Assembly: GCA_030789695.1 (NCBI GenBank)
Contig: CM061139.1
Location: 110,024,837 to 110,088,836, forward strand
DNA: 64,000 nucleotides
Direction: 5' to 3'
From: Scilla litardierei
Lineage: Eukaryota; Streptophyta; Magnoliopsida; Asparagales; Asparagaceae
The notes beneath the pieces were generated by a model. The model was not told the origin of the DNA and did no database searches. It saw only the letters and a program-made list of their open reading frames with translations. This document shows, piece after piece, positions 1-64,000 of the stretch. Positions within the stretch are counted from its first letter, which is position 1; every line of letters starts with the position of its first letter. Made by a program: the position numbers and the translations under genes.

Positions 1-545
1 CGAACACGATTGGCATAGAACAATTTCACTAGGCGAGGATAAGGTTTGGGATTGGCCTTGGGGTCGTATCGGAGATAATCAAGAAGACCACTATAGGACA
101 GAAGATCAGCAAGGCCGAGAAAATCAGAAAACTGAACGTAATGCTCTAACAACAGTGGACAGTGCTCTATACGGTTGTACGCTGCGAGACACTGAGGGTC
201 ATCGCGGCACAACGATATGTCTACACCGCCGACTGGCATAGGAGCTTTACCCTTAGCCTTACGGGTCTTCGGAGGAGGAGTAGGGTCCCTAGTAGGCTCA
301 TCCTCAGGGATAAATTCAGAGTCGGAATCGGGAGGAGTAGCCGGAGATTGAAGAATAGGCTTCTTGGTCTTTGATTTTCGGGGTTTAGCTGTCGCAGTCC
401 TAGGCTTCTTAGGAGGAGGCGAAGATGGAGAGGCTTGGGTTGACTTGGCACGACGCTTAGGCTTAGGTGGATTCCTAGGGTCGGAAGGCCCTACGGTCAT
501 AGGAGAAGCCCCGGAAGAGGTGAAGGGAAACCTCGTCTTTGCCAT
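1..545 (-). CDS. ORF3 of Sire-1, putative plant transposon protein (PF20167-like), C-terminus outside window
   Basis: An open frame starts at the ATG at 545-543 and reads about 181 codons leftward off the edge without a stop. The first ~100 residues are basic and rich in proline, serine and lysine, with runs such as PPPKKPR and TPPPKTRKAKGKAP, as in a disordered or nuclear-targeted tail. The following part is folded-looking and ends in PYPRLVKLFYANR. That resembles the 'LVREFYAN' signature I associate with the 'putative plant transposon protein' family found in retrotransposon third ORFs. It lies ~930 bp downstream of pol on the same strand, where Sireviruses may carry an env-like ORF, but no signal peptide or membrane segment is visible. 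The function is unknown. Confidence 0.6.
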   Translation of the reverse strand, partial: MAKTRFPFTSSGASPMTVGPSDPRNPPKPKRRAKSTQASPSSPPPKKPRTATAKPRKSKTKKPILQSPATPPDSDSEFIPEDEPTRDPTPPPKTRKAKGKAPMPVGGVDISLCRDDPQCLAAYNRIEHCPLLLEHYVQFSDFLGLADLLSYSGLLDYLRYDPKANPKPYPRLVKLFYANRV

Positions 546-1472
546 GGTCGTGGCACGACGAGTACAAGCAAGCAATCACGGAGGATCAACAACAAACCCT
601 AAGCACACAACAAACAAACCCTAACTCACAAGCCCTAAGATGAAAAATTCCGAAACCCTAGAAGCTAGATGAGTTAAAATCGAACCCTAGGGTAGGAATC
701 GACCTAGGAGAGGGAGGGAGATACCTAGGAGGAGGAGGCGACGGCGGCGGACGGCGGGGATGGCCGGAGATATGGCCGGAGTCGACGAGAATTTGAAGGG
801 GCTCGATCGGGTTTTGGGAGTTATCGGGCTTGAGCTGAGAGACAAACCGACTAAAAGTGAGTTTTAGTCGAATGAAAGTGAGTTTAAGTCGGTCTGGAAG
901 CAAAAATACACAAATGCCCTAACCCACTTAGTCGGTCACAGTTCAAACACTGACAGACTAGATTACCATCTAGTCGGTCGGTCAATGAGCTTGAACCGAC
1001 TAAGTCGAAACAGAGGCACAGATGAATTTCTAGGGCAAGAATTAGTCGGTTGCAGTATATTCACTGACCGACTAGTTTTCAATCTAGTCGGTCGGTAAGT
1101 GTACTATGACCGACTAACGAAAGAAAATGATAGGAGATGGATGAGAGCTTGATCTAGTCGGTCTGAGTTCACTTACTGACCGACTAGATGAGCATCTAGT
1201 CGGTTGACAAATGAACTTAGACCGACTAGAAGAGTTCAAATTTTGATAATTGATTTTTCTTCACAAACCACTTGGATGGATCAACTTAAAACTCTCATTA
1301 GTCATCTAAATTACCTCATAAAACGTCGAAATCTTAAATACGGCATTGAAATACGAATTCGATCATAAATTCAAACATATCACATAAAATTCCCAAAAAT
1401 TCAATAAATCTAGCATGAATGAAATATCGCGAAATCGAATAGCATGCAAGATAATTGAATGAAATATGAATC
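546..1472 (-). other. Sire-1 spacer between pol and ORF3
   Basis: No coding frame is supported here. The block holds three hairpin repeat units (927-1229, separate entry), an AT-rich stretch next to the pol stop, and a purine/G-rich leader just upstream of the ORF3 start (about 700-800). No LTR or polypurine tract is seen, so the 3' LTR must lie beyond the window. Confidence 0.6.
927..1229. repeat. Three hairpin units (TAGTCGGTC/GACCGACTA) downstream of Sire-1 pol
   Basis: Units at 927-1004, 1042-1117 and 1154-1229 are each ~76 bp and spaced ~113 bp apart. Each has four half-sites in the order TAGTCGGT, inverted ACCGACTAG (or a variant), CTAGTCGGT, inverted ACCGACTA, so an inner palindrome is nested in an outer one. 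The intervening bases differ between units while the half-sites are kept. The same unit occurs five times in the LTR. Confidence 0.85.
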
Positions 1473-4400
1473 CTATATCTCGGATTCACCCATAATCCCC
1501 AATTCTCGACGCAACCGCACAAAGGAGTCCTCCTTTAGGGGTTTCGTGAAAATATCGGCGATTTGCTTTTGGGTTTCAACGTACACTAAAATGATGTCCT
1601 TCTTAGCAACATGATCATCTAAGAAATGGTGTCGGACATCTATGTGTTTTGATCGGGAATGGTGCACCGGATTCTTTGAAAGACAGATAGCACTTTGGTT
1701 ATCCACCATGATAGGGCTAGTATCACAGTGAATACCAAAATCCTTCAAAGTGTGTCTCATCCAAAGAACCTGGGCACAAGCGGCACCGGCGGCAATATAT
1801 TCCGCCTCGGTGGTTGAAAGTGATACGGAATTTTGCTTCTTGGAAAACCAAGAGACACGAGAATTTCCTAGAAAATGGCAAGTGCCACTAGTACTTTTCC
1901 TGTCGGATTTGCATCCCGCATAATCGGCATCACTGTATGAGACTAACTCATACGTGCTAGATTTCGGATAAAGTAATCCAAAATCTAAAGTGTAACTTAG
2001 ATAACGGAAAATACGCTTTACCGCTACTAAGTGAGACTCCTTAGGTTGAGACTGATAACGAGCACATACGCATACGGCAAACATAATATCGGGCCTACTT
2101 GCGGTAAGATAAAGTAAACTACCTATCATACCTCGATATAGACGAATGTCTACATCCTTACCGCCTGTATCCTTGTCAAGATGCGTAGTCGTGCTCATTG
2201 GAGTCCTTTTCCCGGAAGCACTTTCCATTCCAAATCGCTTAAGCAACTCCACCGTATACTTCGTTTGGTGGATGAAGATTGCATCGTTCAATTGGCGAAT
2301 TTGGAGACCTAAGAAATATTTGAGTTCGCCCATGTGGCTCATCTCAAATTGTTCCTTCATAACATTAGAAAACTCTTCGCAAAGAGTGAAGTTAGTAGCA
2401 CCGAAAATGATATCATCAACATAAATTTGAACTAATAAAATATCATTATTCGCATGCTTAACAAAAAGTGTAGAATCGGCTTCGCCCATTTTAAAATTCA
2501 AATCCAAAAGAAAATTCTTTAGGCGATCATACCAAGCTCGAGGAGCTTGTCTCAAACCATAAAGAGCTTTCTTTAGTTTAAAAACATGATTTGGAAATTT
2601 TTCATTTATGAAGCCCGGAGGTTGAGAAACGTAAACTTCCTCAACGACATCTCCGTTTAAAAATGCACTTTTAACATCCATTTGAAATAACTTAAAATTT
2701 TTATGGCATGCATAAGACAATAAGAGTCTAATCGATTCTAATCTAGCTACCGGAGCGAAGGATTCTTCGAAATCGATACCTTCCTCTTGGCGATAGCCTT
2801 GAGCAACTAACCTTGCTTTGTTCCGGACGACGACTTGGTTTTCGTCGGTTTTGTTCTTGAAGATCCACTTTGTCCCTATGACGGTGTGGTTCTTCGATGG
2901 CAAAGGAACAAGCTCACATACCTCATTCCTCTCGAATTGAATGAGTTCCTCCTCCATGGCAAGGATCCAAGCACTATCTTCGCACGCTTCAACGATATTC
3001 TTTGGCTCTATCGATGAGGCAAAGGCACAATTGGCGAAGTGGTGGACTTGAGATCTCGTCTTGACACTATCATTAATATTGCCAATAACTTGCTCATGGG
3101 GATGGTCGCGAACGGTATGAAGCCGCTTGGGAATACCTTGATCACTAGGCACATTCTCAACAACTTCATTAGTCGGGTTAGTCTCAATAGAATCAATTGA
3201 ATCAATAGACTTAGAATTTTCAAATGAATCACATAAAACATCCATAGAATCATTATCATTTGAAATTCTAGAAGTAGTAAAATTCTCATTAAAAGAGACA
3301 TGAAGTGATTCCTCGATCGTAGAGGATCTTTTGTTGTATATCCGGTAGGCTTTGCTACGTGAGGAATACCCAACAAATATCCCCTCATCCGATCTCGGAT
3401 CAAACTTGTCCAAATTATCATATGTGTTTTTAATGAAACATTTTGCGCCGAAAACACGAAAATGTTTAACTTGAGGCAATCTACCAAACAACAATTCATA
3501 GCAAGTTTGTTTGGTGTCGGGCCTCAAAAGTATTCTATTAAACACATAGCAAGCGGTGTGTACCGCTTCCGCCCAAAATTGATAACCAAGTTGACTATCT
3601 TCGAGCATAGTGCGAGCACACTCCACAAGCGTTCTATTCTTCCTCTCAACAACACCATTTTGAGGAGGTGCGCGAGGGAAAGAAAACGTGTGAGTAATTC
3701 CAAGATCATCACAAAAATTTGAGAAAGACTCATTCTCAAATTCACCCCCATGATCACTACGAATAGTGACAATGGTGGTTCCGATGAGATTTTGTACTTT
3801 CTTCACAAATATTGTGAAGTTTTCAAAAGCTTCATTTTTATTACATAAGAAAAATACCCATGTAAATCTTGAATAATCATCAACGATGACTAGTCCATAT
3901 CTTGCATTTCCTAAGGAAGCAACCCTAGTTGGCCCAAATAAATCTAGATGTAATAGCTCTAGTGGCCGTTTCGTAGAAATGCTTTTCTTAGGTTTAAATG
4001 AAGATTTAGGAAGCTTGCCACGTTGACAAGAATCACAAAAACTTTTCTTTTCGAAAACGAGCTTCGGAAAACCTTTAATGGAATTTAATTTCGAAAGTTT
4101 ATAAAGTGTTCCAAAGTTCACATGTCCAAAGCGTCGATGCCATAAGTGTTGTTCACTTGTGTTGGCAACGAGACATTGTTCATATGACTTAGGAAGATCC
4201 AAAATATAAATATCTTTATGGCGTGTGCCGGAAAATAATAATTTATTATTATCATTTGAAATATGACACAATCCTTTCGCAAAGCTAACTTTGTAACCTT
4301 TGTCACAAAGTTGGCTTATTGAAATAAGATTATGATTTAAACCATCAACTAGATAAACATCACTAATTAAGGGTTTAGAAGGGTTACCCACTTTACCAAC

Positions 4401-4586
4401 ACCGACGATGGTTCCGCTCTCGTTGCCTCCAAATACGACGCGATTTCCATTTGCAATGGGAACCACTCCGGAGAGCAATTGAGCGTCACCCGTCATGTGT
4501 TTTGAACACCCGCTATCGAGTATCCAATTCCCTTTGGAGCTAAATTTAAATTTGTTCCTCCTCTTCTTTTTCTTTTCCTTGAGTAC
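1473..4586 (-). CDS. pol: Sire-1 pol polyprotein (protease-integrase-RT-RNase H), open frame
   Basis: The frame is open from just after a stop at 4589-4587 to the stop at 1475-1473, about 1037 residues; the first ATG is at 4496. It makes the copia protease, integrase, reverse transcriptase and RNase H. Visible motifs in order: the protease active site LDSG (4520-4509, upstream of the ATG, so the true start is not that ATG); the integrase zinc finger (HRRFGH and CDSCQRGK); integrase catalytic acidic residues in [14 protein letters not shown] and NGVVERKNR; the RT block [13 protein letters not shown] and catalytic IYVDDIIFG; and RNase [27 protein letters not shown] and the terminal KHIDVRHHF block. 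No internal stop or frameshift is seen. It shares its frame with gag, but stop codons separate the two. Confidence 0.92.
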
Positions 4587-4640
4587 CTAAAGATTGAAAC
4601 TTTCATATCATGGTACCCAAGGTCATTGGGTCCTCAAAGG
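4587..4640 (-). other. gag/pol spacer of Sire-1 containing stop codons
   Basis: Gag ends with WTWLPKV and a TAA. The same frame then meets further stops (TGA, TGA, TAG) before pol opens. Within the spacer GGTACCATG is followed ~30 nt later by a CTTTAG/GTAC junction that resembles a splice acceptor. Sire-7 and Sire-4 have a comparable arrangement of two GGTACC words after the gag stop. Confidence 0.5.
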
Positions 4641-6881
4641 TTAGACCTTTGGAAGCCAAGTCCAATTGGACTTTGACTTCCCCACATAATTCCTACTATG
4701 CACAACATTCGAAAAATAAGCATTCATATACATTTGTTTTTCGTCCATGCTTGTGTCCTTTGGGCTCCAAATAGTGAAAATTTTGGGAGCCATCATCCTA
4801 TTGGGTGCATGCATGCGACGTTGATTTCTACGTGATGCATGACGTGGATAGGCATACGGGACATGATGGAATGGTGCATGACGAGAATTATTCATACGAT
4901 GAGGTGGGTGTACATATGCATGTGTGGAAACACGTGCGTGAGGGTGTCTCACATGGTGTGCACGTGCCCGTGAACGTGTAGCATAGAAATCATCATGTGT
5001 GTGAGATGGTGGAGTAGGACGTGTGTTCCTACGTGGCATGGTATTTGTGTACATATAAGCATGCCCCTTCTTTGGAGGTCTACCCAAAGTGGGTTTCTTT
5101 CCAAAAGAGGGTGTGGACGAGGTGGAAGCACCATTGGTAGATGAACTACCAATAGAGTGTTTGCTACCACTCGTAGAGTCACCGAAAGTTGGCCTAACAA
5201 AAGTAGTGGCCGCTTTGGATGGACATCCCATCGTATACCCCAAACCAATGTGGTGATTGGCCGGAAGTAAGTCACTTAGGATTTTATCCAAATGGTCCTT
5301 ACCCTTATTGAATCTATTGATTCGGCCTAATGTGTTCTCATATTTCTCTTTGAGAGAACGCATAGAAGTATCTAATGTGGATACTTGCGATGTGAGCACA
5401 TAAACACGAGATTTAAGATTCTCGTTCTCAATACTCAAAGTCGAGTTTTGAGAAGTTAAATCTGCTATCCTATGTTCTTCTGGATCATCAATGCTAACAT
5501 GTTCAAGTTTAGATTTGAGATTAACAATCTCATTTCTTAACTCTTCAACAACGGTGTCGTTGTTGGTGATGATAGTCTTAGGCGATGTTTGAATGCTAGC
5601 TAGGTCATCTTTTACTTTAGTATATCTATTTACTAATTTAGTGTATTTTGACCAAAGTTGAGAGTTAGCATTCCTAAGATCGTCCATGGTTACCTCATCG
5701 CTTTCGACATCACTATCATCGGAAGAGGAGGATCCTTGATCGTGCTCCTCTCTTGCCATGAAGCATATGTGCGCTTGCTCCACGTTCTCATCGTCCGACT
5801 CTCCGCTTGAGGAATCCTCGGAGTCGGTGAATGTTGTTCCGACAAGTCCCTTTTTGTACCCCTTTTTGTACTTCTTTGACTTGTCGAACTTCGGCGCCTT
5901 CCACTTCTCCTTTTGCTTGTTTTGAGGACAATCCGCTTTGATGTGTCCTGGCTTATTGCATTTAAAGCACAAAGGTGGAGATGCGTTAGTAGAAGTAAAC
6001 TTAGATTTTTGTTTGAAGTTACCCTTTCGGAAGAAGCGATTGAACTTCTTTGCCATGAGTGCAATGGATTCCATGTCCATTTCTTCTTCCGAGTCCTCAT
6101 CATCGGTAGAGGTGGATGAAGCCGCCTTGAATGCAATCGCCTTTTTCTTAGGCGCATCTAGGTTCAAATAGGACTTCATCTTTTCTTGTAACTTCACCTT
6201 GATATCTTTGCGTACCTCGTATGACATCAAAGTACCCATTAGTTGAACTACGGTATATTTGTTCATGTCATTACCTTCCTCGATGGCGAATGTACGTTTT
6301 TCCCAAGAAGAGGGAAGTCCTTCAATAAGCTTTGAGCACTTCTCCTTTTGAGTGTAGGACTTGCCGAGGGCCTCTAACTCGTTTATTATGTCAACAAAAC
6401 GAGCGTAATATTCTTTCATCTTCTCGCCCTGTTGCATATGAAACATTTCGTAATCTTTGTTTACGACTACGAGTTTAGAGTCTCTTACCCTACTGGTCCC
6501 TTCATGAAGTATGAGGAGGGAGTTCCAAATTTGATATGCACTCTTACATGTGCATATCTTATTGAAGTCCTCGGGCTCCAATGCGCATTGCAAGGCGTTC
6601 ATTGCCTTGGCATTGCTTACCTCCGCGGCGACCTCCGCGGTAGTCCATTTCTCAAAGTCTTCTTCTTTGGGTTCGATGTATTCCTTCATTGTAGTCCTCC
6701 ATAAGGATGCACTCCGGAGGAAGGTTTCCATCCGGCATTTCCAATACCCATAGTTGGTACCGTTGAAGAATGGAGGCCTCGTAGAGGAATGTCCTTCCAT
6801 CACCGATGACGCTCCTTCACGGTTCCTGAAGGTGTCATAGTTGGAAGGTGGAGGCACGGTCTTGTTGTCGTTGGCAGACAT
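4641..6881 (-). CDS. gag: Sire-1 Gag polyprotein, 746 aa
   Basis: This is the structural protein of the virus-like particle. The N-terminal ~230 residues form the copia gag (UBN2/DUF4219-like) domain, with FNGTNYGYWKCRMETFL near residue 40 and SAYQIWNSLL near 115. A CCHC zinc knuckle for RNA binding lies at about residues 305-318 (Cys305, Cys308, His313, Cys318). Acidic/serine-rich stretches flank it, followed by a predicted coiled coil (~400-530) and an unusual His/Arg-rich segment (~615-700) before the end WTWLPKV. The long coiled-coil extension is a Sirevirus trait. The start is the first ATG after the PBS. The frame is intact. Confidence 0.92.
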   Translation of the reverse strand: MSANDNKTVPPPSNYDTFRNREGASSVMEGHSSTRPPFFNGTNYGYWKCRMETFLRSASLWRTTMKEYIEPKEEDFEKWTTAEVAAEVSNAKAMNALQCALEPEDFNKICTCKSAYQIWNSLLILHEGTSRVRDSKLVVVNKDYEMFHMQQGEKMKEYYARFVDIINELEALGKSYTQKEKCSKLIEGLPSSWEKRTFAIEEGNDMNKYTVVQLMGTLMSYEVRKDIKVKLQEKMKSYLNLDAPKKKAIAFKAASSTSTDDEDSEEEMDMESIALMAKKFNRFFRKGNFKQKSKFTSTNASPPLCFKCNKPGHIKADCPQNKQKEKWKAPKFDKSKKYKKGYKKGLVGTTFTDSEDSSSGESDDENVEQAHICFMAREEHDQGSSSSDDSDVESDEVTMDDLRNANSQLWSKYTKLVNRYTKVKDDLASIQTSPKTIITNNDTVVEELRNEIVNLKSKLEHVSIDDPEEHRIADLTSQNSTLSIENENLKSRVYVLTSQVSTLDTSMRSLKEKYENTLGRINRFNKGKDHLDKILSDLLPANHHIGLGYTMGCPSKAATTFVRPTFGDSTSGSKHSIGSSSTNGASTSSTPSFGKKPTLGRPPKKGHAYMYTNTMPRRNTRPTPPSHTHDDFYATRSRARAHHVRHPHARVSTHAYVHPPHRMNNSRHAPFHHVPYAYPRHASRRNQRRMHAPNRMMAPKIFTIWSPKDTSMDEKQMYMNAYFSNVVHSRNYVGKSKSNWTWLPKV

Positions 6882-6890
6882 AGCTGAGTA

Positions 6891-6908
6891 TCTGGCTCCG
6901 ATACCAAA
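6891..6908 (-). promoter_or_regulatory. Primer binding site of Sire-1
   Basis: On the minus strand TTTGGTATCGGAGCC directly follows the LTR end. It matches the usual plant copia PBS for the 3' end of initiator methionine tRNA, with one difference (CGGAGC for CAGAGC). It lies ~10 nt from the gag ATG. Confidence 0.85.
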
Positions 6909-7658
6909 TGTAATGCCCTACTAGCTACTGCACAAGTACTAGAGGGGGGGTGAATAGTACTTTAAAATAATAAGGAGTATAATTCCAAATTAAATTGCAA
7001 ACAACTACCAAATCAATTTGCGGAAGCTTAAATTGAATGACAACACAAAATTAACAATGCAAACAAATGATGTTAATGGGTTCGGATCCACCCAAGTCTC
7101 CCCGACTTGTTCCCGGTGATCCTACGTCCCAACCACCCGGATCCCCTCCGGATACTTAGGTTAGAAACCCTAACCTAAGATTTCCACTATGAATATCTTG
7201 TGAAAAACCTTCACAAGATCAAATCATACATGCAATAGCAAACGTGAATCCCACAACCCGGGATCACAACCTTCTCTCACAACCGAGAGAATCACAAAGC
7301 AATATTAAAGAATTTAATATGAAATAAACAATCTTACCACAAAATCCTATACCTTGAGTTTTTCTTACCCAAATGGTGAAATGAAGGATTTGAGGAAGAT
7401 GAAGTCACCAAGACCTAGCACCAAGGAAATGACCAGCAATCGGTGCCTAGGGATGATTTGGAGACTTGGATCAAGCAATAGCTTGAAGAGCTCACCAAGA
7501 ACAACCTTCTCTCTAGATGGATTCTAGATCTAGAAATGAGAGAGAATGTGTTTCTTGTGAGGAAGAGAGCTTTTGATTTGAGTGAGAATGGCTATCTCTT
7601 TAGAACTCAATGAATCTCTTAATGACAGCTCTAACCTGGATAGAAATGACCTAGGTTC

Positions 7659-7670
7659 GTATTTATAGGG
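7659..7670 (-). promoter_or_regulatory. LTR TATA box of Sire-1
   Basis: The minus strand reads CCCTATAAATAC. It lies 52 bp downstream, in transcription direction, of the nearest hairpin unit. Confidence 0.6.
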
Positions 7671-7721
7671 TCCCATAAAAACAAGTTAGGTCATTCTCCA
7701 ACGGATAGAAATCTGTGAGAA

Positions 7722-8259
7722 TTAGTCGGTCAAAGAACAATCACTGACCGACTAGTTCATCAACTAGTCGGTCAGTCAAACAGCATGGACCGACTAAGAG
7801 TAGATCTGAGAAGAGATAGAATTTCAGACCTAGAAATCTAGTCGGTCCAAGAAGACTTTCTGACCGACTAGTTTCACAACTAGTCGGTCAGTCAGTGAAC
7901 GTAGACCGACTAAGAGCAAAAAGAATTAGTCTGAGTACAAAGTGACTTAGTCGGTCCAAGAACAAAAGTTGACCGACTAAATTGTCAACTAGTCGGTCAC
8001 CAAACGTTCTTAGACCGACTAACGATAAACAGTAGCTTAGGAGAATTTTAGCATGAACAGTAAGTCACAACTAGTCGGTCAAAGAAGCATCACTGACCGA
8101 CTAGTTCACAAACTAGTCGGTCGGTGAGTCAACGTAGACCGACTAACTGTAAACAGTAAAGTCCAAGAAATTAAGGAATCAAACTAGTCGGTCCAAGAAC
8201 AGTTGCCGACCGACTAGATCACCATCTAGTCGGTCAGTACTTGTTCTTGTACCAACTAA
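7722..8259. repeat. Five hairpin units in U3 of the Sire-1 LTR
   Basis: Units at 7722-7797, 7838-7913, 7946-8022, 8071-8146 and 8184-8259 are each ~76 bp. Each reads TAGTCGGTC, ~14-18 nt, GACCGACTA, ~7 nt, TAGTCGGTC, ~14-18 nt, GACCGACTA (the last half-site of unit 5 is degenerate). Half-sites are nearly invariant while spacers vary. The array lies just upstream of the TATA box. Confidence 0.9.
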
Positions 8260-8659
8260 CATGCACAAACAAGTCCGAATCGAAGCGCGACGCTTCGAGG
8301 AAGTTAGAATGAACTTGTGCAAGGATCCTAGAGCTACGAAATGAGCGTAATGAAGATAGAAACGTAAGATATACTCAAGGCTTAACATTCTATATATCGA
8401 AGCTAAAAGACTATAAATAAAACCTTAATAAACGGTCTTCGAGAGCTTCGATTGAATCTTCATAACTTCCAAAATGGCGCAAGAGCTTCAACGAAGCTTT
8501 AGGCATGAATACGAGCTTTGGGAAGTGTTGAGATGTCGCTTTGAATGTTCTCGTGAAATTGGCGACGATCTCCAATACTGCGCTCACAAATTGTTAGTTC
8601 ATGGATTATTTATGTTTGCTCATCATCAAAACCAAATCCGGGGAGTCCAATATTCAACA

Positions 8660-8762
8660 GGGTTCTCACTTGGACTAGGATTTGGTACGGTGTTGCTGGG
8701 TCCAGTCGACATTGCTGATGCTTCAGGATATCGACTGTTGGTTTCCCACAGATGGCTCCAAC
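8660..8762 (-). pseudogene. Leader and interrupted gag start of Gyp-1
   Basis: On the minus strand the Gyp-1 LTR end is followed by GTTGGAGCCATCTGTGGGAA, which resembles the TTGGCGCC-type PBS region of plant gypsy elements. An ATG at 8712-8710 then opens a frame starting MSTGPSNTVPNP, which is cut at 8660 by the Sire-1 insertion. Confidence 0.5.
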
Positions 8763-9486
8763 TGTTAAGGCCAAAAATGGTGTTAACTGTATGTGGGCTG
8801 GCGTGGACTTCTCCTGTTGAGGTGGAGCCTCGTCAGCTGCTTGCGTGGGACCCTGGTTAGTAGAACCGGTGTCGTTGATAAACAGGCTTGGAGTGTGATG
8901 GTCGCTCGACCCACTGGATAGATCAAACCTTGAACGAACGACTATATAGATACGACCTTCTTGTTGAGACACTCCACGAGCTTCATGTATCACAAAGGAA
9001 CAGTAGGGGGGTCGGATCTGGGTCCCGACCCAAATCCCCTCTGATGCTTAAGTTAGTACGTGACTTAAGGTAGAGAGCTTGGAGCTGCCGAGATCGACCC
9101 ATGGAGGCTTGTCTCGAGTCAGGCATCACAAGCTATTTAGAGGAAGAAATATTAAGTGGAGTATGGAATGTCAGAGTATCGAATCTCGTACATCCCTTGT
9201 TCTGTTTATCTCTAGTGTATTTATAGACTTCTCTGTTCTCTTCAGCGATGTTGGAAGGATAACAGTCACCAATTATGTTGCCATGATCCCCTTTAATAGG
9301 AGTAACCGCCGCCCACGTCCCCACCATTTATGATCTTCCTCCAATCCCCCGTTCGATGGGCGGAAGTGCAACGATCGAATGGCACGTGAGCTTTGACTGA
9401 GTTCGCTTTAGGTTTCTATCGTCGACTTTGTGGGCTTTGGTCGATCGCTAAACGAGCCCCTCGAGTGTCGGCCCAATGACACAACA
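8763..9486 (-). repeat. 5' LTR of Gyp-1, a Ty3/gypsy-like element (724 bp)
   Basis: In plus orientation the stretch starts TGTTAAGG and ends GACACAACA, giving TG...CA termini on the minus strand. A TATA-like TATAAATA lies at 9217-9226. The PBS-like region abuts its inner end. The rest of the element lies beyond Sire-1, outside the window. A solo LTR plus chance similarity is the alternative. Confidence 0.6.
9217..9226 (-). promoter_or_regulatory. LTR TATA box of Gyp-1
   Basis: The minus strand reads TCTATAAATACAC inside the proposed LTR, a normal position for a U3 promoter. Confidence 0.45.
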
Positions 9487-10227
9487 AATGGTATAAGATG
9501 CGTCTTTTGAACTTTCTCATAAACACATGCATAATGACCTCTTATTTAAAAAGTGTACAAAAATGTACCAAAACATTCTAGAAGTTTACAAAAAATGTAC
9601 CAAAACATTCTAGATTTATTTATGAAAATACAGAGAGAATGCGAACTCATTTGCCAAGTAAGCATCAACTAGAGGCCAAGCGATGCAACAATGTTGCATC
9701 CGTGACACATGCTTTGTTTAGAAGGCCACTGTGCATTTATATGGGCCTAAGGCCTTGTCTGAGGGATGATGCATTGCTTTACATAAGACTCTAGGCCAGA
9801 AATTGACCGAAGAAGTTGGAAGAAGGCGATAGTTCTTGAAAACTCTCGGCTATAGAAAATGAATATACAATGAAGCGAAGATACACCACCAAAGATACCG
9901 TAGTAGGTTCATTAACCGCTTAACAAATTGTTGCTATATCATTCAATAACAAACTTATGAAGGTAGCAACCAGGATTTGATGTATAATCCTAAGCCAAAA
10001 ATAGATTGAACATGAAAACCCTCTCATAGACTATAAAAGACGGAAAATATCCAGAAAAGTTTTGTTTGGTACATGATAAAAGATGAAGACTACTTACAGG
10101 TATAAATTATGCAGCAGTTCCTGTGACCAATATATGTGGAACTTTTAATTAAACATTCTGACGATTGTTGAAGTTACCATATTATACTCTCATTTTCTGA
10201 TATTATGCACACAACGATTTACTACGC
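9487..10227. other. Intergenic region 3' of the WAKL gene
   Basis: No coding frame is supported. It holds the presumed 3' untranslated region and terminator of the WAKL gene (from ~10227 leftward) and a short direct repeat at ~9550-9617, where AAATGTACCAAAACATTCTAGA occurs twice in tandem. Confidence 0.5.
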
Positions 10228-12722
10228 TCAGTGGTGCGAGTATCCCAGCAAGCTGCTCGACGAGGGAGTACTATGGTCACTGACCCAGCTATCCTGCACG
10301 GAGACGGGCGAATTCACCTTCTCTTCCCCAATCCTTGCGCTCACAAACACCAGCCTCTTGCTCTTTCCGGCACTGTGTACTCTCCCGCTGCCCTCCATCA
10401 ACGGCGACGAGCACAGCTCGACGTGCGGTGACGGCACGACAACATCCCCGTCTTTCGGAGCCCAGCAGCTGAGCCTGATCTGCTCCAACTCGTCGGCCAC
10501 TTCCATCATCGACGGCCTCATGTCCCTATGAAACGCCAGACACCTAAACGCCAGCTCGGCCACCTTGTGAATCGAGGCGGTCGTCCAGCCGTCTCTTTGC
10601 GCCTTGAGGAACGGGTCGATGATCTCGTCTATCCTCCCCTTTGCGATCCTGTCGACCGCCATCGCTGCCAGATTGACTTCAGTCTGCGCCCTGTTGAAAT
10701 CCACCACTTTGAGGCCTGTTATGATCTCCATGAGCACTACCCCGAAGCTGTACACATCGCTCTTATCCGACAAGTGATAGTTCTGATGGTACTGCGGGTC
10801 GACGTAGCCCGGCGTGCCCTGGGGCGCGGTCGAGACGTGGGAGGATTCCGTCACGACCGACCTCGAGAGGCCAAAATCGGCGATCTTGGCGTTGAATTGG
10901 TTGTCCAGCAGTATGTTGCTCGACTTGATGTCCCGGTGGTAGATTGGGGGGTGGACTGCGGAATGCAGGTAGTATATGGCCTTGGCCGTCTCGGTCGCGA
11001 TCGATAGCCGGACGGTCCACGGGAGCCCCGGCCCCCGCTGCCTTTGAAGGTGCTGAGCCAACGTGCCGTTGGGCATGAACTCGTAAACGAGAATCTGCTC
11101 GCCTCTGTCAATGCAGCAGCCAAGCAGCCGGACCAAGTTCGGGTGGTTAACCGATGAGATCATCTTGACCTCATTCATGACCTGTTCGACTGTTTCGGGC
11201 TCTGGATGTTTGATCTTCTTGACCGCGACGAGGTCGCCGTTGGTGAGATTGCCGACGTACACCGTCCCGTAAGCCCCATTGCCGAGCCGATGGGTGTCGG
11301 AGAAATTCTCGGTGGCTCGCTCGACGATTTTGTAAGGGTAGAAAGGGACATTGAAGGATGCTTCGGAGAGCAAGCGTCGGGTGGTATTGTTGGCCTTTGA
11401 TGATGATGAGCAGCGGCGTCGGATGAAGAAGAATAGAATGGCTAAGACTGCCATTACGGAGCCTCCTGCCATGATCCCTGAGATACAAATTTTCGAAGCA
11501 TACATCAAAAATTAAGCTTTTTCATTCATCTTTTTTTTCCTCGTTGTATTCACTTGCATTTTCTCAGAGAGAAATTACCTCCAACAAGGTAGCCAACTCT
11601 ACTAGATCCTCCGCATTTGCCAGACATATAGCCCCCAGGCCGACAAGTAGGAACTGGGACAAAATCAAGACAATTTTCATTAAACCACAGAGAAACAATG
11701 AATTGCTTGCTAAATCGCAGGTGATCATAATAAATTAATTATGCAGAAAACTTTCGTTTTTTTTATCTTTTTTTCTTTAACTCGCAAATTAGAGTCATGG
11801 CGAAGGCCAAGTCAATTCCATTATTGGGTGTCTAGTGGCACAACCGCAATCCTTGTTCCACAAGGCACTACGATTTCAACTTGTCCCCATTAAAGGCCAA
11901 TTCAAAGACAACGACCGATTCGTCCCTAATCGGGGAAAAAAAACTTAGGACTTCCTTCGTTGACGAATAACACCTAACAATTTTTCGAATGAAATTACAA
12001 TACCAACCTTTAACGCAGCCGCGGCCGCCGGCGGCAGCGGAGAACCCGTCGCCTTCGTAGCCATCGCCGCACTTGCACCTGAACGCTGGCTTTCCGTTGA
12101 CCGGAGAGACGAGTGCGGTACAACTTGCATCGGCCGCGCACTGGCAGGGGCCTTCGACCCACCACCCGAGCTCGGCCTCGGATAACACCAGGGCCGTGAG
12201 ATTGTCCGCGTTCGATTCATACGTCACCGACGAGAACAAGAACCCGCAGCCCGCGGCGCCGATCTCGGCGGCGGTCAGGAAATCGCCTCCTCCGATGCTT
12301 GTCGTCGAATTGGAGTAGCAGCTGATTTTGTCCTCTTTAGGCTCGCACGTCGAGTCGCTCAAACGATTGGATATCAGCTCGGTCGAAATCGAGCATCCTG
12401 CGCTCGAGTCTGTGCTGCAGTTGCGCAGCAGAAGGCCGTTTCTGCTTGTCAAGGCGAAGTTTCGGCCGAAAAGATCCGCAACGGAGTGGATCGAACGGCT
12501 GCAGGATGGGGGGACGGCGACGAGGAGGCAATCGGAGGTTACGTTTCGGACGGAGAAGCGACCGATTCGGATCGTGCCGGAGGCGGTGCAGGTCAAGGGG
12601 ATCGTGCAACCGGAGGAGAAGCCGAAGGGGTAAGGTACGGAGATGGGACCACAGACGTTATTGCAGTCGGAGGCGAAAGCTCCGATGAGGGGAAGCAAGA
12701 GGAGGAAGAGGAGAGGGATCAT
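10228..12722 (-). CDS. Wall-associated receptor kinase-like protein (WAKL14-like), exons 12722-12008, 11653-11579, 11477-10228
   Basis: This is a plasma-membrane receptor-like serine/threonine kinase, expected to sense cell-wall pectin. Three exons join in phase to 679 residues; introns are 354 and 101 nt with GT-AG borders. Residues 1-18 form a signal peptide. A cysteine-rich GUB_WAK-type domain with CGPISVPYPFGF follows (~20-60), then a WAK-associated/EGF-like region with GWWVEGPCQC and CKCGDGYEGDGF (~186-227). Exon 2 encodes the juxtamembrane MSGKCGG segment and exon 3 starts with the membrane segment (~265-282). Kinase motifs: GNGAYG (329-334), Lys350, HRD (444-446), DFG (464-466). It is therefore an RD kinase with all core residues. 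Further upstream ATGs in exon 1 are in frame, but the chosen one directly precedes the signal peptide. It is flanked by transposons on both sides. Confidence 0.9.
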
Positions 12723-13614
12723 AGCTGCTGATGGCTGAGAAGGGGAAGAAGAATTAGAGAAGATGGTGTCATGCTTGAATCGGGTTAATTGAGAGAGAGG
12801 AGTTAATGGAGTCGATTTGTGTAGGTGTTCGTTACATTTATGGCTGCAGTGAAGAGGGGGGTAGTTCACCGAAGGGGTTGAAGTCGACGGAGCGAAAACC
12901 AAGTCAGTGATCTGGAGCCAAAGATTGTTAATTTTTAATTATTAATTTTTTTTCTGTGACGTTTAAAATGACCGTTGCTGAGAGCCCGTGTTATCGTTGA
13001 ACGTTGCTACGACGTGCTGAGGAGGGGCCCGTGAGCAAGCTACATGCGACCTCACGAGTTGTGTGACTGATCCCAGCGGCATTCCCATGGCAAGGCTCGG
13101 CTCCCTATCAAACTACATCCGTCGACCATCGTCCTCCATGAGACCATCTCCTGCAGATCGGCCCCCCAAATGGCGGCTCTTCGCCGCCCGACCCTCTGAG
13201 ACCGTCCCGCTCAACTTCCTCCAAGCTGCTATCCATGGGCCCGGCACGTGTGGATGACGGTCAACCTTTTCAAAGGGACACACATTCTGTCCCGTCAGAC
13301 GGCGTACGACCGGCCCTGTCAGAAGCTACGCACATCCGCTTTGTCAGGCGGCGTGCAGCCAACTTTGTCATGTAGTGGTTGCGCATGCACCCAACCAAAA
13401 CCACTGGCAAAGCGCCTACTACAGAGTGCGGGAGACCACCTGACGTCGCAAAAGCATCCCCCCATCCTGATAAATAGAGGGGAGACCCCCCCCCCCCCCC
13501 CAAAAAAAAAAAAAAACAAAACAAAACAAAAAAAAAATCAGATATGCTAATTGCTCTCACAGAAACACTGGCATCTCCATTTTCAATAAACCCCATCGGC
13601 GGCTACCTCTAGCC
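12723..13614. other. WAKL upstream region and unassigned GC-rich segment
   Basis: The right-hand neighbourhood of the WAKL start should hold its promoter; I see no clear TATA box. From ~13000 the DNA becomes GC-rich, with repeated GTCAGGCGGCGT-like words (~13289-13355), a plus-strand TATA-like GATAAATAGAGG (13469-13480) and a run of 16 C followed by A-rich sequence (13486-13537). This could be a fragment of an LTR, but I found no matching termini. No gene is supported. Confidence 0.4.
13486..13537. repeat. C16 homopolymer followed by A-rich tract
   Basis: Sixteen consecutive C are followed by 15 A and then by CAAAA units and a further A run. Such homopolymers are prone to length error in sequencing. 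Confidence 0.9.
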
Positions 13615-14035
13615 TGTTGAGATATGGAGTCTCACCCCGTGTGTTTTTGATGATGAACAAATATTGCATCTAACATCTTTAAGTGTAGGAGCTTAAGGCA
13701 AATCAAATTGTAGCACTCAATGGATTAGTGATGAGCTTAACAATGACATGTATCAATTGGAGCAAGACAAAGAGCTTGGGAAGTATGAATGCATCAAACA
13801 GTGTTCATTGTAAAAATATATTGATGTATTTTATTTATCCTTGTCTTTGAATCTTACAGACTTGCTAGAAGCTCGCGCGCACACACACACATAAGAACAC
13901 TTTAAAAATGTTTTTAAAATGTTTTTAAAAAGTTTTAAAAGATTTTTCATATAGTATCATATGTATCAGCTGGATAATCGATTGCTCCTGGAAAACGAGT
14001 CGCCTACTTTTTATTGAAATATCTATGTCCCCATG

Positions 14036-14115
14036 AAATAGTCGATTATAGTTGTTTTGGAAGTCGGCTACAGTTGTTAGGATAGTCGACTACCGTTTGT
14101 ATAGTAGTCGACTAC
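14036..14115. repeat. TAGTCGACTA palindrome cluster in the Sire-2 LTR
   Basis: TAGTCGACTA occurs at 14083-14092 and 14105-14114 (the latter inside GTAGTCGACTAC), with decayed relatives at ~14038 (TAGTCGATTA) and ~14062 (AGTCGGCTA). The cluster ends ~110 bp before the TATA box. Confidence 0.75.
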
Positions 14116-14224
14116 CGACAGCCCAGTGGACTGAAAACACAGTTCTGTGATTTACAGAAAACTGTTTTTTTTTCAATCCGTTGGTGGGGTGTTTTTGAAA
14201 CAGATTTCCAACGGTTTTCACCCA

Positions 14225-14230
14225 TATATA
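14225..14230 (+). promoter_or_regulatory. LTR TATA box of Sire-2
   Basis: CCATATATAACC lies downstream of the palindrome cluster. Confidence 0.5.
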
Positions 14231-14899
14231 ACCTGAGTTTGCTGAGGTTTTGCATGATTTTAATAAGTAAAAATTAAGTTTTGAAAAGATTTTCTAAAGC
14301 TCTGTTAAAATCCTTCAAGCCACTTTCTGTGGCATATACTTTAATATATTTCTTAAATTCTTTAGCTAAAGTTTGCTTGATCTCAAAAGCCTTTATTTTC
14401 AACATCTATTGGAGATCAACAGTATAGCCAACCCATCTACAAGTTTCAAGCAAGGCAATAGGAGAAGTGTATTCATTTCAAAAGAGTAAGTGAAAATGCT
14501 CAAAGTTTTGAGATGATGAGTTTTATTTCTTGAGAAGAAATTATTGTAAGCACGACCTCTTACGAAGAAGCAATTGTAACTATTTAGGAAATAGTGAATT
14601 GAGCCGAGTGGGATTCGGGTGGCTGGAGTGGGATACGAAAACCAAGTGAAATTCGAGTATCTAAACTAGGATAAAACTCAAGCTTGCATTTGCTATCCAT
14701 TTTCTGTGTTTCAATTACTTATCTTGCTTTTGATATATTTCCGCTGTATTCTTTTAGTAAGTTTAATATTTTTTGATTAAGTTTAATTTGGATAACTCTA
14801 TTTTAAACTTAGGTAGATTTTCTAGAAGAAGTTTTATACACTAATCACTCCCCTCTAGTGTTCTACATATCCATCCATCCTCGCAGGGAGATCCCAACA

Positions 14900-14980
14900 A
14901 TTGGCATCATAAGCGAGAGCGATCCCAACAATTGGCATCATAAGCGAGAGCGATCCCAACAAATGGTATCGGAGCCCAGT
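14900..14980 (+). promoter_or_regulatory. Triplicated primer-binding-site region of Sire-2
   Basis: A 31-bp unit starting ATTGGCATCATAAGCG and ending GATCCCAACA is present twice (14900-14930, 14931-14961). It is followed by a third, more canonical PBS, AATGGTATCGGAGCCCAG (14962-14979). Each repeat regenerates an LTR-end-like CAACA directly before a TTGGCATC or TGGTATC. Confidence 0.7.
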
Positions 14981-15005
14981 TGAAGGATAGCGTCAACAAA
15001 CAACA

Positions 15006-15514
15006 ATGACATCTACCCCGATGGTCAATCTATAAGTCGTCCAACTCTCCTCACTGGATCAAGCTACGACACTTGGAAGAATTGCATCCACATATATTTT
15101 AGTTCCATTTCCTATGACATTTGGACCATGGTGGAGAAAGAATATGTAGAGCCAACGAAGCCACCAAATGAATAGACCAATGCCAAGAAAGAGACAGATG
15201 CATTGAGCATTAAGGCAATGAACACACTTATTTATGATCTCAACAACACGGAAGCCAACCAAGTAGCACGTGCAATCTCCGCTCACGAAATTTGAAAAAT
15301 CCTCAAGGTAACACATGAAGGTAATTATAAAGGAAAATCTTCAAAAATTGCTCTCAATATTAGTAGGTATGAAAGCTTTGAAATGAAGACGTTAGAGTCA
15401 ATTTAAGATATGTTCACATGCTTCAACGACATTATCAACACTCTTGTAAGTCTTGTCAAGGAGTACACCCAAGAAGACCAAGTGACCAATGTAGAAACTA
15501 AAGATTTAGATTAA
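15006..15514 (+). pseudogene. Decayed gag of Sire-2, N-terminal half
   Basis: From the ATG after the PBS the frames together read like a copia UBN2-type gag: SSYDTWKNCIHIYF, SYDIWTMVEKEYVEP, KAMNTLIYDLN, KVTHEGN, and a MFTCFNDIINTL segment. Several in-frame stops and shifts break it. Homology ends at 15514, where the Cop-3 LTR starts. The continuation was not found in the window. Confidence 0.65.
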
Positions 15515-16018
15515 TGTATTCAAGCCAAATAATACAGATCTAGATATACCACATGCTGAATCTTAAAACGTTACCTGCTCTGTTTAGCAGAAGCGTACCT
15601 GAGTCCATCGCTAAAAGTCTGAAAGAGATCCTGACGATAATCCGGCGGATGATCTTTCAGAACGGCACGAATCAACCGTTGGAGAAATCCTTTGGCTTTC
15701 TCCCGGTTTCTCTCCTAGCGACGGGGCGTAGAAAAGACGGCTAACTTGTTCGTGTGCTCCGGGGATCATGACCGCATATATATAGGGGCTAGCCTCCTTA
15801 GCCCTAGGGTTTCCAATTCGGTCCATCAACGAATTGAAGCCAATAGTCACCACACACAAAGGCCTACAGCCTATAGACTCATTTAAGCCCACTTAACTTA
15901 ATAAACGAGATCAATTATACATTAGGCTTTAATATGACAGTGTAGCACCATATAATTATTTATCGCATATAAGCCCAATGTTGGATTAAGATCCAACTTA
16001 GTTGGATAAGTTCCAACA
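15515..16018 (-). repeat. 3' LTR of Cop-3 (about 504 bp)
   Basis: On the minus strand it begins TGTTGGAACTTATCC directly after the polypurine tract CCAAGTGGGAGAT and ends GGCTTGAATACA. A TATA box lies at 15775-15786. The left boundary is less certain than the right one. The rest of Cop-3 continues at 16019-16083 and, after the Sire-4 insertion, at 53081. Confidence 0.6.
15775..15786 (-). promoter_or_regulatory. LTR TATA box of Cop-3
   Basis: The minus strand reads CCCTATATATATGCGG. A GGGCTA/TAGCCC inverted repeat lies just upstream (15786-15806). Confidence 0.5.
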
Positions 16019-16034
16019 ATCTCCCACTTGGGCT
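16019..16034 (-). other. Polypurine tract of Cop-3
   Basis: The minus strand reads CCCAAGTGGGAGAT next to the LTR start TGTTGG, as in many plant copia elements. Confidence 0.55.
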
Positions 16035-16909
16035 ATATGCTAAACTTTATAATTATATTTCGTTATGCATACAACCAAATAAGTGTAGTGACCCTGTGCT
16101 ATGAGGAATAAACACTAGAGGGGGGTGAATAGTGTTTTATAAAATTATAAGGAATTTACGCCAAATAAAACCCTACTTAACCAACAAAAGCGAAATGTAA
16201 TGAATGAACAACAACCCAAGTAAGAAAGCAATGCAAACAAGCAATCTACCCTGGTTCGGTGCCACCCAAGTCTCCCCGACTTGTTACCGGTGCCCTACTC
16301 CAGAAACACCCGGATCCCCTCCGGATACTCTAGCAAACCGCTAGAGATTTCCTTTAGCCCACTTGTGGAAAACCTCCAACAAGTGCAATCGACCTACAAT
16401 CGATGTCTGTGTATCCCACAACCCGGGAACACACAAAGTCCTTAATCCCACAACTTGGGACTAAGCCCACTCTCACAAACTGAGAGCAAAACTAAATCTT
16501 GACTCCCACAACTTGGGATCAAGCCAATCCTCTCACCACCGTGAGTATACAACAATTAAGAAGTATAAAGAATGAAACATAAAACTTCTTAACACAAAAT
16601 CCTATGCCTTGAGAAATACTTACCAATTTAGGGCAAGAATGGATTTTGAGGAAGATGAGATCACCAAACCCTTGCTCCACTAAGATGAGCAGCAATAGAT
16701 GGCTAGGGAGGAGTTGGTGACTTGGATTCAAGCTCTTAGCTTGAGAAGCTCACAAGGAATGAGAATCTCTCTTGAGGAATTGGGCTCAAAGAGTAAGGGA
16801 GAGATTCTTGTGAGATGAGAGAGCTTGGAATAGGAGTTGAATGGCTCTCTTCAAAGATGTGAAAGTGTCTCTAATTTCAGCCTTGGATCCCTAGTTAGAA
16901 GCACACAAA

Positions 16910-16918
16910 CTTATATAG
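16910..16918 (-). promoter_or_regulatory. LTR TATA box of Sire-4 (3' LTR)
   Basis: The minus strand reads CCCTATATAAG, about 70 bp downstream of the hairpin array. Confidence 0.55.
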
Positions 16919-16985
16919 GGAAGAGAGAAAATGGTCACAAAATTCGTGGCATTAAATGCCCCAACAGCTCTATTCTGAAGCTGCT

Positions 16986-17553
16986 TAATCGGTCTAAGAA
17001 GGATCATCAACCGACTAGATTGACAACTAGTCGGTCAGAGAACCTTCTTGGACCGACTAGATGGTTGACAGAGAAGTTGGTGAAATCTGGGTAAGAACTA
17101 GTCGGTCTAAGAAGGATCATCAACCGACTAGATTGACAACTAGTCGGTCAGTGAACCTTCTTGGACCGACTAGATTGGCTTTTAAAGCATTAACCTTCCT
17201 TCTTGAACCAACTAACTGGTCAACAGTACAAAGGTCGAATTTCACAAGGAAAACTAGTCGGTCTGAGAAGAAACACCAACCGACTAGATCGTCATTTAGT
17301 CTGTCGGTGAGCCTTCTTGGACCGACTAATTGGTCAACAAATTGTCTTCAATTGATTAGGATAACTAGTCGGTCTGAGTAGGATTTCCAACCGACTAGAT
17401 CGTCATCTAGTCGGTCGGTGAACCTTCTTGGACCAACTAATTGACCAACAGTGAATGGGCTGAATCAAGTAAGGATATCTAGTCGGTTCAAGAAGGATTT
17501 CCAACCGATTAGATCGTCATCTAGTCGGTTGGTTCTTCTTCTTGAACCAACTA
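16986..17553. repeat. Five hairpin units in the Sire-4 3' LTR
   Basis: Units start at about 16986, 17098, 17253, 17364 and 17479. Each is ~75 bp with the order TAGTCGGTC, ACCGACTAG, CTAGTCGGT, GACCGACTA. Outer spacers also pair (AAGAAGG against CCTTCTT), so each unit could fold into one long hairpin. Confidence 0.88.
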
Positions 17554-20500
17554 AGATGCATATGAAGCCGTGAAATGAAACGATAGGCTACGGGAAAGTT
17601 TCTAATGGCTTCTAAGGCAATCCTAGAGATACGATATGAAAGATATGAAGATTTCTAGGCAAGTACTACTCAAGGCTTAACATTCTACTAAACCGAAGCT
17701 AGAAGACAATATAAATAACATGACGAACCGTCTTCGAAGCTTCAACATGGAGAATCCGAATCCCTTGACTTCAAGAATACTCCTTGAGCTTCAACAAAGC
17801 TCCAGGCACCACGATCACGCGTTCTGAGGAAGTCTTGGGACGTCGCTTGAGATGAACAAATTACTTTGGCGACGATCTCCATAAAACTTCATGGTCTTGA
17901 GTCTTTTAGTTGAATGACTTGAACGTCATAGTCTTCGAAGCTTTTGACTCATCCATTCCTTTCTTCTCTTTGGATTGAATCACCATTCATTTGTTGATGT
18001 CATTGGCTTGATGATTGAGGTAGCCGTTGAATTCTTCAAGCCAATGCTTCACTTTTGTTGATCTACCAAGTCCTCCACTTGAATCAACACGTGTAGTCAC
18101 TTTTGATCTTCTTGAATCTAATTGGTGACTTTGTAGCTAACTGCAATCACAAGAGTTAGTCACAATGATTTGTGTTTGATCATCATTAAAATCGAGGTGG
18201 AGAGTCCAATACTCAACATTCTCCCCCTTTTTGATGATGACAAACCAAATATAAACAAAACAAATAATTGTGCATTAAATATACTTACTCCCCCTGCAAT
18301 GATGCCAATCAAGTTAATATCAATAATCAAAAGCATCATTCAGCAGTTAATAGTGTGTGTATCACATGTGGTTGTGTATATATCGCATGAATGACCAGAA
18401 ATAATATGCATACACAATACAAATCATATAGGTGATACACATCATAAACATGAGCATAATTACCAATATATATAGATATAATGTAATCAATATAAACCAA
18501 TGCTCCAATGCTCCCCCTGAATCATATACATGAGTGATCATACTTAAAGTCTATATGATTCAAGGTAATGTTTAACACTCAACATTTAATAAGCACATCC
18601 TTTGTTTATTTCTCTCCCCCTTTGTCATAAACAAAAAGATATAGGGGTATAGAAACAACAAATGTAACAATAGAGTGGAAAACATAAACAATAGAGTGCA
18701 ACAATAGAGTAGAAACAACAAATGTAGAGATGGGGGTATATCTAATGTAGAGATATCAATTGTAAAGTTCTCTAATGTAAAGTTACCAATTGAAAACTAG
18801 ATATCAGAATAACGATATCAAATGTAAGAGCACATATCCAACAACAACTCAACCACCCTCAATTATCACAAAAAGATAAGCAAAAAGTATATGTGATAAA
18901 AGATTACAATAGATACTAATTGTAAAGAGTAGTGTGAGCAGTGTTAGAAAAGTGACAATTGCAAAAATCATGACATCACTTGTGAAAGAAAAACAAGTGA
19001 CCAAATAGTGTCAAATACCCAAACAAACTCAATTATCACAAAATTAATAACATTAAGCATAATGTGATAGACTGTCCTTAAGCAATGAGCATGACAAATG
19101 ACATGAACATGATTAAATACATCATGGTGGAATCAAAATCATCATATTGACATTGATCAATATTTTAGCAAATTGAGTGCATGGAAAACAATTCTATGTT
19201 TTCATACAAACAAAGCTATCAAATCAATATAATAGTCGAGCGACGAAGTAAATATCAGATACCAATTGTGGAAATATCATTTATAACCATGTGTACAAAG
19301 TCATGTTATTAAATAATAACACAAATTAAGTAAAATGGCATGAGATACAAATTGTAGTCATACCAAATCATCTCCGAAAGTATCTCCAGCCAAAATTCAA
19401 GTGAAGTGTGTGATATGGGCATACACAAATATATATATCATGCAAAGGTGTTATGCCAAAATAGAGATAGAAACATCATAAAATGTATGGCATAAACAAT
19501 TCTAGCACACTAGGATACTAATTGAAACAATGTTCAAAAGAACCATAGTACAAGCATGCATTCCAGAATAGATACTCACATAAAGAGTCAATGAAAAGCA
19601 TGGAAATCCATGAGCATAAAGAAGATAAGCACTATATCATAAGCTCAAAACTAGCATCAAGCAAGATCATGAAAAGATGATATCCAATATCAGTAGTCTA
19701 ACAATTGTAAATATGATACCAAATGTAGATATGATATGTAGAGATGATACCAAATGTAGTCTAACAAAGTATGCAAAGCAGGCAAATAATGTCAAGATCA
19801 TGATCTCACTTGAGAAGGAAACCAAATGAACATAATAGAGACAAGATCTCATCCTAGCTCAAATATCACAAAGAATTCAACATGAAGCATAATGTGACAA
19901 AACATCTTTTGAGCAAAAGCATGAAGATATCTACGAATAAAGTTATCATGAACGTCGCAAGCATGCATACCAATTGTGCGAATAGAATAAAAACTTGAGT
20001 AAGCACAATATAGTCGAAGGTAGCATCAAAGAAGTCATAGTGCATCATGATATATTCATGAAAGAATATCTATGACAGAATATACATATCATCAAACACA
20101 ACTTATATGATCTTGTATAGCAAAAATTATCTCTAACATATCATAAAAATATGAGCTTGTGGTGAGAGATAATCAATGCGAAAAATATAGCATGAAGGTC
20201 ACTAACCAATATGCATGAGTGTTATGTCACTTGTGAAAATATCATACATGAGAGATTTAGCTATAGACATGAAAGATCTCTTGAATAAAATTATAGCTAA
20301 ACATCAGTCATGAAGTAATTAAAATGACAAGTAACATACATTGATCACCCCAAATCATATCAATACATCTCATAAAGATAATCATACAAACTATGAGAAA
20401 AGTATGAGATGTGTGGTGATACAATGAACAAATACACATAAAGATCCTAAGTCATTAATCTTATACATGGCATGAATTATGTATAACGTGATGAAGTATA

Positions 20501-21720
20501 GCATGCCATAAAGAAATGAAAGATTCTACTAGAATGGTATGACAGATCATGATATGGTCTAAATAATCCATGAATATAGTCATCAATGAGAATTAGGTAC
20601 AAGTTGTAGAATCAAAGTAGCAATGAATCTTAAGATCAACATACTTAAAATAATCTAATAAACAAACAAGCATGTCATACACATCAGTTATCATATCCAT
20701 AATATTTAATAATCTTCACAAAGAAGCATGCATGTCAGGAATGCGATGTGTAATGACAACGTGTTCCAAAGATATGAATATCAATAAACAACTAACCAAT
20801 TCATTAACAAGGTAGTCACATAAACACACAATCTTCATGAGGGTGTGACAAGAATGAGCTAATGAAGAAGTATGCTATATTACACAAATCGAATATATTA
20901 AACTACCAATTGAAAATATGGTAGTCAAAACCAATATATTAACATACCAATTGTGCAAAACACATACTTACAACCATTTAGCTCTCCCTATATGTGTGCA
21001 TCTCCAATGCACCATCCTTTCCTTTTAATTGATCCGTCATTTGTAAACCAAGGAATGTGTAGGGTAGGCATCTTGCACAACAATCTGTCAATTCAACAAT
21101 TGGTGGTATCCAAAAACTTTTTGGATCCAATAGGTTAATGAACAAAATCAAGTAGTCCAATAACCAATCATTTACCAATTTTAAATAACACTCATCAATA
21201 GAAATGCATAACATGCATTAATAGGAGTTATTATAATCACGAAATTCATATATATAAGGAATTAACAATTCTCAATCATTAGAAATTGGAAGCACCTAGA
21301 TTAATAATTCATATGCATATGATTTAATCACAATACATTATTATGAATACACACATCTAATACAATAGTGTGTGCAAGAAAGATTCCTCGTTCAATATGT
21401 ATATGTGCACAAAATAAATATTCACGGCACAACACATATTGAAGGAAGACATGAAAAGTAATACCATGAAGAGTGTGCATGAAAAGCATAAAGTATTAAT
21501 TTTCAAAACCAAATTTCTCTTTCCCTTGGCATATCAACAAGATAGGAAGGTGCAAATTGATATTAAATCATCAAGGGTTAGAGAAATCAACTAATCTATA
21601 TGCACAAACATAATACGAATGAAATGCAATGACATATAGATGAACATAACATGATAGCAATCAAAACATGTCATACTCACACACAATCATACAAACTATG
21701 CAAACTTGGGAGTAGATGAC

Positions 21721-21743
21721 GAACACACACACACACACCCACC

Positions 21744-21792
<49 letters not shown>
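21721..21792. repeat. CA/CCCA microsatellite
   Basis: A run of CA dinucleotides is interrupted by four CCCA units. ORFs over it are chance. Confidence 0.9.
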
Positions 21793-21796
<4 letters not shown>

Positions 21797-21881
21797 GGGT
21801 ACAAAAAGTAATCATACAAGTAAGGTACCCAAGCAATGAAGTGCAATATGAGTGAGTTAGCAAAGTGGAAATCAAATAGAT

Positions 21882-21885
<4 letters not shown>

Positions 21886-21927
<42 letters not shown>
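21886..21927. repeat. AT microsatellite at the Helitron insertion point
   Basis: AT repeats end at 21927 and resume at 38538 on the far side of Hel-5, consistent with insertion into an AT tract. Confidence 0.85.
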
Positions 21928-21929
<2 letters not shown>

Positions 21930-23958
21930 TATAAAAGAGGACTTTTTTGAATTTTGTCCCAGTCATAAGTCCAGTCATATTGCTTTGTCCCAGTCATAAG
22001 TCATAGGGTTGATGACTAGGACACACTTTTTTGGAGGGAGACTTTTGAATTGTGTGTGAATTGAAATGTGTGTAAACAAATTAAATGGGGACAAAAACAA
22101 TGCAGCCAAGCATGGACACACGCTGGGTAACTGGGTTCAAAGTTTTGGGGGGAAATAAAATTTTGTTGGGGAGGAATTTGAAATTGAAAACAAAGTTTGG
22201 GGGGAAAACATCTCAGCCCCACAAAACAGCAGCCGCACGTTGTTTTTCGCATCATTCCTACAACGCTCATCTGCTTGCTGATGGATCTTCTCCTTGCTCT
22301 TCTCACCTTGCTGAGGTTTTTTCGAAATTTTCTCAATCTTCATTTCAGTGCTACATTTGCTGATGGATCCAGTTCGGTGGGAATGAGGTGAGTTTCATAC
22401 TACATTTGCTTGCTACTACATTTTGTTAGCTACTTCATGGTGTTTGCTACTACATTTGCTAAATATTTGCTCACAATCGCCATTATGTTTGCTACTTCAA
22501 GGTGTTTGCTCACAATCGCCATTTGCTACTACAGAATCACGGCTTCTTACTACATCAAACACAACAATCAAAGTGCAAAGGTGAGATTTTAATTGCAACC
22601 AAGCTCAAGCGATCGGAAAAAATCACACCGGCTCATTCTTCTCCTTTGATTTAGGGCTGAAAACTTTCTTCACTGCAACTAACCATTTCCCTTTCTTCCC
22701 CATCTCCTTAACGAAGAGAAATTACAACAAGATTGCACCTTTTCCTATAGAGTGGCAAAATTTATGAAAATTAACAATAACCAAGCTGCAAAACCAAAGA
22801 ATATGTGCACAGAGATCAAAATAACTGGAAAAAAATTAAATTTTTTCTCAAAAAGGAGATAACCTTTGCAAAGGCAAGAGTTTTACCTGCTGGCCTTGGG
22901 ATCTTAAGATCTCAAAGAGAACAGTTCATACCCTCTATCTCTAAGCTGTAATCGTTCTCTCTCTTAAAATTGAATTTTTGGGAATAAACTGAACAAAAAG
23001 AACAGATCTTGGGAGCAATAATAACAATCGCCATTTGCTTGCTACTACAGAATCTGACACCAAGGTGTTTTTCTCATCATTCTTCTTGCTACTACATTTT
23101 GTTAGGTACTTCAAGGCTCGTGGCTTCTTCCTCACTTCTGACAGCCCTGATTCTGTTTTTATCAAATGTGCACACTGATAGCTTCAAGATGTTGGCTCCG
23201 GTTTTTATCAAGTATCAGTTCTCAATTCTGTTTTTATCAAATGTGCACACTGATTGCTAGAATGTAATTGATTTTAATTGTTTGTGAATCGGTCCTCTTG
23301 CGTGCAGCCCTATTTCTGTAGGACTATGAGAGGAGACACTAAGTGCAGCTTCTTCTATTTCTGCAGGACTGGTTTTAGAGCTGTTATAATATTCATAAAG
23401 CTATGACTATAAAGAAGATATGAGGAAGAAGATATGATATTGACTTTCTCAGTTTGAGCTTACACTCCATATGTTGTCAAGTTAACTTTCTCAGTTTGAG
23501 ATTTTGTAATATTCATAAACTGTTGTATCTTGCGAGTTTGACCGACTGACATTTTGACATTTAAGATTTAGTTCTTAACTAATTATTCCACATCATCATC
23601 AACACAAGATTATCCTAAACTTTTGGTGTAGTCAATGTTTTGAAGTTCATCCCTACCATTTTGATGTGAAATTTTGAATTTACAGTGGCCATATAACTTC
23701 TCAATTGTCTTTGAATATAAAGAGCTATGATTGTTGATAATTTTATTTAATCGTATAAGTAAGGTAACATATGTGGACATTATTACAAGTGCATGCTAAT
23801 ATCATAATTATTTTCTAGATATCAATATAAGTTCATGTCATACTTTATGGTTGGCATGTATGTGCTCTCCGGTTTGTATTGTTTTCTTGAAATTAACTCT
23901 TTATCATTTCTGTCATCTATATTGATATCCATGTATTTTGTTTCTTGCATATTTCACG

Positions 23959-24008
23959 ATGAAAGGAGGAAAATCGAAGGGGGACGCGTCGAAGAAAGTC
24001 GATGCCAA
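23959..24008 (+). pseudogene. Captured first exon resembling a plant HMGB chromatin protein
   Basis: An ATG opens MKGGKSKGDASKKVDA and runs into a strong splice donor (AA/GTGAGT). This lysine-rich start resembles plant HMGB (high-mobility-group B) proteins. The HMG box exon was not found downstream, so only a fragment was taken up. It sits inside Hel-5. Confidence 0.55.
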
Positions 24009-24205
24009 GTGAGTTTTGACTTTTAGATCCCTTTTGTCTTTTGGTTTGTAGATTATTTTGTTTGGTGCTAGATTATTTGGTTTATAGACTTGCCATTGTT
24101 TAACTAATTAAATTCAAGTTTTGATGGAAGAATATTCATCATGAATGTAGTTTTATGATGGATGAAATTAGTAATTGATAAATTTATTCACGGCATAATA
24201 GACGG

Positions 24206-25262
24206 AAATTCGTGGGTTGGGTTTTTTTTACTTTAATTTATTTTTATTTTTATTTGTGAGCTTGTGTTTTGTGTTTTGTCTTGGGGGGTCATGGGGTTTC
24301 TATCAATTTTCCATTAATATGCTTATATTCCCTATTGAGTTGCAACAGAAACGTTTTTTTCCAGTTATTACTGCATGTAACAATTTTGACTAGAAAAGGA
24401 AGGGTTTTCATTGTAGTTTCAGTAATGTGCACCTATAAGTTTGTGTAATTTCGGCAAAATAATTGCATCTAAAATTGTAATCGAGAACTGATGGATTCTC
24501 TTCTGTTTTGGTGCGTATATATGTAGAGTGGATAGCAATTTGGCGAGACAGATGACCATCTTTAAGGCCTTATGTGATTACGATGGAAACACGATAAAGG
24601 AAAAAGTTGGGGGTTTTCTTTCTTAAAAGATATCGTAGCATAAATCAGATTTGTCATGTTTGAATGAATCGTGATCAAAGTCATTATCTGTCTGTTTTAA
24701 GTTATTATAGTTTAATTGTATTATTGATGGAGGTACTGTGATCAGTTGCTGGTTCAATCTATGCCCCAAGTTACACACTATTGATCTCTGACTAAGCCTT
24801 GGATCACCAAAATGGACCACTCTAACACCCCTTTTGTTCTCAAGATTCAGATGGGTTCTAAATTTGAATGAAAGAAATATGCACATTTGCCCTTTTTGTT
24901 TGATTTCTTTCAATTAACTGAGATTTGTTTTGATGTTTTATTGGGGAAAACCATAGCAAGCATTTATACTGTTTAGAGGTGAAACTGCAACATGGATTTC
25001 TTTTGAGATCTGTTTATTGCTCACATATAAGGGAATTCATGGGTTGGGTTTATTATGTTTATGTTTATTTTTATTTTTATTCACGTGTTTGTATTTTCTT
25101 TTTATGGGGGGTCATGGGGTTTCTATTAATTTTTCATCAGTATGCTTATATTTCCAATTAAATTGCAACTGTTCTTTTTGAAAATGAAGGGGTTTCATTG
25201 TAGTTTCAGTAATGTCCACATATTAGTTTTGTAATTTCTACAAAATATTAGCATCTAATCGC
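24206..25262 (+). repeat. Direct duplication inside Hel-5 (~24206-24475 and ~25031-25262)
   Basis: Both copies share TTCATGGGTTGGGTT-like starts, GGGGTCATGGGGTTTCTAT and TCATTGTAGTTTCAGTAATG in the same order with many substitutions. The duplication is old and lies between exon-like fragments. Confidence 0.7.
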
Positions 25263-25343
25263 GTCGCCATCTCCCAAGGTGGTGGAAGATGATAATCGGT
25301 CGTTGACGGGGTCGGAGACATGGCCGGCTCTTGCCGATGCGAA
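25261..25343 (+). pseudogene. Captured exon resembling the N-terminus of a La-related protein (LARP)
   Basis: A GC-rich island in AT-rich DNA reads ASPSPKVVEDDNRSLTGSETWPALADA before a splice-donor-like AA/GTAAC. The WPAL(A/S) motif and acidic context recall plant LARP1-type N-termini. No La or DM15 domain follows. A short lysine-rich exon-like stretch (25447-25510, between CAG and GTAAC) lies downstream but contains a stop. Confidence 0.4.
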
Positions 25344-26629
25344 GTAACAAATCTCTTCCTAGATTCCTCTTTGACACCCACTCTCTCTGGTCTCCAACTC
25401 TATCAATGTACTTCTTCCTTTTAATTTTTTGATTTTTCTATGGCAGCACTCTTAAGAAGGAACTGAAGAAGTAAGAAGTGAAATACCTTAAAAAAGAAGA
25501 GAAGAAAAAGGTAACACTTTATTTGCTTATTTTTATTTTTATTTTTGTTTTGCTAACGCTTAATTGGAAATGTTTTGTCTTAATTCTTGCGCCAAATCTC
25601 GAGTTTCAACTGCAAACTATGTTATTTTTTAGTAGGATTGTTTGCATTTAGACAATTGGCCTGAATTTTAGTGTTTAAAATTGATTTTGAAGGATTTATT
25701 ATTAATATCAAGTGGGTAAATTTGGCTGGTCATTTGTTCAACTATTATCTGGGGAGGTTGGAAATTAGTCTAAGATGCTAAATGAAGTATCTGTTCGATA
25801 ACGACAACCTATGCATCAATTTTTAAAAAATTTATTAAGTTGGATTGTCCTGTTTGCATCCCATCTGATACATAAGAAAACATTTGACAAAATTGATTTC
25901 GTGAATATGCAATTTATTATTTGCCAATACTACATGTGTGGATATTGTGTAAAAAAATAAAAAATTTCTAGAATATTAAAATAGGATGATTCTTAATTTT
26001 GTGACAGTAGTGTTCGAACTGGTGATGAATATTTATGAAGGTGCGAAGGGGGAAGGATTAGGGAACATACTTCTGTCCTCCAGAAGAGCTTCAATTTCCC
26101 TGAGAAGGTTAACAACAGGTTACTACTTGAATCTCAACCATTTTTATTTGTAATTTTCATTTTTTATCAGTTTGTTGTTGTCATCGATGAACAAAAAAAT
26201 CGTGAGCAAATCCCTTCAGAATTTTGGGTAGGGGTGAGTGCATCATGTAAAAAGTGTGCAATGTTCAAGCAAATGCAGAAAATTGGTCATCAAGCTGCTA
26301 CTGGGAAGAATTTGTCAGTTGTTATTTGAAAGCTTCCATATTCCATGCTATAAAACTTCAAAACCATGAATAGTTAGTTACAAAATATTAAACTTCCTGC
26401 ATTAGATCAGTATGCATTATGTGCCTTCCTTTCAAGAGCCCAAACTTGATCTCGGTTGCATTTCAATTCAGAACTATGAAAACCAATAAAGTAGAGAATT
26501 AGACCTCGAAAATAATCCAGTTCCCCATGGGAATAATAAGAAATATGGCCTATGTTTAATACAATAAAGAATCAAACTGAAAATTATTTGCTCCTCTGAG
26601 AAGACTATAGTGGCAATTCATAGCATGTG

Positions 26630-26907
26630 TGAATAGGAGCATAGAAGAGATTTGGATAATTGATGGTTTCATGTTTGAAAAGTGTTGACATGAAAATTTT
26701 CTTTTGCAAGTGATTTCATCTACCAATAAGTTAGGGACTTAGCATTCGAGTGGTATAACGAAGATCTTGCCTGAATAGGAGCATGAAGATATTTGGATAA
26801 TTGATGGCTTTATGTTTGAAAAGAGTTGACATGAAAATTTTCTTTTGCAAGTGATTCCATCTACCTAAAGTGAGGGACTTAGCATTCGAGTAGTATAACG
26901 ATTCTTG
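26630..26907. repeat. Tandem duplication of ~135 bp inside Hel-5
   Basis: Two adjacent copies (about 26630-26771 and 26772-26907) share GGATAATTGATGG, TGACATGAAAATTTTC and AGGGACTTAGCATTCGAGT with few differences. Confidence 0.85.
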
Positions 26908-27302
26908 CCAGCTATTGGTTAGTACATAATAAAAACACGTGTGTCATATGATTCACATAGACCACTTATAAACCTGGTTCAATAAATCATGCATACGTTT
27001 TGCTCAAATATAAATAAACCTGTTATGCGAGCTAACTATCCAAATCGTTTAGTTTTCCAGCAACATATCACTAAAGAGATCTTATTTTACCAGATAATAA
27101 ATCCAACTATTGATATAGTAAACACCTTTTTGACATATTTGCCAACATGTTTATAAGAAGAATTTGTTCCCATCATGTTGCTGGAATGTTCCCATGATGG
27201 ACAGTATGTACATTTGGATTTGGCTCATGTATATTGTCTCCAAGCAACACTTTCTTCTTTTTCATCATACCTTTTTCTCATTTCTTTTCTTTCTTTCCTT
27301 TG

Positions 27303-27516
27303 TGTTATGAATGAGGGAGGCCTTTGGCCTCCCCTCCTTCATTACCCATTCATTAGGCCCCATTACTTAGAGTAATGGGGACCCTTGGTCTCCTAGAGGC
27401 TTTTGGCCTCCCACTATGAGATATATAAATAGAGCACCATGGCTCTTAGCATGGTGACTTATTCTTTTGCTAAGAAATCTTGTCTTTTTCTCTCTTGAGT
27501 TCATCATCATCCAACA
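27303..27516 (+). repeat. 5' LTR of Cop-6 (214 bp)
   Basis: It starts TGTTATGAATGAGGG and ends CATCCAACA. Hairpins lie upstream of the TATA box (27422-27431): GGGAGGCC/GGCCTCCC with a 3-nt loop and CCCCATTAC/GTAATGGGG with a 5-nt loop. ACCATG/CATGGT follows the TATA box. The next bases, CGTTATCAGCACG, resemble the PBS region of several plant copia families. Confidence 0.93.
27422..27431 (+). promoter_or_regulatory. LTR TATA box of Cop-6
   Basis: TATATAAATA is repeated identically in the 3' LTR at 34385-34394. Confidence 0.65.
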
Positions 27517-27959
27517 CGTTATCAGCACGTGTTCTTCCTTGAGCAAGAATCCAAGCCTAAATCCACACCAAATTGATCCCCTACGCGCAAGGAATCTTTG
27601 GTTGCTGCGGCGATTTGTTGGAGCGTTTCATCTACATTCATCCCTACGCGCAAGGAATCTAACGTTGCTGCGGCGGTTCGTTGGAGCGTTGCGGCATCCT
27701 AAAAGCGTTCGGGAGCTTGGATTATTATTTCTACGGATCATCGTCGCGTTCTTCCCTAGATCATTGATCTAGAGGTAAAACCATATAATCCTGTAGATAA
27801 AATTAGACTAAATAATTTTTACATTGTTTTAATATACAAGTAAAAAAATAAAAAAAAATTTAGTCTAATAAAAGAAAAAAAAATTTATCCATATTACAAA
27901 GTTTTTTTTTCTATGAAATTTTTTTTTCCTTTTGCCATTAAAATTCTTCGGTGGGAAGA

Positions 27960-28450
27960 AGAACCGGAATGAAATCCTCCCCTCCCCCCTGACGGAGGAG
28001 GGGGCCTTCCCACAATGCCGACCATGCCCCCCTGCAGTGGAGAGGGGGGCCTTCCGCGCCGCCGCCCCCCTGCTGAAAGGGGGCAGCCTGAGGCCGAGGA
28101 AGAGCCCTGAGGCCGAGGCCGAGCCCTGAGGCCGAGGAAGAGCCCTGAGGCCGAGGCCGAGCCCTGAGGCCAAGGCCGATGGCAGGCTGAGCCCTGCCGA
28201 GCCCTGAGGCCGAGGCCGATGGCAGGCTGAGCCCTGAGGCCGAGGCCGAGCCCTGAGGCCAAGGCCGATGGCAGGCTGAGCCCTGCCGAGCCCTGAGGCC
28301 GAGGCCGATGGCAGGCTGAGCCCTGAGGCCGAGGCCGAGCCCTGAGGCCGAGGCCGATGGTAGGCTGAGCCCTGAGGCCGAGCCCGAGGCCGAGCCCTGT
28401 GACCGTGACCCGAGGCCGAGCCCGAGGCCTGAAGCCGAGGCTAATTGTTT
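27960..28450. repeat. GC-rich tandem repeat in the Cop-6 leader
   Basis: Units built from GCCCTGAGGCCGAGGCCGA, with or without TGGCAGGCTGA, are repeated about a dozen times between ~28082 and 28440, preceded by C-rich and G-rich blocks. It stands out sharply from the AT-rich flanks. The long minus-strand frames over it are low-complexity artefacts. Confidence 0.85.
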
Positions 28451-28918
28451 ATTTTTGGCTCGAAGCCATAATAATTGCGACAAACAACTTTGCAGAACTG
28501 CGGAACGGGCCACAAGCGCTTATACTAAAAATAATTTTTGGCCCGAAGCCACAAAATTCTACAGAAATTCGGCTTCTTCATAATTTTAAAGAAGAATTAA
28601 ATTTGCAAATTGAAATTTATGAGAAAAACTTTGTAAAATCAATAATTACATTTATATGTTCCTCTATTTATTTAAACATCTCTCTTGCAAATTATTATGT
28701 ATGGTTTACTAGAATTTTTAAAAAATATAATCATCTCAAAGATCCTGAGACCGCTCTACCGTTAGGTAATTAACCTAACGGTGTATGACGTTTCCCCGTG
28801 GTCTATGAGATAGTTATATTTTCTAGTTTACTTTTTCCATATTTTTTTTATGCTTGAGATATATGCGTGGTTGTTTAATTTATGCCTGTAGCATATAAAC
28901 TGTGTGGATGTTTAAAAT

Positions 28919-29370
28919 AAGTAAAAATGTGTTTTTCGGGATCGGCCATTGTATACCTATTTACTTTCCTTGCACTTTTATTATCTTTTGAGAGAATTTG
29001 TAAGTGAGGAAATTTGTATTTAAAAGCCCAAGCTCGATGCAACAGCACATAGAATTGATGAAAACTCCTTCAATGGATCATGATGTCGGTCAATGTGCTT
29101 GGCTAAGTTTGCTGGACCAACCTAGCTTGACTGGGTAACAAGTGGTCCTGGCTTAGTCAATTCCCTGGCCGCGTCCGCTGGACCGCAAGGAGTCGATTCA
29201 TGACTGTGTAAGCCAAAGCTCGATGCAACAGCATAAGAAGACGGATGCAGAAATAGGGACCCACCCGGGGTTTCCAAAGTTGTATTTTTCAATCTCTTTT
29301 CTTTGGACTGTAATCGAACTTTGGACTGTTTATTATTTTGGGTATCTGGCCGATCCCCGCATTTTTACTT
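28919..29370. repeat. Inverted repeat pair bounding a ~450-bp segment of the Cop-6 leader
   Basis: The left arm has AAGTAAAAATG (28919-28929) and GGGATCGGCCA (28938-28948). The right arm has TGGCCGATCCC (29347-29357) and CATTTTTACTT (29360-29370). The blocks pair perfectly, 11 + 11 bp. The segment ends ~65 nt before the gag ATG. Inside it AGCTCGATGCAACAGCA occurs twice (~29030 and ~29217). Confidence 0.75.
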
Positions 29371-29436
29371 ATTAATTTATGCATGGTTTGTTGAATTTAT
29401 TTTAATTCATGATTATCTTTAAATTGCATAGATAAA

Positions 29437-30477
29437 ATGGCTAAATTGGCAAGCGTCGATTTCGAGGTGCTCGATGCAGCTGGCAAGAATTACTTGAGCT
29501 GGCGAGTGGACCTGAAGTTCCACTTGCGCTCCATGGCGCTCCTGCACTCCATTCTGGCCCCCGCAGTGGCCCAATCATCGGCTCCCGCAGCATCCGATGC
29601 ATCTGCTAGCAAAGCCCCAGAAGCGGCCCTTTCAGCTGGCAGTACCTCTACCACTGTCTCTGACATGGATAAGGCGAAAGCCATTATCTATATCAGACGA
29701 CACATAGATCGGACCCTGAAGGCCGAATACTTGACGGTAGAGGACCCTCTGGAGTTATGGACAGCGTTAGAGGCACGCTACAGACATCAAATTGATGTCA
29801 TACTCCGGCGTGCCAACTATGAGTGGGAGAACCTCCGACTTCAGGACTACAAGTCCGTTGCTGAGTACAACTCAGCACTTCACAACATCACCTCACGCCT
29901 GAAGTTGTGTGGTGAAGAAGTCTCGGAGCACCGCATGTTGGAAAAGACATTTACCTCGTTTCACGAGAAAGATGCTATCCTCATGCAGCAGTATCGTGAA
30001 CGCAATTTCACGAAGTTCTCTGAACTGCTCTCTTGCCTCCTTAGGGCAGAGCAGAATAGAGACCTTTTACTAGCCACTCATAACCAGCGCCTGGCAGACT
30101 CAGCTCCTATTCCCGAAGCCCACAGTGTTCACCCCCCGAAGTGGAAGAACAAGAAGAGGGGCAGAAAGAACAAAGGAAATGCCCCTATGAAACCAGCCAT
30201 TTCTCCTCCCCAAAGCAAGAATAACAAAGGGAAGAAAAACTTCACTTGGAAACGTAAGAACACTGATACAGTGTCAAATCCAAAGAAGACATGGGAGGAC
30301 AAATGTCATCGTTGTGGCATGACTGGACATTGGTCCAGAAACTATCGCACACCTCGCCACTTCCAGGAACTGTATCAGGCGAGCCAGAAGCCTCCGCCTG
30401 AAACAAACATGGCAAATGTGGAAAATCCGACGAAGTTCACTTCCAAGGATTTCGAAAATGACGACCTGCTCGATTGA
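29437..30477 (+). CDS. gag: Cop-6 Gag, 346 aa, with damaged zinc knuckle
   Basis: A copia-type capsid protein. The N-terminus (AAGKNYLSWRVDLKFHL) and the ELWTALEARYRHQ and YNSALHNITSRL segments match the UBN2-type gag domain. A lysine-rich stretch precedes a single CCHC knuckle at residues 287-300 (CHRCGMTGHWSRNY), in which the last cysteine is replaced by tyrosine. The ATG is the first in frame after the leader. Gag and pol are separate frames, 135 nt apart. Confidence 0.85.
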   Translation: MAKLASVDFEVLDAAGKNYLSWRVDLKFHLRSMALLHSILAPAVAQSSAPAASDASASKAPEAALSAGSTSTTVSDMDKAKAIIYIRRHIDRTLKAEYLTVEDPLELWTALEARYRHQIDVILRRANYEWENLRLQDYKSVAEYNSALHNITSRLKLCGEEVSEHRMLEKTFTSFHEKDAILMQQYRERNFTKFSELLSCLLRAEQNRDLLLATHNQRLADSAPIPEAHSVHPPKWKNKKRGRKNKGNAPMKPAISPPQSKNNKGKKNFTWKRKNTDTVSNPKKTWEDKCHRCGMTGHWSRNYRTPRHFQELYQASQKPPPETNMANVENPTKFTSKDFENDDLLD

Positions 30478-30612
30478 GCCTCATCTTTATCTATGCATTT
30501 CAAAGAATAAATTGTAGCTTCATCTCTAGTATGCTTAATAAAGACGATCTTTTATTTTGAATGTATGCATTTTACATTTCCATCAATAAATTTTCGTTTT
30601 TGGCTTATATAG

Positions 30613-32508
30613 ATGATGTATGAGTGCCTAGTGGACAGTGCCTCGACGCACACTATCCTTCGCGATGAATGCTATTTCAATAGCATAAGTAAATATGACT
30701 GTCCTGTCATTACAATTTCAGGACTGTCCAAAATAATCGAAGGATCTGGTGATGCAATATTATTGCTCCCAAATAACACAAGACTAAAAATCAATAATGC
30801 ACTATTTTCTCCAAGATCAAATAGAAATCTCATAAGTTTCAAGGACATCCGTTTAAACGGATATCACTTAGAAACTAGAGATGAAAATAAGGTTGAATAC
30901 CTGTATGTCACTCTTCGTAAAGATGGCCAGAAGACCATCTGCGAAATATTTAAGGGACTCCCGTCGGGTCTCTACCAAACATACATTCAACCAGTTGAAG
31001 CCAATATGACTGAGCACCAGACGTGCCAGCCAATGCCACCATTTCAACTATGGCATAACAGACTTGGTCACCCTGGATCTATTCTGATGCGACGCATCTT
31101 ATCTGAATCCCGCGGACATGATTTGAAGAACCAGAAGATTCTTCAGAAAGGTGAATTTTCTTGTCCCCCTTGTTTCAAGGGGAAACTAATAACGAGACCA
31201 TCGCCCCTAAAAGTGGGTTTAGAGTCTCCTGGCTTCCTTGAGAGGATACATGGTGACATTTGCGGGCCTATTCACCCCGCAAGTGGCCCATTTCGGTACT
31301 TCATGGTACTAATAGATGCATCCACAAAATGGTCTTATGTGTGCCTCTTGTCCACCCGTAACCTAGCTTTTCCAAAGCTGTTGGCACAGATAATTAGGTT
31401 ACGTGCTCATTTCCCCGATAACCATATCAAGAAGCTACGTCTTGATAATGCGGGCGAATTCACATCTCAAGTCTTCGAAGACTATTGCCAGGCAACGGGT
31501 ATAGAAGTTGAACATCCAGTAGCTCATGTTCACACCCAGAATGGATTAGCAGAGTCCCTTATAAAGAGACTCCAATGGATTGCACGTCCATTGCTTATGC
31601 AATCCCATTTGCCGGTGGATGCTTGGGGGCATGCTATTCTGCATGCCGCATCTCTTATCAGGATACGCCCCTCTGGAGGCAATACATTATCTCCGATGCA
31701 ACTAGCATACGGCTCAACTCCAGATATATCTCATTTGAGAATATTTGGTTGTGCGGTCTATGTTCCAATAGCACCACCTCAGAGGACCAAAATGGGTCCT
31801 CAACGTCGTTTAGGAATCTATATTGGATTTGATTCACCCTCGATTATTAGATACCTAGAACCCCTAACGGGGGACGCATTTAAGGCACGTCTTGCTGATT
31901 GTGAATTTGATGAGAAAGCTTTTCCAAAGTTGGGCAAACATTCCAAGAAGCCTGAAGCTTCGGAGACCATTAATTGGGAAAATAAGTCTTTGTCCTTTTA
32001 TGATCCGCGTACAAATCTGTGTGAAGATGAGATCCTGAAGATCCTTCACATCCAGAATACAGTACACCAATTGCCGGATAAATTCACGGACAACCAGAAG
32101 ATCGTCCGTTCACACGTCCCTGCTGCTAACACTCCAGCTAGGATTGACATCCCTATAAATGGATGCAATCCACCCGCAGCAGAAATGGCTGTACCTCAAT
32201 TGAAAAGAGGACGGCCACCAGGTTCAAAAGATAAAGTTCCTCGAAAGAGGAAGATTCCTGGTGAAAATAAGATTATCCCTCCACAGGATACTGAGCTCAG
32301 GACAGCTACCTCTCCCCTCCTAATTTCCCCCGCAGAGGAAACATTAGGAGAAACATCATTAAACTTTGTACGTACTGGGGAGGTACTGGACCGACATAGC
32401 ACAGTCGTCGACGACGATTTTGCGTTCACTATTGCCGTTCACGTCGCTGAATACGACGATGACGTCGAACCACTTTCTCTAGCGGATTGTAAACGCAGAG
32501 ATGATTAG
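30613..32508 (+). pseudogene. pol: Cop-6 pol, 5' part (protease and integrase), ends at a premature stop
   Basis: The frame begins MMYECLVDSAST, in which DSA replaces the usual DSG/DTG protease triad. It continues through an integrase zinc finger (LWHNRLGHPG and CPPCFKGK) and the catalytic core: GDICGP, LRLDNAGEF and NGLAESLIKR carry the two Asp and the Glu. The C-terminal linker is proline and lysine rich. A TAG at 32506-32508 breaks the frame just before the RT domain; homologous codons continue beyond it. Confidence 0.85.
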
Positions 32509-34082
32509 CCAAAGTGGGACGAGGCGATAAGAGTAGAGCTGGACTCACTCTCGAAACGCAAAGTCTTTGGACCTGTAGTCCAAACACCAGTAGGTGTAAA
32601 ACCTGTGGGATATAAGTGGGTTTTCATTAGAAAAGAAATGAACAAAATCTGATCGTCCGCTACAAGGCGCGTCTTGTAGCAAAGGGGTTTTCCCAAAGAC
32701 CGGGTATCGATTATGAAGATACATACTCCCCGGTAATGGACGCTATTACATTCAGATTCTTAATAAGCCTATCATCTCTGGCAAGCCTAGAAATGCAGCT
32801 CATGGACGTTGTGACTGCATATCTTTATGGCGATTTAGATAAAAAGATCTATATGAAACTACCAGATGGGTTTAACTTACCCACAGAGATGAAAGAGATA
32901 CCTCGGGAGGTATTCTCTGTTAGACTACATAGATCCTTGTATGGACTAAAACAGTCAGGCAAAATGTGGTATAACAGACTAAGTGATTTCCTTGCACAGC
33001 AAGGATTAACTAATAACGAAGTCTGCCCGTGCATCTTTATCAAAAGAACGGGAAAAGGATTCGTCATCATAGCAGTTTACGTTGATGACTTAAATCTCAT
33101 AGGCTCTCCAGCAGAGATTAATGTGATATCTGCAAGGCTAAAGCAAACTTTTGAAATGAAAGACCTAGGCAGAACGAAGTATTGCCTTAGCTTACAGATT
33201 GAACACCTACGAGGTGGAATCCTCCTACATCAATCCAATTATACCAGGAAGCTTTTAAATAAGTTCCAAATGGATAAATGTCATCCTTTATGTACCCTTA
33301 TGGTCGTGAGATCATTAGACGTACAAAAGGACCCCTTCCGGCCTCTGGAAGAGGGGGAGGAGATACTGGGTCCAGAAGTACCCTACCTAAGTGCCATTGG
33401 TGCACTTCTCTATCTGGCTAACTGCACGCGTCCCGATATAGCGTTTGCAGTCAATCTCCTAGCCAGACACAGTGCAGCGCCTACAAAGCGCCACTGGAAT
33501 GGAGTAAAGCATCTTCTGCGATACCTCCAGGGTTCCGTAGACCTTGGACTTTACTACCAGAGAGGTGCCTCCTCCCAGTTACTTGGTTATGCCGATGCAG
33601 GCTATCTTTCAGATCCGCATACGGCAAAATCACAGACTGGTTTTGTCTTTACCTACGGAGGTACTGCTATCTCCTGGAGATCGGTAAAACAAACCACTAC
33701 TGCTACATCTTCTAACCATGCAGAGCTCATCGCGATCCATGAAGCGAGCAGAGAATGTTTTTGGATACGCTCCGTCGTCCAACACATTCTCCAATCCACT
33801 GGCCTGAAGACCGGTGATCTGGAGCCTACTGCCCTATTCGAAGACAATGCCGCGTGCATTGCTCAGCTTCAGAAGGGCTACATCAAAGGCGACAGGACAA
33901 AGCACATTTCTCCCAAATTTTTCTGGACGCACGAGCAGAAGAATGACAAGCAGATTGAAGTTCGACAGATCCAGTCATGCAACAACCTAGCTGATCTTTT
34001 TACTAAGGCATTGCCTAAATGTACTTTTGTAAAGCTTGTAAAGAACATTGGTATGCGACAGTTGAAAGACCTGCAAGCCTGA
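32509..34082 (+). pseudogene. pol: Cop-6 pol, 3' part (RT and RNase H), after a stop and a frameshift
   Basis: RT homology starts right after the TAG (PKWDEAIRVEL, GYKWVF). It hits a TGA at 32650-32652 in that frame and continues in another frame from ~32649 (VRYKARLVAKGFSQ), so an indel lies at 32640-32652. The open part (first ATG 32736) carries RSLYGLKQSGKMWY, catalytic AVYVDDLNLIG, and the RNase H motifs YADAGYLSD (second Asp lost to Gly), SSNHAELIA and KHISPKFFW. The stop at 34080-34082 is followed by ~180 nt to the polypurine tract. Confidence 0.85.
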
Positions 34083-34256
34083 AGCTTGTACGGATCAAGG
34101 GGAGTAACATGTGGGTTGCACTCTTTTTCCTTAAGCTGTTGGGTTTTCCCACTGGGTTTTCCACAGCTAAGGTTTTAACGAGGCAAACACACTTACTCTG
34201 GATCTAGAAGTATCCACCCCTTGCCTCAGTAGCTGAGACCGAAGTGATGAATGTGT

Positions 34257-34265
34257 AAGGGGGAG
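34257..34265 (+). other. Polypurine tract of Cop-6
   Basis: AAGGGGGAG directly abuts the 3' LTR. Confidence 0.8.
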
Positions 34266-34479
34266 TATTATGAATGAGGGAGGCCTTTGGCCTCCCCTCC
34301 TTCATTACCCATTCATTAGGCCCCATTACTTAGAGTAATGGGGACCCTTGGTCTCCTAGAGGCTTTTGGCCTCCCACTATGAGATATATAAATAGAGCAC
34401 CATGGCTCTTAGCATGGTGACTTATTCTTTTGCTAAGAAATCTTGTCTTTTTCTCTCTTGAGTTCATCATCATCCAACA
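34266..34479 (+). repeat. 3' LTR of Cop-6 (214 bp)
   Basis: It is identical by eye to the 5' LTR except TA for TG at the outer terminus, and is followed by the target duplication CTTTG. Confidence 0.93.
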
Positions 34480-34484
34480 CTTTG

Positions 34485-37274
34485 TTCTTTTTTGGTAATT
34501 GAAAGTAACATTATTGTGAATACAAAGCATAGACAACCTAACTAACCATCTCAGGAAAGCAATCGTTATTTACATGTTAAAGTTCATTTGAAACAAACAT
34601 ATTAGGAAACATTCTTCTTTTTAAAGCACAGTCTTTCCAAAAATCTCTTCAACTCCTTTAACCAGCCAAACCAGAATAAACATGATCAATATTTTCCTAA
34701 TAATTTAGGTCGGTAATTTATTTATTTTGTTTTATTTAAGCATTCTGATCTATCTGGTTCTTATGCCTTTATGTATAGTTTCTGTGTAATTCTGTTCTAG
34801 CATGAATTCCCAATAAATCCTATATCTGTAAGCATTTTGATCTAGCATGAGAATCATTTTATTGGAACTGTAAGCATTCTGATCGATAATTCTCCTCTAT
34901 CTAAATGAATCTTTAAGCATTCTGAACTAGCTAAAAGCAAATTTCGATTTTAACATTTTGATCTAGGAATCTGATCGAGTGGCTTCATATTTATCTAAAT
35001 GAATCTGTAAGCATTCTGATAAGGTCATAGTTTACTCCATTCTGCCACTAAATTTGATTGATTCTGCGACAAGATCAACGAGTACCTGAAAGATGCATGT
35101 GAAGAGCAACAAGGAGTTGGGGTAGTTAAATGGTGTGCAGAAACTAACACATGTTGATTATATTGTAATATTTCCAGTCTCCAGTTCTATCAAATCTAAT
35201 TGGTAACTTATTTGACATATAGATGGTTGGGAGATGGCTTAATTTAATAATGTAGTACTGATGAAATTGGATTCAAATCAATGAAACCATCCATCGTTTT
35301 GTTATACATGATGGAATCAGCAATTGGTTTGTTTATGTATGTAAATTTTGACCATTTGAGGAATTTGTTTAATTGAATATGCAATGTTTTCAGTACGCTA
35401 ATAGAACATTGCCTCAAGTGAAGCTTTTAAAGAAAAAGATTCATCTTCCCATTATGCTTTCCTATAATCATTCTAGGACATTTATATCGAGAAAATCTTT
35501 TATTTTACCTTTGCACTTGAAATATTTTATTAACATGGAATGCTATTCTCTAAATGTAAAAATGTATTCGGGCATGAGGTGCCAGTTTTTTTGGGAATGC
35601 TAGATAGATGCATGTACATGTTTTCTTTTGGATGTTTTTAAATATGAAATTTGGTTTAATAATCATATTTTATCACATCATTTTTCTCCAATTTATGGAG
35701 TTTGAATGATGCACATTTGGATATTGATTTTAATATAAATGTGTTTCTTTGTTCCTGCTAGGATTGCTATTGGTAAACTTACTCTCCATGGTGACTTTTC
35801 GGATACAATAAGTTCATGTTTGGGTTCTCACTGCTCTTAATAGTCAGGGCTATATTCATCTACACACAAGGTCGATCGAGAACTGCATCTCTGGCGGTGA
35901 GTCAGTTAGAGGGTTATCGATGGCTCTGCCCTTGCGGAATGATTTTGTATGGTAGATCCAAACATGGCTGGAAAAACTTCATTTATCAACATGGTGTGAT
36001 GTTATCTTTTATTTTTTGGGGGAGATACATCATGTTTCGGTAAAATAGAAAAGAGGGAGCTGTATAGTTCTGTATAATGTTTGGTATTGAGAATCATGGT
36101 CAAGTTGTTTTTATGTTTTTAGAAAAATCACCTTGCGACTATTGTAAATTCATAAAAGGAACAAATGAAAATAAAAGAGAAATGTTGTAGATCATTAATC
36201 CTATGTCTGAAATATAACGATTAACTGTCATCATTCCTATATATCATAGTCGACATTCGTCTTGCGTACATTTACAAATGATTGGGCTTATGTCCCCTAC
36301 CTCTGGCGCTGCATATGTTCATGCACTAGATATCCAGTCCAATATGGGTGAAATATATTCAAGCATGAGTGTGTGCCGACAGCATGAGTAAAATATCTTT
36401 AAAATATTTACTAAATCCTTTTCCATTTACTTATATTTGACCACCTCAACAACTCGAAGCTTTTAAATTTCATTTTTCACTAACAATTGGGTCTCCCCTT
36501 AAAATCATCATTTTACACTACACAGCTTGCTGTGGGAAACATTGATAGGCAGTGAACATATATTATTTGTATGGTCTGATTGAATAATCTTAATGGTGTT
36601 GAATTGGTGTATGTAATGCATATATATTGTGTATGCAAGGGTTGGAAACTTGGAATAGCTCAAAGCATTGGATTATCTTATTAAATAAATCATTACCGAA
36701 TATATTCCAGCTGTGATGAAACCAAGGAGATAATGTGTCAAGATAGGAGATAATGTGAGCATGTCAATTGCATATGTTTTCATCACTTTTTTGGGATCAA
36801 ATAATTATGTGCTTCCATTTTTTATGCTTCAAAATTTTTATAGCAAGTACTTTAATTCTTTACATACTGGTAAATGAGAAAGGTTGAAAGAAACTATTCA
36901 TTTTGAATTTCCTATTTTTGTAACAAATTTTCATGGATCCCAGAGTTGGTTGCTTTTTTAAAAAAAAGACTTATCAAATAAGATTTGGTATTGCATATTA
37001 TACATTTTTTCAAAAAAAGGCTTCTCATATATGATTTGGTAATACTTATACTTTATTTTTTTCATGCTTAATTTTATTAAACAAGAGACCATATTTTTTC
37101 AGATTTATCGCTAAGCGAAGATTCTTGCACTTCCAACAACGGTATGTCTTGATGATTCTCTCTTAAAGGTTAATTTGTCGCACGTCAAAGTCGATTGCTT
37201 ACATGTTCCTTAGTCAATGAATTTAGCAATATTCAAATTATTTTTTCCCCTGGTTTCCTTGCATCTTACATAGG
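34485..37274. other. Hel-5 right part, intron-like AT-rich DNA
   Basis: No gene is supported. The words CTGTAAGCATTCTGAT and close variants recur about six times in 34820-35030. Several T-rich tracts ending in AG look like splice acceptors. A moderately GC segment at 35810-36043 contains an open frame but no recognisable domain. Confidence 0.4.
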
Positions 37275-37497
37275 GTTTGTAAGGAGCATTGTAGCAGTTC
37301 ATACAACAGTTTTATGGTCTTCTGGTCTTGCTGCTGCTCAAAGCATCAGATCTAAAGCAGTTGACGAGTCGCAATCATCAGTTCGTGGTGGTGAAAGTTG
37401 TAGCAACCAAGACAATGAAGGTGGTCAGACGTGTGCCAATGGGACGGCTACATGGCCAAATAGCATCATAGATCTTACTGTTCCTGATACCAAATAG
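37275..37497 (+). pseudogene. Exon-like captured fragment of unknown origin in Hel-5
   Basis: An AG acceptor-like site is followed by an open frame, FVRSIVAVHTTVLWSSGLAAAQSI..., ending SIIDLTVPDTK and a stop. Codon usage and composition look exonic against the AT-rich flanks. I do not recognise the family. It may be a terminal exon of a host gene. Confidence 0.35.
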
Positions 37498-38507
37498 CTG
37501 AAACATCCATGAATCATGAGACTGAGAACTCCCAGAAGGGTACACTAGACTACCATAGAGATGACCGTAGGAGTAGAACCAATAGTCATGTAGTAAACAA
37601 GCTTTTCAATGAGCTAACATCTACGGAGAAATATTTAAGTGATGAAGTGCCAACAATTGTAGATTTGTTGATATGGATGATTTCCCTTTATATATTTTGT
37701 AATTATATTGAACAAATCAATAACTGAATTAATTTGAACGTGAAATTTTTCTAACAACAAAAGTTGACACCCAGTTGCACATAGACATTATGTCATGTGT
37801 ATAGATTTTATTCTTGCAATTGAAAATGGTTTTGGTTAACAGTTTTGGGTCCAGGTGTCGGTACCTTAAACAAAATGGATGTTATTCTTCAGTTTTTCAA
37901 GTACAATATAATTGCTAATGACATTTCATGATATTAGTTTTGAGATAAGTTTAAAATTGGATCCATTGTATAACTTTTTTGAGATATAGTTCTGTATCAG
38001 TAAAGTAAAAGGGCAAAGTGCAACAATAAATCACTGTCTGAAATCTTCGTTAGTATCGATATGAATTGGTCTGTATGTAGGATGGAACCATGCCATTCTA
38101 CTGCCTTGACGATCAAAACACGCTTATCCTACCTATGTATATATGACATTATGATGTTAACATCGAGAACATCAAATGGACTTTTGCAGAATAGGATTAT
38201 CCATTCCAATTGCAAGTTATAATTTTGCTCAAATCTTTTATAAATTCATTAGATGTCGGGCTATATTCATATAATTTATGATCTGAATTGGTCAAAGAAA
38301 TATTTTTTGAATAAACTGTGCTCTTAGGGCACATGTTAAATCAAGAAGAAATTAAATTTTAGGAGGAACTAAAATTTCTGGAGAAACTAAATTCTTTTGG
38401 GGAAGTAAATTTTGGGGGAACTAAAATTATTGAGCGAACTAAATAACGATTACTGTGTTTTAATTTTGGGAGAAACTAAGAGTTTGAGGGGGGATATCTT
38501 AAATGAA

Positions 38508-38537
38508 CCGTGCCCTATGGGCACGGGTTATGACTAG
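38508..38537 (+). terminator. Helitron 3' terminal hairpin and CTAG
   Basis: The stem CCGTGCCC/GGGCACGG with loop TAT is followed by GTTATGA and CTAG. This is the classic 3' end signal for Helitron rolling-circle termination. Confidence 0.88.
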
Positions 38538-39589
38538 TATATATATATAGTCGCATGAGAATATGTCATTCCTAATATACGATTCTATATGTGTATTCAT
38601 ACCATGCCTAGAAACAATCTTAGGAATCCAAAAGATAGTGATTTGTGATTCTTAAAAGGTTGTAGAGGCATGAGTAGGAAGTTGGGATGCACGCTTGTGA
38701 AGTGGAACATAAATATAAGCGTGTCCCGTGTGTGAAACATGCAAATGAGCATTAGTTCTATCATGAAAATTTTTAAGCCACATGTTATAAATAATCCTCG
38801 AATAAACATATGAGTAAGGATTATGAATACACAATGCACATTAGTCAAGAATTTGACACACGTGAAATACATAGACATGAATGACATACAAGACACACAA
38901 TATGCAAACATAGGATATGCATGAGATAGTCTCAAACACAAAGTGACATCTACATGCATTCAACACACATGGATACCAAATGTAAGAATATACTTACAAC
39001 ATTAAGCTCCCCCTACTTTGGTGCATCACTTAAGCACCAACAACTCCATTTGAATGAAAATCTTTGCAAATCAAGGAGTTGGTAGGGTTGGTATCCCAAT
39101 GTGGATTGAACGTAGAAAACATAAATTTTGGTATCCAAGAACATTTTTGGATCCTATGGGTTAGGCAACAAATTTAACAAACTAAATTCAAATTATTATA
39201 ACACATATCCTAATGTAATCATACACAATATTTATGTTGCATGTAATCATGTTACTAGATAAAAATATAACCATATACGTGCATGTACCAAATGTACCAA
39301 AAGTAAATATGTATATTAATCCAAAAGCATGACATGCATCACATGCAATAAAACATAAGCATGAACTAAGGCATGTGTTGCATGAAAAAGTATTAAATAT
39401 TCTACACATGAAAATCATAATAAGCATGCAATGGAAATCAAATTCAATATGAATTTACGTTTCTAACAAACATGCGCATCTAAGGCCAAAATGCAAACAA
39501 AAGAATAAATCAATTCTTAACACAAATGCGTTGGTACCCATAACATGGAAATAAACTCATGGTACCAAGCAAAGAAGGGTTAACGGAAA
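38538..39589 (-). other. AT-rich non-coding body of Sire-4, part next to gag
   Basis: It follows the gag stop on the minus strand where pol would be expected. It contains a GGGGGAG tract (39006-39013). A decayed block at ~38600-38720 reads like a copy of the gag tail in scattered frames (ITIFWIPK-like). The 38965-39185 block is duplicated at 20940-21150. No pol motif was found. Confidence 0.55.
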
Positions 39590-39957
39590 CTAACCCTTTG
39601 GAAACCAAGTCCAAGAGGACCGTGATTTCCCAACATAATCATCATTCAAAATAATATTATAAATATAAGATTGCACATACATATCCTTAGCTTGATTGCT
39701 AGTGTTCTTCGGACCCCAAATAGTGTAAGATTTGGGTATCCTCTTCCTAGTGGTTGCATGCACAAAAGGTTGATCTCTACGTGGTGCATGTGGCCTAGGA
39801 ACATGAGATCTAGCAAGAACATGATGAACATTGTGTTGTGCTAAAGCATGATGATGGGCATATGATCCATGGCGTGGTGTTGCACGCATACGTGGATGAA
39901 TATGAGGTGTGTATACATGAGGATGATCATGAGAATAAGCATGCACATGTGGATGTG
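39590..39957 (-). CDS. gag: Sire-4 gag, C-terminal part (separated by the Sire-7 insertion)
   Basis: On the minus strand this continues the gag cut at 49779. A strongly His-rich stretch (HPHVHAYSHDHPHVY and similar) is followed by SYTIWGPKNTSN and the end SSWTWFPKG. Its counterpart in Sire-1 gag has the same His-rich segment and WTWLPKV end. The target duplication ATGTG at 39958-39962 marks the cut. Confidence 0.8.
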
Positions 39958-40383
39958 ATGTGTGTTGGAATTTCATAATTCCATATTTCTATTCCCATAT
40001 AATTTTGATATGACAAACACATTCAGTGCTACTAACTCTATGTATGCAGATACATATCAATGCTGAGTTCCACACAAATTAGATATCTTCATGCATACTC
40101 AATCAGATATAGCAATCATGAAGCTGGAAAGACAAAGGCACCTAATCCACGACTTGGATATATAATCACTTGATAAGGATCTCCTGCAAAGAAGCTTCTC
40201 AGATTCAGTTGCAGATGCAGTCCTATCTACGGCTTTATGTAATCATTGTCAAATTTACTTTATTAAGAGTCACAAATCCTTGTGATAATATATCTTAGTC
40301 ATCTAGGTTCCATTACTCAGAGATCTACACTTCCCAATTTCGAAAATTCCCAACTTTGAAAATTGGCAGCCAATAACCCCATT

Positions 40384-40530
40384 TTGGTCGACCAATTTTA
40401 AACCTTCGAATTTGGTTATGGGATTGCATATGCAAACTCCCCTAACCGTGTAGATTCTAGAAATATCTTCCAACGGTCGAAATTCCCTCTCAAAATTTTG
40501 GTCGACCAATTTGTCCTTTTGGTCGACCAA
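40384..40530. repeat. Three TTGGTCGACCAA palindromes in U3 of the Sire-7 5' LTR
   Basis: Perfect 12-bp palindromes lie at 40384-40395, 40498-40509 and 40519-40530, the last ~92 bp upstream of the TATA box. All three recur in the 3' LTR (48834-48979). Confidence 0.9.
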
Positions 40531-40622
40531 TTTCAAAACTACCCGTTTTGATCCCAAATTTTCAGGGACGGTTCCTGCCCGTTTTCCAACGTTAACTACA
40601 GTCCCCAACCGTCCCTAAACAC

Positions 40623-40630
40623 TATAAATA
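40623..40630 (+). promoter_or_regulatory. LTR TATA box of Sire-7
   Basis: CACTATAAATAAAGG is present identically in the 3' LTR (49070-49077). Confidence 0.65.
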
Positions 40631-41331
40631 AAGGGGTAGACCCTCTCTTTTCTTACACACACTTTCCTCTTCTTTACTCTCATATTTGTTGGAATCAAGT
40701 CTTCTCTTTTCTAAAGCTTTAGGCCATTAGTTGTTCTTTTCTTATTTGTAAGAAGAAATCATTAGATTTCCTTCTTCATTTAAGAACGAAAGAACTTGGA
40801 TTTTTCAACATCATTTTGGAAAGTTGTTTGTGTTCATAATTGCAAGAAGAAATCGATTGATCTCTCTCTTCTTTTATGAAACAGAGAACTTCAAGTGTTG
40901 CTCTTCATTACATATCTTTTACATCTTGAAGTTCTTCTTCTAAAACACCATCCTTGAATTCATTCTCTAAAATTTATAACAAGGCTATAGGTGTTTTTCT
41001 ATTTCATTATTCTACAGGTTTGAATCTCTGTTAGAGATTGTACAAAGTTTGGGACACGGGGAGTGTCGTCATTTTTGTAAGTTCGTGCTTGCGGGGCAAG
41101 TGATTATAGTGGATTGAAAATCTCTACGGGGTAGAGGACTGGAGTAGGATCACAAGGATCCGAACCAGGATAAATCTCTGTGTTTGCGATTGATTTAATT
41201 TCAGTACTTGTCTTTTTATTTCTGTGTCATCTTTGCAAATATTACTAACATTTTATTTGCGACATTTTTTTATATACACTATTCACCCCACCCCCCCTCT
41301 AGTGTATTGATCCTTACAGGCTAAAATTACA

Positions 41332-41349
41332 TTTGGTATCAGAGCGAGG
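41332..41349 (+). promoter_or_regulatory. Primer binding site of Sire-7
   Basis: TTTGGTATCAGAGCGAGG starts right after the LTR and matches the canonical plant copia PBS for initiator methionine tRNA. Confidence 0.9.
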
Positions 41350-41354
41350 TTAAA

Positions 41355-43112
41355 ATGGCAGCAAGGTCCTCAAACATGAACGCAGTTCCACACAACTACA
41401 ATCAGCATCCTGAAGGGCACTCTCAAACTCGTCCTCCTCTACTTGATGGTTCAAATTACTCATATTGGAAAATACAAATGGAGATTCATCTCCAAAGTAT
41501 GAATTATGAGATTTGGGACATCGTAGAGTCAGGATACACTAAGCCAACAACTCCTGTTGCTGATTGGACCGCTAACGACAAAACTGCAAAGACCAACAAC
41601 TCAAAGGCCATGAATACTTTATTCTGTGCCATGGATAAACATGAGTTTAATCAGGTATCTCAGGCCAAAAGTGCTAAGGAGATTTGGCACATACTCGAGG
41701 TAACTCATGAAGGAACCAATAAAGTAAAGGAAACCAAGATTTCCTCTTTGGTTCATAAATATGAATTGTTCAAGATGCAGGACAAAGAGACGATTGGAGA
41801 AATGAACACCAGGTTCACTAACATTATTAATTCTCTTAATGCTCTTGGAAAAGTTTACTCTTCTCTTGATCAGGTACGTAAGATTATTAAGGTACTCTCC
41901 CCAGAATGGAGTCCAAAAATCACTGCTATTGAGGAAGCCAATGATCTTTCCACATTATCAATGGAAGATCTAATTGGTAACTTAATGGCACATGAAGTTA
42001 CATTACAAGATACGAAAGAAGAATCAGATCAAAAGAAGAAAGTACTCGCCTTCAACGCAACATCAGATAATGAAGATTCAGATGATGATATGGCATTCTT
42101 TGCCAAGAACTTCAGAAAATTCTTCCAAAAAGGTAAGTATAATAATATTAAATCTAAAAATACTGATTCTTCTCTTTGCTTCAATTGTAATAAACCAGGA
42201 CATATAAAGAAAGATTGTCCACTTCTCAAAGCAAAGTTCAAAACTTCCAACAATAACGATCAATCCAGAAGAGAAAGGAAGTTTGACAAGATGAAGAAAG
42301 CATTTGCAGCAACTTGGGATGAGTCTTCCGATGATGAAGATGATGATGAAAGTGCTAATATGTGCTTTATGGCACAGGATAATGAAGAAGAGGTAAGTAC
42401 TTTTAGTAATGAAGAATTATTAGATGTATTAAAAGATCTCTATTCTCGTTTCAAAAATTTAAATAGTCAACATAAATCTTTGAAACAGAATAATAACGAT
42501 CTTCTTATTAAATATCAGGAATTATCTTCTTTTAAGAACACTACATCAAATTCCATACATATTGAGAATACATCTTCTCAAAATTTAGATCTTAGTAAAG
42601 AGAATAATATTCTCAAAACTAAGAATCTAGAACTTCATACACAAATATCCGAAATGGATAAAAATATTTCATCACTAAAAATGAAATACAACGAGATGTC
42701 TTCCAATATTAATAAATTTAATAAAGGAAAGACTAATCTCGATGATTTGCTAAAAATACAATATCCAGCAAATCATAGACAAGGACTGGGATATTCTCAT
42801 AAGGATGCACCCAAGCCCTGTAGCACTTCTTCTTCTTATGGAAAAACTATTTTTGTTAAATCTCAAAAGAAGAATCATGCATTTATTTACACAAAGAAAG
42901 TAAACATTCCTGCTTCTTCTTTACAAAGAAATGTTATTAACATTTCAAAATCATCCCTTAGGAAACCTACTACAATTAGTGTATGGGTTCCTAAGAATAC
43001 ATGCTTAGAAAATAGAAATTATTATATTTCTCATTTTATGCATTCTATTGTTCATTCTAGTGATTACATTAGAAAGCCAAATTCCACTTGGGTTTGGCTT
43101 CCTAAAATCTAA
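41355..43112 (+). CDS. gag: Sire-7 Gag, 585 aa
   Basis: An intact structural protein. Residues ~30-230 are the UBN2-type gag domain (LLDGSNYSYWKIQMEIHL, AKEIWHILEVTHEG). The CCHC zinc knuckle is at 275-288 (Cys275, Cys278, His283, Cys288). Acidic DDEDDDE stretches follow, then a coiled coil (~360-475) with heptad leucines, and the end STWVWLPKI. It lacks the His-rich segment of Sire-1 and Sire-4 gag. The ATG lies five bases after the PBS. Confidence 0.92.
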   Translation: MAARSSNMNAVPHNYNQHPEGHSQTRPPLLDGSNYSYWKIQMEIHLQSMNYEIWDIVESGYTKPTTPVADWTANDKTAKTNNSKAMNTLFCAMDKHEFNQVSQAKSAKEIWHILEVTHEGTNKVKETKISSLVHKYELFKMQDKETIGEMNTRFTNIINSLNALGKVYSSLDQVRKIIKVLSPEWSPKITAIEEANDLSTLSMEDLIGNLMAHEVTLQDTKEESDQKKKVLAFNATSDNEDSDDDMAFFAKNFRKFFQKGKYNNIKSKNTDSSLCFNCNKPGHIKKDCPLLKAKFKTSNNNDQSRRERKFDKMKKAFAATWDESSDDEDDDESANMCFMAQDNEEEVSTFSNEELLDVLKDLYSRFKNLNSQHKSLKQNNNDLLIKYQELSSFKNTTSNSIHIENTSSQNLDLSKENNILKTKNLELHTQISEMDKNISSLKMKYNEMSSNINKFNKGKTNLDDLLKIQYPANHRQGLGYSHKDAPKPCSTSSSYGKTIFVKSQKKNHAFIYTKKVNIPASSLQRNVINISKSSLRKPTTISVWVPKNTCLENRNYYISHFMHSIVHSSDYIRKPNSTWVWLPKI

Positions 43113-43150
43113 TCCCAAGGACCCTCAAAACAAAGGGTACCAATGCTTAA
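43113..43150 (+). other. gag/pol spacer of Sire-7
   Basis: After the gag stop the words GGGTACCA and, 29 nt later, TTTCAG/GTACCAAGG frame a pyrimidine-rich stretch resembling a splice acceptor. The pol frame opens at 43151 with no ATG near its start. Confidence 0.45.
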
Positions 43151-46100
43151 TGTTTTATCTTTCAGGTACCAAGGAAAGAAAGATGGATTTTGGACAGTGG
43201 ATGTTCAAAACATATGACAGAAAATATCAACTTGCTTTCAAACATTAAATATAAAGATGGAGGCACAATTACCTTTGGTGACAACAAGAAAGAAAAAATC
43301 ATAGGCACTGGAACAGTTGGCAATACAAATCAGCCTATCATTGAGAATGTTCACCTGGTTGACGGTTTGAAACATAATTTACTTTCCATTAGTCAGTTAT
43401 GCGATAAAAATTACAAAATAGTTTTTGAACAAAATGATTGCATTATTTATGATTCTGATATGTCATCTGTTTTGTTTCGTGGTAAGCGTAAAAATAACAT
43501 TTATATTTTATGCATGTCTATTACCACAAATAATCATTGTTTAATGATTACATCTGATGATACACTTTTATGGCATAAACGTTTTGGACACACTAATTTC
43601 AAAAATCTAGCACACATTTCGAAACACAAATTAGTAAATGGAATGCCAAATATTTCTTTCAAACACAAAAATTTTTGTGATGCTTGTCAACAAGGAAAAA
43701 TGCACAAATCTTCTTTTAAATCAAAGGATGTTATCTCAACAAAGAGACCATTAGAACTCTTACACTTAGATTTGTTTGGTCCTTCAAGAGTAGCTTCTTT
43801 CAATAGAAGTAGATATGCATTTGTCATTGTTGATGATTATTCAAGATATACTTGGGTTATATTCTTACAAAACAAGAATGATGCATTTGTAGAATTTTCA
43901 ATATTTTGTAAAAAGATACAAAAAATCAAATCCTCTAACATTGTCACTATTCGTAGTGATCATGGAGGAGAATTTGAAAATGAATTATTTACCAAGTTTT
44001 GTAATGAAAATGGCATTACACACAATTTTTCTTTTCCTCGTGCTCCTCCTCAAAATGGAGTAGTTGAAAGGAAAAATAGAACTTTACAAGAATGTGCAAG
44101 AACAATGCTTTGTGATAGTAATTTACCGAAATATTTTTGGGCTGAAGCTGTCGCAACTGCATGTTACATTATGAATAAAATTCTCATAAGGCCATTGCTT
44201 AATAAAACATGTTTTGAATTATTCTTTGATCGCATTCCACGTGTATCATATTTTAAAGTGTTTGGATGTAAATGTTTTATTCTTAATACTAAAGATGCAC
44301 TTGATAAATTTGATTCTAAATCTGATGAATGTATTTTTGTTGGATACTCAACACGTAGCAAAGCCTACAGAGTATATAACAAAAGAACTTCAACAGTTGA
44401 AGAATCACTACATGTCACATTTGATGAGAATCCCTCATCTAAGTCTCCCATTGTTGATGATGAAGAAAATATATTACCTTTATCTAATTCTTTAGATAAT
44501 ATCAAACTTGATGAAATTGATGCTACTAATCATTCTATTGAGTCTATTTCAGATAATACAGATCTTCCCAAGGCTTTTGCACAAGTTCCAAATCATCCAT
44601 CAGAATTAATCAATGGAGATATTACAGATGGAGTTAGAACTCGTCGTCAAATTAAACAAATGACGCATTGTGCTTTCCTTTCATCCATTGAACCAAAGAA
44701 TATCAAAGATGCATGTGAAGACAGTTCATGGATTATCGCTATGCAGGAAGAACTCAATCAATTTCAACGAAATGATGTTTGGGAATTAGTTCCCAGACCA
44801 ACAGATCATTCAATTATTGGTACCAAGTGGGTATTCAAAAATAAATTGGATTAATCTGGTCAGGTAATTAGAAACAAGGCACGATTGGTTGCATAAGGTT
44901 ATAATCAAGAAGAAGGTATTGATTATGATGAAACCTATGCACCAGTTGCTCGTCTTGAGTCTATTCGCATGTTGTTATCATTTGCATGTTTTAAAGATTT
45001 TAAATTATTTCAAATGGATGTCAAAAGTGCTTTTTTTTAAATGGATTTCTTAAGGAGGAAGTTTATGTTGAACAACCTCCTGGTTTTCATCATGAAAATT
45101 TTGAAAATCATGTTTTCAAATTAAAGAAAGCTCTTTATGGGCTCAAACAAGCACCTCGTGCTTGGTATGAAAGACTTAAAAGCTATCTTTTAAATTCTGG
45201 TTATAATATTGGTAAAATAGATTCCACTCTTTTTATTAAAAATATTAAATCTGACATAATCATTATTCAAATATACGTTGATGATATTATTTTTGGTTCT
45301 ACTAATGAATCTCTTTGTCAAGATTTTTCTAAGATTATGCAGAAAGAATTTGAGATGAGTCACATGGGTGAACTCAATTACTTCCTCGGTCTTCAAATCA
45401 AACAATTGAAGGAAGGAATCTTCATTCACCAAAGCAAGTACTCTAAAGAACTCATCAAGCGTTTTGGTTTAGAAAGTTCTGCAGAAAAACGTACTCCAAT
45501 GAGTACATCTACATCTCTCGACAAAGACTTAAATGGTAAGAGTGTTGATCAACGTCTTTACAGAGGTATGATTGGCTCTCTACTCTATTTAACTGCTAGT
45601 AGACCAGACATTATGTTTTCAGTATGTTTATGTGCACGTTTTCAGGCAGATCCTAAAGTTTCACACTTAACTGCCGTAAAAAGGATTATTAGATATGTTA
45701 AGCACACTTCTGATTTTGGTTTATTTTATCCCAAGTCAAGCACATTTGATTTATTAGCCTATAGTGATGCAGACTTTGCTGGTTGCAAATCAGATCGTAA
45801 AAGTACCAGTGGTACTTGCCACTTTTTAGGTCATGCTTTAGTTTCTTGGTTTAGCAAAAAGCAAAACTCTGTTTCATTATCTACAACCGAGGCAGAATAT
45901 ATTGCTGCCGGTTTAGCATGTGCTCAAATCTTATGGATGAAACAAACTATATCTGACTATGGTATTGATTGCTCTACTTGCCCTATTATGTGTGATAATA
46001 CTAGTGCGATTAATCTTTCTAAAAATCCTTTGCATCATTCTCGTACAAAACATATTGATGTACGTCATCATTTTCTAGATGATCATGTTCAGAAAGGAGA

Positions 46101-46224
46101 TATAGTTCTTAAATTTATAGCTACTGAACATCAGACAGCTGATATTTTGACCAAACCATTGAAAGAAGATACTTTTATTAAGCTTCGTAGGAATTTAGGG
46201 ATTATTAGTGAATCGGACTTATGA
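43151..46224 (+). pseudogene. pol: Sire-7 pol with two stops and one frameshift
   Basis: Protease LDSG, integrase zinc finger (HKRFGH, CDACQQGK) and catalytic motifs ([23 protein letters not shown]) are open to 44854. Breaks are in-frame TAA at 44852-44854, TAA at 44894-44896, and a frameshift in an eight-T run at 45031-45038, all in the N-terminal RT region. Beyond these, RT ([22 protein letters not shown]) and RNase H ([35 protein letters not shown]) read cleanly to the stop at 46222-46224. Gag is intact, so the element could be mobilised only with enzymes from elsewhere. Confidence 0.9.
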
Positions 46225-48395
46225 CACATTCTTATTTTTATTTTTAGATTTTTTTCTCAAAATTTTTCAAATTTTTCTGGCTATTTTTCAAATTGGTCGA
46301 CCAATTCACCAATATTGGTCGCCAATTGTCGAATTTTTTTTTATTTTTTAATTTTCGGTAACTACTTCGTCTTCCCGCTTATTCTCGTTATCCGTTCCCT
46401 CCATTTCTGTTTCAGAAACTGAACCCATCCTTTCGTTTTCAAATTTTGGTGGGATTCGTTTTGGAATTCTACAAACTTCCATTAACTGACTTTATTCTCT
46501 CTATTTAATTCTTATCCTGCCTAGGGATTCTCATTCACAAAAATATCTCCCAAGGCCTTCACTTCTCGTTTTCCAACATTCTCATCTTCCCAACACGCCC
46601 ATCTTCCCAAAATCCCGCCGGCCTCCTCCCTTCCCAAATCGTCGCCGACCTCCTCAAAAATCGCCGGCGATCTCCTGCCTTCTAACCAGCGCCTCCCTCC
46701 TAACACCAGCCCGTCATCGATCTCTCCTTTTCACGACTCTCCGCCACTCTCCATGGCCGCCTACTACCGATTTTGACGACTCCACTCTCAATATCTCCGG
46801 CTCCCAGACGTTTTTCGTTCCTCCGGCTCCGCCTTTCCTCAGATCGACCCTATTCCACACTACATTCCATGGATCCGCGTTACCTTGACTTTTTAGTGAC
46901 ATGCATACTATGAAACAGATGACCGGTTGATATTGGCTAAATTACTCTCCCATGAACTTTCACGGCTTTGTTTAACTCCATCAGGCTTTGAAATTTACGG
47001 CTATCTATCATGAAGTTTCCCAGATATTTTAAATATGTTACTGTTTGTTGCCTTGTTGTTAGTAAAAATGTCATTGTAACCTGACGGGGATGATTTCTGG
47101 ATAAGATAGTCTTGAACATGGCAGGTGTTTTGCACATACCTCTTCGACTTTGGTCTTGTCCGTTAGTTGGTGTTGTTCTCCAGCACTTTGGATTTGTTTT
47201 ACTGTTCTTTGGTGTTGATCATAGGTTCAGACTATGGGTTGTATGTGTTTCCTCTGTCCTTTACTTAGTATGTTCCTATTTGGATACTTTTCTGTGACAA
47301 TTCTCTGGGTAATTCTTTTGATGTTCTGTAAATAGTTTTGTGGTGGTAACTTTCTCAGCATGTTGTTTTCTCTGTTCATTTGGCTAATTGTTTGGTGCTA
47401 ACTTCTTACTTGTTTTATATGTTCATTTGGATATGTCCTCTGGTTCTACTTGTTTTTTTAACAAGCCCTACTGTTCAACAGGACACCCTCCATTTTTTAG
47501 GCCATGCTGTTCAACAATTCCATCACAACTATTTTTTTCTTTATTTAAATCCTCTAACTTCATGAGGAAACAATCCCCTCGTTTCATTTTCCAAGGCATC
47601 CCCTCATTTCATTTTCAAAGGCCACGTCCTGTCTTTCTCCCATGTTTGTCTTATTCAAATCCCATTTTGTTTTCTTGTCCACTTCATAACAGATGGTATT
47701 AATTGTATATTAATGGCATTATATCACTTTCTATGCTGGTATTAATGTCCTGAAGATGCATTTGGCTTTTTATATTACATTAATAGCACCTTTGCTACTT
47801 TCTAGGCTACAAAGTTGCTAATTCTCATGCAATTTCCAATATTTTATTTACTATCTGTCACCACTCTCATGATGACAATTTGATTCTGTGGTTATAACTT
47901 TGTAAATACCAATACTTATTCCTTTCCAGGATATACTTAAATGCCCACATATTTTTTTACTACAAGTTATCTTCAGATGTGTACCCATCTATTTTTTTCT
48001 CCACTAATTCTCCTCTGTTGGAACACAAAAATTATCTCATATGGGCATTTCGCACTACTGCCACAAACCATGTCTCTTGTGTCATCATTTACAATTATTT
48101 TTGTAACACTACTATTTACGCACTGGTTTCACCACTCCAATTTTTTGGCCTACACCTCATTTTCCAACTCTGGCCAAATTAGGTTCAATTTTTTAATAGG
48201 CTCTCTACTCCTACTTTGGCCTCATTTTATTCCCGTATTAACTAATCTTTACTTTCCCTCTTTTTGAGAATTCCAAAGATGGAGAATATATTTCATCTAC
48301 TCAGGGGGAGTATTCACAACCTCCATATATTCAGGGGGAGTATATCTGATATGTTGAATTTTACTTATATATATTTTTTCTTGTTTGTCATCATC
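46225..48395 (+). other. Sire-7 region between pol and 3' LTR
   Basis: Palindromes TTGGTCGACCAA (46293-46304) and a shortened relative (46315-46325) follow pol. A proline/serine-coding-like C-rich stretch (46540-46880) may be a decayed third ORF, but no family is recognised. The rest is T-rich. Extra polypurine tracts CAGGGGGAG lie at 48302-48310 and 48332-48340. Confidence 0.55.
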
Positions 48396-48409
48396 AAAAA
48401 GGGGGAGAA
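48396..48409 (+). other. Polypurine tract of Sire-7
   Basis: AAAAAGGGGGAGAA abuts the 3' LTR, with two further GGGGGAG tracts ~60-90 bp upstream. Multiple polypurine tracts are a known Sirevirus trait. Confidence 0.85.
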
Positions 48410-49773
48410 TGTTGGAATTTCATAATTCCATATTTCTATTCCCATATGGTTTTGATATGACAAACACATTCAGTGCTACTAACTCTATGTATGCAGATAC
48501 ATATCAATGCTGAGTTCCACACAAATCAGATATCTTCATGCATACTCAATCAGATATATCAATCATGAAGCTGGAAAGACAAAGGCACCTAATCCACGAC
48601 TTGGATATATAATCACTTGATAAGGATCTCCTGCAAAGAAGCTTCTCAGATTCAGTTGCAGATGCAGTCCTATCTACGGCTTTATGTAATCATTGTCAAA
48701 TTTACTTTATTAAGAGTCACAAATCCTTGTGATAATATATCTTAGTCATCTAGGTTCCATTACTCAGAGATCTACACTTCCCAATTTCGAAAATTCCCAA
48801 CTTTGAAAATTGGCAGCCAATAATCCCATTTTGGTCGACCAATTTTAAACCTTCGAATTTGGTTATGGGATTGCATATGCAAACTCCCCTAACCGTGTAG
48901 ATTCTAGAAATATCTTCCAACGGTCGAAATTCCCTCTCAAAATTTTGGTCGACCAATTTGTCCTTTTGGTCGACCAATTTCAAAACTACCCGTTTTGATC
49001 CCAAATTTTCAGGGACGGTTCCTGCCCGTTTTCCAACGTTAACTACAGTCCCCAACCGTTCCTAAACACTATAAATAAAGGGGTAGACCCTCTCTTTTCT
49101 TACACACACTTTCCTCTTCTTTACTCTCATATTTGTTGGAATCAAGTCTTCTCTTTTCTAAAGCTTTAGTCCATTAGTTGTTCTTTTCTTATTTGTAAGA
49201 AGAAATCATTAGATTTCCTTCTTCATTTAAGAACGGAAGAACTTGGATTTTTCAACATCATTTTAGAAAGTTGTTTGTGTTCATAATTGCAAGAAGAAAT
49301 CGATTGATCTCTCTCTTCTTTTATGAACCAGAGAACTTCAAGTTTTGCTCTTCATTACATATCTTTTACATCTTGAAGTTCTTCTTCTAAAACACCATCC
49401 TTGAATTCATTCTCTGAAATTTATAACAAGGCTACAGGTGTTTTTCTATTTCATTATTTTACATGTTTGAATCTCTGTTAGAGATTGTACAAAGTTTGGG
49501 ACACTGGGAGTGTCGCCATTTTTGTAAGTTCGTGCTTGCGGGGCAAGTGATTATAGTGGATTGAAAATCTCTACGGGGTAGAGGACTGGAGTAGGATCAC
49601 AAGGATCCGAACCAGGATAAATCTCTGTGTTTACGATTGATTTAATTTCAGTACTTGTCTTTTTATTTCTGTGCCATCTTTGCAAATATTACTAACATTT
49701 TATTTGCGACAATTTTTTTATATACACTATTCACCCCCCTCTAGTGTATTGATCCTTACAGGCTAAAATTACA
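48410..49773 (+). repeat. 3' LTR of Sire-7 (1364 bp)
   Basis: It is near-identical to the 5' LTR, keeps the palindromes and TATA box, and ends AATTACA followed by the target duplication ATGTG. Confidence 0.95.
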
Positions 49774-49778
49774 ATGTG

Positions 49779-50915
49779 TGATCATAAGCATGTGAAGGTG
49801 CATGAGCATGAGTACGTGCATGAGAGTGTCTCAAATGTGTGTTTGCACATGCTCGTGGGTATGGAACATAAAAACCATCATTTGTAGAAATGTGAGGAGT
49901 GGATGCGTTCCTACGTGTATTGGTGTACATGAAAGCATGTCCCTTCCTTTGATGTGCACCCAAAGTGGGTTTCTTTCCAAAGGAGGGAGGAATAGGAGTG
50001 GTGGTTTCCTTAGTAGTAGAACTACCCAAGTTGTTATAGACACCACTCGTGGATACACCGGAGGATGGCCTCACTAAATCTATAGTTGCTTCACTATAGG
50101 AGGTGTGTGCATTCAAGATGGATGCATGTGTGGTGAGCTCGTGCACTTGGGATTTGAGATTCTCATTCTCAATGCCCAAACAAGTGTTTTGAGATTGAAG
50201 ATTTTCAATCTCAAGAGCGTTACTATCCACAATGGAAACACGAGCAAGTTGAGATTTGAGGGACTCCACCTCATTTCTCAACATACCATTTTGAGTAAGC
50301 AAACTTGCTTTCTCAATAGCGAGTGTCTCAACAATGGTGTCATTGTTAGAGGTGCTACATGAAGATGTGTTAGAGAGACTAGCAATTTTATTCTTAGCAT
50401 CACAATATTTATGCATAAGCTTTTGATATTTATCAAATAATTGCTTAAGTTCAATTTTAAGATCATCAGTTGTTACCTCTTCATCGTCGCTATCGCGTTC
50501 ACTTGAGTCGCTTGATTCGTCACTAGAGTCGTCCTCTCGTGTCCATCAAGCCCACGAGTGAATCTCTTTCATCATTGGAGGAAGAACACTCCGAGGTGGA
50601 CTCTTCTTGCTCCGCTAGCATGTGCCATATTTGATATGCCGTTGTTGCCTTGGACACACACTTAAGAATATCATAAGTTAAAAAATCAAGCAAGATATTC
50701 ATTACCTCATCATTTTTCTTCACCAATTCTTTTTGCTCATTTGTCCACTTAAGTACGGAAGTGGTAGGTGCGCGAAAGGGCTTCTCCACAAGCTTCCAAT
50801 AATCCTCATCGATGGATTGAATATAAGCCTTCATCTTTGCACTCCAAATTTGATAGTTGGGTCCAATGAGATATGGTGGAAAAGAGCTTCGTGTGTTGTT
50901 GTTGTTGGTTGCCAT
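49779..50915 (-). pseudogene. gag: Sire-4 gag, N-terminal and middle part, lacking the zinc knuckle
   Basis: The ATG at 50915 opens a UBN2-type start (PPYLIGPNYQIWSAKMKAYI, AYQIWHMLAEQEEST), which passes abruptly into a serine/acidic stretch. Homology shifts frame near 50530 and continues as an acidic segment, a coiled coil (TIVETLAIEKASLL..., LESQ-like heptads) and a His-rich tail that stops at the Sire-7 insertion. Compared with Sire-1 gag, the rest of the UBN2 domain and the CCHC knuckle are missing, so an internal deletion preceded or accompanied decay. Confidence 0.75.
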
Positions 50916-50941
50916 AGCTATAACCTTGCTCTGATACTAAT

Positions 50942-53075
50942 TATAGTGACCCTGTGCTATGAGGAATAAACACTAGAGGGGGGTGAATAGTGTTTTATAA
51001 AATTATAAGGAATTTACACCAAATAAAACCCTACTTAACCAACAAATGCGGAATGTAATAAATGAACAACAACCCAAGTAAGAAAGCAATGCAAACAAGC
51101 AATCTACCCTGGTTCGGTGCCACCCAAGTCTCCCCGACTTGTTATCGGTGCCCTACTCCAGCAACACCCGGATCCCATCCAGATACTCTAGCAAACCGCT
51201 AGAGATTTCCTTTAGCCCACTTGTGAAAAACCTCCAACAAGTGCAATCGACCTACAATCGATGTCCATGTATCCCACAACCCGGGAACACACAAAGTCCT
51301 TAATCCCACAACTTGGGACTAAGCCCACTCTCACAAACCGAGAGCAAAACTAAATCTTGACTCCCACAACTTGGGATCAAGCCAATCCTCTCACCACCGT
51401 GAGTATACAACAATTAAGAAGTATAAAGAATGAAATATAAAACTTCTTACCACAAAATCCTATGCCTTGAAAAATACTTACCAATTTAGGGCAAGAATGG
51501 ATTTTGGGGAAGATGAGATCACCAAACCCTAGCTCCACCAAGATGAGCAGCAATAGATGGCTAGGGAGGAGTTGGTGACTTGGATTCAAGCTTTTAGCTT
51601 GAGAAGCTCACAAGGAATGAGAATCTCTCTTGAGGAATTGGGCTCAAAGAGTAAGGGAGAGATTCTTGTGAGATGAGAGAGCTTGGAATAGGAGTTGAAT
51701 GGCTCTCTTCAAAGAAGTGAACATGTCTCTAATTTCAGCCTTGGATCCCTAGTTAGAAGCACACAAACTTATATAGGGAAGAGAGAAAACGGTCACAAAA
51801 TTCGTGGCATTAAATGCCCCAACGGCTCTATTCTGAAGCTGCTTAATCGGTCTAAGAAGGATCATCAACCGACTAGATTGACAACTAGTCGGTAAGAGAA
51901 CCTTCTTGGACCGACTAGATGGTTGACAGAGAAGTTGGTGAAATCTGGGTAAGAACTAGTCGGTCTAAGAAGGATCATCAACCGACTAGATTGACAACTA
52001 GTCGGTCAGTGAACCTTCTTGGACCGACTAGATTGGCTTTTAATGCATTAACCATCCTTCTTGAACCAACTAACTGGTCAACAGTACAAAGGTCGAATTT
52101 CACAAGGAAAACTAGTCGGTCTGAGAAGAAACACCAACCGACTAGATCGTCATTTAGTCGATCGGTGAGCCTTCTTGGACCGACTAATTGGTCAACGAAT
52201 TGTCTTCAATTGATTATGATAACTAGTCGGTCTGAGTAGGATTTCCAACCGACTAGATCGTCATCTAGTCGGTCGGTGAACCTTCTTGGACCAACTAATT
52301 GACCAACAGTGAATGGGCTGAATCAAGCAAGGATATCTAGTCGGTTCAAGAAGGATTCCCAACCGATTAGATCGTCATCTAGTCAGTTGGTTCTTCTTCT
52401 TGAACCAACTAAGATGCATATGAATCCGTGAAATGAAACGGTAGGCTACGGGAAAGTTTCTAATGGCTTCTAAGGCAATCCTAGAGATACGATATGAAAG
52501 ATATGAAGATTTCTAGGCAAGTACTACTCAAGGCTTAACATTCTACTAAACCGAAGCTAGAAGACAATATAAATAACATGACGAACCGTCTTCGAAGCTT
52601 CAACATGGAGAATCCGAATCGCTTGACTTCAAGAATACTCCTTGAGCTTCAACAAAGCTCCAGGCACCACGATCACGCGTTCTGAGGAAGTCTTGGGACG
52701 TCGCTTGAGATGAACAAATTACTTTGGCGACGATCTCCATAAAACTTCATAGTCTTGAGTCTTTTAGTTGAATGACTTGAACGTCATAGTCTTCGAAGCT
52801 TTTGACTCATCCATTCCTTTCTTCTCTTTGGATTGAATCACCATTCATTTGTTGATGTCATTGGCTTGATGATTGAGGTAGACATTGAATTCTTCAAGCC
52901 AATGCTTCACTTTTGTTGATCTACCAAGTCCTCCACTTGAATCAACACGTGTAGTCACTTTTGATCTTCTTGAATCTAATTGGTGACTTTGTAGCTAACT
53001 GTAATCACAAGAGTTAGTCACAATGATTTGTGTTTGATCATCATCAAAATCAAGGTGGAGAGTCCAATACTCAAC
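50942..53075 (-). repeat. 5' LTR of Sire-4 (2134 bp)
   Basis: In plus orientation it starts TATAGTGACCC (TG to TA relative to the other LTR) next to a PBS that reads TTAGTATCAGAGC on the minus strand (50926-50941), and ends ACTCAACA. Five hairpin units lie at ~51848-52415 and a TATA box at 51769-51776. The target duplication ATAAG follows. Confidence 0.93.
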
Positions 53076-53080
53076 AATAA

Positions 53081-53449
53081 GATCTTAACTTACTGTCATT
53101 TCTTTAATGAGTCAAAAACAATCAGGTCCATCAATTAGATTAGCAAGGGATCAAGGAGATCTTCACCGCAGCAATTGCAGCTCGACCTATCAGTGGTCAC
53201 CGTGCTAATACAAAAGACTGACATGGATTATGAAGTGGATGTGTAGCATGGAAATTACATGTAATGTGATCTAACATGTCTATTTCCAATTGATCCTCCT
53301 TAACCTTAGTGAGATCATAAACAAAACAAAATCGGAGTGAAGCCGAACTGAACCAAAACTTTATTTCTGATCAGAAAATAACCTCAAGCTTAAGCTGGAG
53401 ACTTAATTTTGTCTAGCATATGAGCACCCAAAAGAACAAACTCTCACAA
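53081..53449 (-). other. Cop-3 3' untranslated part, right of Sire-4
   Basis: AT-rich DNA continues from the RNase H relic toward the Cop-3 polypurine tract at 16019-16034 on the other side of Sire-4. I see no gene. Confidence 0.5.
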
Positions 53450-55510
53450 AACTGAATGTTCTTAATGAAATGACATCCATATGAGTAGCTAGCTCATAAA
53501 ACCTTTTTGATGACATTTCCTTACTATAACGGATCCATAATTACATGGCTTGTTCCGTTGTGCTCATTAGATAATTATACACTCATATTATTAATCAACA
53601 ATCTAGGAACTTGATCTCTGAATATCTAAACTTTGTCGAGTTCCTGTTGTTGTTGGAATATAAAACTGCAGACTTCATTGTCACAAAATAAACTGTGTGG
53701 TGTTTCAACATCATCCTTAATTTGCAGCATAGTGACAAAATACACAGATATATTTCATGATTTGGATGTCACATAATATGATATGAAATCTAAAGCCATA
53801 TCAGAAGAGACTATATAAAGGGGACCATTTAAATCTCTTCTAGTAAATGGCGCCTAACATAGATTTTCATACATTCTTTGCTTCCAATAAATGATCAGAG
53901 TCAGTATACCAAAATGATCTCAAACCTTTTCGACTACTGATCCTTGAACATGTAACCCATTTGTTCTCCATAAATACCATAAGACACATTTGGCTGCTGT
54001 CAAATGGTCAACTCCTGAACTTAACAATCTGCCCAACACATCTGTAATATATGCAATAACCAAATGCATATAAAACTGAGCATACTTTAGACTCCCTTTT
54101 GGTGAGATATAGGGAATCTTCTGAAGTAGATTCTCGGGGCAATTAATGAGACTAAACTTGTCTCCCACAGAAATTAACATTCATTACCACATAGATATTA
54201 TAGAAATTACATGCTCCCACAGAACTTAAGATATATAACATCATTAATCATCATCTCAAAACCGAACGAGGTGATCACTTAATGAAATTTAATCTATCAT
54301 TAACGATATTGAAATGCTCTACTAATGCCATTATAAACCTTACAGAGTCTTTCCGGAAAACTGAATATAAAGTCTCTTTACAATTAATGCATTCTTTTCC
54401 GTATAAAGTCTTTGAATGATGCTTTAAATCTTTTCTTGATACCCTTTTGAATTCCTTTTGATTATAAAAAACTATTTACAATCAATAGGATTCAAACCTT
54501 ATGGCAATGAGAAAATATTTTAAGTATCATTCAAAGACCTTATTAATTAATGCATTAATCCATTTTAGAGATGTAGAACTTTTATGACTTGATGTAAGTC
54601 GAACTTCCATCATCCTATGTCAACAGTGAACTTGTCATCTATTTAATGGATTTCCTGAATGGCAATTAGTGCTTTGAGGTGCTAGAGTTTGTCCTTATGA
54701 ACAATTTCCCGAATGGGTGGAATTGCAACATTATCTTGAATTCATTATCTTGAACAATGTCAGGAATACCATCCTGAACAATGCAACCACCTGTGGGAAT
54801 ATAATCCTCTTCAAGAATAATGTCACTAGCCAAATTTCCACATCAAACTCAGCATCCTCAAATAGGTGTGCATTTCCTATTCGTAAACTAACTTAATAGT
54901 GGGATTATGTAAAATCATACAAAATAATATCAACTTTTAAACTATCCAACAAAACTAGATAATCATTAGCATTATGTCCTATTTCTTTATTAGGCTTATA
55001 AAGCCTTACCTTAGTTGGACATCTCCAAACATGCAAGTGATTCATTTGTTGAAACATTATTAAGGATATATGCTGCAGTAAAAAAATAACTGAAATTCTA
55101 AATTGTTAATTCTTCCATTACAACACATGTACTTAAATGCAGGAATTCTATTGATGAAGCAAAGTTTTCAAATAAATGAAGATTATAATGATCTTTTAAA
55201 GAACCAGAATAAACTAATTTTGAATCATGACACAACCAAATTTTCCATTCATAATTAAACAATGATAACCGAATTTGTTCAAAATAGAAATAGAAATCCA
55301 AATTTCATTAAAACGGTACACAATAGTCTCATAAGATTCAAATACAATCTAGCCTTTAAAAGAAATAATCTAAATTTAATTTGCTTCTACTTGAACCATC
55401 TTGACATTGCCCATATCGATGTGTCTTTCAACATCATTCGGCTCTTGGCATCTCAGGCAATCCTGCATAGACACAATGATGTGAATGGTTAAACCAGTAT
55501 CTTTCCATCA
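53450..55510 (-). pseudogene. Cop-3 pol relic: protease/integrase start, integrase tail, RT end, RNase H
   Basis: Fragments on the minus strand occur in copia order with many stops and shifts. 55500-55090: DVERHIDMGNVKMVQVEA and KLVYSGSLKDHYNLHLFENFA, the protease to integrase boundary. 55040-54690: NHLHVWRCPTKVRLY and LRIGNAHLFEDAEFD, the integrase C-terminus. 54120-53930: IPYISPKGSLKYAQF and AAKCVLWYLWRTNG, the RT end. 53880-53470: YTDSDH-, CDNE- and NGTSHVIMDPL-like blocks of RNase H. The integrase core and most of RT are gone. The style matches a Tork-like copia lineage. Confidence 0.75.
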
Positions 55511-55574
55511 CGTGTCTATAAGTACCAAAGTTTGCAGAAAAAGAAATAAACTTAGAATTAAACCAAATTTCGCA

Positions 55575-56235
55575 GCATACCTTTCTTATCTTTAGTGGTA
55601 GAGATCATATGAGCACTGTCTGTCTTCCTTGCTCAAGCATGTTCTCTTCCTGGACACAGCGCGAGATGAGCTCATCCAAAGACCAAGTCTCATCCTTTAG
55701 ATTGTAGCTCATCTTAAACTAGTTGAACTGTGATGGAAGAGATATCAAAATAAAATGCACTAGTATAGCCTCAGAGAGGTCTAGCTCAAGTGCTTTCAAC
55801 CTTGAAGAAATATTAGACATCTTCAATATGTGCTCCCTAATGTTTCATGTACCATTATACCTCATTGAATTTAAAATTGTCAAGAGTGTACCAATTTCAC
55901 CCCTTTCACTCTTGACAAATCTATTTTCAATGTCAGAAAGGAATCCTTTAGCTGTAGTAATTTTATCTGAAATAGTGCCCCTGAGATTTTCTGGAATGAC
56001 ATACTTCATAAGCATTAGACACATGCAATTTGATCTCTTCCACTCTTCCATCTCCCTCTGTGAAACAGAGGTACTCTCTTTAGTGAGTGGTGGAGGACTT
56101 TGAGTCCTTAATGCCAGATCAAGATCCATGACTCCGAGGAATATCAAAAGATTCTCCTTCCATGCCTTAAGTTAGTGCCATTAAATACTGGAATAGACTT
56201 TAGGTGGGCAGAAAAATTTTCAGGAATAATAGCTG
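55575..56235 (-). pseudogene. Cop-3 gag relic
   Basis: Minus-strand frames together read ENFSAHLKSIPVFNGTN, WKENLLIFLGVMDLDLALRT, MLMKYVIPENLRGTISD, AKGFLSDIENRFVKSE, LKALELDLSEAILVHFILISLP and DETWSLDELISRCVQEE, a typical copia gag. Single-base deletions and stops interrupt it. A TTTTCAG acceptor-like site precedes the homologous part. No zinc knuckle was found. Confidence 0.78.
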
Positions 56236-57871
<1,636 letters not shown>

Positions 57872-58221
57872 TGAGTATACACCCAAAGAACGGTTGTAGT
57901 TTTACCGCAAGCGCACGGTGTAGCGACGAGCGGGATATCGAACACAGGGAGGACGAATGACCGTGCTTGCTCCTAATCAACCTGGCTACTTAAGAGAGAA
58001 ATTTGCCTTTGGCGATCCTGTCACAATCGTCAGACAAAACGTGCAGAAATATCAAATCAAATAAAGAACGTCTAGGGAATGGGGAATCCCCGCTACTCAC
58101 CGTATTTCATAAATGTGGTTCGTCGGTATCAAAATTGCTTGAATAAGAATTTGGATGAACTAGTTGCAACTGAATGTAGAACCAAGCTCACGCTCTCGCG
58201 CTGTTGCCGGTCTATAGCTAT

Positions 58222-58520
58222 CCTAGGTTTGGATCCAATCTCTTGCAAACCCTAACCTAGGAAAGCTAGCATTAGGATCAACATCATCGTCCAATCGCGC
58301 ACCGAGTCCAATCTCTTGCAAACTCGGTCCCCGATCTAGATTGTGATAGTTCCTACCCGTCCAATCTCTTGCAAACGAGTATCGGCATGGAATTGCAACC
58401 GGAAATCCTAGTATCGGTCCAATCTCTTGCAAACCGATACTTCGAAAATCCGATTCCAACCCAATTCGGATTTCTAGGGCTTCCTATCAAATTGGGATCC
58501 AATCTCTTGCAAATCCCAAT
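58222..58520 (-). ncRNA. Array of five hairpins with identical 14-nt loop and variable stems (Gyp-8 LTR)
   Basis: CCAATCTCTTGCAA (loop on the minus strand TTGCAAGAGATTGG) occurs at 58235-58248, 58308-58321, 58361-58374, 58419-58432 and 58499-58512. Each copy is flanked by inverted arms of unrelated sequence. Copy 5: ATTGGGAT/ATCCCAAT, 8 of 8. Copy 4: AGTATCGGT/ACCGATACT, 9 of 9. Copy 2: ACCGAGT/ACTCGGT, 7 of 7. Copy 3: TACCCGT/ACGAGTA, 6 of 7. Copy 1: 11 of 13 pairs. A sixth hairpin (58446-58473) has a 7-bp stem and a 14-nt loop of different sequence. The array lies downstream of the TATA box, so it should be transcribed. Calling it RNA structure is inference. Confidence 0.6.
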
Positions 58521-58912
58521 CGATATGAATACCTAGCCATCCGTAGTAAATTGATCACAATCTAATCCCTAATTATTAATTCTAGCACAATTTCTACCAA
58601 TTCATCACAAATATGAAAGTGGGTTTGTAGGGTTCATCCCCACGCCCCAGGACGTGGAGACTACTCACAATCCATAGCAAGATCACAAAAATAATCAATG
58701 AAATAAGCAATAGAATTCATCACAATATTGAGATAAGCAATAAAAATAGAATTTTTAAGGAAAAGAGATGCAAACCAATGGAGTTCTTCAATTGTTCCAA
58801 CAAAAATCACAAACTTGTCTCTTCTCCAATCACAAGAATAAAGCTAAAAACTAATCTAAAAAGCTGCAAAAAATCTAAGAGAGAGGCTCTCCAAACTAGG
58901 GTAAAAACAGGG

Positions 58913-58921
58913 CTTAAATAG
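58913..58921 (-). promoter_or_regulatory. LTR TATA-like box of Gyp-8
   Basis: The minus strand reads GGGCTATTTAAGCCC, itself nearly palindromic. It lies ~79 bp downstream of the CGGCCG palindrome array. Confidence 0.45.
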
Positions 58922-58999
58922 CCCTCAAAATCGTCCAACGTGACCAAAATACCCCTGCGCAGCCTGTTTTCCGCAGTTTTCGCTACAGGCAGCGCATCG

Positions 59000-59381
59000 C
59001 ACTCGGCCGAGTGACAAAAGTCGCTCGGCCGAGTGAAGACCCTGTCATTTTCCAGTAAGTCGGGGGCTTCAGGGGTCTTCAGTTCGGGGGCGGCTCGGCC
59101 GAGTGAGTTGTCGTCACTCGGCCGATGGCTTCAAGGCACTCGGGCGGACGTAATAATCCACTCGGCCGAGTGGGTCTTCTGAAGCTCAGGCAGCCGAAAA
59201 ACAGTAACTTCGATGTTTTGGAAGGGCTTCGTCTGGGCGCCACTCGGGCGGACGCGATATCGTCACTCGGCCGATGTGGTCTTCGGTGCTCGGCCGAGTG
59301 CACCGGTAACTCGTGTCTGAACTGGTCGGCCGAGCAGTGTCTTGCTGGTCGGCCGAGTGGCTCCTCCACTCGGCCGAGTGG
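59000..59381. repeat. CACTCGGCCGAGTG palindrome array in U3 of Gyp-8
   Basis: Nine or more copies centred on TCGGCCGA occur, for example 59000-59013, 59022-59035, ~59094-59107, ~59124, ~59160-59173, ~59265, ~59288-59301, ~59323, ~59345 and ~59366-59379. Some are perfect 14-bp palindromes; others are half-degenerate. Confidence 0.88.
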
Positions 59382-59676
59382 GACACAAAGAATGCCCAAT
59401 CTGATTGTTTTGGCCTCCTCGTCGCTCTTGTGACGTCCATTCTTCTTCCGCTCCTCTCCAACAGCAAAATACCCCTCGGGGGAGGTCGTCGGTGACCGTC
59501 TAAAGTGAGCGCATCTCAAGATCACTCCAAATCGCGCCAAATCACCTGAAATGCGACAAAAACAACAAATCGTGAAAAGCATCGCAATATCGTCGATATA
59601 TCGTGAAAAACATGATTTGGGCGATCTAAATGGCATGCAAACATGCGGAAAAAAGGTGTAAAATGAGGAGTGATCA

Positions 59677-61638
59677 AAATCCCCCAAGCTTGCCTCTTAC
59701 TCGTCCTCGAGGAAGATAAGTAAAAGGCGAAACCGGTGGATTCGAAAAACGGCGAAAAGAAACGAAAAATGAAAACGAAGAAGAATGAAAACGAAATAGA
59801 ATAAAGTAAGAAAGAAAGAAGCGAAGAGGTAGGATGCTAGATCATTTCCTCAGGACGTGGGTTTCACTTACTCATATAGCATGCTCTGAATGAAAAATAC
59901 ATGTCAAAGAATTTTATTTTGATATCATAGTATAATAGTGCAAGTAGAAATAGAAAACCCACGAACAACGATATAATCATGAAAAACGGAATAATTTTAG
60001 AATTAGCATCGTCTGAAACATTTAAAGCGGTATACAAATCACAGATCACACACTTTTCAATTGAACGCTTTCTATCAGGAGTATAAGAGTATCACACTAT
60101 AGAATAGAGAGAATAGAAAAGTATGGATTTCATGAGATGAACGCTAGGCTTAGATTCCTGGATTTCGTAAAGCTAAAAACAATCTCATTGAGTGTAGAAT
60201 ATTACTTAGCCTAGGTCGTCGTGCAATGTCAAGTAGTCACTCTCTCACACATCAATGGATCCCCTCCCCCAAGCTTATCTATAAGCGTGGTGGCATAAAA
60301 AATATTTACATCCCCATTTTTATATACATATAGCTCCAAAAGCGATAAAAAGAAAGAAGGAAGGAAGAAAGTGAGATGGGATCTTTTATTGAGGATTTTT
60401 CCTCTTTTTCTCTTTTTTTTCTTTTTTTTTCTTTTGATATAGCATATATACAATGATCCCAACTCAAAGAGAGATAATGATATACAAGAATGTTTTTCTC
60501 TCTTTTATTTTTTTTATAGAATAAGAGACTTGGAGCTAGGAATGAATAGCGGGGGAAATGCCATAAAATAGAATCACTAAGGGGAGATTCACCAATGATT
60601 TTAAAAGTAGAGAAATGATGTTCAAGATTTGTGGAGAAAGAAATAAATATAACTCTCGGTTCACTCTATAGGACATGCACGACAACTTCAGCAGGGTAAT
60701 CTAATCTACTCAGTTTCGATCACAAAAAAGCTAACTAATCCAGATTTATCATAGCTAACATCATCCAATCATCCTGAAGTGAAGTGTACAATTCATGCAT
60801 ATAGAAGTGATATAGGAAAAGAAATCAGTACTCCAGATATAGGCATTCAATGCATGAATCTTGGTGCGTTTTCTGTGATAGCATACATATGAATATTCAG
60901 ACTCAGCTAATAATAAAATTTCATCCATTTTCATGTGGAAAAAGTGTGGGTTACTATTCTAAATGCAAAGCAAGTCATAGCATCTGATATCTGAAATAAA
61001 ACCTAAGACATAACAAATATAGCATGCATATAGAATAAGCTAAATCCAACGTCATCATCATCACAGAAAAGTCATCTCTAGCATGAGATGAAAAAGAAAT
61101 AAAGATAAAGGGAAAATAGAACTATTTACAATGCAGCACACAGAAAAATAAGAAAAACGTGATGCATGGTAAAATGAAAGAAAAATAATGAAAAATGAGT
61201 GCAAAAGTGAAAAACGGTGTGAAAAACTAAAAATAAAGGTGGTAAATCAAAAAGAACGTGAGAACTCACTCCCCCCAAGCTAAATCGCACAGTGTCCTCA
61301 ATGTGCAAAGTGTGGCACACTGAGAGACAAGAAATGTGAGGGGCAAGTGAGGATGCATGCATGGAAAAGTGAAAATAATAAAGAAAAATAAAGAAATGAA
61401 AATATGATGCGGACATGATGCATGCACGGATAGGAGTGATACAGATATATAGGTGGCACCAAAAACTCTCCCTCTCTCCCAAAAAAGATATATATAGATA
61501 TGATCAAAAATAGAATCCCAAAATAAGTGAGGGGAGGGGGTGGACAAAAGTGCAACAGGACCCAGCAGAAACGGGCAGCACAACGGCAAGAAGAAATGAT
61601 GGCATCAAAAGTGCCTAAGAAGGCGGTGCTGCGCCGTC
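59677..61638 (-). other. Gyp-8 non-coding region between ORF and LTR, with three polypurine tracts
   Basis: Minus-strand AGCTTGGGGG tracts occur at ~59681-59692 (next to the LTR), ~60264-60273 and ~61271-61280. The remainder is AT-rich with T- and A-runs. Short hydrophobic frames over it have no recognisable domain. Confidence 0.55.
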
Positions 61639-63782
61639 TCAATCCTGAGGCGGAGGTCGTGAGGGTGGTGCTGGCTGGACAGGCTGCTGAGCGTGGGTGG
61701 GTGTGGAAGTGGAAGCAGGTCTAGTGTGTGTGGAAGTGTGTGTGGGAACCTGCTGGGTGGGCGGGGGTACGCGTGGGAGACGCTCCAAGACCTGTGTAAG
61801 GCAGTAGTGGATCTGGGGGATCAGCTCGAAGCGTCTAGCCATCACAGAGACGGTGGAGGACAGGGTCCTAAGGTCACCTCTAAGACCACTCACCGCCAAC
61901 TCAATAGCACGTATGCTCTGCAATACAGTGTCGGGCGGGGGTGGTGCAGAGGGACGCACCGGTCGAGGCTGCGCAGGGCGAGACTGGCGTACGCGGGTGG
62001 AATATGTAATGGGCTCAGCAGGGAAGGGAACAAAAGGTGCCGCGCCTGGAAATGTGGGCCGGGCCTCAGTGTGAGGCCGGGGCGGGCGGTGAGAAGTGGA
62101 GGTGGCAGCAGCGAAAGAAGAGTGCAAAAGAGGCAGCGAGGCGGCCAGAGAGGTCGATGGCACAGAAGTGTGGACAGACGCCACGACGCTCTCAGAAAAT
62201 ACAGCAGGGGTGGAGACAGAGGTGACTACCGCTGGGGTGGAAGTGTGTGGACCAAAAGGCGCAATCCCAGCGGAGATCATGCTAGCCATGGTCTCCACGA
62301 CCGCGGTAAACGAGGGCTCTCCACTCTCAACAAAGGTCTGCGGGCGCTCGGGGAGTGCAGAGCAAAGAGGCTCGACGGACAGAGGGCCGGTGGTGGGAGT
62401 GGGAGTGGTGGTGACAGCCTCGGAAGTGGTGGGGGTGGGCTCAGCTAAGGTGCTCCCGACACCGACAGAGGTGTCAGGAGCGACGGAAACGTCAGGTATG
62501 GGCTGAGGGGCCACAGGGTCAACGGGCTCGGCAGCAGGCTCGGCAGGGTGTGCAACAGGGTCTACATGGGCAGCGGGGGCCTGCTCGGCCTCCTCGGCCT
62601 CGAGCACGTACGCAGCGGGGATGAGGACATCCATCACAGGGAGCCAGTCAACGTGGGCCGGTGCAATCTGGGTCCGAGCTGGGCTCGGGAGAATCATGTA
62701 GTCGGCACCGAAAGGGCCGTGCAACCAGACCCAGTGACGCTCACCATGCGGACGAAGCATCTTCATCCGGGCCATAACATCTATCGACAAAGAAGTGGGG
62801 CCTGGGACGCGTCGCAAGTCGTCGGGGAAGTCCTCGCCGGTCATAAGAGCAAGCAAGGTAATCAGGCCGCTGCAGCATATCGGTGAGCGAGCGCCCACCG
62901 ATACAATGATGCGGTCTAAAAACCATGCCGCGATATCGATCACGACGGCGGGGACAAGCTCATCTCCATCCCTAGATAGAGCTCTGGGACGTGTCATCAC
63001 GTAGAGCATGTGAAGCTCTGGCTTAGACATCGTGCCTGGCTCATATCTGGCCAAAAATGTCGTCGCCATAAGGCGCTGAGCAATGCGAAGGCAGGGGTGG
63101 ACGATGGCCGAGGCCTTGGCCCTACTAGGGTCAAAGGCAGCGTGGAGACCCGTGATACGTGCCCAGAAGGCACCGGCGTCGAAAGAGGGTGGGGGATATG
63201 GGTGGGGCCGTAACTGCGATCGGCTCCGGGGACAGCGGGCCACGAGAAAAACGCTCTCATCATATCGAGAGTGACCTGGCACTCTCGATCCATGAACCGA
63301 AACGAGCATCCCTCGTCGGTCCGGGCGATCGAACTCAAAACCTCAAGTGTCGGGCGGGTAAAAGTATCCGCCGACACCTGGAAAAAATCTCGCCAGCCCA
63401 CGTTGTCGTACAACGTGAGCATCCCCTCAAGTACCCCCAGGCGTCCTAGGTCAGCGAGGTGTGCAAACCTGGAGGGTACGATCGAGCGCTGGGAGATACG
63501 CTCGAAGACGGCGCGGTGTGCGTCGTCTCGGAACGTAATCCCGAGCGGCCCGACCAGCGCAGCCGGTGGTGGTGGTTGTGGGTCGGCAGGGAGAGGCTGT
63601 GCGGGCTGTGGGTGCACTGCAGGCTGTGCGGGGTGTGCGGGGCCTGCAGGCTGTGCTGGGTGGATGGCGTGTGTGGGGGAAGGAGGAGGAGACTCTTCCA
63701 CCTCGTGGGCGGGGCCGGCATCATCCGACCGCTTCCGCTTAGCGGAAGGTCTCCTCGTCTGCGGTCGTGTCCGGGGCGGCAT
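61639..63782 (-). pseudogene. ATHILA ORF-1-like protein gene of Gyp-8, one frameshift
   Basis: The ATG at 63782 opens MPPRTRPQTRRPSAKRKRS, a basic nuclear-type tail, then proline-rich linkers. A folded domain follows: SRFAHLADLGRLGVLEGMLTLYDNVGWRDFF, RPTLEVLSSI, CSFRFMDRECQVTLDMMRAFF. This is the style of the plant retrotransposon ORF1/ATHILA family (PF03078-like). Homology changes frame in a C/G-run region around 63185-63215 and continues (FDAGAFWARITG, SRAKASAIVHPCLR, SGLITLLALM) into a long Pro/Ser/Thr/Ala-rich tail ending RPPPQD at 61639. The function of this family is not known to me. The frameshift may be real or a homopolymer error. Confidence 0.65.
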
Positions 63783-64000
63783 ATCGGCCCCGAGCGCGCC
63801 GAAAAGTGAAAAGTGTGGCGTGTGCAAAAAGAATGGAAAGAGTATACCCAAACACGCCGCGAGTGCTAATCAGTGGAAGCGTGCGAAGTCCGCGCCTCCA
63901 CGAAGTCCGCGCCTCCACGAAGTCCAAAACAGCCCATAGAAGCTCCCCTGAGCTCCCCTAAGCTCCAAAAAGCAACCTGCGCATGAAAAAACGATATCAG
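63783..64000 (-). other. Gyp-8 sequence upstream of the ORF
   Basis: CGAAGTCCGCGCCTCCA is present twice in tandem (63884-63900, 63901-63917). No gene is seen; the minus-strand frame extends 23 codons upstream of the chosen ATG without a better start. Confidence 0.4.

What the first reader, a model, noticed from the sequence alone, without database searches (positions are those of the whole stretch)
58222..58520. Five hairpins share one exact 14-nt loop but have different, still-paired stems
Seen directly: CCAATCTCTTGCAA occurs five times, spaced 53-80 bp. Every copy is bracketed by inverted arms (7 to 13 bp, three perfect) whose sequences differ between copies. Simple tandem duplication would copy the stems, and drift would break them, so pairing kept alongside changed sequence points to selection on structure with a fixed loop. 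The array is downstream of the LTR TATA-like box, hence probably in the transcript. In the transcript sense the loop begins UUGCAA, which is self-complementary, as in retroviral kissing-loop dimerisation signals. A packaging, dimerisation or protein-binding array is therefore plausible, though this is inference. I do not know a described plant element with this feature.
Basis: partly seen in the sequence, partly recalled or inferred. Interest (0 to 1): 0.78.

Follow-up and report, generated by a model that had tools for sequence, protein, structure and literature searches.

The report
Five-hairpin RNA array in Athila LTR
The leader of a very abundant plant jumping gene of the Athila type carries five neighbouring RNA hairpins whose tips stay the same while their stems change letters in matched pairs, which points to a working RNA structure, possibly the handle by which the element packages its own RNA.

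Summary
Five exact copies of the 14-mer lie in the leader part of an Athila-type Ty3/gypsy LTR (57872-59676, minus strand). All five have pairing arms, against 0 of 345 copies of the 10-mer core in unrelated loci. The host genome holds 167,774 exact copies. I compared 33 genomic arrays, 74-97% identical to this one. The motif is not an open loop but U-(UG bulge)-CAA-GAGA-UUG-G: a GAGA tetraloop on a 3-bp cap. The closing cap pair switches A-U to C-G in both letters together (127 and 38 of 169 cores, 1 broken); the switched form has 32,129 exact copies. On internal tree branches, changes in the first four stem pairs plus cap keep pairing 16 of 16 times; on tips 25 of 48. G.U exceeds A.C 97 to 26 cells, favouring structure in the sense RNA. 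Against: hairpins 5 and 1 alone show no shuffle excess; hairpin 3 is weak. The UUGCAA palindrome is not conserved, so the kissing-loop reading weakens. Best mechanism: a repeated Gag/nucleocapsid-binding packaging element (inferred, about 0.4). Function untested.

The parts
57872..59676 (-). LTR of an Athila-type Ty3/gypsy element, read as its 3' LTR: TGATCACT...TATACTCA, next to a purine tract (AAGCTTGGGGGATTT, about 59678-59692)
   Evidence: ends and purine tract read directly; Athila ORF-1 on the same strand; the other LTR is not in the next 4,964 bases (L226)
58914..58920 (-). TATA-like box TATTTAA, upstream of the array in transcript sense
   Evidence: TATA-like motif within 420 nt upstream in 32 of 33 related arrays
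58467..58543 (-). hairpin 5 (first in transcript); core 58499-58512
   Evidence: 26 pairs in the fold; formed in 32 of 34 arrays
58388..58463 (-). hairpin 4; core 58419-58432
   Evidence: 26 pairs in the fold; formed in 33 of 34 arrays
58355..58380 (-). hairpin 3; core 58361-58374; the weakest
   Evidence: 6 pairs in the 58200-58545 fold, absent from larger folds; formed in 23 of 34 arrays; covaries
58274..58354 (-). hairpin 2; core 58308-58321; in larger folds only 58293-58336
   Evidence: 13 or 26 pairs by context; formed in 33 of 34 arrays
58205..58271 (-). hairpin 1; core 58235-58248; 58215-58268 in shorter folds
   Evidence: 18 or 21 pairs by context; formed in 34 of 34 arrays
61639..63309 (-). 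ORF of 556 aa with an ATHILA ORF-1 match, presumed gag of the same element
   Evidence: PF03078, E 1.6e-6, 27.7 bits against cut-off 20.2; no protein relative at E <= 0.001

Best explanation
The array is a cis-acting RNA element in the leader (transcribed LTR part) of an abundant Athila-type LTR retrotransposon family. Five hairpins in tandem present the same tip: a closing U-A and U.G, a two-base UG bulge, a 3-bp cap and a GAGA tetraloop. Shown by comparison: the tip and its pairing are conserved between diverged lineages while stem letters change in matched pairs, and the evidence points to the sense RNA. Inferred: the tips are repeated docking sites for the element's own Gag/nucleocapsid, the bulge and purine loop being the contact and the stems only holders that set spacing, so that full-length RNA is picked out and nucleates particle assembly. 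I put a conserved sense-strand RNA structure at about 0.93 and the packaging step at about 0.4; the confidence below is for the packaging mechanism.
For: Cap pair 6-11 is A-U 127, C-G 38, U.G 3, A.C 1 of 169 cores; the C-G form has 32,129 exact genome copies, control 6. Internal branches keep pairing 16 of 16 (first four arm pairs + cap) against 25 of 48 on tips; unpaired UG and GAGA letters change 0 times on internal branches and 11 times on tips. Ten double changes, all internal, against 0-2 when partners are slid. G.U 97 against A.C 26 cells. Sense fold lower than antisense in 34 of 34 arrays. TATA-like box upstream in 32 of 33. Cores 95.3% identical, arms 79.3%, spacers 85.1%. Family success: 167,774 exact cores. 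Leader stem-loops with looped purines are packaging sites in MMTV (abstract of PMC8096270), and dispersed stem-loops sharing a loop motif act so in HBV (passages of PMC7612645).
Against: No Gag-binding or packaging data. Hairpins 5 and 1 alone show no excess of pairing over shuffles. With seven or nine arm pairs the internal/tip contrast is weaker (28 of 39 against 26 of 57, p 0.009; 34 of 51 against 31 of 64, p 0.04). All five hairpins are predicted to form together in only 20 of 34 arrays. In the C-G variant energy prefers another tip fold (P 0.76). G.U against A.C by pair positions is 25 to 15, p 0.15, and antisense z is the lower one in 7 of 34 arrays. Arrays come from one contig end and each holds an exact core. 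Nothing here separates Gag from a host protein.
Confidence: 0.4

Rival explanations
1. The hairpins bind a host RNA-binding protein or act on translation or RNA fate (ribosome shunt or internal entry, stability, export) rather than on Gag.
For: The inferred leader part (58885-57872) is 1,014 nt with 10 AUGs and strong hairpins, awkward for scanning ribosomes; conserved unpaired tip letters would suit any protein.
Against: Nothing direct; five repeats of one tip on free stems suit multivalent binding more than a shunt, which needs one large structure (inference, recalled).
Confidence: 0.3
2. Dimerisation: the palindrome UUGCAA in the tips makes loop-loop kisses between two RNAs, as in retroviral dimer initiation sites.
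For: UUGCAA is self-complementary; free 16-mers pair at -7.1 kcal/mol; the 4-nt UGCA survives in the C-G variant.
Against: The palindrome is altered in at least 41 of 169 cores, in step with the cap partner, with three such double changes on internal branches, two in hairpin 1 and one in hairpin 2.
Confidence: 0.1
3. DNA-level element: an array of binding sites for a DNA-binding protein (as the su(Hw) sites in the Drosophila gypsy leader, recalled), the dyad arms being secondary.
For: Identical motif at fixed spacing downstream of a TATA-like box; it contains CCAAT on the plus strand.
Against: G.U over A.C in sense 97 to 26 cells, sense folds lower in 34 of 34, and the matched change inside the motif are not expected for a DNA site.
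Confidence: 0.08
4. Mutation without selection: template switching or snap-back copying during reverse transcription keeps re-making paired stems around a common tip.
For: Arms differ between lineages more than spacers do (79.3% against 85.1% identity) while pairing.
Against: Single G.U steps and single-pair compensations on internal branches, 16 of 16 kept against 25 of 48 on tips, and 0 internal changes at unpaired tip letters look like selection rather than block copying.
Confidence: 0.06
5. Small-RNA source or decoy: the hairpins are precursors cut by Dicer-like enzymes.
For: Four stems of 13-26 pairs; weak sub-threshold Rfam matches, four of the six to miRNA families and overlapping the array or U3.
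Against: No Rfam match at gathering score; the tip is conserved and the arms are not, the reverse of a miRNA precursor.
Confidence: 0.04

Closest known systems
Retroviral leader packaging signals, e.g. [quoted passage not shown] abstract and section list seen)
   Same: Stem-loop in the transcribed leader; unpaired purines at the tip; reverse-transcribing element
   Different: Here five repeats of one tip with changing stems; plant Ty3/gypsy element; Gag binding not tested
Dispersed stem-loop packaging signals (HBV -RGAG- loops, PMC7612645, passages seen; enterovirus and STNV papers, start of abstract in the listing only)
   Same: Several hairpins share a tip motif while their stems differ
   Different: Here they are clustered within about 340 nt; the RGAG form is not conserved, since position 6 is C or U in 41 of 169 cores
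BARE plant retrotransposon dimerisation and packaging signals (PMC3735527, passages seen)
   Same: Plant LTR retrotransposon said to have conserved dimerisation and packaging signals
   Different: Ty1/copia-type (recalled); the words hairpin and stem-loop occur 0 times in that text
Ty1/Ty3 leader cis-elements (PMC4974528, passages seen)
   Same: LTR retrotransposon cis-acting RNA near the 5' end; Ty3 is also Metaviridae
   Different: No repeated-tip array is described in the passages seen; the Ty3 RNA structure was called uncharacterised in 2016
su(Hw) insulator array in the Drosophila gypsy leader (recalled)
   Same: Repeated short site in the leader of a Metaviridae element
   Different: DNA-binding sites without covarying stems (recalled)

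Membership tests
Athila-type Ty3/gypsy LTR retrotransposon | Athila ORF-1/gag protein | tested here: met
   PF03078 above its cut-off, E 1.6e-6
Athila-type Ty3/gypsy LTR retrotransposon | TG...CA LTR next to a polypurine tract | tested here: met
   TGATCACT...TATACTCA and AAGCTTGGGGGA read directly
Athila-type Ty3/gypsy LTR retrotransposon | Ty3/gypsy-order pol in the same element | tested here: not met
   no ORF of 150 aa or more listed between 59688 and 61638; this copy seems to lack pol, so lineage rests on gag and LTR
Athila-type Ty3/gypsy LTR retrotransposon | matching 5' LTR and primer binding site | tested here: inconclusive
   window ends inside the element; the next 4,964 bases (L226) hold no LTR match beyond 35 nt
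Conserved RNA structure | compensatory changes between related copies | tested here: met
   hairpins 5 and 1 alone show no shuffle excess
Conserved RNA structure | strand preference for G.U over A.C | tested here: met
   97 to 26 cells; by pair positions 25 to 15, p 0.15
Retroviral-type packaging signal | lies in the transcribed leader | tested here: inconclusive
   downstream of a TATA-like box; transcript not seen
Retroviral-type packaging signal | binds Gag and raises packaging | not testable with these tools
   needs protein and particles
Retroviral kissing-loop dimerisation site | conserved palindromic apical loop | tested here: not met
   UUGCAA altered in at least 41 of 169 cores
Dispersed stem-loop packaging signals | shared tip motif on differing stems | tested here: met
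miRNA precursor | conserved arm sequence or an Rfam match | tested here: not met
   0 Rfam matches at gathering score; arms 79.3% against cores 95.3% identical
Simple tandem repeat | alignable unit beyond the motif | tested here: not met
   self-matches inside the array are 17-32 nt round the core; 3-10 of 16 arm letters identical, most between hairpins 1 and 5

The most novel reading that the evidence does not exclude
A polyvalent packaging code in a plant Metaviridae leader: five covarying hairpins sharing one UG-bulge, GAGA-tetraloop tip nucleate Gag assembly, let family members (including copies without pol) outcompete other RNAs for particles, and so help explain the very high copy number.
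Probability: 0.3. Interest if true: 0.8.

Novelty: new variant of a known kind. Interest (0 to 1): 0.62.

Why it matters
Packaging signals of LTR retrotransposons are poorly defined: a 2016 review says the Ty3 RNA structure was uncharacterised and that sequences important for packaging had not been precisely defined (passages of PMC4974528). This array offers a small, testable element with a conserved tip, natural compensatory variants (A-U and C-G caps) and 167,774 exact core copies in one genome. It makes the questions of what selects the RNA of such elements, and how copies without pol spread, directly testable.

Tried and rejected
Relatives outside the genome: in viral contigs the two-copy 14-mer, the gag ORF, the purine-tract junction and a U5 pattern gave no relative, and the 16-mer and a shorter two-copy pattern gave only chance-like places without arms. 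The covariance model scored at most 26.4 bits on the 29 loci against 43.5-48.6 for the window's five. Gag had no protein relative at E <= 0.001 among the candidates scored. The named relatives listed for a copia protein of the window are flowering plants (120 of 7988 listed). Rfam gave nothing at gathering score. All ten paper searches (open-licence PMC only) showed no description of this array in their listings. Within the window alone the wobble count did not decide the strand (14 G.U, 10 A.C). The window-wide fold scan has several places with stronger z, so folding energy alone is not the argument. A decoy for ribosome-inactivating proteins (GAGA as in the sarcin-ricin loop, recalled) was considered and left as untested speculation.

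Limits: the 33 arrays are all those in the first 100 places listed of 167,774, all within the first 2.6 Mb of contig C1, and each holds at least one exact core, which undercounts core changes. One core of 170 was dropped for a gap. The internal/tip test was run for five stem lengths and all are given. Genome-wide single-mutant counts were not obtained.

Full report
What is there. CCAATCTCTTGCAA occurs five times between 58235 and 58512 and nowhere else exactly in the window. The strand that matters is minus. There the LTR runs from 59676 to 57872 after a polypurine-like tract, with one TATTTAA at 58920. An Athila ORF-1 match lies on the same strand at 63309-61639. No ORF of 150 aa or more is listed between 59688 and 61638, so this copy looks non-autonomous or deleted. 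The named relatives listed for a copia protein of the window are flowering plants. The host genome is 3.68 Gb and the window is C10:110024837-110088836.

More than chance. Of the first nine arm pairs 8, 8, 7, 9 and 9 can form; 7 or more of 9 occurs at 50 of 1770 LTR positions. Elsewhere the motif has no arms: of 28 testable copies of the 14-mer in viral contigs 0 have a run of 7 pairs; of 345 testable copies of the 10-mer core in 173 loci 0 have a run of 7, 0 have 10 of 12 and 10 have 8 of 12. With only the spacers shuffled and the five cores kept, 0 of 300 shuffles fold as well and none caps more than two cores, against five observed. Between the five hairpins of the window 41 of 45 cells pair, 8 of 9 pairs have a change on both sides, and 0 of 500 shuffles reach the covariation score of 0.911.

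The loop is a small structure. Folding puts U1.G14, a two-base UG bulge, C4-G13, A5-U12, A6-U11 and a GAGA tetraloop at each tip, with cap probabilities near 0.6 where the hairpin forms. Family data test this. I took the 33 arrays that make up the first 100 listed places of 167,774, all on contig C1. All 33 align to the window's array, at 74-97% identity. In 169 of 170 cores examined, pair 6-11 is A-U 127, C-G 38, U.G 3 and A.C 1; no core has C6 with U11 or A6 with G11. The C-G form has 32,129 exact copies genome-wide, control 6. Genome-wide counts of the single mutants were asked for and never answered. Against this, in the C-G variant energy prefers another tip fold with C4-G11 and a 6-nt loop (P 0.76), and the median cap probability of hairpin 2, where that form is common, is 0.23. 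So that tip may switch between two forms.

Selection on pairing. A tree was made from 271 columns outside the 32-nt hairpin centres. Counting changes that start from a paired state at the first four arm pairs and three cap pairs, internal branches keep pairing 16 of 16 times and tips 25 of 48 times (one-sided Fisher p 0.0002). With five arm pairs it is 21 of 23 and 26 of 52; with six, 26 of 31 and 26 of 55; with seven, 28 of 39 and 26 of 57 (p 0.009); with nine, 34 of 51 and 31 of 64 (p 0.04). Internal branches stand mostly for lineages that were still active, tips mostly for decay of single copies (inference). Ten double changes occur, all internal, against 0 to 2 when partners are slid by 1 to 3. 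The unpaired UG and GAGA letters have 0 internal and 11 tip changes. By shuffling, hairpins 4, 3 and 2 exceed all 500 shuffles in cells paired and in double changes; hairpins 5 and 1 exceed neither maximum. Shuffles do not correct for relatedness; the tree counts do so in part.

Which strand and which molecule. In arm pairs 1-7 and the cap, G.U outnumbers A.C in sense 97 to 26 cells, with 50 other mismatches. A DNA dyad would treat G.T and A.C alike, and deamination acts on both strands. Counted by pair positions it is 25 to 15, p 0.15, and cells share ancestry. The sense fold has the lower energy in 34 of 34 arrays; its z is the lower one in 27 of 34 (means -6.70 and -5.26). A TATA-like box lies within 420 nt upstream in 32 of 33 relatives. 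The selected object is therefore most likely the sense RNA of the leader.

Stems change fast. Mean pairwise identity is 95.3% in cores, 79.3% in the nine arm letters each side, 85.1% in spacers and 85.2% outside. Stems thus vary more than their surroundings while pairing is largely kept. The core figure is helped by choosing arrays with an exact core. This fits stems as mere holders; template switching at hairpins may add to it.

Mechanism. A repeated identical tip with unpaired UG and GAGA on stems free to vary, in a retroelement leader, is what a polyvalent docking site for Gag/NC would look like. Retroviral purine loops (abstract) and dispersed stem-loop packaging signals are comparable. 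This is inference, and a host protein or a translational role fits nearly as well (10 AUGs in the inferred leader). Kissing through UUGCAA is weakened because its last letter changes together with its cap partner. The HBV-type RGAG motif is likewise not conserved.

Weak points. Hairpin 3 is predicted to form in 23 of 34 arrays, and all five together in 20 of 34. All arrays come from the first 2.6 Mb of one contig. Transcript start and ends are inferred. No source names the plant. Scale, by extrapolation only: the 33 arrays hold 100 exact cores (105 less the window's five), about 3 each, so 167,774 copies suggest some 55,000 LTRs.

Noticed in passing
59002-59378: The upstream (U3) part of the same LTR holds six exact CTCGGCCGAG palindromes, three of them as CACTCGGCCGAGTG.
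   Followed up: no
57872-63309: The element has an Athila ORF-1 but no pol ORF of 150 aa or more between that ORF and the LTR, so it looks like a gag-only, non-autonomous or deleted copy.
   Followed up: partly
52023-52421: Tandem units spaced 111-114 bp with ACTAGTCGGT / ACCGACTAG motifs.
   Followed up: no
17251-17550, 7651-8250, 901-1200: Very strong predicted folding on both strands (z about -9 to -15), as long DNA inverted repeats give.
   Followed up: no
L211, array region: A run of more than 40 G lies in the hairpin-2 arm of this copy, perhaps an assembly artefact.
   Followed up: no
G000, first 100 places on C1: Several arrays lie about 5-11 kb apart in the same orientation, as pairs of LTRs of one element would; pairs were not dated.
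   Followed up: no
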